Below, piece by piece: positions 1 to 43,192 of a stretch of DNA of 43,192 nucleotides (positions within the stretch are counted from its first letter, which is position 1; every line of letters starts with the position of its first letter). The DNA comes from Yersinia thracica (GTDB lineage: Bacteria > Pseudomonadota > Gammaproteobacteria > Enterobacterales > Enterobacteriaceae), in NCBI RefSeq assembly GCF_902170565.1, contig NZ_CABHXX010000012.1:1-43192 (forward strand). Reading direction: 5' to 3'. Below the pieces are notes generated by a model. That model was not told where the DNA came from and did not search any database. It was given only the letters and a program-made list of their open reading frames with translations. A program made the translations under genes and the position numbers.

Positions 1-32
1 ATATAAGATAATTATTGTTTTAATTTAATAAT

Positions 33-383
33 ATGAATAACTTGTATAGGTACTTCGGGGGATTTATGGATTTATTGCGTAGTTTGGCAGGGATGTACAT
101 CTTATTACTTATCGCCTATCTAAGTTTCTCTTCTTATCTGAAAGAAACCATCGGAACGTTAGAGGTAAAAACTATTGCTGTTATTTCTTTTGCTCTGTGC
201 GGTTTCGCCAATTTTGGCTCGATTGCTGTGGTCGTGGGGGCATTTAGCGCCGTTGCTCCTGAAAGAGCCTCTGACATTGCCCGCTTAGGATTCCGTGCAT
301 TATTAGCGGCTACATTATCTAACCTGATGAGTGCCACTATTGCCGGTTTGTTTATCGGTCTGGGGCGCTTATTACCGGGGTAG
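33..383 (+). pseudogene. C-terminal remnant of a NupC/CNT-family nucleoside transporter
   Basis: From about residue 28 to the end, this 116-residue frame reads like the last part of concentrative nucleoside transporters (NupC/NupX): an AYLSFSSYLKE segment, then SFALCGFANFGSIA, APERASDIARLGFRALLA and NLMSATIAGLFIG. Family members have about 400 residues, so roughly the first three quarters are absent. The first 27 residues do not resemble the family. A stop codon lies in frame at 21-23, so the missing part is not simply cut off by the window edge in this frame. I see no good ribosome site. It is most likely a decayed or deletion-derived fragment. A frameshift relative to sequence left of the window cannot be excluded. 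Confidence 0.7.
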
Positions 384-418
384 GTGATAAGCAATATCGT
401 TAGGTCAACATAACACTG

Positions 419-454
419 AGTGCATTAATCTATCGATAGATGGGGTAGTGCACT
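419..454. terminator. Inverted repeat between convergent genes
   Basis: AGTGCA (419-424) pairs with TGCACT (449-454), around an inner perfect 14-base palindrome ATCTATCGATAGAT. It lies between the transporter remnant and the end of the minus-strand regulator. Its place suggests a terminator for both, but neither side has a long T tract. Confidence 0.35.
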
Positions 455-464
455 TATTTCATAT

Positions 465-1175
465 TTAATCTAATGGATGGCGCTTGAGGTAATAACTGAT
501 TTTATAATCAGCCGGATTAAAGGTAATCACCGAAAAGTCCACAACCACTCCATCAGTGGTATTAGACACTGCCAATAATTGCATTAATAGGGTCCGTGGG
601 TCACAATGGAGTTGTAGAGCGAACTCCTGGCTGGCAACAATGGGTAAGAATGTTTGTCGGCAACCCTCAATCTGATAATTAGCATGTTTTTCAATAAAGT
701 CATATTTTGATGATTCAAGATGATGGTAGGTTAAATCCGGCATCAGAGTGACTGGTAGGTAACTTTCTTCTATTTGAATAATCTGTTTGTCGGCATAGCG
801 TAATCGCTTGATATAATAGGTTTTATCGTCTTGTTGGATATTTAACTGGCTGGCGATAGCCTGCGGAGCCCTAATAATTTTGAATTCAGACACTTCTGTA
901 TGCGGTGTTTTTCCAAGCATCTTCATATGTTCAGTAAAACTGTTCAGATGATTATTATCGTGTTTAAGATCTTTCCCGATAATAAAAGTACCTCGGCCCT
1001 GTTGGCGCTCTAATAAACCATCCTGAATTAAAACATCCAATGCTTTTCTGACCGTCATTCGTGATACACCAAAACGTTCAGCTAACTGAATTTCAGAGGG
1101 CAAGCAATCACCCACAGCAACATCTTGATGATTTATTAACTTTCTAATATTGGTAACTAGATTTTTATATACCAT
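465..1175 (-). CDS. GntR/HutC-family (UTRA) transcriptional regulator of the alpha-glucoside operon
   Basis: An N-terminal winged helix-turn-helix (LPSEIQLAERFGVSRMTVRKA, then a basic wing ending GRGTFI) is followed by a ligand-binding UTRA domain of about 150 residues. This is the layout of HutC-type GntR repressors such as TreR-like sugar regulators. An ATG at 1220 would add 15 residues but has no ribosome site. The ATG at 1173-1175 has an AGGT a few bases upstream and places the helix-turn-helix at the usual distance from the N terminus, so I chose it; the length is then 236 residues. The gene diverges from the PTS permease and hydrolase, so it probably represses them and responds to a phosphorylated alpha-glucoside. 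That ligand is inferred from context only. Confidence 0.85.
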   Translation of the reverse strand: MVYKNLVTNIRKLINHQDVAVGDCLPSEIQLAERFGVSRMTVRKALDVLIQDGLLERQQGRGTFIIGKDLKHDNNHLNSFTEHMKMLGKTPHTEVSEFKIIRAPQAIASQLNIQQDDKTYYIKRLRYADKQIIQIEESYLPVTLMPDLTYHHLESSKYDFIEKHANYQIEGCRQTFLPIVASQEFALQLHCDPRTLLMQLLAVSNTTDGVVVDFSVITFNPADYKISYYLKRHPLD

Positions 1176-1320
1176 TTTTATACCTATTTGGATGGAGATG
1201 TTCATCACAAGTGTTTTCATAACATACTAATAATTAATCAGTAAAACTCAAGCGGTATAAAAAATAGTTAAAATGTCTAACTTTTAAGGAAATAATATAC
1301 AAGTGTGGCTAACGATTTAA

Positions 1321-1336
1321 TGCAATGTTGGTCACA
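1321..1336 (+). promoter_or_regulatory. Candidate CRP site upstream of the PTS operon
   Basis: TGCAA, 6 bases, TCACA: the right half-site is perfect and the left matches TGTGA at 3 of 5 positions. It is centred about 85 bases before the permease start, a usual distance for a catabolite-controlled sugar operon. No clear GntR operator could be picked by eye in the 1176-1413 divergent promoter region. Confidence 0.35.
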
Positions 1337-1413
1337 TATTTTTATCAATCGCCAAATCATAACCTGTCTATTCCATAGAGTGATGACTGTTCACACTCAA
1401 GAGGGAAGCTGTC

Positions 1414-2958
1414 ATGTTAAGTTCGTTTAATCGGTTTGGCGGGGCGATGCTCGGTGCGGTGCTACTCTTTCCTTTTGCTGGGATGATAGTCGGGCTATCT
1501 TTGGTGCTGCAAAATCCGACCTTTGCCAGTCCAGACGGTTTATTTTTCCAATTATTAAAAATCATTGAATCCGGCGGCTGGACTGTATTTAACAATATGG
1601 GGCTGTTATTCGCTGTTGGCTTACCTATTAAATTGGCAAATAAAGCGCCAGCATCAGCCTGTTTGGTTTCTTTAATTACCTATCTGACCTTCAATGCTTT
1701 TCTCGGGGCAATGTGTGAAGTTTGGGGCGCACATTGGGGGGTTAATTTCGCACAAGAAACAGGTGGCACCAGTGGCCTGGCAATGATTGGCGGTATTAAA
1801 ACACTGGATACCAGTGTGATTGGCGCAATTCTGTGTGGCAGCTTGGTTACCTGGATTCATAACCGTTATTACTCAACCAAATTACCTGACTATATTAGTA
1901 TCTTCCAGGGCGCGGCTTTCGTTAACATTCTTGGTTTTATTGTTATGTTGCCGCTGGCCTTTATAACATTAATGCTGTGGCCAAAAGTGCAGCTAGGCAT
2001 GATTTCATTGCAAGGTTTTATTCTACATGCCGGTAACTTTGGTATCTGGTGTTATATCTTCCTGGAAAAGATTTTACTGCCTACTGGCCTTCATCACTTT
2101 GTTTATAGTCCTTTCCAATATACCGATGTTGCTGTACCCGGTGGCACTACCCTGTATTGGCTCACGCATTTACAAGAATTCAGCCAATCTACTGAACCTT
2201 TAAAACAGCTGTTCCCAGCAGGTGGTTTTGCCATGCAGGGTAATGGTGCGGTATTTGGTGGTTTAGGAATGGCGTTGGCGATATACAGCACTGCAAAACC
2301 GGAAAATAAAGCCAAAGTTGCGGGCCTGCTGATTCCGGCAACAATTACCAGCATGTTTATCGGTATTACTGAGCCGCTGGACTTTACCTTCCTGTTTATT
2401 GCCCCAGCGTTATTTGTGGTGCATGCCATGCTTTCAGCCACCATGACCGTCGTGATGTATAGCTTGGGTGTGGTAGGGAACTTTGGTTCTGGAATACTCG
2501 AGTGGGCGACACAAAACTGGATACCGATGTTCAGTAACCATGCCAATGTCATGATAACTCAAATTATTGTTGGTGTTATTTTTAGTGGCGTCTACTTCCT
2601 GATATTCCGTGTTTTGATTCTCAAATTTAATTTCAAAACATTGGGCCGTGAAGACAGTGATCTCAAGCTTTATTCAAAACAAGATTACAAGCAGAAAGGA
2701 GAAAATCAGGGGGATGAGTTCCAACAGCGTGCCAGTGCTTATTTAGACGCAGCCGGTGGGAAGGACAATATTGCCAGCTATACCCACTGTTTTACCCGTT
2801 TAAGATTAGTTGTAAAAGACATTAGCCGTGTTCAACCAAGTACAGCATTTAAAGCCTATTCCGCGATTGAGGTTTATAAAAATGGCAATGATGTGCAGGT
2901 GATTGTTGGCAACAATGTAACGCATATTTATGAACAATTTGCAGAGTTGATGAATTAA
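1414..2958 (+). CDS. PTS system alpha-glucoside-specific EIICB component (GlvC/AglA/MalX type)
   Basis: This 514-residue inner-membrane protein has a hydrophobic EIIC domain (about residues 1-410, glucose superfamily). It carries the substrate-site signature ITEPLDFTFLFIAP and the GLHHFVYSPFQY and GNGAVFGG segments. A cytoplasmic EIIB domain follows (about 440-514); its phospho-accepting Cys459 sits in the usual THCFTRLRL motif. There is no EIIA domain, so phosphate probably comes from the glucose EIIA (Crr), as for other permeases of this class. The start has GAGGGA seven bases upstream. The 6-phospho-alpha-glucosidase begins 11 bases after the stop, so the two form one operon. Expected substrates are maltose-like or sucrose-isomer alpha-glucosides; the exact sugar cannot be read from sequence. 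Confidence 0.9.
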   Translation: MLSSFNRFGGAMLGAVLLFPFAGMIVGLSLVLQNPTFASPDGLFFQLLKIIESGGWTVFNNMGLLFAVGLPIKLANKAPASACLVSLITYLTFNAFLGAMCEVWGAHWGVNFAQETGGTSGLAMIGGIKTLDTSVIGAILCGSLVTWIHNRYYSTKLPDYISIFQGAAFVNILGFIVMLPLAFITLMLWPKVQLGMISLQGFILHAGNFGIWCYIFLEKILLPTGLHHFVYSPFQYTDVAVPGGTTLYWLTHLQEFSQSTEPLKQLFPAGGFAMQGNGAVFGGLGMALAIYSTAKPENKAKVAGLLIPATITSMFIGITEPLDFTFLFIAPALFVVHAMLSATMTVVMYSLGVVGNFGSGILEWATQNWIPMFSNHANVMITQIIVGVIFSGVYFLIFRVLILKFNFKTLGREDSDLKLYSKQDYKQKGENQGDEFQQRASAYLDAAGGKDNIASYTHCFTRLRLVVKDISRVQPSTAFKAYSAIEVYKNGNDVQVIVGNNVTHIYEQFAELMN

Positions 2959-2969
2959 GGAGTTTTTAG

Positions 2970-4292
<1,323 letters not shown>

Positions 4293-4304
4293 CTATGACT
4301 AAAT

Positions 4305-4334
4305 ACCGTTATGGTCTATTGGGACTGTAACGGT
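4305..4334 (+). terminator. Weak hairpin after the alpha-glucoside operon
   Basis: ACCGTTA (4305-4311) pairs perfectly with TAACGGT (4328-4334) just after the hydrolase stop codon. The loop is 16 bases and there is no T tract, so it may only be a 3-prime stabilising hairpin. Confidence 0.3.
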
Positions 4335-4389
4335 GTATCAAATCCATGTCAGCCCAACACCAAGGACTCACGCTTTATAAAAGAATCAT

Positions 4390-4416
4390 TAAAGTATTCC
4401 CGCAATCTGCCGATAT
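4390..4416 (+). promoter_or_regulatory. Sigma-28 (FliA) flagellar class 3 promoter of ycgR
   Basis: The -35 is TAAAGTAT, then an 11-base spacer, then a -10 of GCCGATAT. The enterobacterial FliA consensus is TAAAGTTT-N11-GCCGATAA, so each element differs at one base and the spacing is exact. It lies about 75 bases before the GTG start of ycgR, so the gene should be expressed with the late flagellar genes, as it is in E. coli. Confidence 0.88.
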
Positions 4417-4492
4417 TGATGTCTGATATTTATATGCTTTTTAATAATAATCTGGTTAGCCAGGGCAATAAATTAAAGGTGGGGAATGGCAG

Positions 4493-5242
4493 GTGAGCGA
4501 AACGTCTAAAGAGAACTTTGTAAAAACCAACAAATTAGCGATCTGTGCAATTCTTCGTGATCTAAAGAAGAACGATACCGCAGTGATGGTCACCCATGCT
4601 CGTGGGCAATTTATTAGCCGCATTCTGGATGTGCTTCCTGACTCGGATCAATTTATTTTTGATTTTGGCAGTGTTACTCATGAGAACATCGCAGCACTGG
4701 CTGCCAGCCAACTGACAATTATTGCAGAGCCTACCGGTGCTAAAATTGAATTTACCTGCAATCCACTGAAAGAAATAACGTATTTATCTTTACCTGCTTT
4801 CAGCACTTTCATTCCTGACAGCCTCTACTTTATTCAACGTCGGGAATATTTCCGGGTCAGTATTCCTCAATGGCCTGCTTATTATTGTGCAGGGAGATTC
4901 GCCGATGGCACTAAATTCTCTTACACATTAGCGGATGTTTCTTTGGGGGGAATGGGGGTGTATGCGGTCAAGGGCAGCGAGTTCCCAGTCCAAGGGTGTG
5001 GCATTCTGCGTGATGTGTCAGTTGATTTATGTGGCTTTGGTATTTTTAAATTAGACTTACAGTTTATCCGGGCCATCGATAAACAAGTGGTCAATAACAA
5101 AGGTGAAACTCTCACCGTGCAGCGCCTGAGTTTTAAATTTCCTCGCTTAAGCCCAATTCAGGAAAAAGGATTGCAGCGGGCTATTTTTGAACTGGAAAAA
5201 CAGCAAACCGCCAAAGCCCGAAAATTTCAGGAGGGTATTTAG
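4493..5242 (+). CDS. ycgR: Flagellar brake protein YcgR, PilZ-domain c-di-GMP receptor
   Basis: YcgR binds cyclic di-GMP and acts at the flagellar motor to slow rotation and bias swimming. The 249-residue protein has the two-part layout of the family. Residues 1-110 form a YcgR-N domain, and the PilZ domain follows with Arg117-x-x-x-Arg121 (in RREYFRV) and Asp148-x-Ser-x-x-Gly153 (in DVSLGGMG), the c-di-GMP contacts. Translation starts at GTG 4493 behind a purine-rich AAGGTGGGGAA stretch. It is preceded by a near-consensus sigma-28 promoter and appears to be monocistronic, with a hairpin just downstream. Its neighbour is a cyclic glucan synthase, which is also a cell-envelope and motility-related function in other bacteria. 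I see no shared transcription. Confidence 0.95.
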   Translation: MSETSKENFVKTNKLAICAILRDLKKNDTAVMVTHARGQFISRILDVLPDSDQFIFDFGSVTHENIAALAASQLTIIAEPTGAKIEFTCNPLKEITYLSLPAFSTFIPDSLYFIQRREYFRVSIPQWPAYYCAGRFADGTKFSYTLADVSLGGMGVYAVKGSEFPVQGCGILRDVSVDLCGFGIFKLDLQFIRAIDKQVVNNKGETLTVQRLSFKFPRLSPIQEKGLQRAIFELEKQQTAKARKFQEGI

Positions 5243-5263
5243 TTTCTGAAACTATAGGGTGAT

Positions 5264-5300
5264 TACCTGCGGTCTGTGTATAGTAGACAGACAGCAGGTA
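5264..5300 (+). terminator. Hairpin terminator candidate after ycgR
   Basis: TACCTGC (5264-5270) and GTCTGT (5272-5277) pair with ACAGAC (5287-5292) and GCAGGTA (5294-5300). This gives a 13-pair stem with one mismatch and a 9-base loop, 22 bases after the ycgR stop. Only a short T run follows. Confidence 0.55.
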
Positions 5301-5682
5301 TTTCAATTCCCTTTCTGGTTATGTTTATAACCCTTTGTTTTCTTTCTCTCATTTCATGCCCAGATCCCTGTTTTTTTCTTTGGGCTATAATTAATATTTT
5401 TCAGCTTATTGCTGTTGCGTCTTTATGCGCATTGTCAGCCTTTACTCGCCTCTTTTTTGACTGAACGTTTTTACGTGTCAGCCTTTTGCTTTCCACCTTC
5501 ACTCAGCATTTTTGACAGCATTCTGCCTGTAGGGGCGTTTCCTGCTCAATATTACGCGGCTCGCACCACTCAGGATGCTCACCTGAGTCATTCGATTGGA
5601 TAGGCTTTTCTCCCGCTATCCCCGATTTTTTTGTTATGCAGATTGCGATGAGACTGTATGAGCACCGGACTAGAAGGTATCT
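5301..5682. other. Gene-free pyrimidine-rich leader upstream of the glucan synthase
   Basis: About 380 bases with no convincing gene. The plus strand is rich in T and C runs, and open frames here (for example 5409-5603) have no ribosome site and low-complexity products. The stretch presumably contains the promoter and an unusually long 5-prime region of the glucan synthase gene. I could not assign a promoter with confidence. Confidence 0.5.
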
Positions 5683-8600
5683 ATGAAATTATTTCTTAAG
5701 ACTATTCTTGGGCAGCGCCCCCTGTGGGGATCACGAACGACAGTCACTCCCTGGCATGATTTTGCCCCGGTTAGGGAAGAATTATTCAGTGTGGAACGGT
5801 TGGAGCAACATGCTGAAAGCCTTGCCAAAGCTCAGTCGATAACACCCCATCCGCCACGGGTGTCCACTTTGCATGCCCGCCTGGATGATAACGCCAATAC
5901 CTTGTTGGCGGCGTATCGGGCCAGTGCCGCAGAGTTGGAAAAGGGCCGCGCAGTCGTCCCTGCGGCAGAGTGGTTGCTGGATAATTATCATCTGGTCGAA
6001 GAACAGATCCGCGAGATTCGCGATGATTTACCGCCGGGTTATTACCGTCAATTGCCGAAATTAGCCGATGGGCCATTTGCTGGTTATCCGCGTGTTTTGG
6101 GTATTACCTGGGCATTTGTGGCGCACACTGACAGTCACTTGGATCCCGATGTTTTATGCCGTTTTATTATGGCGTATCAGCGAGTTCAACCGCTGACCAT
6201 CGGCGAGTTATGGGCGGTCGCGATCACTTTGCGTATCGTGCTGATAGAGAACTTACGCCGCCTTGCCGATCAAATAACACAAGGGCGTAAAGCGCGTGCA
6301 GATGCTGAGGCGCTGGCAAATAAGCTATTAAAAACAGGAGACAGCCGATTAGCGCTGGAGTCCGATATTGCGATGCGCTCCACAGAGCCTTTATCTGAGC
6401 AATTTGCATCTCAGTTGGCAAAGCGGCTTAGAGACCAGGATCCGCGCACCACCCCCGCGTTAGGATGGTTGGAAGATCGCCTTAAATTACAAGGCGTAAC
6501 GGTCAGTGAAGTGGTGCAGCATGCCCAATTACGGCAAGGGGCTTCCAACGTTTCAGTCCGCAATGTAATAACCAGTATGCGGCTGATTTCGGATATTGAT
6601 TGGGCTGATTTGTTTGAGAGTGTCAGTCTGGTAGACGAATGCTTACAGCAAGGAAGCGCCTTTGCTAGCATGGATTTTCAAACTCGCAATCTGTACCGCA
6701 GTGCTATCGAACAATTATGCCGTGGCTCGACTTTCACTGAGCTGGAAATTGCCAGCCTTGCTTTGCAAGCCGCGCAGAATGCCGCCGCTACGGCGGAACT
6801 TGAAAACGTCGACCGCTGCCGTGACCCCGGTTATCACTTAATTGGTGCCGGGCGGCGCGAATTGGAAAATCAGATCAGATTCAGCCCGTCAATGCGATTA
6901 TGGTTTAGCCGCTTGAGTATCCGCCTCGGGGTTGGCGGCTATATGGGGGCGATTTTACTGGTCACGGCTGGATTACTGGCATTGGCGCTGTGGGCGCTCT
7001 CGTTCCCCGGTTTGGCTACCGGATGGCTGGTGTTATTAGCATTCGTTGGCTTTATTCCGGCCACTGAAGTGGCGACTGCGCTGATAAATCGCGTGATTAC
7101 CTGGAGCTTCGGTGCCACTATTTTGCCGGGGCTGGAATTGGCCAGTGGTGTACCCGATGAGTTGCGCACCTTGGTGGTGGTGCCGACCTTGCTGACCAGT
7201 AAGGCAGATTTACTGGAGCAAATCGACCAACTAGAAGTTCATCATTTGTCGGGCACCACCGGCTCTCTGACTTTTGCCCTATTGCTGGATGGGGTTGATG
7301 CAGATTCCCAAGTGATAGCCAGTGATGGCCCGCTGTTGGCCTTGGCCGATGAAGCCATGGCCCGGCTGAATCAACAATATGGCCCCGGCCCGGCTGGCCC
7401 GCGTTTCCTGTTGCTCTACCGGCAGCGGATATTTAATGAAAGCGAAAATCGCTGGATGGGCTGGGAGCGCAAGCGGGGTAAGTTGCATGAGCTTAACCGC
7501 CTGTTACGCGGAGCAACAGATACTTCATTTATTGCCACCGCCGCCGGTGAGCCGCAGGTGCCCGCAGATGTGCGGTATGTCATTACGCTGGATGCCGATA
7601 CCCGCCTTCCTCGCGATGCGGCACTGCGTTTGATTGGCAAAATGGCACATCCGCTGAATCGGCCGCGTTTTAGTGCTGATCAACAACGGGTGGTTGATGG
7701 CTACGGTATTCTCCAGCCTCGAGTGACCTTGGCATTGCCGATGGGGCAGGGTAGCTCATTGTATCAATGGGTTTTTTCCGGCCCTGGGGGGATGGATCCT
7801 TATGCCGCTGCAGTTTCAGATGTTTATCAGGATATCTTTGGTGAAGGTTCTTACACCGGCAAAGGTATTTATGACGTTGATGCCTTTGAAGCTTCATTGG
7901 TGGGCCGGGTGCCGGATAATACTTTGCTCAGTCATGACCTGTTTGAGGGGGTTTTTGCCCGTGCGGGCTTAGCCTCGGATATTGAAGTGGTTGAGGAATC
8001 GCCGGCACGCTATGACGTGGTTACCAAACGCCAACATCGCTGGACGCGGGGTGATTGGCAATTGCTGCCATGGATTATCAAATCATCCATTACTCAAACT
8101 GACCAAGACAGCAAAAGTGTTCCGCTGTTGGGCCGCTGGAAGATGGTTGATAACCTGCGGCGTTCGCTGGTTGCGCCCTTCACCTTGCTGTTGCTGGGGA
8201 TCAGTTGGATGCTACCGATGCCCGCCGCGTGGGTCGGCGTGCTGTTGGTCATGCTGTTAGCCGCTTTGCCCCCATTCTTGCCGATTTTATTCTCCTTGTG
8301 GCCGGCCCAAAATACTCGGCTTAGTAACCATTTTCGCTCTTTATTAGAGGATGCCAAACGCGCCGCGAGTCAAATGTTCCTTTCGCTGGTCTTTTTGGCC
8401 GACCATGCCTGGCAAATGGCGGATGCTATTGGTCGAACACTGATTCGCCTGCTTATTACTCATCGAAACTTATTGGAATGGATGACGGCGGCCCAATCCG
8501 CAGGGCAGCCGCGCCCCGGTTTATCCGGTTTTTATCGCCATATGGCCGGCGGCACATTATTCGGCCTGATGATGTCCATTATTGCATTTATCGCCTCCCC

Positions 8601-11600
8601 AAATGCCTGGCCGTTGATTTTGCCTTTTGCGCTACTTTGGTTGTTGGCCCCCGCGATTGCATTGTGGGCCAGCCGTACCCATCAGGTGGCGCAGCATAAA
8701 CCGATGACAGCGGACGATATTCCTGAATTGCGTTTAATTGCCCGCCGCACCTGGCGTTTCTTCGAAACCTTTGTCACACCAGACGAAAATATGCTGCCGC
8801 CTGATAACTTTCAGGAGGATCCAAAACCGGTGGTGGCGCACCGAACATCGCCGACTAACATGGGACTGTATTTGCTCTCGACCTTGGTGGCGCGTGATTT
8901 TGGTTGGGCAGGGACGTATCGCACATTGGTGCGGCTGGAAACCACCTTTGACACATTTCATAAATTGGCTCGTTTCCGTGGGCATTTCTTTAACTGGTAT
9001 GACACACAGGATTTGCGGGCGCTGGAACCGGCTTATGTTTCTTCCGTCGACAGTGGGAATCTGGCCGGGCATTTGATTGTATTGGCCAATACGTGTGAAG
9101 AGTGGGCGGCAGAACCGCTAGCAGCTAACGGTGCTAAGGGGTTGATGGATAACCTATTATTAGCGAAAGCCGCATTCAGAGAGTTACCGCCGGGGGATGA
9201 TGATTTTAAACGCAAACTCTGGGCGATTCTGGCGCAAATCCGCATGGATTTAAAAAATGTCGGTGAAGCTGAAATGCTGCCGCTGACATTGAAACCTTTG
9301 TTGGCGAAAGCCTCCGCGATGGTGCATGGCGTTGCTCGTCCAATCGATGACAATGCATTTATTGATTTAAGTTATTGGATTGAAACACTGATTGTGGCCG
9401 CCGCTGAACATGAGTATGACCAGCGATTGACCCAAGAGATGCAGGAACAGGTCGCTGACCGATTGCTAAAACTAGCCGCCGAAGCCCGCCATATGGCGCT
9501 GGCGATGGACTTTGCTTTCCTGCTCGATCCTGAACGAAAATTATTGTCTATCGGCTATTCGCTGGTGGATAACAGCCTTGATCCAAGTTGCTACGATTTG
9601 CTGGCATCTGAAGCCCGGCTCGCCAGCTTGTTTGCTATCGCCAAAGGCGATGTGCCCACCCGGCATTGGTTCCGTCTAGGGCGGGCAGCAACCCCCATCG
9701 GCAAAGGGGCGGCGTTGATTTCATGGTCGGGCTCGATGTTCGAGTATTTGATGCCGTCATTGGTGATGCGAGCGCCAGCGGGGAGTTTATTGGAGCAAAC
9801 CAATCAGTTAGTGGTGGAGCGGCAACAGGCTTATGGGCGCAGTTTGAATATTCCATGGGGGATATCTGAATCGGCATACAGTGCGCGCGATATCGAGTTT
9901 ACCTATCAATATTCTAACTTTGGTGTGCCGGGGCTTGGGCTAAAACGCGGCTTATCAGAAAACACCGTCATCGCGCCTTATGCGACCGGCTTGGCGACCA
10001 TGATTGACCCCCATGGCGCATTGCAAAATTATGAGCGGCTGGCCAAGATGGGGGCGCTGGGGCGTTATGGTTTCTATGAAGCACTCGACTTTACCCGCTC
10101 CCGCTTGCCGGAAAATCAGCTGGTGGTGATTGTCCGCAATTATATGGCGCACCATCAGGGGATGACCATTGTGGCTATCGCCAACACAGTGCAGCAGGGG
10201 CGGATGCGCAACCGCTTCCATCGTGAGCCGATGATTCAAGCTTGTGAATTATTGCTCCAAGAACGCATGCCGCGCAATGTGGCCATTGCTTACCCGCGTA
10301 CCGAGGAAGTCTTGCTTTCCGCCGTGGCAGACAGCGCGTTGCCCACTGTGCGGCGCTTTCATTCACCCGTTATAGGGGCACCAGATATCGGGGCACTGGT
10401 TATCGGGCCGCCTATCACTCATTTGTTATCCAATGGCCGTTATGCCGTGATGCTGACTACCGCCGGTGCAGGCTATAGCCGCTGGCTGGATGTCGCGGTC
10501 ACCCGCTGGCGGGAGGATGCCACCTGTGATAATTACGGCTCCTTTATTTTCCTGCGTGATTTGCGCAGTGGCCGCAGTTGGTCGGCAGGGGCGCAATTAG
10601 CCGCCAGTGATAATGCGCATCGCGAGGTCATGTTTGGTGAAGATCATGCTGAGTTTATCTGCCGCGATGGCACACTCACCAGCACCATGAATGTGCTGAT
10701 TTCCAGTGAGGACGATGGTGAAGTTCGCCGAATTTCATTGCTGAACACTGGCCGCCGTGCGCGGGAGATTGAACTGACTTCTTATGCTGAAATGGTGCTC
10801 ACTGCGGCGGCAGCCGACAATGCCCATCCGGCATTCGCCAAAATGTTTGTGGTCACCGAATTCTTACCGGAACTGGGGGCATTAATTGCGACACGGCGGC
10901 CTCGCACGGCGCAGGAACCTCAGGTCTGGGCGGCACATTTCATGGTGGCCGATGGTTTGCCGGTATCAGTATTGCAATATGAAACCGACCGCGCGAAATT
11001 TATTGGCCGCGGTAATCGGGTGGCGACCTCAACAGCGATGCAAGTGGGAGAGTCACTGTCGAATACCGTGGGGACGGTGCTTGACCCGATATTCTCATTG
11101 CGCCAAAGCTTACTGGTTCCGGCCGGTAAGACCGTCACTGTCTCCTTCTGGACATTGATTGCATCATCGAAAGAAGCGTTGCTGGACAGTGTGGATAGAC
11201 ACCGTGACCGCAGCGCCTATGAACGGGCGAAAACACTGGCCTGGACTCAGGCTCAGGTACAATTGCGCCATCTGGACATCAAAGCGGAAGAAGCGGCCGA
11301 TTTTCAGCAATTGGCTGCGCCGGTTCTGTATGCCGATGCCCGCTTCCGTTCGCCGTCCACGTCTATCATGCGCGGGGCGGGGGCCCAGTCAATGTTATGG
11401 GCGCAATCAATCTCCGGCGATTTGCCCATCGTCTTGCTGCGTATTGAAGATATTGAGGACATTGAGCAAGTGCGGCAATTACTGCGCGCCCACGAATACT
11501 GGCGCATGAAACGCCTGGCGGTTGATTTAGTTATCATCAATGAGCGGGCCTCTTCTTATGTGCAGGATTTGCAAATTGCGATTGAAACCGCGGTGCGCAG

Positions 11601-14358
11601 TAGCCAATCGCGCCCTCGTTTTGGTGATGAATTCCGCCAGGGGTCGGCATATGCCTTGCGGGCTGATTTGATGAGTGCAGAAACGCGCGCATTATTGCGC
11701 TCGGTTGCGCGGGTGGTACTCTCCGCTCGTTATGGCACCTTGGGTAATCAACTGAATCATCTATTGTTCACTCTCGACAAAAAAGTGCTTCCGTCCAATA
11801 AAAAGCTATTCACATCAGATAAAAAATCATTCTTATCTGATAAGCGATTGATTGGACAAGATAAAAAAATGGGTTTCTCCCTGATTAAATCTGCCAATTC
11901 GCCGATAACTTCTCCATTGCCGCTAGCGAAAACATTATTACCGCAGCCCGACAATCTGGAGTTTTTCAATGGGCTGGGCGGTTTTGGTCAACAGGGGCGG
12001 GAATATGTCACTTACCTCAATGATGGGGAAAATACGCCAGCGCCTTGGATCAATGTTATTTCAAATCAAACCTTTGGCTTCCAAGTTTCCGCAACCGGCA
12101 GTGGCTATACCTGGGCCGAAAATAGCCGGGAAAACCAGATAACACCGTGGCTGAATGATCCGGTCATCGATTCGTCCGGTGAATGCCTGTATCTGCGTGA
12201 TGAAGATTCCGGTCAAGTGTGGAGCCCGACGGCGCAGCCAATCCGTGATGGCGGCACTTACATTGCTCGCCATGGTCATGGCTACAGCCGGTTTGAGCAT
12301 CAGACCAATGGTATTGGTATGGCGCTGCTGCAATATGTGCCGCTGGCGGACCCCATCAAGATATCTCGGCTGACATTGCATAATATGTCGGATAAACCAC
12401 GGCGTATCTCCGTTACGGCCTACGCCGAGTGGGTCTTAGCGACGTCGCGCGGTGCCTCCGGGCCATTTATAATCACCGAGATGGATCAATCTACCGGTGC
12501 GATGTTAGCGCGTAATCCATGGAGCACCGCATTCCCCGGCAGAGTTTCTTTTGCCGACCTTAATGGCAAGCAAAACAGCTGGACGGCTGATCGCAGCGAG
12601 TTCCTCGGCCATTATGGCAATAGCGCCGCGCCGCTTTCATTGTTGGCAAAAATACCGCTATCAGGTGCGACAGGCGCGGGGTTTGACCCATGCAGTGCGC
12701 TACAGCAGACCCTTGAACTGGCCGCCGGTGAGCAGGTTGAAGTGGTTTGGTTTGTGGGGCAGAGCTCTTCTGTGAGTGACGCGCAGACATTGATTACGCG
12801 CTACCGCGCCGTAAATCTGGATGCGGTGCTGACGGAAGTTATTGATTATTGGCGCAGGGTGTTGGAAGCGGTTCAGGTGAAAACGCCGGACAGACAAATG
12901 GATATCATGCTCAATGGCTGGCTGCTGTATCAAACACTGGCCTGCCGAGTCTGGGCAAGGTCGGCGTTTTATCAGGCCAGTGGCGCTTATGGCTTCCGTG
13001 ATCAGCTACAAGATGGCATGGCGCTCACCTTTGCTCTGCCGGAGACCACCCGCCACCATCTGCTGCGGGCAGCCGGGCGGCAATTCATTGAGGGCGATGT
13101 TCAGCATTGGTGGCTACCGCATTCAGGGCAGGGGGTGCGCACCCGAATCTCTGATGATCGGGTTTGGCTCTCTTATGCAACCGCCACTTATATACTGGCC
13201 AGCGGTGATGCCGGAGTATTGGATGAAATCGTGCCCTTCCTCGAAGGGCCAATATTGCATTCAGGTGAACACGATGCTTTCTTCCAGCCATTAGTGGCGC
13301 AAGAAACCGCCTCTCTGTTTGAACACTGCGCCAAAGGGCTGGATCAATGCATTGAACTGACTGGTGAGCTGGGTTTGCCATTGATGGGGACCGGCGACTG
13401 GAATGATGGGATGAATCGGGTCGGTGAAGAGGGAAAAGGCGAAAGTGTTTGGCTCGGTTGGTTGCTGGTGGCGACACTGAAAATGTTTATTTCGTTGGCG
13501 CAAGAGCGTGATCCGCAGCGGGCCAGCCAGTGGCAGCACCATCTCACCGGATTAATTGCAGCATTGGAACGGGAAGCATGGGACGGTGATTGGTATCGGC
13601 GTGCCACTTTTGATAACGGCAGTTGGTTGGGTTCCAAAGCGTGTGAAGAGTGCCGCATAGATTCTATTGCTCAATCATGGGCGGTGTTATCCGGAGCAGC
13701 CGATCCCCAGCGAGCTGTGCAGGCCATGACCTCGCTGGAGCAGTATCTCATTCGCCCCGATGATGGAATGGCGTTGTTGTTTACTCCTCCTTTCGATAAA
13801 ACGCCGGATGACCCCGGCTATATCAAGGGTTATCCACCGGGATTGCGTGAAAATGGCGGGCAATATAGCCATGCTGCAATGTGGGTAATTCTGGCTTTTG
13901 CCGAGTTGGGGGAGGGGGATAAAGCGCGTGATTTGTTTGCCTTACTTAATCCGATAAATCATGGGAATACCCCAGAGGGAATTGCGCGTTATAAAGTTGA
14001 ACCCTATGTGGTGGCCGCGGATGTTTACTCTGTTGCTCCGCATGTCGGGCGCGGTGGCTGGACGTGGTATACCGGCTCAGCAGGTTGGATGCATCGTGCG
14101 GGTATTGAAGGTATTCTGGGGATCCGACGCGAAGGGCAAGAATTGGTGATTAATCCTTGTATTCCAGCTAGTTGGCCGGGGTTTGAAGCGAGCATTAACC
14201 TGGCGAATACGCGCTATGCTATCCGTGTCGAAAGCCCGGCGCAGCGCTGCCAGGGGATCAGTTCAGCGACATTGAATGGTTCTCCTCTCTCCTATCAGCC
14301 CGATGGATTACGGGTCGCGTTGGATGGAGGAGAGTACGAACTGATTATCATTTTGTAA
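5683..14358 (+). CDS. Cyclic beta-1,2-glucan synthase (NdvB/ChvB family; GT84 plus GH94)
   Basis: A giant inner-membrane enzyme of 2891 residues, matching the roughly 2800 of NdvB/ChvB/Cgs. The family makes periplasmic cyclic beta-1,2-glucans from UDP-glucose: protein-primed elongation, chain-length control by phosphorolysis, then cyclisation. Visible order: N-terminal region (1-410); membrane helices (about 420-475); GT84 transferase with Asp637-Ala-Asp639 and a conserved KRQHRWTRGDWQ segment (Q784-W787); further helices (about 820-880 and 955-1010); a glycoamylase-like domain (about 1200-1500, SIGYSLVDNSLDPSCYDLL near 1285); a first GH94-type sandwich (from about 1560); a charged repeat linker (2026-2090); a second sandwich (from about 2093); and the GH94 alpha-barrel, with GTGDWNDGM containing the likely acid Asp2575. 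AAGG precedes the ATG. It is rarer in enterics than in rhizobia, which mostly use OpgGH glucans. It is intact with no frameshift. Confidence 0.92.
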   Translation: MKLFLKTILGQRPLWGSRTTVTPWHDFAPVREELFSVERLEQHAESLAKAQSITPHPPRVSTLHARLDDNANTLLAAYRASAAELEKGRAVVPAAEWLLDNYHLVEEQIREIRDDLPPGYYRQLPKLADGPFAGYPRVLGITWAFVAHTDSHLDPDVLCRFIMAYQRVQPLTIGELWAVAITLRIVLIENLRRLADQITQGRKARADAEALANKLLKTGDSRLALESDIAMRSTEPLSEQFASQLAKRLRDQDPRTTPALGWLEDRLKLQGVTVSEVVQHAQLRQGASNVSVRNVITSMRLISDIDWADLFESVSLVDECLQQGSAFASMDFQTRNLYRSAIEQLCRGSTFTELEIASLALQAAQNAAATAELENVDRCRDPGYHLIGAGRRELENQIRFSPSMRLWFSRLSIRLGVGGYMGAILLVTAGLLALALWALSFPGLATGWLVLLAFVGFIPATEVATALINRVITWSFGATILPGLELASGVPDELRTLVVVPTLLTSKADLLEQIDQLEVHHLSGTTGSLTFALLLDGVDADSQVIASDGPLLALADEAMARLNQQYGPGPAGPRFLLLYRQRIFNESENRWMGWERKRGKLHELNRLLRGATDTSFIATAAGEPQVPADVRYVITLDADTRLPRDAALRLIGKMAHPLNRPRFSADQQRVVDGYGILQPRVTLALPMGQGSSLYQWVFSGPGGMDPYAAAVSDVYQDIFGEGSYTGKGIYDVDAFEASLVGRVPDNTLLSHDLFEGVFARAGLASDIEVVEESPARYDVVTKRQHRWTRGDWQLLPWIIKSSITQTDQDSKSVPLLGRWKMVDNLRRSLVAPFTLLLLGISWMLPMPAAWVGVLLVMLLAALPPFLPILFSLWPAQNTRLSNHFRSLLEDAKRAASQMFLSLVFLADHAWQMADAIGRTLIRLLITHRNLLEWMTAAQSAGQPRPGLSGFYRHMAGGTLFGLMMSIIAFIASPNAWPLILPFALLWLLAPAIALWASRTHQVAQHKPMTADDIPELRLIARRTWRFFETFVTPDENMLPPDNFQEDPKPVVAHRTSPTNMGLYLLSTLVARDFGWAGTYRTLVRLETTFDTFHKLARFRGHFFNWYDTQDLRALEPAYVSSVDSGNLAGHLIVLANTCEEWAAEPLAANGAKGLMDNLLLAKAAFRELPPGDDDFKRKLWAILAQIRMDLKNVGEAEMLPLTLKPLLAKASAMVHGVARPIDDNAFIDLSYWIETLIVAAAEHEYDQRLTQEMQEQVADRLLKLAAEARHMALAMDFAFLLDPERKLLSIGYSLVDNSLDPSCYDLLASEARLASLFAIAKGDVPTRHWFRLGRAATPIGKGAALISWSGSMFEYLMPSLVMRAPAGSLLEQTNQLVVERQQAYGRSLNIPWGISESAYSARDIEFTYQYSNFGVPGLGLKRGLSENTVIAPYATGLATMIDPHGALQNYERLAKMGALGRYGFYEALDFTRSRLPENQLVVIVRNYMAHHQGMTIVAIANTVQQGRMRNRFHREPMIQACELLLQERMPRNVAIAYPRTEEVLLSAVADSALPTVRRFHSPVIGAPDIGALVIGPPITHLLSNGRYAVMLTTAGAGYSRWLDVAVTRWREDATCDNYGSFIFLRDLRSGRSWSAGAQLAASDNAHREVMFGEDHAEFICRDGTLTSTMNVLISSEDDGEVRRISLLNTGRRAREIELTSYAEMVLTAAAADNAHPAFAKMFVVTEFLPELGALIATRRPRTAQEPQVWAAHFMVADGLPVSVLQYETDRAKFIGRGNRVATSTAMQVGESLSNTVGTVLDPIFSLRQSLLVPAGKTVTVSFWTLIASSKEALLDSVDRHRDRSAYERAKTLAWTQAQVQLRHLDIKAEEAADFQQLAAPVLYADARFRSPSTSIMRGAGAQSMLWAQSISGDLPIVLLRIEDIEDIEQVRQLLRAHEYWRMKRLAVDLVIINERASSYVQDLQIAIETAVRSSQSRPRFGDEFRQGSAYALRADLMSAETRALLRSVARVVLSARYGTLGNQLNHLLFTLDKKVLPSNKKLFTSDKKSFLSDKRLIGQDKKMGFSLIKSANSPITSPLPLAKTLLPQPDNLEFFNGLGGFGQQGREYVTYLNDGENTPAPWINVISNQTFGFQVSATGSGYTWAENSRENQITPWLNDPVIDSSGECLYLRDEDSGQVWSPTAQPIRDGGTYIARHGHGYSRFEHQTNGIGMALLQYVPLADPIKISRLTLHNMSDKPRRISVTAYAEWVLATSRGASGPFIITEMDQSTGAMLARNPWSTAFPGRVSFADLNGKQNSWTADRSEFLGHYGNSAAPLSLLAKIPLSGATGAGFDPCSALQQTLELAAGEQVEVVWFVGQSSSVSDAQTLITRYRAVNLDAVLTEVIDYWRRVLEAVQVKTPDRQMDIMLNGWLLYQTLACRVWARSAFYQASGAYGFRDQLQDGMALTFALPETTRHHLLRAAGRQFIEGDVQHWWLPHSGQGVRTRISDDRVWLSYATATYILASGDAGVLDEIVPFLEGPILHSGEHDAFFQPLVAQETASLFEHCAKGLDQCIELTGELGLPLMGTGDWNDGMNRVGEEGKGESVWLGWLLVATLKMFISLAQERDPQRASQWQHHLTGLIAALEREAWDGDWYRRATFDNGSWLGSKACEECRIDSIAQSWAVLSGAADPQRAVQAMTSLEQYLIRPDDGMALLFTPPFDKTPDDPGYIKGYPPGLRENGGQYSHAAMWVILAFAELGEGDKARDLFALLNPINHGNTPEGIARYKVEPYVVAADVYSVAPHVGRGGWTWYTGSAGWMHRAGIEGILGIRREGQELVINPCIPASWPGFEASINLANTRYAIRVESPAQRCQGISSATLNGSPLSYQPDGLRVALDGGEYELIIIL

Positions 14359-14372
14359 CGGTGATTAACTGT

Positions 14373-14425
14373 GTCGAGATAGACACGACTGATTCAGTCA
14401 AAGAGTCAATCAGCGCTATCTCGAC
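14373..14425 (+). terminator. Long inverted repeat after the glucan synthase gene
   Basis: GTCGAGATAG (14373-14382) pairs perfectly with CTATCTCGAC (14416-14425). An inner CTGATT/AATCAG pair extends the fold. It lies 14 bases after the stop and is followed by TTAACAAAAT rather than a T run, so it may be a processing barrier or a terminator. Confidence 0.5.
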
Positions 14426-14509
14426 TTAACAAAATAAAAACTAAAAAATATGTTGAATTATCATGCAACTGACCCAATATTATAAGCAGAATAATAAGGA
14501 GGATTAAGT

Positions 14510-14764
14510 ATGGGGATCAGCGAAGAAGAGAGTATCCGCCGTCTGACTGATGAGAAAAGCTCGATTGGTCATTCGGCCAAATGGGTAGCAATCATCTCTG
14601 CTATCTATTTCATTATTATGCTGTTTTACCAGCATGAATTGGGTGTATTAACCTTAGCGGGTGGGATTTTTGTGGTGTCATTCTCAATCTGGATGAAAAA
14701 ACGTCAGAAAGTGAAATCTTACAAGGATCAACTGCAACAGATGGGCGATGACAAAATGGTGTAA
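14510..14764 (+). CDS. Small two-helix membrane protein of unknown function
   Basis: I do not recognise this 84-residue protein. It has a charged N terminus (residues 1-23), two predicted membrane helices (about 24-43 and 46-63) joined by a short HELG turn, and a basic C-terminal tail (MKKRQKVKSYKDQ), consistent with both ends in the cytoplasm. A strong AAGGAGG ribosome site sits seven bases before the ATG, which makes it a real gene. It follows the glucan synthase by 150 bases with a hairpin between, so it may be read separately. No function is proposed. Confidence 0.75.
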   Translation: MGISEEESIRRLTDEKSSIGHSAKWVAIISAIYFIIMLFYQHELGVLTLAGGIFVVSFSIWMKKRQKVKSYKDQLQQMGDDKMV

Positions 14765-14863
14765 TCCAATACTCACACATCAATTAGACTGATTGATCAG
14801 AAGAACAGCAGGTGCAATACCTGATGAACTGTTCGTCCGATTCTCAGCCTTTTTCTCTGTTTT

Positions 14864-14883
14864 CGTTTGCAGTCTTGCAAACG
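14864..14883. terminator. Hairpin between convergent genes
   Basis: CGTTTGCA (14864-14871) and TGCAAACG (14876-14883) form a perfect 8-pair stem with a 4-base loop. It lies between the small membrane protein and the end of the minus-strand acetyltransferase, and could end either transcript. Confidence 0.45.
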
Positions 14884-14926
14884 CATTCTGATTATTGCCT
14901 TTATCTTACTTATAACTTTATCTTAT

Positions 14927-15421
14927 TTATAACGGGTCAGTCGATTTCAGCGATTTAGACATATTAAATCCCGTCACTACAAATGCCATTTGCTCATATA
15001 ATCTCTTCGCCTGTGGGTTATCTGCCGCGACGCGCAGTTTTATTTCAAATATCCCTTGGGCAACCAGCAGTTTTTCCAATTCCTGTAAACAGGCCGAGCC
15101 ATAACCTTGGCGCTGATATTGTGGCAGCACATAGAAATCTTTAATAAAGGCCGCGCTATCATTTGCCCCCAAACCAAACCACAAATAGCCCACTAGTTGT
15201 TCATCAAGCTCGGTGTTACTTTTATTCTCAAGACAAAACAAATGATCGCCAGAGCTATTAACGCCATCTGGTAGGTAGCTATCAAAGAGGTGTGTGGCAT
15301 GAGCCACGGCCTGTTCGGCGCTATAGTTGCTGTTGGATGATAAATCTTGCGCATACTCGGCAATAAATAAATTCCGATAGTTGCAGAGTTCGTCAGTGCG
15401 CATTGCTCTGAGTGTGACCAT
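14927..15421 (-). CDS. GNAT-family N-acetyltransferase
   Basis: This 164-residue protein is predicted to move an acetyl group from acetyl-CoA to an unknown amine. The GNAT core is visible in the second half: IKDFYVLPQYQRQGYGSACL (about residues 93-112) is motif A, with the Q/RxxGxG/A pyrophosphate loop QRQGYG, followed by NPQAKRLYEQMAF, the usual motif B. AGGA lies nine bases before the ATG. It stands alone on the minus strand between unrelated genes. Substrate cannot be inferred. Confidence 0.85.
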   Translation of the reverse strand: MVTLRAMRTDELCNYRNLFIAEYAQDLSSNSNYSAEQAVAHATHLFDSYLPDGVNSSGDHLFCLENKSNTELDEQLVGYLWFGLGANDSAAFIKDFYVLPQYQRQGYGSACLQELEKLLVAQGIFEIKLRVAADNPQAKRLYEQMAFVVTGFNMSKSLKSTDPL

Positions 15422-15551
15422 GATGTTTTTCCTAATGAAAACGCGCTATTGTGATTATTCAGTCTTGATCCGAGCAGATTTAATTGGGTAAAAACAGAGT
15501 AACGCTTTTCAGATAGTAAAATATATAAAATAAATTATCGGTGGGAATGTA

Positions 15552-16322
15552 ATGACAACACAAAATAGCCATAAAGATGCAGTTGAAAGGCAGTTTGGTG
15601 ATCAGGCAAATGCCTATTTGACCAGTGCGGTACATGCTCAGGGTAAAGATTTACAGCGCCTGGCGACCCTACTGCAACCCCATGGTGATGGCCGTCTGCT
15701 TGATCTCGGCTGTGGTGCTGGACATGCCAGCTTCGCCGCTGCGGCCGTGGTTAACTCTGTGGTTTCTTATGATCTCTCCGCACAAATGTTAACTGTTGTC
15801 AGCCAGGCGGCAGCGGATAAAAAACTGACAAATATTGAGGTAAAACAAGGATTGGCTGAATCATTGCCTTTTGATGATCAGAGCTTTGATGTTGTCATCA
15901 GCCGCTACTCAGCCCATCACTGGCATGATGTCGGCCAGGCTTTGCGCGAAGTTAAGCGCGTATTACGCCCCGGTGGCAAAGTTATCTTTATGGACGTGGT
16001 TTCCCCCGGTCATCCAGTGTTAGATATTTATCTACAAACTGTGGAGGTGCTACGTGATACTTCGCATGTCCGTAATTACGCTCCGGGCGAATGGCTGGCA
16101 CTGTTTACTGAGGCAGGACTGGCTATTAATGAAGTGACTTCCGATCGGTTATATTTGGAGTTCAGTAGTTGGATTGCCAGAATGCGCACGCCAGCACATT
16201 TTGCCACTGCAATCAGTGAGTTACAAAAATTAGCCTCTGATAGCGTGATTAACCATTATGAGATTCAAGCTGATGGCTCTTTTACCAGCGATATTATGAT
16301 GATTGTTGCAAAACGTAGCTAA
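15552..16322 (+). CDS. Class I SAM-dependent methyltransferase (YafE/UbiE-like)
   Basis: This 256-residue protein has a Rossmann-type methyltransferase domain. Motif I is LLDLGCGAGHAS (about residues 49-60), followed by VVSYDLS, a SLPFDDQSFDVVISR segment typical of Methyltransf_11, and VLRPGGKVIFMDV. The C-terminal part resembles E. coli YafE-like proteins. The substrate of this group is not established. It has its own start with a GTGGGA purine stretch and probably its own promoter, and a hairpin follows the stop. Confidence 0.87.
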   Translation: MTTQNSHKDAVERQFGDQANAYLTSAVHAQGKDLQRLATLLQPHGDGRLLDLGCGAGHASFAAAAVVNSVVSYDLSAQMLTVVSQAAADKKLTNIEVKQGLAESLPFDDQSFDVVISRYSAHHWHDVGQALREVKRVLRPGGKVIFMDVVSPGHPVLDIYLQTVEVLRDTSHVRNYAPGEWLALFTEAGLAINEVTSDRLYLEFSSWIARMRTPAHFATAISELQKLASDSVINHYEIQADGSFTSDIMMIVAKRS

Positions 16323-16330
16323 ATATATCA

Positions 16331-16370
16331 AAAGTTGGGCTGCGGTATATTATATCGATGCCCACACTTT
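16331..16370 (+). terminator. Terminator candidate after the YafE-like gene
   Basis: AAAGTTGGGC (16331-16340) pairs with GCCCACACTTT (16360-16370) with one bulged base. A T-rich stretch follows (TTATTCCTCTTTATTTTTT). Confidence 0.5.
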
Positions 16371-16534
16371 GTTATTCCTCTTTATTTTTTCGTGTGACAT
16401 AGATTAATTTATTTCCTCCTTATTCTCCTCACAATGATTGATGTTCTTTACATAGCATTACGTCCCCTTGCATTGGTTCGCTCATAATTAACCTCACAAA
16501 GACATTATATATCACCCGTTAGTTGGAGCATATT

Positions 16535-16804
16535 ATGAAACTATTACCTATCATCGCCGCTGCACTTATTGCTACCGCCTCATTCGCCACTATGGCTGCA
16601 CAAGAAGTCAGCCCAGAACAAGCGACTAAATTGCAAAGCATGGGGGTTATCTCTCTTTCTAATGTCAGTGGTTCACCGACAGATGTGGAGTCGGCACTGA
16701 ATGCGAAAGCGGATGCCGATGGTGCTAGCCACTACCGAGTCATTGGTATTAGTAACCCAGGTGATTCGAGTCATTACAGTGCCAGCGCTGAGATTTACCG
16801 TTAA
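16535..16804 (+). CDS. DUF1471 (YhcN/BhsA/McbA family) small periplasmic protein
   Basis: This 89-residue protein has a signal peptide (MKLLPIIAAALIATASFATMAA, cleavage probably before QEVSP). The mature domain matches the DUF1471 pattern: LQSMGVISLSNVSGSPTDVESAL followed by A-D-A-D-G-A-SHYRVIGIS and a C-terminal YSASAEIYR. Enterobacterial members (BhsA, McbA, YhcN) are induced by acid, peroxide or copper and affect surface properties and biofilm. GGAG ends seven bases before this ATG. A TTG four codons upstream was not chosen, because it overlaps the ribosome site and breaks the signal peptide pattern. Confidence 0.9.
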   Translation: MKLLPIIAAALIATASFATMAAQEVSPEQATKLQSMGVISLSNVSGSPTDVESALNAKADADGASHYRVIGISNPGDSSHYSASAEIYR

Positions 16805-16862
16805 TCTTTCACTATAAGTAAGAGTTAATGAAATAGTTAGATACAGTATTGGTATTGATTAT

Positions 16863-16904
16863 AAGCCCGATATGACAATGGTAATTCATTGTTTTATCGG
16901 GCTT
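16863..16904 (+). terminator. Terminator hairpin after the DUF1471 gene
   Basis: AAGCCCGATA (16863-16872) pairs perfectly with TATCGGGCTT (16895-16904). An inner ACAATG/CATTGT pairing gives a long stem. The T run after it is short. Confidence 0.7.
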
Positions 16905-17048
16905 GATTGTTTCAGCGCTGCCGGTATTCATAAAAACAAATTTCTTCTAAAAATATGCAGAAAATAGTTAACTATTAGAGCAATCTTAATGAGAACTTAC
17001 GGAAAATAAGGTGTTATTGTAGTCCATCCGGGTTTCCGAGGAGTGGCC

Positions 17049-17606
17049 ATGCTAAACACTGTCCGGCGTAATTTTAAAAGTCAGTTTTCTTATTTACAGC
17101 GTTTTATTGCTTCACCACGCACGGTGGGGACATTGGCACCTTCTTCGCCTTGGTTATGTCAGGCGATGTTGAACCAGGTAGATTGGAAAAAAAACCTTAA
17201 TATAGCTGAGCTAGGGGCGGCTGATGGGGTGCTCACAAAGCGAATTTTGTCGCACATGTCAGAAAACTCCCGCTTGCAGGCTTACGAGATTCAGCCACAT
17301 TTTGTACATTCATTGCATCAGATTAATGACCCACGTTTGCAGGTCGCTTTTCGATCCGCCGAACAATTGGATCAAGATTACGATGTGGTGTTTTGCTGTC
17401 TGCCACTGTTATCAATCCCGACCAAGATAAGTATCAGGATATTACAGCAGGCCCAGCAGCGTTTACGGGCAAATAAGGGCGTTTTGGTCTTATTCCAATA
17501 CAGCCACCTTTCCGAGCCTTTATTATCCCGTTATTTCACTTGGAAAAAGATACGCGTGGTGCGTAATTTTCCGCCAGCTTTAGTCTATATTTGCCAGCCT
17601 CGTTAA
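17049..17606 (+). CDS. PmtA-like phospholipid N-methyltransferase family protein
   Basis: This 185-residue protein resembles the phospholipid N-methyltransferase (COG3963) group. The opening is FLxxFIASPRTVGTLAPSSPWLCQAML, then the SAM-binding loop in NIAELGAADGVLTKRIL, where the usual ELGPGTG reads ELGAADG. YEIQPHFVHSL at the second strand and DVVFCCLPLLSIPTK complete the core. True PmtA enzymes methylate phosphatidylethanolamine, but Yersinia is not known for phosphatidylcholine synthesis by this route, so another substrate is possible. The ATG at 17049 has GAGGAG about six bases upstream; a GTG at 17043 lies inside that site and is rejected. A hairpin follows. Confidence 0.72.
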   Translation: MLNTVRRNFKSQFSYLQRFIASPRTVGTLAPSSPWLCQAMLNQVDWKKNLNIAELGAADGVLTKRILSHMSENSRLQAYEIQPHFVHSLHQINDPRLQVAFRSAEQLDQDYDVVFCCLPLLSIPTKISIRILQQAQQRLRANKGVLVLFQYSHLSEPLLSRYFTWKKIRVVRNFPPALVYICQPR

Positions 17607-17648
17607 AGGCGTAATCTTGATATTACCCTCATATTAACTGCGCCATAC

Positions 17649-17666
17649 CCTCTGGTTTGCCAGAGG
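17649..17666 (+). terminator. Short perfect hairpin
   Basis: CCTCTGG (17649-17655), loop TTTG, CCAGAGG (17660-17666), 42 bases after the methyltransferase stop. There is no T run, so termination strength is uncertain. Confidence 0.45.
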
Positions 17667-17776
17667 ATTATCAGGCGAAAAGCGCAATTTTCTTGACCAA
17701 GGGCAAAGCTGAGGGGAACTTTCGGCGACTTTTCCTCATATCTCAAGGCGACAGCCAATTCAATTGAAAACACCAA

Positions 17777-17791
17777 TGATAATGATTACCA
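17777..17791 (+). promoter_or_regulatory. Fur box upstream of the truncated siderophore receptor
   Basis: TGATAATGATTACCA matches the 7-1-7 Fur consensus TGATAATnATTATCA at all but one of the specified positions. It lies about 70 bases before the remaining receptor frame, so the iron-regulated promoter appears to survive. Confidence 0.8.
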
Positions 17792-17861
17792 AGCGCATCT
17801 GTTTTTTTTAATGATGTGAAATGCATGCGCTATTTTCAATTTATATTGGTTTTTTGCCTTG

Positions 17862-18785
17862 ATGCCACCTTCAACCGCCGTCAGTGCTAAAGACAGTGAC
17901 CAGCGCGAAAACCTGAAAAGTTATGGCTGGTTTATGCAAGATTCTATTGAGCTGACGGATAAATGGATTGTACTGGCAGGTTTACGTTACGATCGTTTTG
18001 ATGTGTTCGCGGGTAAAGGCCGGCCTTTCATCACCAACACTGATAGTTCTGACAGCAAATTAGTTCCCCGCACCGGCGTAGTCTATAAGCTGACCCCTGA
18101 AGTCTCTTTATATGGCAGTTACAGTGAGTCTTTCAAGCCTAATTCATCTATTGCTACCCAAATAGATTCGCTGCCACCGGAGCAAGGCCAATCCTGGGAA
18201 ATAGGTAGCAAAGTGGAGTTAGTTAATGGGGTCACGGGGACTTTGGCATTGTTTGATATTGCAAAACGAAATGTCATGGTCAATGAGTTAGTGAATGGCG
18301 AAACCATAACACGCACTGCGGGCCGAGTACGTTCGCAGGGGGTTGAATTCGATGTCGCTGGGCAGTTGACGGATAACTTAAGTGCGATTGTCACTTATGC
18401 CTATACTGATGCCAGAGTCACGGAAGGTCCTGATAATAAAGGCAATCAGATGGCTAATGTGGCGCGCAATAGTGCGTCTCTATTCTTGACGCAAGCATTG
18501 GGGTCTACCGGTTGGCTGGGCGGTGATGATTTGCGGATTGGCGCGGGTGCCCGTTATGTTGGGCGACGAGCCGGTGATGCAGCCAACAGTTTTACTTTGG
18601 ATGATTACAGGGTGGCCGATGTTTTTATTTCCTATTCATTACCGATTAATAATTATCGGGTGAAATGGCAACTCAATGTGAAGAACTTTTTTGATAAAAC
18701 CTATTACCCATCAAGTGGCGGTAATTTGCGAGTTGCTGTTGGTGAACCTCGACAATTTGTTTTGCGTGCCAGTGTTGATTTCTAA
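17862..18785 (+). pseudogene. TonB-dependent siderophore receptor, C-terminal half only
   Basis: The 307-residue frame is the C-terminal part of an outer-membrane beta barrel. It has repeated amphipathic strands, AGLRYDRFDVF, GVVYKLTPEVSLYGSYSESFKPN, QSWEIGSKVEL, SQGVEFDVAG and a terminal FVLRASVDF ending in Phe, all typical of FhuA/FoxA-type receptors of about 700 residues. The signal peptide, TonB box, plug domain and first strands are missing. A Fur box lies upstream, and an ATG at 17821 opens a 13-codon frame (MHALFSIYIGFLP) ending in TGA at the junction. This looks like the original promoter and first codons joined to mid-barrel by a deletion. There is no ribosome site at 17862. It cannot transport on its own. 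Confidence 0.85.
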
Positions 18786-18853
18786 TTACAGTCATTACCC
18801 GATATGAATTGATACTGCACATCGGGTGATGGCGAAATATACTACTTATAATC

Positions 18854-18871
18854 TGTATCGTTAATTTTACA
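18854..18871 (+). promoter_or_regulatory. TyrR-type operator upstream of aroL
   Basis: TGTATCGTTAATTTTACA fits the TyrR box TGTAAA-N6-TTTACA at 10 of 12 positions. Its right half is also part of a perfect 16-base palindrome TTTACAATATTGTAAA (18866-18881). A TATAAT at 18847-18852 and a TTGCAC/TATGAT pair at about 18883-18910 are possible promoters. In E. coli aroL is repressed by TyrR (with TrpR), so the context fits. Confidence 0.6.
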
Positions 18872-18948
18872 ATATTGTAAAGTTTGCACTACCCTCAATT
18901 ATCGGTATGATTTGCACCTACAGCGTAGGGCTGAGTGTTATCCAGTTT

Positions 18949-18976
18949 AACCGGCCAACCAGAGTGGCCGGTTTTT
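18949..18976 (+). terminator. Strong intrinsic terminator in the aroL leader
   Basis: AACCGGCCA (18949-18957), a 7-base loop, then TGGCCGGTT (18965-18973) and more T residues: a perfect GC-rich stem with a T run. It lies 50 bases before aroL and downstream of the candidate aroL promoters. It would therefore either end transcripts from the receptor remnant or attenuate aroL. Confidence 0.85.
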
Positions 18977-19026
18977 TGATGTCGAGAATTTATCCTCAAA
19001 AGTGGATGCGAAAGGACTTTCAAGTA

Positions 19027-19551
19027 ATGACACAGACTATCTTTTTGGTCGGCGCGCGTGGTGCAGGTAAGACAACAACAGGGAAAGCGTTGTCACAGGC
19101 GTTGGGATATTGCTTTATCGATACAGATTTATTTATGCAGCAAACTTTGCAGTCGAGTGTGGCCGAAATAGTCGCCCGCGAGGGGTGGGAGGGTTTCCGT
19201 CTGCGAGAAAGCATAGCCTTACAGACCGTGACCGCGCCTAAAACAGTGGTTGCTACTGGCGGGGGCGTGGTGTTATCTCTTGATAACCGTACATTTATGC
19301 GCCAAAACGGGGTGGTTATTTATCTGCGAGCATCAGCCCATGTACTGGCAGAACGTCTGGCGGAAGATCCTGAGGATGCCCAGCGGCCAAGTCTGACAGG
19401 TAAACCAATAGTTGAGGAAATGCGGGATGTACTGGCCAGTCGGGAGCCGTTATATCAGGAAGTTGCTCATCATGTGCTGGATGCTACTCAATCCCTTGAA
19501 GTGGTCGTTGAACATATTTTGCAGATTTTGGCCGATGAAAAGGTGAAATAG
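19027..19551 (+). CDS. aroL: Shikimate kinase II
   Basis: This cytoplasmic enzyme phosphorylates shikimate with ATP to shikimate 3-phosphate, the fifth step of the chorismate pathway. The 174-residue length equals E. coli AroL. Walker A is G9ARGAGKTT, and the shikimate-binding DTD (in [10 protein letters not shown]), the ATGGGVVL loop and the RPSLTG lid are all present. AAGGA lies about ten bases before the ATG; longer upstream frames would run through the terminator stem and are rejected. The gene is followed by the order ppnP-rdgC-mak, as in E. coli, but yaiA and aroM are absent here. Confidence 0.95.
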
Positions 19552-19725
19552 CCAAGCGCCCCAATAGGTCTTTAATTAAAATTTGCTGTTTATGCCAGGA
19601 ATTGCCCGCCTATCTGATTGCCTGTTAATTATACGAAGCGTACAATTATCACCTACGTAATCATTTCGACGTAAATTATTTGCGTCAATTAATGCCAATT
19701 AAGGCAAGGCCACCAAGGCGGGCCG

Positions 19726-19842
19726 ATGAAAACCTTCAAATCCTTTATCCAGCAACATACCAATTTTATGCCAGCATTTTGGTCAATATTGATTGTTGTT
19801 TTTGAAACTTCGCTGGCGCTGTACATTCTACGCAATCTCTAA
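19726..19842 (+). CDS. 38-residue single-pass membrane microprotein
   Basis: This short frame begins ATG AAA ACC TTC and encodes MKTFKSFIQQHTNFMPAFWS followed by a hydrophobic stretch ILIVVFETSLALYIL and RNL. AAGG sits seven bases before the ATG. The product looks like a small bitopic membrane protein with one helix (about residues 17-35). I do not recognise a family. It fills part of the 540-base gap between aroL and ppnP, where E. coli has yaiA and aroM. The good ribosome site and clean helix support it, but no homology evidence is available by eye. Confidence 0.5.
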   Translation: MKTFKSFIQQHTNFMPAFWSILIVVFETSLALYILRNL

Positions 19843-19894
19843 TATTTCCTCATTTTCGACTTATCAACCTTCACCCTATGCTGTGAAAGGATTT

Positions 19895-19930
19895 GTCGTT
19901 GCCTACATTTTAGCCGAATAGCGACTTTTT
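19895..19930 (+). terminator. Weak terminator candidate after the microprotein
   Basis: GTCGTTG (19895-19901) pairs with TAGCGAC (ending 19925) using two G-T pairs, and TTTTT follows at 19926-19930. The remainder of the aroL-ppnP gap (19931-20093) shows no gene. Confidence 0.3.
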
Positions 19931-20093
19931 ACCGGTGGAGAAAGGGCCGATAGAGGCAAAATTGTATGCTTTATCCGCAACTGTAGCAGTGAATTCGGTT
20001 ATGATCGCATTTCGCCATAATAATCAGTGACAGAACATTTATAGTGACCCTAATATAAAAGCTCAATCTTGATTAAGACGCGGGTGCAAAACT

Positions 20094-20381
20094 ATGCTGA
20101 AATTTAATGAGTATTTTACCGGGAAAGTGAAATCTATTGGTTTTGACAGTGACAGTATTGGGCCAGCTAGCGTTGGGGTGATGGAAAAGGGCGAGTACAC
20201 TTTCAGTACAGCGAAAGCGGAAGAAATGACAGTGATTACCGGGAGCTTAAAAGTACTGATTCCGGGTTCAGCTGGCTGGGAAGTTTTCAAACCCGGTGAG
20301 ACTTTTTATATCCCAGCGGAGAGTGAGTTTAATTTGCAAGTTGCTGAAGCATCTTCATATTTGTGTAAATACTTGAGCTAG
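20094..20381 (+). CDS. ppnP: Pyrimidine/purine nucleoside phosphorylase PpnP (YaiE, DUF1255)
   Basis: PpnP splits nucleosides with phosphate to base and ribose 1-phosphate and has broad specificity. This 95-residue protein starts [17 protein letters not shown] and contains [20 protein letters not shown], a VLIPG stretch and [15 protein letters not shown], the small cupin barrel of the family (94 residues in E. coli). It lies upstream of and convergent with rdgC, as in E. coli. A perfect hairpin separates the two genes. Confidence 0.95.
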
Positions 20382-20397
20382 TTCACTCTTCAAACTT

Positions 20398-20420
20398 GCC
20401 CTCTCAAATATGGAGAGGGC
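20398..20420. terminator. Bidirectional hairpin between ppnP and rdgC
   Basis: GCCCTCTC (20398-20405), a 7-base loop, GAGAGGGC (20413-20420). The perfect 8-pair stem lies between convergent stop codons. Confidence 0.65.
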
Positions 20421-20450
20421 GATATTCTTCGTTCTTAATGCCAGCCAATA

Positions 20451-21362
20451 TTAGTGCTGAGCTTCGCCACCCAAGGCTTCAATCAGATTTTTAATCAGTG
20501 CAGCCAACTCGCTGGTCATCAGAATAAAATCAGCATCAAAACGCTGGGCAAAATCTTCCCGATCGATATCTTCATTCTGCTCACGTAGGGTGTCAGAGAA
20601 TTTTAGGCGTTTCAGCGAGCCGTCATCGGACAGAACTAGCTGAACACGCTCTTGCCAGTCCAGTGCCAACTTAGTGACCAGTTTACCGGCTTCAATATGC
20701 ACCGCAATTTCATCACTGAATAAATCCTGTTTCTTACAGCGAATCACGCCGCCATCTTCTAAAATGGCTTTCAGTTCAGCTTCATCCATCAGTGCAAAGC
20801 CAGCAGGTAATTCTTTGCTACGAACCCACTCAGTTAAGGTCAGCTCAATCGGGTTTTCTAATGTCAGTGGCACCACCGGCAAGGAACCCAAGCTTTTTCG
20901 TAGCAATGCCAGGGTATCTTCAGCGCGTTTGGCACTGGCGGCATCGACCATAATCAAATCATTGACAGTATCAATCCACAAGAATGTTTGGTTAAAGCGA
21001 CTGAATGCACGCGGCAATAAACTGTGCAAAACTTCATCTTTTAATGAGTCTTTTTCAGTTTTTTTCAGTTTGCGATGTTGTTCACCTTCGAGGCGTTCAA
21101 TTTTGGCTTGTAACTCTTGCTTAATCACCGGCGATGGCAATATTTTCTCTTCTTTTCGCGCACAAATGACGATTTGACCATTAACCGTATGTGTTAATGC
21201 ATCGCTATGTGAACCCATCGGTGATACCCAACCGGTTTTTGCCATATCCTGACTGCCGCAGGGGGTGAAACTGAGGGCGCTTAACTGTTTCTCCATTTCA
21301 TCCGCAGATAGCGAAACTTCCCGGCTTAAACGGTAAACCATTAAATTCTTAAACCACAACAT
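20451..21362 (-). CDS. rdgC: Recombination-associated protein RdgC
   Basis: RdgC is a ring-shaped, sequence-independent DNA-binding dimer that restrains RecA and is associated with the nucleoid. This 303-residue protein has the same length as E. coli RdgC. It begins [16 protein letters not shown] and keeps the long basic helix around residues 85-115 ([20 protein letters not shown]) and the [10 protein letters not shown] and [15 protein letters not shown] segments. It is transcribed alone on the minus strand, convergent with ppnP and divergent from mak. Confidence 0.97.
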
Positions 21363-21696
21363 AGTGTTATCCCAGGCTCCGGCGCGCTTAAAGCGCGCGA
21401 GTTAATCAGACGCAGTGCGGCATGATAACGAATTGACGCGCCTGTCCCTAGTAAAAAGAATAAGAAAAAAACAGAGCCAGCTCGCAATTTGCATAACCCT
21501 CTTCCTCTTTACTGGGATTCAATCACCATCGAATACCCAATAGCGAGTGACAAATATTGTGGCGTTATAGCGCACGGTCACAAACTGTAAGGATAAGGCT
21601 TTTATTATCATCATTGTCTTGGTATATCGAAGGATGTTTATCGTTAAAATCAGTTACCATAAACAACAAATAATCTTGTCGATGAGGTAAGGCGCT
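21363..21696. other. Divergent promoter region rdgC/mak with a GC-rich leader hairpin
   Basis: This 334-base stretch holds no gene. Twenty bases upstream of the rdgC start is GCGCGC (21382-21387), loop TTAAA, GCGCGC, a very stable small hairpin that would sit in the rdgC 5-prime untranslated region. On the mak side, GAGGTAAGG lies shortly before the mak ATG. I could not assign promoters with certainty. Confidence 0.5.
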
Positions 21697-22611
21697 ATGC
21701 GCATTGGTATAGATCTGGGTGGTACTAAAATAGAAGTCATTGCTTTAGCAAATAATGGACAGGAGCTTTTCCGTAAACGGGTTTCCACCCCGCGCCATGA
21801 TTATCAAAAAACTTTGCAGGCGATCGCGGCGTTAGTCGCCGATGCAGAAGAAGCGACTGGGGAGCAGGGCAGTGTTGGTGTGGGTATTCCGGGCACACTC
21901 TCTCCTTTTACTGGCAAGGTAAAAAATTCCAATTCTGTTTGGCTGAATGGGCAAGAGCTAGATAAAGACTTGTCAACATTACTCTCCCGTCAGGTGCGTC
22001 TGGCTAATGATGCTAACTGTTTTGCTGTTTCTGAAGCAACGGATGGCACCGGAGCCGGAAAGCATCTGGTATTCGGGGTCATTATTGGGACAGGTTGTGG
22101 CTCGGGTATTGCCATTGACGGGCGTGTACATGCTGGCGGCAATGGTATCTCCGGTGAGTGGGGGCATAATCCGCTACCCTGGCAAGATGAGGAAGAGCGG
22201 CAGTATCAGCAGGAAGTCGCTTGTTATTGCGGGAAAAAAGGCTGTATTGAGACTTTTGTTTCCGGCACTGGCTTTGCCACTGATTATTTTCGTTTGAGCG
22301 GGCAGTCGCTCAAGGGGCATGAAATCATGGAGTTAGTTGAACAGGGTGATGTGCTGGCTGAACAGGTGGTGGTTAACTATGAGAGACGTTTAGCTAAGTC
22401 ATTAGCCCATGTCATTAACCTGTTTGACCCTGATATCGTCGTGTTAGGCGGGGGAATGAGTAATATTGACCGCCTGTATAAAACATTGCCTACGTTAATC
22501 AGCCCTTGGGTCTTTGGTGGCGAGTGCAAAACCCCAATCCGTAAAGCTTTGCATGGGGATTCTAGTGGTGTGCGGGGGGCCGCCTGGTTGTGGCCTACCC
22601 TGCGGCCTTGA
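21697..22611 (+). CDS. mak: Fructokinase Mak (ROK family)
   Basis: Mak is an ATP-dependent sugar kinase that phosphorylates fructose, and glucose or mannose more weakly, in the cytoplasm. The 304-residue protein has the ROK layout: an N-terminal phosphate loop [11 protein letters not shown], the catalytic Asp region [22 protein letters not shown], the zinc motif [17 protein letters not shown] and VVLGGGMSN. Length matches E. coli Mak (302). It follows rdgC divergently, as in E. coli; araJ, which follows mak there, is absent. The last two codons and the TGA lie inside a 62-base repeat that occurs again 123 bases downstream. Confidence 0.94.
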
Positions 22612-22800
22612 CGCTGCAGCGTTGTTAGCGGCGCTCATGCACCCGAATCACTGACTTGAGTAAGCTCATCGGGATTTATTCGCTTGCTGCCTAGCTGCAA
22701 CGCCAATGACTTTGGGTAGTACTTTCGGCCTTGACGCTGCAGCGTTGTTAGCGGCGCTCACGCACCCGAATCACTGACTTGATTAAGTGATTCGGGATTG
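22603..22800. repeat. Tandem ERIC-like partial repeats between mak and sbcC
   Basis: A 62-base unit at 22603-22664 recurs at 22726-22787 with two differences (positions 36 and 58 of the unit). The first copy runs on into CTCATCGGGATTTATTCGC and GCTGCAACGCCAATGACTTTGGGTA, which resembles the end of the ERIC elements at 31.1 and 37.5 kb. The second copy folds into a perfect 11-pair hairpin, CCCGAATCACT (22765-22775) with AGTGATTCGGG (22786-22796), which could terminate both mak and sbcC. The repeat supplies the mak stop codon. Confidence 0.75.
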
Positions 22801-22827
22801 ATGCCCCTCATTCTGGGCGGCCTATAT

Positions 22828-25800
22828 TCAGTCTTGATTGACTCGGAAGACATTATCTAACCGGCTAACCCCCAGTCCATTGACTTTTTTAACCTTAATT
22901 TGCACCGGGATTCTGTCTTTCATAGCTTCAACATGGCTGATAACACCAATGGTTTTACCAGATGCATTCAGGCTATCAAGAGCATCGAGCGCAGTATCCA
23001 GTGTTTCTGCATCCAGCGTGCCAAATCCTTCATCAAGGAACAGTGAGTCAATACTGGTTTTGTGGCTGACCAGATCTGATAGCGCCAAAGCCAGCGCTAA
23101 ACTCACCAGAAAGCTTTCCCCCCCTGACAATGTGCGAGTGTCGCGCATAGCATCCGCTTGCCAGGTATCCACCACTAACAGCTCCAGTGCATCACTGGCT
23201 TTACGCTGTAATTGGTAGCGTCCATGCAGCCGACCGAGTTGATTATTTGCCAGATAAACTAAATGATCGAGGGTTAAACCTTGTGCAAATTTGCGGAATT
23301 TATCACCCTCTTTGGAGCCGATTAAATGATTTAGGTAGCTCCAGTCATCATATTGCTGCTGGCTATATTCAATTTGCTCAAACAGCGCATGTTGATTGCT
23401 ACGGCGAACAGTGTCGCTTTCTAACTGATTGCGTAATTCGCCTTGCTGTAATGTATTGGCTTTTAGTTGGGCGAGTAATTGCTCTGACTGCTGTTGCAAT
23501 ACAACTAATTCAGATGTTTGGCTGACCCCAACTGGGCAGGATTGTATAAGTTGCTCCATTGCCTCACTGGTTTGCTGCTGGCGGATATGTGCTTGTTGTT
23601 GCCGCTCGCTCAATTGTTGTTTCAATTGTTGTAAACGTTGCCTTTCCTCTTCACTCAGTAGAGCGGCGGTTAAGGCGGCCTCATCGTCGAATTCACTGCT
23701 TGTCAGTGCTTGTTGTAATTCCGCTTGAGCAGTAGCCGCGCGCTGCTGATATTGGTGCTGCTGCTGTTCCAGGCCTGCTAGCTCACCAGAGAGTAAATTA
23801 AGTTGAGATTGCGCTTGTTGCAGAGTTTGTGCTGCATTTTGCAGCGCCTGCTCCGCTTGTTGCTGTTGTTGACGTAATAACTGACGTACCTCAATAACAT
23901 TGTCGTCACCAAACAGTGCCTGGCGTTGTTGCTTTTGTTGCTGTAACAGGGCTTCAGTTTGTTGATGTTGTTGAGTAAGCAGAGATAATTGTTCCCCGCA
24001 TTCTTGTAAATGGCGGCGCTCATTTTCAATCTGAGTTTCCAGTGCTTTTTGCCCCAGCGCCAACTGTTGTTGTTCTTGCTGATATTGGTGCCAGCGCTGG
24101 TTTTCCTCTTCCCGTGATGACAGCCAATTTTGTTGTTGATCTGCTTCAGGCAATGAGAGTGATAGCCCAGCCAGAGCATGGCTAACGTCTTGGTGCACTT
24201 TTGCTAACTCAGCGAGTTGATGCTGATGCTGTGTAAGCAATTTTTGCTGGGATTCTTGCGTATCTTGTTGGCGTTGAAGGATTAATGCCAACTGCTGCTG
24301 ATGTTTTTGTTGCTGTTGTTCTGCTTGAGTCAGAATATCTTTAGCTTGCTGGTATTGCTGATTCAGCCGTTCATATTCAGCCAGTTTTAGCTGACAGCGT
24401 TGCTCTGATTGTTCCTGTTGCTCCAACCAGAGGATTAAGGCCGCAGGTTCATTTAAAGCAAAGCTCAGGGCTAATGGCTGGGTCAGTGTTTGCCATTGCT
24501 GTTGGTAATCTGCTAATTGTTGATTGCTGTGCTGTAACTCTTGCTCCAGGTGTTTGAGTTGTTGTTGCAAGCTTTGAGTCTGGGCATTGAGTTCGGAACC
24601 CTCAGTTGATAGCCGCTCAACTTGTAGGCGCTGTTCCTCAACACGGATAGCGGTCTCTGAGGGCTTTACCGCCTGATATTCCGTAATAGCCAGGTGATCC
24701 AATGCACCACATAGCGGGCATGCTTCTCCCGGTTGCAGTTTGGCTCTTTCTGCCTCTAAGCTGACTATTTGTTTTTCGCGTTCCAGCAAAGTTTCCAGAG
24801 TCGCCAGATGTTGTTTTTGTTGTTTATATAACTGACGTTTCTCGGCCAATTGCTGCTCGAGTAGTATGAGTTGTTGCTGCTGGCTGACTGCTTGCTGTTG
24901 TTGTTTATCATGCAGTGCCTGAACTTGCTGCACCAGTGGTGATAATGCCGCTAATTGTTGCCGCACTGACCGTTGTTGCTGGAGATCGAACAGTTGTTGG
25001 CGTAGCTGCGCTGAGGGGTGCTGTTGCTCAAGTGCGGTCAATTGTTGCTGAATGCTACCTGTCTGTGAGTGGGCTTGTACTAATGCCGTTTGCTGCTGTG
25101 TATCTTGTTTATTCAGTGTGTCGATTTGCTGTTGTAAGGTCGTGATTAACGCAACCTGTTGCTGTAACTGCTGCTCGCTGTTAACCGCTTGTTGTTGCTG
25201 TATGTGTAATTGGCGGAACTGCTCACGCCATAAAGGCAGATTCTTTTCCCAGTGCTGATGGTGGGCATACTGCTGGCTGTACTCAGTCAGTTGTTGCAGG
25301 CGCTGCTGGGTTTGCTTTAGCTGCTGCCCGTTCAGCTCAAGCTGCTGTTTGCCTTGCTGTTCTTTAGTTTGTAACTGCTGTAATTGCGTGCCAAGCAGCA
25401 TTAATGAGTGTTGCTGCTGAGCAATAAGGTTATCCAGCGGAACGACTTTTTGCTCGATCAGCGTTTCTTGTTCATGCTGCTGGGCGGCTTGTTGTTGGCG
25501 AGCAAGATTGGCTTGCTCCAGCGCCTGAGCCAGTGGCGTGAGTTGCGTCTGAAGTTGTTGCTGTTGCCCGGTTAGTGTGGTGATGCGCAGTTGTATTTGT
25601 TGCAAATCCTGTAGGCTGCGCGAGCGCTCACGCAACAGGGGGCGCAGCTTTTCTGCGGGCTCACTGCGGGCCAATCTTTGCAGTTCGGGCTGTGCTTGTT
25701 GATATTCTTGCTCAATAAGTTTCTGTTGTTGTTGATATTCCAATGCATTTTTTTGCTGCTGCTGCCAACTGGTGAGCCAATTTATTTGGTTTTGATTCAC

Positions 25801-26517
25801 CCGCTGTTCTGAGGAAAGCTGCTTTTCTTGTTCTTCGAGCGAGTTTAATTGTTTTGTCAGGGCTAAACTCTGTTCTTCATTTAGCAGTTCAATACCATTG
25901 GCGCGTTGGTGCAATGTATCTAGCGCGAGCTTAGCCAGCTTATGTTGTTCAAATACATGTTCAGATAGCCGCCCATAGATGTCGGTGCCGGTTAATTCTT
26001 CCAATAATTCAGCACGGTCATTGGCATCGGCATTGAGGAAAGCTGCAAATTGCCCCTGCGACAGCATCATGGATTTGGTAAAACGGCCAAAATCCAGCCC
26101 AGTGATTGCCGCCACCATATCCAGTTTATCGCGTACTTTATCGGCCAGGATTTTGCCATTTTCGCACAGTGCCAATTCAACTTTGGGGGCTTGCAGATTC
26201 CCTTCCGGGCTATTTTTAGCACGACGCTGACTCCAAAATGCCCGATAACGCGTGCCTTTTACTTCAAATTCAACTTCAGCTAGCGACTCCGCAGTATGGC
26301 GGGTCATCAGTTCATTTTGGCCAGGCGAGACAGTCAAACGCGGAGTTTGGTGGTATAGCGCGAGACAAATAGCATCGAGCAGGGTAGTTTTGCCGGCGCC
26401 TGTCGGGCCGGTGATTGCGAATAAACCACTGCTGGCAAAGGGCTCAGCAGTGAAATCAATCTTCCATTCGCCCTGTAGAGAATTAATGTTTTTTAGTCGC
26501 AGGCTTAAAATTCTCAT
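22828..26517 (-). CDS. sbcC: SbcC, ATPase subunit of the SbcCD nuclease (Rad50-like)
   Basis: With SbcD this SMC-like ATPase cleaves DNA hairpins and palindromes and processes double-strand ends. The 1229-residue protein has Walker A (GPTGAGKT, residues 37-44), a Q-loop region, two very long coiled-coil arms, the zinc-hook Cys600-Pro-Leu-Cys603, the ABC signature [20 protein letters not shown] and Walker [13 protein letters not shown]. coli SbcC has 1048 residues; the extra length is in the arms, which are extremely rich in Gln (many QQQQ runs). The gene overlaps sbcD by four bases, so the two are translationally coupled. The Gln codons (CAG/CAA) give the plus strand a striking TTG/CTG repeat look. 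Confidence 0.97.
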
Positions 26518-27752
26518 GCTGATTGCTCCTCTGCGGCATCTTTATCTTGCGATATATCCTCAACTACCTGATTGAACATTTGGCGCATGCGTTCCTGACG
26601 AGGTTCGGCTAAATCCGCCTCCAGCGCCAGCCGGCGTTCAAATACATCAGTGACACTCAACTCATTGAGTGTTTCTTTTTCCTGTCGCTCAATGCTGTTA
26701 TGACGCAATTCTTTACTGCGGCGCAATAATACCACTTCCACCGGAAGCTCTGCGGCTAGTGCTTGAATTCGCCTTTGAATATCAGTGAGATAGTCTTTTG
26801 TGGCGACTTCAATATCCAGCCATACCGGTAACCCCTGATGGCCAGAAAATGCAGCCAGCTGTTGCTCTATTTGGGTTAAATCGCCTTTGATTAACTGCAT
26901 CGGCTGAAATTGTGGGATGAATAGCGGGGTCACTGATGCTAATGCTTGCTGGGCAAACTCCACCAAATAAACACTTTTCTCTTTACTTAACTCATCAAAA
27001 CTCAAGGCAATTGGCGAGCCGCTGTAGCGAATATGCTCGGTTTTAGCAACTTGCTGAGCACGGTGAATATGGCCCAGAGCAATATAATCCGCCGGGGGGA
27101 AAGCTTGAGCGGGGAAAGCATCCAATGTGCCGATGTAAATATCACGAACCGAGTCTGTGGTGGTGACCCCCACGGTGGTTAAATGCCCGGTAGCAATAAT
27201 AGGCAAGGGCAGGCCAAGCTCAGTGCGCAACTCAACGGCTCGCTGATAGAGTGCTTGATAGTGAGCCGCAATGGCTTCTTGTAATGCCAGTTGCTTTTGC
27301 CCGCCGGATTCGCCAGCCTGACTGGTGACTAAATCGCGTGGGCGCAAAAAGGGGATGGCGCACAGTATGGCCGCTGGTTGCTCCTGACGATTTTTCAAAA
27401 TAATAACTTGCTGGGCTAAATCACTACTGGCGCAGGAAATGACCGTGGTATTTAAATAAGAAAGCAAACCCCGAGATTCATTCAATGTTGAGACTGAATC
27501 ATGATTCCCCCCCAAAACAATTAACTGGCAATTTGTTGGTTGGAGTTCAACCACGAAGCGATTATACAGCTCACGGGCATAGCTGGGTGGGGAGCCAGTA
27601 TCAAAGATATCACCGGCTATAATCAGCGCATCTACCTGATTTTCTTTGATCTGTTCAATGAGCCAGTGCAGAAATGCTTGATGTTCAGCCGCACGGCTTT
27701 TGGTGAAGAAATGCTGGCCTAAATGCCAATCAGAGGTATGAATAATGCGCAT
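26514..27752 (-). CDS. sbcD: SbcD, nuclease subunit of SbcCD (Mre11-like)
   Basis: SbcD is the metallophosphoesterase that carries the Mn-dependent exo- and endonuclease activity of SbcCD. The 412-residue protein shows the family motifs in order: Asp8-Trp-His10 (HTSDWHLGQ), Gly47-Asp48-Ile-Phe-Asp51, Gly82-Asn83-His84-Asp85, TGHLTTVG and [14 protein letters not shown] precedes the ATG. sbcC follows with a four-base overlap. The pair diverges from phoB across about 270 bases, as in E. coli. Confidence 0.97.
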
Positions 27753-27950
27753 AAATCTCCCGCTAGGGCAGGTTGTTTTCCAAAGATATTGGCGCTGATT
27801 ATAAACACTGCCCGCCGGATGTCGCGGCTAAAAAAAGAGTGTGAGTGAAATCTCCGAGACGCTTCGCAAACTTGAGTGCTGCATTTTGCAATTATCATAA
27901 AATTTATCACTATGCTTATTGCTTGCAAGAGCGCGATGTTTTTCATAAAA

Positions 27951-27968
27951 ATGTCACAAAACTGACGC
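27951..27968 (+). promoter_or_regulatory. Pho box of the phoBR operon
   Basis: ATGTCACAAAACTGACGC fits the PhoB box (CTGTCAT-A-AATCTGTCA) in its two seven-base repeats. It is directly preceded by another repeat-like TTTTCATAAAA (27941-27950), the same arrangement as the E. coli phoB promoter. Its place 54 bases before phoB supports autoregulation by phosphorylated PhoB. Confidence 0.8.
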
Positions 27969-28021
27969 ATAATGATTTCCGAAATCAAATAGTGACCACT
28001 AACTTACTGGCAGGGTTGATG

Positions 28022-28711
28022 ATGGCAAGACGCATACTGGTAGTGGAAGATGAAGCCCCAATCCGTGAGATGGTGTGCTTTGTGTTGGAACAAAATGGCT
28101 ACCAACCGTTAGAAGCCGAGGATTATGACAGCGCAGTAACCCGATTATCTGAGCCTTACCCTGATTTGGTGTTGCTGGATTGGATGTTACCAGGAGGCTC
28201 GGGGATTCAGTTTATTAAGCATATGAAACGCGAAGCATTGACCCGAGATATTCCCGTGATGATGCTGACCGCCCGTGGTGAAGAAGAAGACCGAGTTCGT
28301 GGTTTAGAAGTGGGCGCTGATGATTATATTACTAAGCCTTTTTCACCCAAAGAGCTGGTGGCGCGGATTAAAGCCGTCATGCGCCGGATATCGCCAATGG
28401 CGGTGGAAGAGGTGATTGAAATGCAAGGGCTGAGCCTTGACCCCTCTTCACATCGGGTTATGGCCAATGAGCAAGCGCTGGATATGGGGCCGACCGAATT
28501 TAAATTATTGCATTTCTTTATGACCCATCCAGAGCGAGTTTATAGCCGCGAACAGTTGCTTAATTATGTCTGGGGCACTAACGTTTATGTAGAGGATCGT
28601 ACTGTTGACGTGCATATTCGTCGGCTACGCAAGGCGCTTGAAACTGATGGTCATGACAGAATGGTACAAACTGTCCGGGGAACCGGGTACCGCTTCTCAA
28701 CGCGCTACTGA
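28022..28711 (+). CDS. phoB: Phosphate regulon response regulator PhoB
   Basis: PhoB is phosphorylated by PhoR under phosphate limitation and activates Pho-box promoters. The 229-residue protein has a receiver domain with Glu9-Asp10, phospho-acceptor Asp53 (LLDWMLPGG), the T/K pair in [10 protein letters not shown] and [10 protein letters not shown]. An OmpR-type winged-helix domain follows ([15 protein letters not shown] to [14 protein letters not shown] and VRGTGYRF). An open frame reaches back to 27845, but the ATG at 28022, with AGGG six bases upstream, gives the exact E. coli length and N terminus [11 protein letters not shown]. phoR follows 24 bases later. Confidence 0.98.
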
Positions 28712-28735
28712 GTTTTCAGTGCCGGAGAATTCGTT

Positions 28736-30052
28736 GTGTTAGAACGTTTATCATGGAAAACGCTGGCTTTAGAGCTGGCTCTTTTTTGTTTGCCCGCATT
28801 ACTGTTAGGTGCCTTTATCGGGTATCTTCCTTGGCTATTATTAGTCTCAGTGGTTGCAGCGCTGGTCTGGAATTTCTATAACCAACTCAAATTATCTTAC
28901 TGGCTGTGGTTAGACCGCAGCATGACTCCGCCTTCAGGGCGTTGGAGTTGGGAACCTTTATTTTATGGTTTATATCAGATGCAACTGCGAAATCGGCGGC
29001 GGCGGCGTGAATTAGCTTTACTTATCAAACGGTTCCGCAGTGGTGCTGAATCTTTACCCGATGCTGTGGTGATGACCACCATTGACGGTAATATTTTCTG
29101 GTGCAACGGTTTGGCTCAGCAATTACTGGGGTTCCGCTGGCCGGAGGATAATGGCCAGCATATTCTTAACTTATTGCGCTACCCCGAATTCAGTCAGTAT
29201 TTACAACAGCAAGAATTTTCCCGCCCACTGACCTTGCAACTCAATAATGGCTATTACGTTGAGTTTCGGGTGATGCCTTATTCAGAAGGGCAATTATTGA
29301 TGGTCGCCCGCGATGTTACCCAAATGCGCCAGTTGGAAGGGGCGCGGCGTAATTTCTTTGCCAATGTCAGCCACGAACTGCGTACCCCCCTGACGGTGCT
29401 ACAAGGGTATCTGGAAATGATGCACGACCAAGAATTGGCGGGGCCATTGCGGGATAAAGCACTAGGAACGATGCAGGAACAGACCAAGAGAATGGATGGG
29501 TTGGTCAAGCAATTATTGACGTTGTCGCGAATTGAAGCAGCTCCTAATGTAGATATGAATGAACAGGTTGATATTCCGCGAATGCTGAAAATATTACAGC
29601 ATGAGGTGCAGGCGCTAAGTGGTGGGCGTCATGAAATTACTTTCCGGGTTAATGATCAACTGAAGGTATTTGGTAACGAAGACCAACTGCGCAGCGCGGT
29701 GTCTAATCTGGTCTATAACGCAGTCAATCACACGCCTGATGGCACTAAAATTGAGGTGTGTTGGCAGAAAACTGCGCAAGGCGCACAATTTCAGGTGAGC
29801 GACAATGGGCCGGGCATTGGCCCTGAGCATGTGCCGCGCCTCACTGAGCGTTTCTATCGAGTGGATAAGGCCCGCTCAAGGCAAACCGGGGGCAGCGGGT
29901 TGGGGCTGGCAATTGTGAAGCATGCTCTGAGCCACCATGACGCACGTTTGGATGTCATGAGTGAAATCGGTCTGGGGACGAGATTTATTTTTACCTTGCC
30001 GAATCGATTGATTGTTCCGACGGTTTTAACCGAGAATGCAGTCAAATCCTAA
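28736..30052 (+). CDS. phoR: Phosphate regulon sensor histidine kinase PhoR
   Basis: This inner-membrane kinase/phosphatase of 438 residues (431 in E. coli) controls PhoB according to signals from the Pst transporter and PhoU. Visible parts are two N-terminal membrane helices (about 10-50), a cytoplasmic charged region, a PAS domain (about 95-195, [24 protein letters not shown]) and the dimerisation helix with His213 in [18 protein letters not shown]. The ATPase domain follows, with [11 protein letters not shown] (N box), [20 protein letters not shown] and [12 protein letters not shown]. It starts with GTG behind GGAG. A PstS-like gene begins six bases after the stop. Confidence 0.97.
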
Positions 30053-30058
30053 GACTGC

Positions 30059-31051
30059 ATGGACATCAAGCTGATGAGATGGGGAAAACTGGCGCTGCTG
30101 CATGCCCTGCTCGGGTTTAGCTACGGCGTTTTAGCACAATCTGTAGCAGTTTCACCTGCCACAGAGGTTCAATCGCCAAAACCACATACTCTATCCGGTA
30201 ATCTTTCCAGTGTCGGTTCAGACACCTTAGCGAATTTGATGTCTTTATGGGCAGATGATTTTAATCATCATTACCCCGGCGTTAATTTGCAAATACAGGC
30301 GGCAGGTTCTTCTACTGCTCCTGCGGCATTGGCGGCAGGGGCAACTCAACTCGGCCCGATGAGCCGCCCAATGAAAGCGGCTGAAATCACCGCATTTATC
30401 CAGCGTTATGGCTATCCACCGCTTGCTGTTCCTGTGGCAGTGGATGCCTTAGTGGTTTTTGTCCATCAAGATAATCCACTGAATAAAATCACTTTATCTC
30501 AGCTTGATGCTGTTTTTTCGCAAAATCGCCTTTGTGGCGAATCTCATCCGATCCAGCGCTTTGGTGAGCTGGGCCTGAAAGGGCCGTGGGCGGAGCGCAC
30601 TTTGCAGCGTTATAGCCGAAACTCAGCTTCAGGAACCTATGGTTTCTTCAAGCAGCGAGTGCTGTGTAATGGTGATTTTACAAATAATATCAATGAATTG
30701 CCTGGATCTGCTTCTGTGGTGCAAGCGGTCGCCGGTTCATTAAATGGAATGGGTTATGCCAGTATTGGTTTTCGCAACAGTGGTGTTAAACCCCTATTAC
30801 TGTCAGCGGATGGTCAGGATTATGTGATGCCGACCGCCGAAAATGTCAAAGCTGGCCGCTATCCCTTGTCGCGCTATCTGTATATTTATATCAATAAAGC
30901 ACCGGGCCAGCCGCCAGAACCGCTGACTGCCGCCTTTCTTGAGCGCGTTTTATCACCAGAAGGGCAAAAGCGCGTGACTCATGACGGTTATTTACCCTTG
31001 CCGCCAGACGTCCTGAATGACACTCGAAAAGAGCTGGGTTTCGCCTATTAA
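30059..31051 (+). CDS. PstS-like periplasmic phosphate-binding protein, phoR-linked
   Basis: This 330-residue secreted protein has a signal peptide ending about GVLAQS. A PBP-like type 2 domain follows, with VGSDTLANLMSLWADDF, YPGVNLQIQAAGSSTAPAAL, a VAVDALVVFVHQDNPLNKIT segment, FGELGLKGPWAERT, YSRNSASGTYGFFK and a C-terminal LSPEGQKRV. These are features of the PstS family (PF12849-type), but it is shorter than canonical PstS and not in a pst operon. It begins six bases after phoR and is likely cotranscribed with phoBR, hence phosphate-regulated. There is no strong ribosome site. An alternative ATG at 30074 would remove five residues without harming the signal peptide. It could bind phosphate for uptake, sensing or surface functions; which one is unknown. 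Confidence 0.82.
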   Translation: MDIKLMRWGKLALLHALLGFSYGVLAQSVAVSPATEVQSPKPHTLSGNLSSVGSDTLANLMSLWADDFNHHYPGVNLQIQAAGSSTAPAALAAGATQLGPMSRPMKAAEITAFIQRYGYPPLAVPVAVDALVVFVHQDNPLNKITLSQLDAVFSQNRLCGESHPIQRFGELGLKGPWAERTLQRYSRNSASGTYGFFKQRVLCNGDFTNNINELPGSASVVQAVAGSLNGMGYASIGFRNSGVKPLLLSADGQDYVMPTAENVKAGRYPLSRYLYIYINKAPGQPPEPLTAAFLERVLSPEGQKRVTHDGYLPLPPDVLNDTRKELGFAY

Positions 31052-31101
31052 GTTGGCTGGGTTTGTTCTAGTGTACCGGCCATAAATTGTTAACGGTTGG
31101 G

Positions 31102-31305
<204 letters not shown>

Positions 31306-31376
31306 AATGATACAAATCATATGGTGTGTATTTCTCTAAATCTGGCACGATTAACTGGTTTGAGGAAATTGTATAG

Positions 31377-31397
31377 ATGAAAACTCTGCTTTTGTGA
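31377..31397 (+). other. Possible leader peptide MKTLLL upstream of brnQ
   Basis: ATG AAA ACT CTG CTT TTG TGA encodes six residues, the last three Leu, in the 314-base gene-free stretch before brnQ. A GAGGA lies about 11 bases upstream, rather far. A hairpin with a T run follows at 31559-31590. The layout resembles a leucine leader peptide plus attenuator, but the distance between them (about 160 bases) is long and no competing antiterminator is evident. Confidence 0.25.
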
Positions 31398-31558
31398 TCC
31401 TGACTTGCCTTTCTCCGCTATAAACGGTCTACTTACCGCCGTTGTTGGCCTATTCCACCTGCAAATAACTCCAAAAACACTGCATACTGACGAAATAGAT
31501 TGCTTATTAACCGCCGGAGTTTGCGTTTATCAGAGCTTTGTGTCGTTTCGATCACGTA

Positions 31559-31590
31559 GGAAAGACCACAACTCAAGGACTTTTTCTTTT
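31559..31590 (+). terminator. Terminator-like hairpin in the brnQ leader
   Basis: GAAAG-A-CC (31560-31567) pairs with GG-A-CTTTTTC (31577-31586) with one A-A mismatch, followed by TTTT. It sits 30 bases before the brnQ ATG, so it would act on brnQ transcripts starting upstream. Weak stem. Confidence 0.35.
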
Positions 31591-31619
31591 GATCATTTAA
31601 CCAGGCAACGCACATCACT

Positions 31620-32939
31620 ATGAGTCATCGTTTATCATCTAAAGATATTATTGCATTAGGTTTTATGACCTTTGCCTTATTTGTTGGAGCTGGCAACATC
31701 ATCTTCCCACCGATGGTCGGTTTACAGTCGGGTGAACATGTGTGGTGGGCCGCTCTGGGCTTCTTGATTACCGCCGTTGGATTACCGGTCATCACCGTCA
31801 TCGCGCTGGCTCGAGTGGGCGGGGGGATTGATGCTCTGAGTTCTCCCATTGGCCGCGGTGCCGGTTTGGTGCTGGCGACCGTCTGCTATCTGGCCGTTGG
31901 CCCTCTGTTTGCTATCCCGCGTACGGCAACAGTTTCTTTCGAAGTGGGTATTGCGCCTTTAACCGGTAATGGCCCGCTGCCACTGTTTATTTACAGTGTG
32001 GTTTACTTCGCGTTGGTTATCGGGATTTCCTTGTACCCCGGGCGTTTGCTCGACACAGTCGGGCATATCTTGGCCCCAATGAAGATTCTGGCGCTGGCTC
32101 TTTTAGGTCTTGCTGCTTTGATTTGGCCCGCCGGCCCGTTGATTCCGGCTACTGATGCTTATCAGAATGCTGCGTTTTCTTCTGGTTTCGTTAATGGCTA
32201 TCTGACCATGGATACCTTGGGCGCTTTGGTGTTCGGTATCGTCATCGTCAATGCTGCCCGGTCACGCGGTGTGGTTTCTGCTGGATTGCTGACGCGCTAT
32301 ACCATTTGGGCGGGTTTAATTGCCGGTGTCGGGTTGACGTTGGTCTACCTGAGCTTGTTTAAGTTGGGTTCAAGCAGCGGTGCTTTGGTACCCGATGCCC
32401 AAAACGGGGCGGTGGTATTGCATGCCTATGTTCAACACACCTTTGGTGGTCTGGGCAGCGTGTTCCTGGCTGCATTGATTTTCATCGCCTGTATGGTGAC
32501 CGCGGTGGGCCTGACCTGCGCCTGTGCTGAATTCTTTGCGCAGTACTTGCCGCTGTCATATCGCGCACTGGTGTTTATCCTCGGTATCTTCTCAATGATG
32601 GTGTCGAATCTGGGGCTGAGCCATCTGATTCAGATTTCTATTCCAGTGCTGACCGCCATTTATCCACCCTGCATTGTATTGGTGTTGATGAGTTTCACAT
32701 TGCGCTGGTGGCATCATGCTTCCCGTATTGTGGCCCCGGTCATGTTGGTCAGCTTGCTGTTCGGTATCCTTGATGCGGTAAAAGCCTCGACTTTTGCACA
32801 TTACCTGCCGGAATGGACTCAGAATCTGCCATTGGCTGAGCAAGGTCTGGCATGGTTATCGCCATCCCTACTGGTATTCGTCGTCATTGGGTTGTACGAT
32901 CGCCTGTGCTGTCGCCAGGAAATTGCTGCTAAGCAATAA
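31620..32939 (+). CDS. brnQ: Branched-chain amino acid transporter BrnQ (LIV-II)
   Basis: BrnQ is a Na+ or H+ coupled symporter for leucine, isoleucine and valine in the inner membrane. At 439 residues with about 12 hydrophobic segments, it equals E. coli BrnQ in length and opens with the family signature [31 protein letters not shown]. ACFLxCAC-like [17 protein letters not shown] and the SISIPVL-type loop are also present. It lies between phoBR and proY as in E. coli. The ribosome site before ATG 31620 is poor. A strong terminator follows, so proY is a separate unit or at least partly insulated. Confidence 0.97.
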
Positions 32940-32962
32940 CGGCACAGTCATTGGATATTTTT

Positions 32963-32989
32963 AGCCACGGCTCATCCCCGTGGCTTTTT
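32963..32989 (+). terminator. Intrinsic terminator after brnQ
   Basis: AGCCACGG (32963-32970), a 7-base loop, CCGTGGCT (32978-32985), then TTTT. The GC-rich perfect stem with a T run lies just after brnQ. Confidence 0.9.
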
Positions 32990-33014
32990 GCTGAAAAAAG
33001 ACGGGACAAAGTTC

Positions 33015-34406
33015 ATGGAATTACCAGTCAAAAATAAGCTGAAACGCGGTCTGACGACACGCCACATCCGCTTTATGGCATTGGGGTCAGCAATAGGTAC
33101 CGGCTTATTCTATGGTTCGGCTGATGCGATAAGAATGGCGGGGCCAAGCGTATTATTGGCATACCTGATTGGTGGCGTGGTGGCATTTATCATCATGCGC
33201 GCCCTGGGCGAGATGTCAGTCAATAATCCGCAAGCCAGTTCTTTCTCACGTTATGCACAAGATTACCTTGGGCCAATGGCGGGCTATATCACCGGCTGGA
33301 CTTATTGTTTTGAGATTCTGATTGTTGCTATTGCTGATGTGACCGCATTCGGTATCTATATGGGGGTCTGGTTCCCGGATGTGCCCCATTGGATATGGGT
33401 GCTAAGTGTTGTCCTCATCATTGGTGCTGTCAATATGATGAGTGTTAAGGTGTTCGGCGAGCTGGAGTTCTGGTTCTCATTTTTCAAAGTTGCCACCATC
33501 ATCATCATGATTTTAGCGGGTATTGGTATCATTGTTTGGGGTATTGGTAATGGCGGGCAGCCGACCGGTATTCATAACTTATGGACTAATGGCGGCTTCT
33601 TCAGCAACGGTTTTGTCGGCATGGTTCTGTCATTGCAACTGGTGATGTTTGCTTATGGTGGGATTGAGATTATCGGTATTACTGCCGGTGAAGCTGAAGA
33701 TCCGAAAAAGTCTATTCCGAAAGCTATCAACTCAGTGCCATGGCGTATTCTGATGTTCTACGTCGGCACCTTGTTTGTCATTATGTCTATTTACCCGTGG
33801 AACCAAGTTGGCACTAACGGCAGCCCATTTGTCCTGACTTTCCAGCACATGGGGATTACTGTTGCTGCTGGGATTCTGAACTTTGTGGTGATTACCGCCT
33901 CATTATCAGCCATTAACAGTGATGTGTTCGGGGTGGGCCGTATGCTTAACGGGATGGCCGAACAGGGCCACGCGCCGAAAGCTTTTGCCGCCATTTCTAA
34001 ACGCGGAGTGCCGTGGGTCACGGTGTTGGTGATGATGGGGGCGATGCTAACGGCGGTCTATCTCAACTATATTATGCCGGAAAATGTGTTCCTGGTGATT
34101 GCCTCGCTCGCGACTTTTGCGACTGTTTGGGTGTGGATTATGATCCTGTTCTCCCAAATTGGTTTCCGCCGCTCGTTGAGCAAAGATCAAGTTAAGGCGC
34201 TGGATTTCCCGCTGCGTGGCGGCACCTTTACTTCGGTGGTGGCTATCATTTTCTTGGTGTTTATCATTGGGCTGATTGGCTGGTTCCCAACAACGCGCAT
34301 CTCATTGTATGTCGGGCTGGTGTGGATTGTCCTGTTGCTGGTGGGATATTACTTTAAGGTCAGTCATCAGAAGAAGAAAGCGGCGGCGCTGAAAACCGCA
34401 GAGTAA
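33015..34406 (+). CDS. proY: Proline-specific permease ProY (APC superfamily)
   Basis: ProY is a cryptic or low-activity proline permease of the amino acid transporter family (AAT). It is an inner-membrane protein with 12 predicted helices. The chosen ATG at 33015 gives 463 residues (457 in E. coli) and the usual opening [33 protein letters not shown]. Also typical are [10 protein letters not shown]-like [50 protein letters not shown] and [16 protein letters not shown] at 32988 lies in the terminator of brnQ and is rejected. It may be histidine- or proline-linked; specificity is taken from the E. coli annotation. Confidence 0.94.
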
Positions 34407-34426
34407 CACCGAATCAATATCGAGTA

Positions 34427-34452
34427 TCAAGCCGGGAAATGTCCCGGCTTGA
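34427..34452 (+). terminator. Perfect hairpin after proY (first of two near-identical hairpins)
   Basis: TCAAGCCGGGA (34427-34437), loop AATG, TCCCGGCTTGA (34442-34452): 11 perfect pairs, 20 bases after the proY stop. There is no T run after it. The same AGCCGGGA/TCCCGGCT stem recurs at 34581-34600. Confidence 0.7.
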
Positions 34453-34485
34453 GGTTAATGACAACGCGATTTATAGCTCCGTGAG

Positions 34486-34559
34486 TGAAGGGTTGACCGT
34501 ACCTAGGGGCGCTCCGGTCGCTTACGCAACTACGGCCCCAACGGCACGTTTCCCCTTCA
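34486..34559. repeat. Imperfect palindromic element between the two hairpins
   Basis: Nested pairings fold this 74-base stretch onto itself: TGAAGGG (34486-34492) with CCCTTCA (34553-34559), CCGT (34497-34500) with ACGG (34541-34544), and GGGGC (34506-34510) with GCCCC (34535-34539), around a loop rich in GCTCCGGTCGCTTACG. It looks like a small palindromic mobile repeat or the core of a structured RNA. I cannot assign a known family. Confidence 0.5.
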
Positions 34560-34579
34560 TTTGATTTAGTCAGCAGTCT

Positions 34580-34606
34580 GAGCCGGGAGATGTCCCGGCT
34601 TTTTTG
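34580..34606 (+). terminator. Intrinsic terminator (second copy of the proY hairpin)
   Basis: AGCCGGGA (34581-34588), loop GATG, TCCCGGCT (34593-34600), then TTTTT. It is a strong stem with a T run and a near-copy of the hairpin at 34427-34452. Confidence 0.85.
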
Positions 34607-34647
34607 TCTTTTTTATTGAGTAACTCAATAATTCTCTCCGCCCCCGC

Positions 34648-34680
34648 CCTCATCCTCAATATTTATGCTGATAGATGAGG
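34648..34680. promoter_or_regulatory. Candidate MalT boxes upstream of malZ
   Basis: The minus strand at 34648-34657 reads GAGGATGAGG, nine of ten matches to the MalT box GGGGA(T/G)GAGG. The plus strand at 34671-34680 reads ATAGATGAGG, with the conserved GATGAGG core. malZ is a maltose-regulon gene in E. coli, so MalT control is expected here. Confidence 0.55.
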
Positions 34681-34804
34681 GATACCTATTCACAACATGG
34701 CATTGTTGATACCTATTTATTCATACAGGTGAATGTGTCGCGGCGTTAATGTCTGCACCAGATAGCCTTAACAGCAAGCGTTTTGGTTAAAGCAGGAGAG
34801 TTTT

Positions 34805-36643
34805 ATGCTTAGTGGTTGGCATTTACCGGTTGCGCCTTTTGTCCGTCAGCGCGGCGATGCGTTACATATCACACTGTGGTTAGATGGCGAGTGGTTACAG
34901 GGTGATAATTTACCGGCACAGGTTTTCTTACGCTGTGAGCCAGATAATGAAGAATGGTTGCTCAGTATGAAGGGCGAGCTGATCAATGGCTTCTGGCGTT
35001 ATCGCGCGAAATTGCAGTTGCATGAAGGTCAGCCCGCGCGGCGTTATTGCTTCAAACTGTTGTGGAATGATGACCAACAGTGGTTCGGCCCATTAGGATT
35101 TTCGGTCGTTCCTCCGGCGCAATTGGCTCAGTTTGCTATTGAGTTACCCGATAGCGGCCCAGACTGGGTTGCCGACCAGATTTTTTATCAAATCTTCCCC
35201 GACCGGTTTGCCAGCAGCCAGGGTGAGCATGGGGTGCAAAATGGCAGTTATATTCATCAGGCCGCCGGTCATCCGGTCGCACGCCGTGACTGGCAACAGC
35301 CACTGGATGATGTGAATGCTGCCTCGACATTCTATGGCGGTGATTTAGCCGGTATCAGCCAAAAACTCCCCTATTTACAACAGTTAGGGGTGACCGCGCT
35401 CTATCTCAACCCTATTTTCACCGCGCCCAGTGTACATAAATACGATACGCAAGATTATTATCAGGTTGATCCCTACTTGGGCGGCGAGAGTGCATTTCTA
35501 CAACTACGCAGCGCCACCCGCGATGCCGGTATCAAATTGGTGCTCGACGGCGTGTTTAACCATACCGGGGATTCCCACCATTGGTTTGATCGCCATCAGC
35601 AAGGGGAAAATGGCGCTTGTCATCACCCCGACTCACCTTATCGGGGCTGGTTTAATTTCTTCCCCGATGGGCGGGCACTGGATTGGAAAGGCCATGCCAG
35701 CTTGCTAAAACTTAACTTCGCTAATGAAGAGGTGGTTAATCAAATTTATCGTGCCGAAGACAGTGTGGTGCGCCATTGGTTGAAGCCGCCTTACAGTATT
35801 GACGGCTGGCGGCTGGATGTGGTGCACATGCTAGGAGAAGAGGGCGGCGCGAAAGGGAATTTACACCATTTGGCGGGGATTTATCAGGCGGCGAAAGCGG
35901 AAAATTCTCAAGCTTATATTCTGGGCGAACACTTTGGCGATGCACGAAATTGGTTACATGCCGGAGTGGAAGACGCGGCAATGAATTATATGGGATTTGC
36001 TTTGCCAGTACGTAGCTTCCTGGCGGGTTGTGATGTTGCCTACCATCCCATAAAACTCAGCGCCGAGGATTGTGCTTATTGGATGGATGAATACCGCGCC
36101 GGATTACCTCATGGTCATCAGCTGCGTTCATTTAACCAATTGGATAGCCATGATACCGCCCGTTTTATCACTTTGCTGAATGGCGATAAAACGCGCATGC
36201 AAATGGCATTGATATGGCTGTTTAGCTGGATTGGTGTGCCCTGCTTATTTTATGGTGATGAAATCGGCTTGGATGGCGGCAATGACCCATTCTGCCGTAA
36301 ACCTTTCCCTTGGGATGAGGCGCTGTGGGATGGCGATCTGCTGAAATTATGTCAGCGCATGGCGGCTTTACGGCACAATAGTTTGGCATTGCGGCGTGGC
36401 GGCTGCCAAGTTATTCACGCCAATGGCGATTCTCTGGTCTTTATTCGCAGTTATCAGCGCGAGCGGGTGATGGTCGCCATACAACGCAATCATGCTAGTG
36501 ATATCTTCTTGCCGGTTTCTCCTTTACTGAATGTTACGCAATGGCAACGTTTGGAGGGGGCGTCCGAGCTGAATATCACTGACGAGGGCATCAGTCTGCA
36601 ATTGTCTGGCGAGAGTGTCACATTGTGGCGCGGTCAATCTTAG
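34805..36643 (+). CDS. malZ: Maltodextrin glucosidase MalZ (GH13)
   Basis: MalZ releases glucose from the reducing end of short maltodextrins in the cytoplasm and completes maltose catabolism with MalP and MalQ. The 612-residue protein (about 605 in E. coli) has an N-terminal immunoglobulin-like domain (about 1-110) and a GH13 barrel. The four conserved regions are DGVFNHTG (region I), DGWRLDVVHM with the nucleophile Asp (region II), ILGEHFGD with the acid Glu (region III) and NQLDSHDTARF (region IV). AGGAGA lies seven bases before the ATG. Two MalT-like boxes lie upstream. The gene order proY-malZ is as in E. coli. Confidence 0.96.
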   Translation: MLSGWHLPVAPFVRQRGDALHITLWLDGEWLQGDNLPAQVFLRCEPDNEEWLLSMKGELINGFWRYRAKLQLHEGQPARRYCFKLLWNDDQQWFGPLGFSVVPPAQLAQFAIELPDSGPDWVADQIFYQIFPDRFASSQGEHGVQNGSYIHQAAGHPVARRDWQQPLDDVNAASTFYGGDLAGISQKLPYLQQLGVTALYLNPIFTAPSVHKYDTQDYYQVDPYLGGESAFLQLRSATRDAGIKLVLDGVFNHTGDSHHWFDRHQQGENGACHHPDSPYRGWFNFFPDGRALDWKGHASLLKLNFANEEVVNQIYRAEDSVVRHWLKPPYSIDGWRLDVVHMLGEEGGAKGNLHHLAGIYQAAKAENSQAYILGEHFGDARNWLHAGVEDAAMNYMGFALPVRSFLAGCDVAYHPIKLSAEDCAYWMDEYRAGLPHGHQLRSFNQLDSHDTARFITLLNGDKTRMQMALIWLFSWIGVPCLFYGDEIGLDGGNDPFCRKPFPWDEALWDGDLLKLCQRMAALRHNSLALRRGGCQVIHANGDSLVFIRSYQRERVMVAIQRNHASDIFLPVSPLLNVTQWQRLEGASELNITDEGISLQLSGESVTLWRGQS

Positions 36644-36699
36644 TTATTAGCCATAGTGAGTGCTAACTTAAGAGTTGGCCACGCAGTATAAAGATATTA

Positions 36700-36724
36700 A
36701 AAGCGGCTAAGCGCCGCTTTTTCT
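36700..36724 (+). terminator. Intrinsic terminator after malZ
   Basis: AAAGCGGC (36700-36707), loop TAAGC, GCCGCTTT (36713-36720), then TTCTTT. A convincing terminator 57 bases after the malZ stop. Confidence 0.85.
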
Positions 36725-36793
36725 TTGGGTGAGATATGATGTATATGACGGGCACCGACAGTTGCCAGGTAAATCCACCGAAGGGAAAATATA

Positions 36794-37474
36794 ATGAGCA
36801 CAACTAAAAGACAGGCATTGATTATCGGAGCCTCTCGGGGCTTGGGTCTGGGGCTGGTTGATGAGCTTAACCGCCGGGGATGGTCAGTGACGGCGACGAC
36901 TCGCGGTGTAGCAAAAGATACCGCGGCACATGCTGCCCATTGGTTAACATTGGATATTAACCAGCCTGAAAGTATTAAAGCTTTTTTACCACAGGTGCAG
37001 GGGCAGGTTTTTGATCTGATATTTATTAATGCCGGGATCTCTGGGCCGGAACATCAATCAGCGGTTGATGCCAAACCAGAGGAAATCCTCGAATTATTCC
37101 AAACCAATGCGATTTCACCCATCCGTATTGCCCAGCATCTGCTGGCACAGCGCAATCCAAGCCGCGGTGTATTAGCCTTTATGTCTTCGCAGTTGGGGAG
37201 TCTTGGGCATAATGCTTCCGGCCATAAGCCTTTGTATTCAGCTAGTAAAGCGGCATTGAATATGATGACGCGCAATTTGGTTGCTGAGGTAGCCGACCCG
37301 TCACTGACGGTATTATCCATTCATCCGGGCTGGGTAAAAACGGATATGGGCGGGGATGCTGCGCCACTGACGATTGCGACCAGTGTGAGGGGGGTTGTTG
37401 ACCAAATCGAGCGCGCTTCCGGTAAGGGCGGTCACGGCTTTATTGATTACCAGGGGCATACATTGCCTTGGTAA
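36794..37474 (+). CDS. Short-chain dehydrogenase/reductase (CsgA-like SDR)
   Basis: This 226-residue NAD(P)-dependent oxidoreductase has a Rossmann fold. The nucleotide loop is GASRGLGLG (residues 12-20), NAGIS follows the fourth strand, MSSQLGS contains the catalytic Ser, and the active site is Tyr148-Ser-Ala-Ser-Lys152. HPGWVKTDMGG is typical of the C-factor-like SDR branch. The substrate is unknown. AAGGGA lies before the ATG. The gene stands alone after the malZ terminator, and a long ERIC element begins two bases after its stop codon. Confidence 0.9.
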   Translation: MSTTKRQALIIGASRGLGLGLVDELNRRGWSVTATTRGVAKDTAAHAAHWLTLDINQPESIKAFLPQVQGQVFDLIFINAGISGPEHQSAVDAKPEEILELFQTNAISPIRIAQHLLAQRNPSRGVLAFMSSQLGSLGHNASGHKPLYSASKAALNMMTRNLVAEVADPSLTVLSIHPGWVKTDMGGDAAPLTIATSVRGVVDQIERASGKGGHGFIDYQGHTLPW

Positions 37475-37678
<204 letters not shown>

Positions 37679-37707
37679 ATTTGGGGTATAAATAGAATGA
37701 TAAACTT

Positions 37708-37731
37708 CCCCCACCAATACATTGATGGGGG
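37708..37731 (-). terminator. Terminator hairpin after ggt
   Basis: CCCCCA (37708-37713) and CAAT (37715-37718) pair with ATTG (37721-37724) and TGGGGG (37726-37731), with one mismatch. On the minus strand it follows the ggt stop codon by 28 bases. Confidence 0.6.
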
Positions 37732-37758
37732 ATGAGTGACATTGGTAATCAATAGCTA

Positions 37759-39522
37759 TCAGTAGCCGATGGCTGCACCGGCGGGGCGGCGAACATCATT
37801 AGCGCCATACAGATAGCCCTCGCGGACTTTGCCGGAGACCGCTGAATCATTACCCGAGTTCGCAGGGCTGACGCCCTCAACACCGGCTAAACCGACCAAA
37901 ATTAGCTCCGCAGCGCCCCATGGATTCTGCTCGACCATTTTATATCCCATATTTTTCAGCAGATTAAGGCTGTCTGCGGACACTCCGCGCTGTTCATAAT
38001 AGACCTCATCGGGTAGCCACTGATGATGAATGCGAGGTGCATCCACGGCCTCTTGTGGTGCCATACCCTGGTCAATGACGTTCAATGCCGTTTGCAAGGT
38101 AATGGTGATAATCCGCGAACCACCCGGTGAGCCTAAGACCATAAATGTCTTACCGTCTTTGGTCACTAATGTCGGGCTCATAGACGATAGTGGGCGCTTA
38201 CCGGGGGCGATGGAGTTGGTAGCTCCCTGAACCAAACCATACAGGTTTTGCTCACCGACTTTGACGGTAAAATCATCCATTTCATCATTCAGGAAAAAGC
38301 CAGTGCCGGGTGCAATCACTACCGCACCAAAGCGGCCATTCACGGTATAGGTGGTGGAGACAGCATTGCCATCATGATCAACGATGGAATAATGTGTTGT
38401 TTCAGGTTTTTCATGTGGTTGCATGCCCGGCTGAACTTCTGCTGATGGCGTGGCCTTGTTGGCGACGATTTGTTTACGAATATCAGCGGCATAACTTTTA
38501 CTCAGCAGGCGGTCCGTCGGGTTCTTAACAAACTCGGGATCACCGAGGAAAGTATTGCGGTCCATATAGGCATGGCGCATAGCTTCTGTCAGTGTATGGA
38601 TGTAAGCGGCAGAGTTAAAACCCATACTCTTCAGGTCATAGCCCTCAAGGACATTTAAAGTTTCGCACAAGGTCACGCCACCGGAGCTAGGTGGAGGGGA
38701 TGACACGAATTTATAGCCACGATAGCTACAGGTAATAGGGGCGGTTTCCGTGATTTTATAATTGGCAAAATCGGCCGCAGTCAAAATACCCCCGCCTTTT
38801 TTGGCTGCGGCTTCAACTGCTTGCGGTATTTTCCCCTGATAGAATGCATCCGGCCCTTTCTCCGAGATAGCTGTCAGAGTATCAGCCAGATCAGCTTGAA
38901 TCAGGCGGTCACCCGGTTGCAGAGCTTCGCCGTCTTTTCGTAGAAAAATACGCGCCGATTCAGGATCTTGACGAAAGCGCTTAACCGTTGTGTCCAAAAT
39001 GTCAGTATCGGCGCGGGTTAACACAAATCCTTCCCGTGCCAGTTTGATTGCCGGAGCCATGACCTGTTGACGAGTTAATTTGCCGTATTTCTTCTGCGCG
39101 CTGTCCATTCCCAAGACTGTGCCGGGCACGCCCGCGGCCAGATAGCCATACAGACTGGCATCTTTGGTGACTTTACCCTCTTTATCCAAATACATATCGG
39201 CACTGGCGGCGGCAGGGGCGGTTTCACGGAAGTTTATAAATGTATCCGTCCCATCTGCAAGGTGAATGGTCATAAAACCGCCACCGCCAATATTGCCACA
39301 GCAAGGGTTCACTACCGCCTGGGCATAACCCACGGCCACCGCAGCATCAATTGCATTCCCACCCATTTTTAAGATATCAGTCCCAACCTGTGAAGCCAGA
39401 TACTGGGATGTCACCACCATGCCATTTTTCGCTTCCACTGCGGGTGTTGAGGCCGCATGCAGTGCTCCACTGACCAGTAAAGCCAATGCAGCCAAGGGTT
39501 TGTTCCATTTTTGCAAATGCAT
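37759..39522 (-). CDS. ggt: Gamma-glutamyltranspeptidase (gamma-glutamyltransferase)
   Basis: Ggt is a periplasmic enzyme that hydrolyses glutathione and transfers gamma-glutamyl groups. The 587-residue precursor (580 in E. coli) has a signal peptide (MHLQKWNKPLAALALLVSGA, cleavage after about LHA). It cuts itself into large and small subunits at Thr376 in the motif ETTHYSIVD, which becomes the catalytic nucleophile. Other family segments are NPCCGNIGGGGFMTIH, NFRETAP, SSPPPSSGGVTLCE and GSPGGSRIITITLQ. An open frame reaches 39615, but ATG 39522 has CAGGAG seven bases upstream and a proper signal peptide. Transcribed alone on the minus strand. Confidence 0.96.
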   Translation of the reverse strand: MHLQKWNKPLAALALLVSGALHAASTPAVEAKNGMVVTSQYLASQVGTDILKMGGNAIDAAVAVGYAQAVVNPCCGNIGGGGFMTIHLADGTDTFINFRETAPAAASADMYLDKEGKVTKDASLYGYLAAGVPGTVLGMDSAQKKYGKLTRQQVMAPAIKLAREGFVLTRADTDILDTTVKRFRQDPESARIFLRKDGEALQPGDRLIQADLADTLTAISEKGPDAFYQGKIPQAVEAAAKKGGGILTAADFANYKITETAPITCSYRGYKFVSSPPPSSGGVTLCETLNVLEGYDLKSMGFNSAAYIHTLTEAMRHAYMDRNTFLGDPEFVKNPTDRLLSKSYAADIRKQIVANKATPSAEVQPGMQPHEKPETTHYSIVDHDGNAVSTTYTVNGRFGAVVIAPGTGFFLNDEMDDFTVKVGEQNLYGLVQGATNSIAPGKRPLSSMSPTLVTKDGKTFMVLGSPGGSRIITITLQTALNVIDQGMAPQEAVDAPRIHHQWLPDEVYYEQRGVSADSLNLLKNMGYKMVEQNPWGAAELILVGLAGVEGVSPANSGNDSAVSGKVREGYLYGANDVRRPAGAAIGY

Positions 39523-39822
39523 TCTGACTCCTGTTATTTCCTGCCCGCCGAGGGTTACCCGGTCATTTTTGTCTGGCAGCTTAAAAGCGCTGCTTATGGT
39601 GTGTGCAAAACACACGCCAGTAATAATTAATAGCAGAATTAATGTTTATGGCTGCTAATTAATTGGCAACAGGAGGGGAGGGAGAGGGTTTTACTGAAAC
39701 TGATAGGGTGATTTTTACTCAGGTGAAGTTCAGATGGATGCAAATAACCAATTGAAAATAAAGATATATTCTCAAAATAGATAAGCTGGGAATAAAACTG
39801 ATTATTATATAGACTCTGCGGC
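39523..39822. other. Divergent region ggt / hok-sok locus
   Basis: No gene found. A hairpin TGGTGTGTG (39597-39605) / CACACGCCA (39611-39619) with one G-T pair would lie in the ggt 5-prime untranslated region. AT-rich sequence near 39801-39812 (ATTATTATATAG) offers a plausible -10 for the hok messenger. Confidence 0.45.
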
Positions 39823-39828
39823 GGGTGC

Positions 39829-40056
39829 TTGAAGCTGTCTGCTTTAAGTGCTTATGTCCGGCTGAAGGCAGGCAGAGAAAAGCCCCGTATTAAAATTAAT
39901 CAATACGAGGCTCTCTGTAACGCCAGACAACGTTACGGTAGCCTTATACCCGCCGAAAGGCAAGGCAAGGAGGCTGAATATGCCACAAAATACGTTTGTT
40001 ATATGCCTGTTAATTGTTTGTATAACAGTGCTGGCATTTACATTAATTACGCATAA
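39829..40056 (+). CDS. Mok-like overlapping regulatory reading frame
   Basis: This 75-codon frame overlaps the start of hok in another frame and ends within it, the position of mok in hok/sok loci, where its translation is required for hok translation. The product is basic in its first half (YVRLKAGREKPRIKINQYEA). The TTG at 39829 is the first possible start but has no clear ribosome site; the true start could be an internal rare codon. Its function is inferred from position. Confidence 0.45.
   Translation: MKLSALSAYVRLKAGREKPRIKINQYEALCNARQRYGSLIPAERQGKEAEYATKYVCYMPVNCLYNSAGIYINYA
39875..39936 (-). ncRNA. Sok-like antisense RNA
   Basis: On the minus strand TATAAG (39948 to 39943) is a possible -10, which would start RNA near 39936. 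A terminator follows: AGCC and CGTATT pair with AATACG and GGCT (plus-strand positions 39881-39891 and 39902-39912), then TTTTC. The RNA would be about 60 nt, like Sok, and complementary to the mok leader. The -35 is a poor match, so exact ends are uncertain. Confidence 0.6.
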
Positions 40057-40132
40057 ATCACTATGTGAATTACGCCTAAAAGATGGAAGCAAAGAGGTTG
40101 CGGCCATTTTAGCCTACGAATCTGAACGGTAA
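39980..40132 (+). CDS. Hok/Gef-family toxic membrane peptide
   Basis: This 50-residue peptide starts MPQNTFVICLLIVCITVLAF and continues through TLITHKSLCELRLKDGSKEV to AAILAYESER. The family pattern is clear: one membrane helix (about 6-24), then the conserved KSLCE-R, K/RDG-x-EVAA and AYES segments found in HokA/HokC/HokE. Hok peptides insert in the inner membrane and depolarise the cell. AAGGAGG is six bases before the ATG. Cys residues at 9, 14 and 29 include the conserved periplasmic Cys. The frame is intact, so the toxin could be active and must be held down by the antisense RNA and mRNA folding. Confidence 0.9.
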   Translation: MPQNTFVICLLIVCITVLAFTLITHKSLCELRLKDGSKEVAAILAYESER

Positions 40133-40141
40133 GGCAACCGG

Positions 40142-40164
40142 GGCGGGGAGCAATCCCCGCCTTT
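40142..40164 (+). terminator. GC stem near the 3-prime end of the hok messenger
   Basis: GGCGGGG (40142-40148), loop AGCAAT, CCCCGCC (40155-40161), then TTTC. It resembles the stable 3-prime stem of hok messengers, just upstream of the fbi segment. Confidence 0.7.
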
Positions 40165-40210
40165 CGTTGTCAGGTAGCAGTTTTCAAGCACCCATGTTCA
40201 ATCTACATAA

Positions 40211-40246
40211 GAATAAAAAAGCCAGTCAGAATGAACTGACTGGCTT
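40211..40246 (-). terminator. Intrinsic terminator of the peroxiredoxin gene
   Basis: AAGCCAGTCAG (40219-40229) and CTGACTGGCTT (40236-40246) form 11 perfect pairs with a 6-base loop. On the minus strand the stem is followed by TTTTTTATTC, a clear terminator for the minus-strand gene that ends at 40285. Confidence 0.9.
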
Positions 40247-40284
40247 GATACCCCCGAGTCAATCAGGGGTGGCATAAACCGTTA

Positions 40285-40887
40285 TTACAGTTTAGAGGCG
40301 TTTTCAGACAGATATTTAGCAACGCCATCTGGAGATGCGCCCATACCTGCTTTACCTTTTTCCCACTGTGCAGGGCAAACGTCGCCATGTTCTTCGTGGA
40401 ATTGCAGTGCATCAACCATACGCAGCATTTCGTCAATGTTACGGCCCAGAGGCAGATCGTTAACCACTTGGTGACGAACAATACCGTTTTTGTCGATCAG
40501 GAAAGAGCCACGCAGTGCAACGCCAGCATCTGGGTGCTCAATGCCGTAAGCTTTCTGAATTTCACGTTTGATATCAGCAACCATTGGGTATTTAACTTCA
40601 CCAATACCGCCTTTATCAACCGGAGTTTTACGCCATGCATTGTGTACAAACTCGGAGTCGAAAGAAACACCAACAACTTCAACACCACGTTTCTGGAATT
40701 CTTCGTAACGGTGGTCGAAAGCGATCAACTCTGAAGGACAAACGAAAGTGAAGTCCATTGGCCAGAAAAACAGGACGGCAGGGCGGCCGTTCAGGTGTTT
40801 TTTCAGGTTGAAGTTTTCAACGATTTCGCCACTACCAAGAACAGCAGCTGCTGTAAAATCAGGGGCTTGACGAGTTACCAGAACCAT
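40285..40887 (-). CDS. tsaA: Typical 2-Cys peroxiredoxin (TsaA/AhpC family)
   Basis: This peroxiredoxin reduces hydrogen peroxide and organic hydroperoxides. The 200-residue protein has the peroxidatic Cys50 (DFTFVCPSEL) and the resolving Cys171 (HGDVCPAQW), plus GGIGEVKYP at the flexible loop. It belongs to the Prx1/TsaA branch, distinct from E. coli AhpC. Salmonella has a gene of this type, named tsaA, in the same place between malZ and acpH, which is why I use that symbol (from recall). A terminator follows, and an OxyR-like half-site lies about 110 bases upstream. An AGGAGT site lies just before the ATG. Confidence 0.92.
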   Translation of the reverse strand: MVLVTRQAPDFTAAAVLGSGEIVENFNLKKHLNGRPAVLFFWPMDFTFVCPSELIAFDHRYEEFQKRGVEVVGVSFDSEFVHNAWRKTPVDKGGIGEVKYPMVADIKREIQKAYGIEHPDAGVALRGSFLIDKNGIVRHQVVNDLPLGRNIDEMLRMVDALQFHEEHGDVCPAQWEKGKAGMGASPDGVAKYLSENASKL

Positions 40888-40994
40888 AAATTACTCCTGT
40901 TAATTAGGGATGGATTAACCATTTGTCTCAAAAGTATCGGCACAGCATAGGTATTTAAACGCAATGAATAAAGAGATAAATACCAATCGCTGTG

Positions 40995-41009
40995 ATAGCT
41001 TTTACCTAT
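40995..41009. promoter_or_regulatory. Candidate OxyR site upstream of the peroxiredoxin gene
   Basis: ATAGCTTTTACCTAT matches the OxyR half ATAGnTnnnAnCTAT at every specified position. A second half seven bases on is poor. It lies about 110 bases upstream of the peroxiredoxin start. The role is inferred. Confidence 0.4.
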
Positions 41010-41111
41010 TGTTACAACGATTTTAGTTTCGTACTCTTGTTAAGATACCCATTCTGACAGAAAGCGCAAGTGACTTAGAGCCGATAACCATATAGATAAA
41101 GATGTTTTTGT

Positions 41112-41693
41112 CTAAATTTGTTTATGCTGTGCTTGCTGCATCATTGCAGGATAGAAATCCCAAAAGAGTCTTTCTAGCGGCTGATAGTGTTGTTCTATGT
41201 CGTAAAAAGAACCTGCAAGCGCTGCTAATTTAGGCCGACGGTTAGCCATACCTTGTAACACATCAGCTATAAAGGGTAGTTCAGCGTAGCGTTCCAGCCA
41301 ACGCTCTGGCCACAGATAGGCATTAAGGTTCTGGAAACAAGCCGGTGTCAGTGACAAGTGTGGCAAAATTTGGTATTGCGCTTGCTCGATAAAATCGGGC
41401 AGCGAGCAGGCGGGTACTAGTTTATCCCAGTTGCGCGCCAGAAAATGATCCCAGAGTACATCCAGAGTAATGGGGGCAACCCGGCGATAATCTGCACTGA
41501 AATAACCTCGGGCCTCTTTAACGAGCGGCGATGTGTCCGTCATCACATCAACGCGCCGATGCATCATGATGCCAGCGACTATCTCAGGGGAATATTCCCC
41601 TTGTGGATTACCGCGCACAAAGTCAGCCAGTAAATTGCCCAATAAAGAGCTGTCAGCCAGTGTCGCAAGATGGAGGTGAGCAAGAAAATTCAT
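41112..41693 (-). CDS. acpH: Acyl carrier protein phosphodiesterase AcpH (YajB)
   Basis: AcpH removes the 4-phosphopantetheine arm from holo-ACP. It is an HD-phosphatase-like cytoplasmic enzyme. With ATG 41693 it has 193 residues, equal to E. coli, and starts [10 protein letters not shown]. Family segments [43 protein letters not shown] and [13 protein letters not shown] are present. An ATG six codons upstream is possible, but neither has a clear ribosome site. It diverges from queA across about 140 bases, as in E. coli. Confidence 0.95.
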
Positions 41694-41835
41694 CCGCTGA
41701 GTATAATGCAAATAGAGGCTAAATATGCTTATTTCTTGCAGCCAGCCCTTGAGGGCTCTAGACTAGCCGCCTGTTTTTGTGAACCGGCCCCTGATATCTG
41801 TTGGCCGGGTCTGTTCTGATATGAAGTGGAAAGCC

Positions 41836-42906
41836 ATGCGTGTTGCCGATTTTTCTTTTGAGCTCCCAGAATCTTTAATTGCCCATTACCCCCAGCCCCA
41901 GCGTAGCGGTTGCCGTTTATTGTCACTGGATGGCCCTACGGGAACATTAACGCACGGCATTTTCACTGATTTGCTGGATAAACTGGTGCCCGGTGATCTG
42001 CTGGTGTTCAATAACACGCGGGTTATTCCGGCGCGTTTATTTGGTCGCAAAGCCAGTGGCGGCAAACTTGAAGTGCTTGTGGAGCGCGTTTTAGATGATC
42101 ATCGCGTCTTGGCTCATGTCAAAGCGTCAAAGGCCCCTAAACCCGGCACTGAGTTACTGTTAGGTGATGATGAGAGCATTCGGGCCACCATGTTGGCGCG
42201 TCATGACACACTGTTTGAGCTGCGTTTTGACGATGAGCGAGATGTTTTTACTATCTTGAATGCAGTCGGCCATATGCCTTTGCCTCCTTATATTGATCGC
42301 CCTGATGAAGATGCTGATCGCGAGCTGTACCAAACGGTATACAGCCAGCGCCCTGGGGCAGTCGCAGCGCCAACCGCAGGCTTACATTTCGATGAACCGA
42401 TGTTGGCGGCTTTGCGGGAAAAAGGCATTGAGATGGCTTTTGTGACTTTGCATGTTGGTGCGGGGACGTTCCAGCCAGTGCGAGTCGATACCATTGAAGA
42501 GCACATCATGCATTCTGAATATGCAGAAGTGCCGCAAGAGGTGGTTGATGCGGTTTTAGCCTGTAAGGCCCGTGGTAATCGCGTCGTCGCAGTGGGCACC
42601 ACATCAGTACGTTCATTGGAAAGTGCCGCTAAGGCCTGTGATAGCGGCTTGATAGCCCCTTTCTTTGGTGATACTCGCATCTTTATTTATCCGGGCTATC
42701 AATATCAGATTGTGGATGCATTAATAACCAACTTCCATTTGCCTGAATCAACATTGATAATGTTGGTTTCTGCTTTTGCTGGTTATAAAAATACTATGAA
42801 TGCATACCAGCAGGCGGTTGCAGAGCAATATCGCTTTTTCAGTTACGGCGATGCCATGTTTATCAGCCGTAATCCACGGGCACCGCAAGAGCCGGTCACC
42901 CCGTAA
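41836..42906 (+). CDS. queA: S-adenosylmethionine:tRNA ribosyltransferase-isomerase
   Basis: QueA transfers and isomerises the ribosyl group of SAM onto preQ1 in tRNA, giving epoxyqueuosine at the wobble position. ATG 41836 gives 356 residues, as in E. coli, with the N terminus [19 protein letters not shown]. Family blocks [68 protein letters not shown] and [18 protein letters not shown] are present. Longer starts upstream would run through the promoter. tgt, the usual next gene, is not in the remaining 286 bases. Confidence 0.98.
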
Positions 42907-42934
42907 ATTTTAGGTCACGCTTGTTGTGTGATCA

Positions 42935-42980
42935 GGCAATAGCAACATCAGACTGTTTCTCTGATTATGTTACTTATTGC
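42935..42980 (+). terminator. Imperfect long hairpin after queA
   Basis: GCAATA, AACAT and CAGA on the left pair with TCTG, ATGTT and TTATTGC on the right, with bulges. The rest of 42907-43192 shows no gene; it may hold the promoter of the next gene, expected to be tgt. Confidence 0.35.
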
Positions 42981-43192
42981 ATGATTGATAGTGAGCAGTA
43001 ATTTATTTTAAATACATCAACTTACGATAAACATTCTGTTTTTACTATCAGCATTTTCTGTGTCGTGTGCCAGAAATGTGACAATGCCACTGAATTTGCT
43101 TAAATGCTCACCACTTGTTAAATATTGTGCAAAAGTAGACCAAGGGATCGGGGAATTATGGTGTAAAAGTGCACCACCCTGATTATTGGTAA

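What the first reader, a model, noticed from the sequence alone, without database searches (positions are those of the whole stretch)
39823..40195. Complete hok/sok-type toxin-antitoxin locus hidden between ggt and tsaA
Seen: a 50-codon Hok-like frame with a strong ribosome site, an overlapping mok-position frame, a minus-strand promoter-like TATAAG plus a terminator giving a ~60 nt antisense RNA, and 11-base perfect complementarity between the two ends of the putative messenger. Known: hok mRNA is controlled by tac/fbi pairing and Sok. Inference: this is a functional type I system, not a decayed copy, since the toxin frame and every RNA element are intact. Its toxin frame is short and would be skipped by many gene callers.
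Basis: partly seen in the sequence, partly recalled or inferred. Interest (0 to 1): 0.78.

Follow-up and report, generated by a model that had tools for sequence, protein, structure and literature searches.

The report
Yersinia hok/sok locus without mok start
This is a real, intact-looking chromosomal copy of the well-known hok/sok toxin-antitoxin pair, ordinary in most respects, except that the small leader gene thought to switch the toxin on has no recognisable start codon, as in a good part of its relatives.

Summary
The window holds a genuine hok/sok type I toxin-antitoxin locus between ggt and tsaA of a Yersinia chromosome: Rfam sok 111 bits, cut-off 59; Pfam HOK_GEF 69 bits, cut-off 22; single copy in its genome. 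End pairing, antisense terminator and Hok frame are present; the fold is far more stable than shuffles (z -7.2). Of 25 Yersinia genomes, 9 keep full-length hok at this site and 9 show it cut, replaced or deleted.

One claim fails: the mok position has no ATG, GTG or TTG but ACG. The hairpin around it keeps its pairing by compensatory change, so RNA structure is better kept than the start codon. Of 140 distinct hok loci, 90 have ATG there and 50 do not; well-supported branches force at least 6 changes of state. Hok looks under purifying selection in Yersinia and most Serratia copies without ATG. A known system, with a leader variant worth testing. No expression data were seen.

The parts
39806..39815 (+). 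conserved TATATAGACT block just upstream of the hok RNA start (probable hok promoter -10 area; promoter not assigned)
   Evidence: nearly unchanged in the 10 Yersinia copies aligned; no consensus sigma-70 match
39823..39833 (+). 5' end element (tac) of hok mRNA
   Evidence: 11-nt perfect complement of 40183-40193; Rfam sok model position 1 at 39823; element name recalled
39872..39928 (-). predicted Sok antisense RNA (ends by homology to K-12 sokC/sokB; 3' end approximate)
39882..39911 (-). Sok terminator hairpin, T-run on minus strand at 39878-39881
   Evidence: sequence; fold; recognisable in the 10 copies; not listed by the scan
39907..39910 (+). GAGG, the mok Shine-Dalgarno position (also part of the Sok terminator stem)
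39915..39938 (+). Sok-target hairpin, 8 bp stem 39915-39922/39931-39938, loop 39923-39930
   Evidence: covariation
39920..39922 (+). codon at the mok start position: ACG, in frame with hok, no standard start
39923..39932 (+). target-loop element (ucb-like) complementary to 40165-40174
   Evidence: 9 of 10 paired; element name recalled
39935..39963 (-). Sok promoter by homology: -35 TTGCCT 39963-39958, -10 TACCGT 39940-39935
   Evidence: against K-12 sokC; 7 of 12 consensus letters
39967..39973 (+). hok Shine-Dalgarno AAGGAGG
   Evidence: sequence
39980..40132 (+). hok, 50 aa membrane toxin
   Evidence: PF01848 69.2 bits, NF007279 89.8 bits
40142..40161 (+). G+C-rich hairpin after hok
   Evidence: 8 bp, 4 nt loop
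40165..40174 (+). downstream element (dcs-like) pairing with the Sok-target loop
   Evidence: name recalled
40183..40193 (+). 3' fold-back element (fbi)
   Evidence: end pairing; name recalled

Best explanation
A chromosomal hok/sok type I toxin-antitoxin locus, kept between ggt and tsaA in part of Yersinia. The full-length hok mRNA is held inactive by pairing of its two ends (shown as sequence and fold). After 3' trimming it refolds and exposes the Sok-target hairpin (fold shown, trimming inferred). Sok, transcribed antisense to that hairpin, binds it and leads to RNase III cleavage (inferred from R1). In this copy the step that R1 uses, translation of mok opening the hok ribosome site, has no standard start codon. 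I think Sok here mainly acts by duplex formation and mRNA decay, with hok read at a low rate directly from its own strong ribosome site. Identity as hok/sok is near certain; the mok-independent step is inference.
For: Rfam and Pfam/NCBIfam matches. End pairing and folds. Synteny in relatives. No standard start at the mok position in window, L003, L007, L010 among the 9 intact Yersinia copies. A start with an SD-like motif whose frame reaches the hok ribosome site: 83 of 90 ATG copies, 6 of 50 others. The target hairpin keeps pairing while the start codon changes: column pair 21/33 is UA in 11, CG in 10, UG in 1 of 22 distinct rows, none unpaired. Stems of 5 or more pairs in 45 of 50 copies without ATG, against a fraction 0.43 of shuffles. 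Hok pN/pS 0.154 in the 9 Yersinia copies and 0.207 in 11 Serratia copies, the latter all without ATG; variable columns favour third codon positions, p 0.0003 and 0.029.
Against: No transcript, translation or toxicity data were seen. Selection within the window's own ACG pair (window, L003) rests on 10 variable columns (2/1/7, p 0.02); the ATA pair L007/L010 has 2 and the three Hafnia-type copies 9 (p 0.11, 0.14), and four divergent Serratia copies show no third-position excess (40/30/40, ungapped alignment of unequal lengths). RNA structure in the coding region could mimic constraint. A freer hok ribosome site in copies without ATG, which mok-independence would favour, was not significant (mean unpaired 0.476 in 50 v 0.411 in 85; p 0.19). 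5 of 50 copies without ATG have no target stem of 5 pairs. In one search two of five measures were reached by shuffles (50 and 332 of 500).
Confidence: 0.55

Rival explanations
1. Canonical hok/sok with a non-AUG mok: ribosomes start weakly at the ACG (39920), 9 nt after GAGG, and make a 70-residue in-frame extension of Hok like MokC of E. coli K-12.
For: K-12 mokC is an in-frame extension of hokC; the frame from this codon is open into hok here and in the 4 Yersinia ATG copies with an in-frame start; at this position the intact Yersinia copies have only ATG, ACG or ATA, and the Serratia copies other than L036 have ACG. In several Serratia copies this frame ends at a stop overlapping the hok start, a layout that could also couple the two.
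Against: ACG and ATA are poor starts (recalled). The changes keep the hairpin paired, which explains them without translation. Other lineages have, by my reading, no near-cognate there (for example the CTCAACT hairpins). In 7 of the 8 Serratia copies printed the frame ends before or within about two codons of the hok start.
Confidence: 0.27
2. A silenced or early-decaying copy: loss of the mok start leaves hok untranslated, and the rest survives by inertia.
For: At this site 1 relative is truncated, 5 have most of hok replaced by a repeat and 3 have larger deletions; 6 of 25 genomes have no sok match at E 0.001.
Against: Hok frame intact and looking constrained in copies without ATG; both states without ATG occur in several species (ACG: window, L003, L016; ATA: L007, L010, L017, L019), though L016, L017 and L019 have lost hok; decayed copies also occur with ATG (L008, L009, L012, L013, L015).
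Confidence: 0.15
3. Fully canonical locus with every element intact.
For: The elements tested other than mok.
Against: No ATG, GTG or TTG at the mok position; mok frame below the DUF5431 cut-off.
Confidence: 0.03

Closest known systems
hok/sok of plasmid R1 (Hok/Gef family, Rfam sok RF01794)
   Same: Toxin family, antisense position, end pairing, Sok terminator and target hairpin
   Different: R1 needs mok translation for hok (PMC4147584, passages seen); here mok has no standard start; chromosomal, single copy. R1 sequence itself was not fetched
mokC/hokC/sokC of E. coli K-12 (gef)
   Same: Same order; sokC's 5' end lies 8 nt inside mokC; the homologous codon lies in frame with hok
   Different: K-12 has ATG at the mok position (L083)
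Serratia and Hafnia chromosomal hok loci (L031, L038-L052)
   Same: No standard start at the usual mok place (ACG or ATA; L038, L039 and L049 have a GTG 13 nt from GAGG in a 5-codon frame), same hairpin plan
   Different: No ggt or tsaA match in the flanks held; Hok 46-64% identical. Other Serratia copies (L036, L037) do have ATG
chromosomal hok-sok of Erwinia amylovora
   Same: Chromosomal type I locus in Enterobacterales (PMC7821729, start of abstract and passages)
   Different: Toxicity tested there; not compared by sequence here

Membership tests
hok/sok type I toxin-antitoxin | Hok/Gef toxin protein | tested here: met
   PF01848 69.2 bits, cut-off 22; NF007279 89.8, cut-off 73
hok/sok type I toxin-antitoxin | sok leader/antisense RNA family | tested here: met
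   RF01794 111.1 bits, cut-off 59, full model 1-157
hok/sok type I toxin-antitoxin | 5'/3' end pairing (tac/fbi) of the mRNA | tested here: met
   11 nt perfect, fold z -7.2, arms kept in the 9 intact copies with two single deviations
hok/sok type I toxin-antitoxin | Sok-target hairpin | tested here: met
   8 bp stem; covariation on 26 chosen sequences: 21 two-sided cells v 6.9 in shuffles, 0 of 500 as high
hok/sok type I toxin-antitoxin | mok frame with a start codon, coupled to hok | tested here: not met
   No ATG/GTG/TTG at the position; a non-AUG start cannot be tested here
hok/sok type I toxin-antitoxin | Sok promoter and transcript | tested here: inconclusive
   Homologous -35/-10 present but weak, 7 of 12 consensus; no promoter in the scan; no RNA data
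hok/sok type I toxin-antitoxin | Toxicity of Hok and its relief by Sok | not testable with these tools
   needs experiment

The most novel reading that the evidence does not exclude
A recurrent, functional class of hok/sok loci has dispensed with mok: the Sok-target hairpin is under selection as RNA while the leader start codon has been lost or gained several times, so translational coupling through mok is not essential to hok/sok control.
Probability: 0.4. Interest if true: 0.6.

Novelty: new variant of a known kind. Interest (0 to 1): 0.36.

Why it matters
A review states that mok translation is absolutely required for hok translation (PMC4147584, passage seen), from work on R1. If about a third of sampled loci (50 of 140) lack an ATG at the mok position yet keep Hok and mostly the target hairpin, nature has already run the test, and comparing natural leaders with and without a start would show whether coupling or RNA structure is the core of the control. 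The locus itself is otherwise an ordinary chromosomal copy.

Tried and rejected
Consensus promoter scan: nothing found, treated as uninformative. Idea that copies without ATG have a freer hok ribosome site: not supported (p 0.19). First alignment A1 mixed strands because loci of the genome search are not oriented; dropped and redone. Rfam Qrr and DUF3800-XI hits at 40212-40294 and 40146-40172 are below their cut-offs and rejected; the former overlaps the tsaA terminator hairpin. Assembly error as the cause of ACG: unlikely, since L003 and L016 have the same codon and in the window and L003 the partner base differs with it. Literature: the listings showed no title or abstract start on hok loci without mok; I read passages only, of PMC7821729, PMC4147584, PMC8309996, PMC8621323, PMC11228461 and PMC2891591, and did not open the rest. 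Covariation in the hok mRNA family as such is already published (passage and reference in PMC2891591). Two papers that I recall as most relevant could not be read: one on the hok mRNA family (DOI given from memory) and one revisiting hok/Sok regulation (PMC9841398). Priority therefore cannot be judged.

Full report
Identity. The stretch 39823-39982 matches the Rfam sok family over its full length at 111.1 bits (cut-off 59), E 9.9e-26, the only family hit over cut-off in the whole window. The 50-residue frame 39980-40132 matches Pfam HOK_GEF at 69.2 bits (cut-off 22) and NCBIfam NF007279 (type I toxin Hok) at 89.8 (cut-off 73). Each family hits once in the own genome, here. The genus is Yersinia: contigs of same-genus genomes have the lengths of named Yersinia contigs (for example 41200 for Y. 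aldovae).

Anatomy. 39823-39833 and 40183-40193 are perfect complements. The RNA 39823-40195 folds with its ends together at -145 kcal/mol, shuffles -104.2 +/- 5.7, 0 of 100 as stable. Without the 3' element (39823-40170) the 5' end instead closes on itself in a 13 bp hairpin, as expected of a trimmed, refolded messenger. A second long-range pairing joins 39923-39932 and 40165-40174, 9 of 10. The antisense strand has the terminator hairpin of Sok; the piece 39936-39870 folds at z -7.0. The E. coli K-12 record annotates sokC as 59 nt with its 5' end 8 nt inside mokC, and sokB as 57 nt. Lined up with sokC, the window has TTGCCT-17-TACCGT and a start near 39928.

Relatives at the same site. Of 25 Yersinia genomes, 19 have a sok match at E 0.001 and 15 over the cut-off. 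Tblastn of ggt, tsaA and hok on the loci and alignments give: 9 with full-length hok between ggt and tsaA (window, L003-L007, L010, L011, L014); 1 with hok cut to 21 residues (L012); 5 in which hok after about its first four codons is replaced by an ERIC-like repeat while the sok leader still scores 97-107 bits (L008, L009, L013, L015, L016); 3 with larger deletions (L017, L019, L020); 1 with its match at another place (L018, no ggt or tsaA beside it); 6 genomes without a match. Two genomes (G014, G018) have a second sok copy elsewhere (L022, L021). So the site is old and the toxin is often lost, but not in this copy.

mok. In R1, mok translation is described as absolutely required for hok (PMC4147584, passage). 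K-12 mokC is an in-frame 69-residue extension of HokC. The window has GAGG at 39907-39910, but no ATG, GTG or TTG 2-17 nt after it. The codon in the homologous place is ACG (39920-39922), in frame with hok. The only standard start upstream whose frame reaches the hok ribosome site is TTG 39829, without an SD. Of the 9 intact Yersinia copies 5 have ATG at this place, 2 ACG, 2 ATA.

Survey. I examined 157 loci after dropping 7 duplicates (L002, L023-L028); 145 gave Hok hits, 12 did not. The loci come from the genus search, the protein scan, the family search of 246 genomes (30 loci, plus 80 of the other 120 listed places; the better-scoring places are favoured) and K-12. Of 158 hits, 13 were identical repeats, 4 had no methionine near the start and 1 no GAGG, leaving 140 distinct. 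ATG at the mok position: 90 (41 in frame with hok, 39 overlapping in another frame, 10 short). GTG/TTG only: 7. None: 43. These are not independent; Serratia is over-represented and genomes have several copies. On a quick hok tree of 137 of the 140 rows the label needs 16 changes, 6 of them forced by well-supported branches; this cannot tell gain from loss. Because GAGG is also part of the Sok terminator stem, its conservation is no proof of mok translation.

RNA selection. On 26 sequences that I chose from named genera of the 140 (22 distinct; Yersinia, Serratia, Hafnia, Citrobacter, Klebsiella, Franconibacter), the hairpin over the mok start pairs in 84.6% of cells (shuffled 74.8), with 21 two-sided cells (shuffled 6.9, 0 of 500 as high), and every slid register is far worse. 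'Pairs with a two-sided change' (4) was reached by 50 of 500 shuffles, 'further pair types' (8) by 332 of 500. At the pair that includes the middle base of the start position, each of the 10 rows with C has G opposite. Covariation in hok mRNAs in general is published (PMC2891591, passages). Since the predicted Sok begins inside the loop, this selection would act on the messenger (inference). Copies without ATG have longer perfect stems than those with it (mean 6.6 v 5.3; shuffles 4.5 and 4.4).

Hok selection. pN/pS is 0.154 in the 9 intact Yersinia copies, 0.146 in the 4 of them without ATG, 0.207 in 11 Serratia copies, 0.151 in 3 Hafnia-type copies (one named Hafnia alvei, two unnamed), and 0.433 in a divergent group of 8. 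Variable columns by codon position are 10/4/23 in Yersinia, 15/9/22 in Serratia, 2/1/7 between window and L003, 0/0/2 between L007 and L010, 3/1/5 in the Hafnia-type; four divergent Serratia copies show 40/30/40, no excess.

Reading. The locus is hok/sok by the elements I could test except mok; promoter and transcript stay open. Either the leader is read from a poor start, or Hok control here does without mok. The covariation and the lineages with no near-cognate codon favour the second across the family; for this copy alone the two cannot be separated. Nothing here shows expression or activity.

Noticed in passing
L008, L009, L013, L015, L016 (hok position): Five Yersinia genomes keep a sok leader over the Rfam cut-off while hok after about codon 4 is replaced by a palindromic repeat (129 bp in L015, 204 bp span in L013): antitoxin parts without toxin.
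   Followed up: partly
window 22617-22716 and 22740-22799, and other contigs of the own genome: The same ERIC-like repeat (name recalled) has 46 match rows in the own genome, two adjacent ones in the window (only 40 of 185 first-look candidates were scored, so a lower bound).
   Followed up: partly
L021, L022: Two Yersinia genomes carry a second, distant hok/sok copy at another site, Hok about 53% identical over 38 residues.
   Followed up: no
L005, L007, L010 hok start: A 3-nt insertion gives ATGTTG in place of ATG at the hok start, adding one residue without breaking the frame.
   Followed up: no
L006 (Y. artesiana) v L003: The leader of L006 resembles one group of Yersinia copies and the 3' part of its hok resembles another, which suggests recombination within the locus.
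   Followed up: no
40219-40246: Strong terminator hairpin for tsaA on the minus strand, 11 bp stem; it lies in a sub-threshold Qrr hit.
   Followed up: partly
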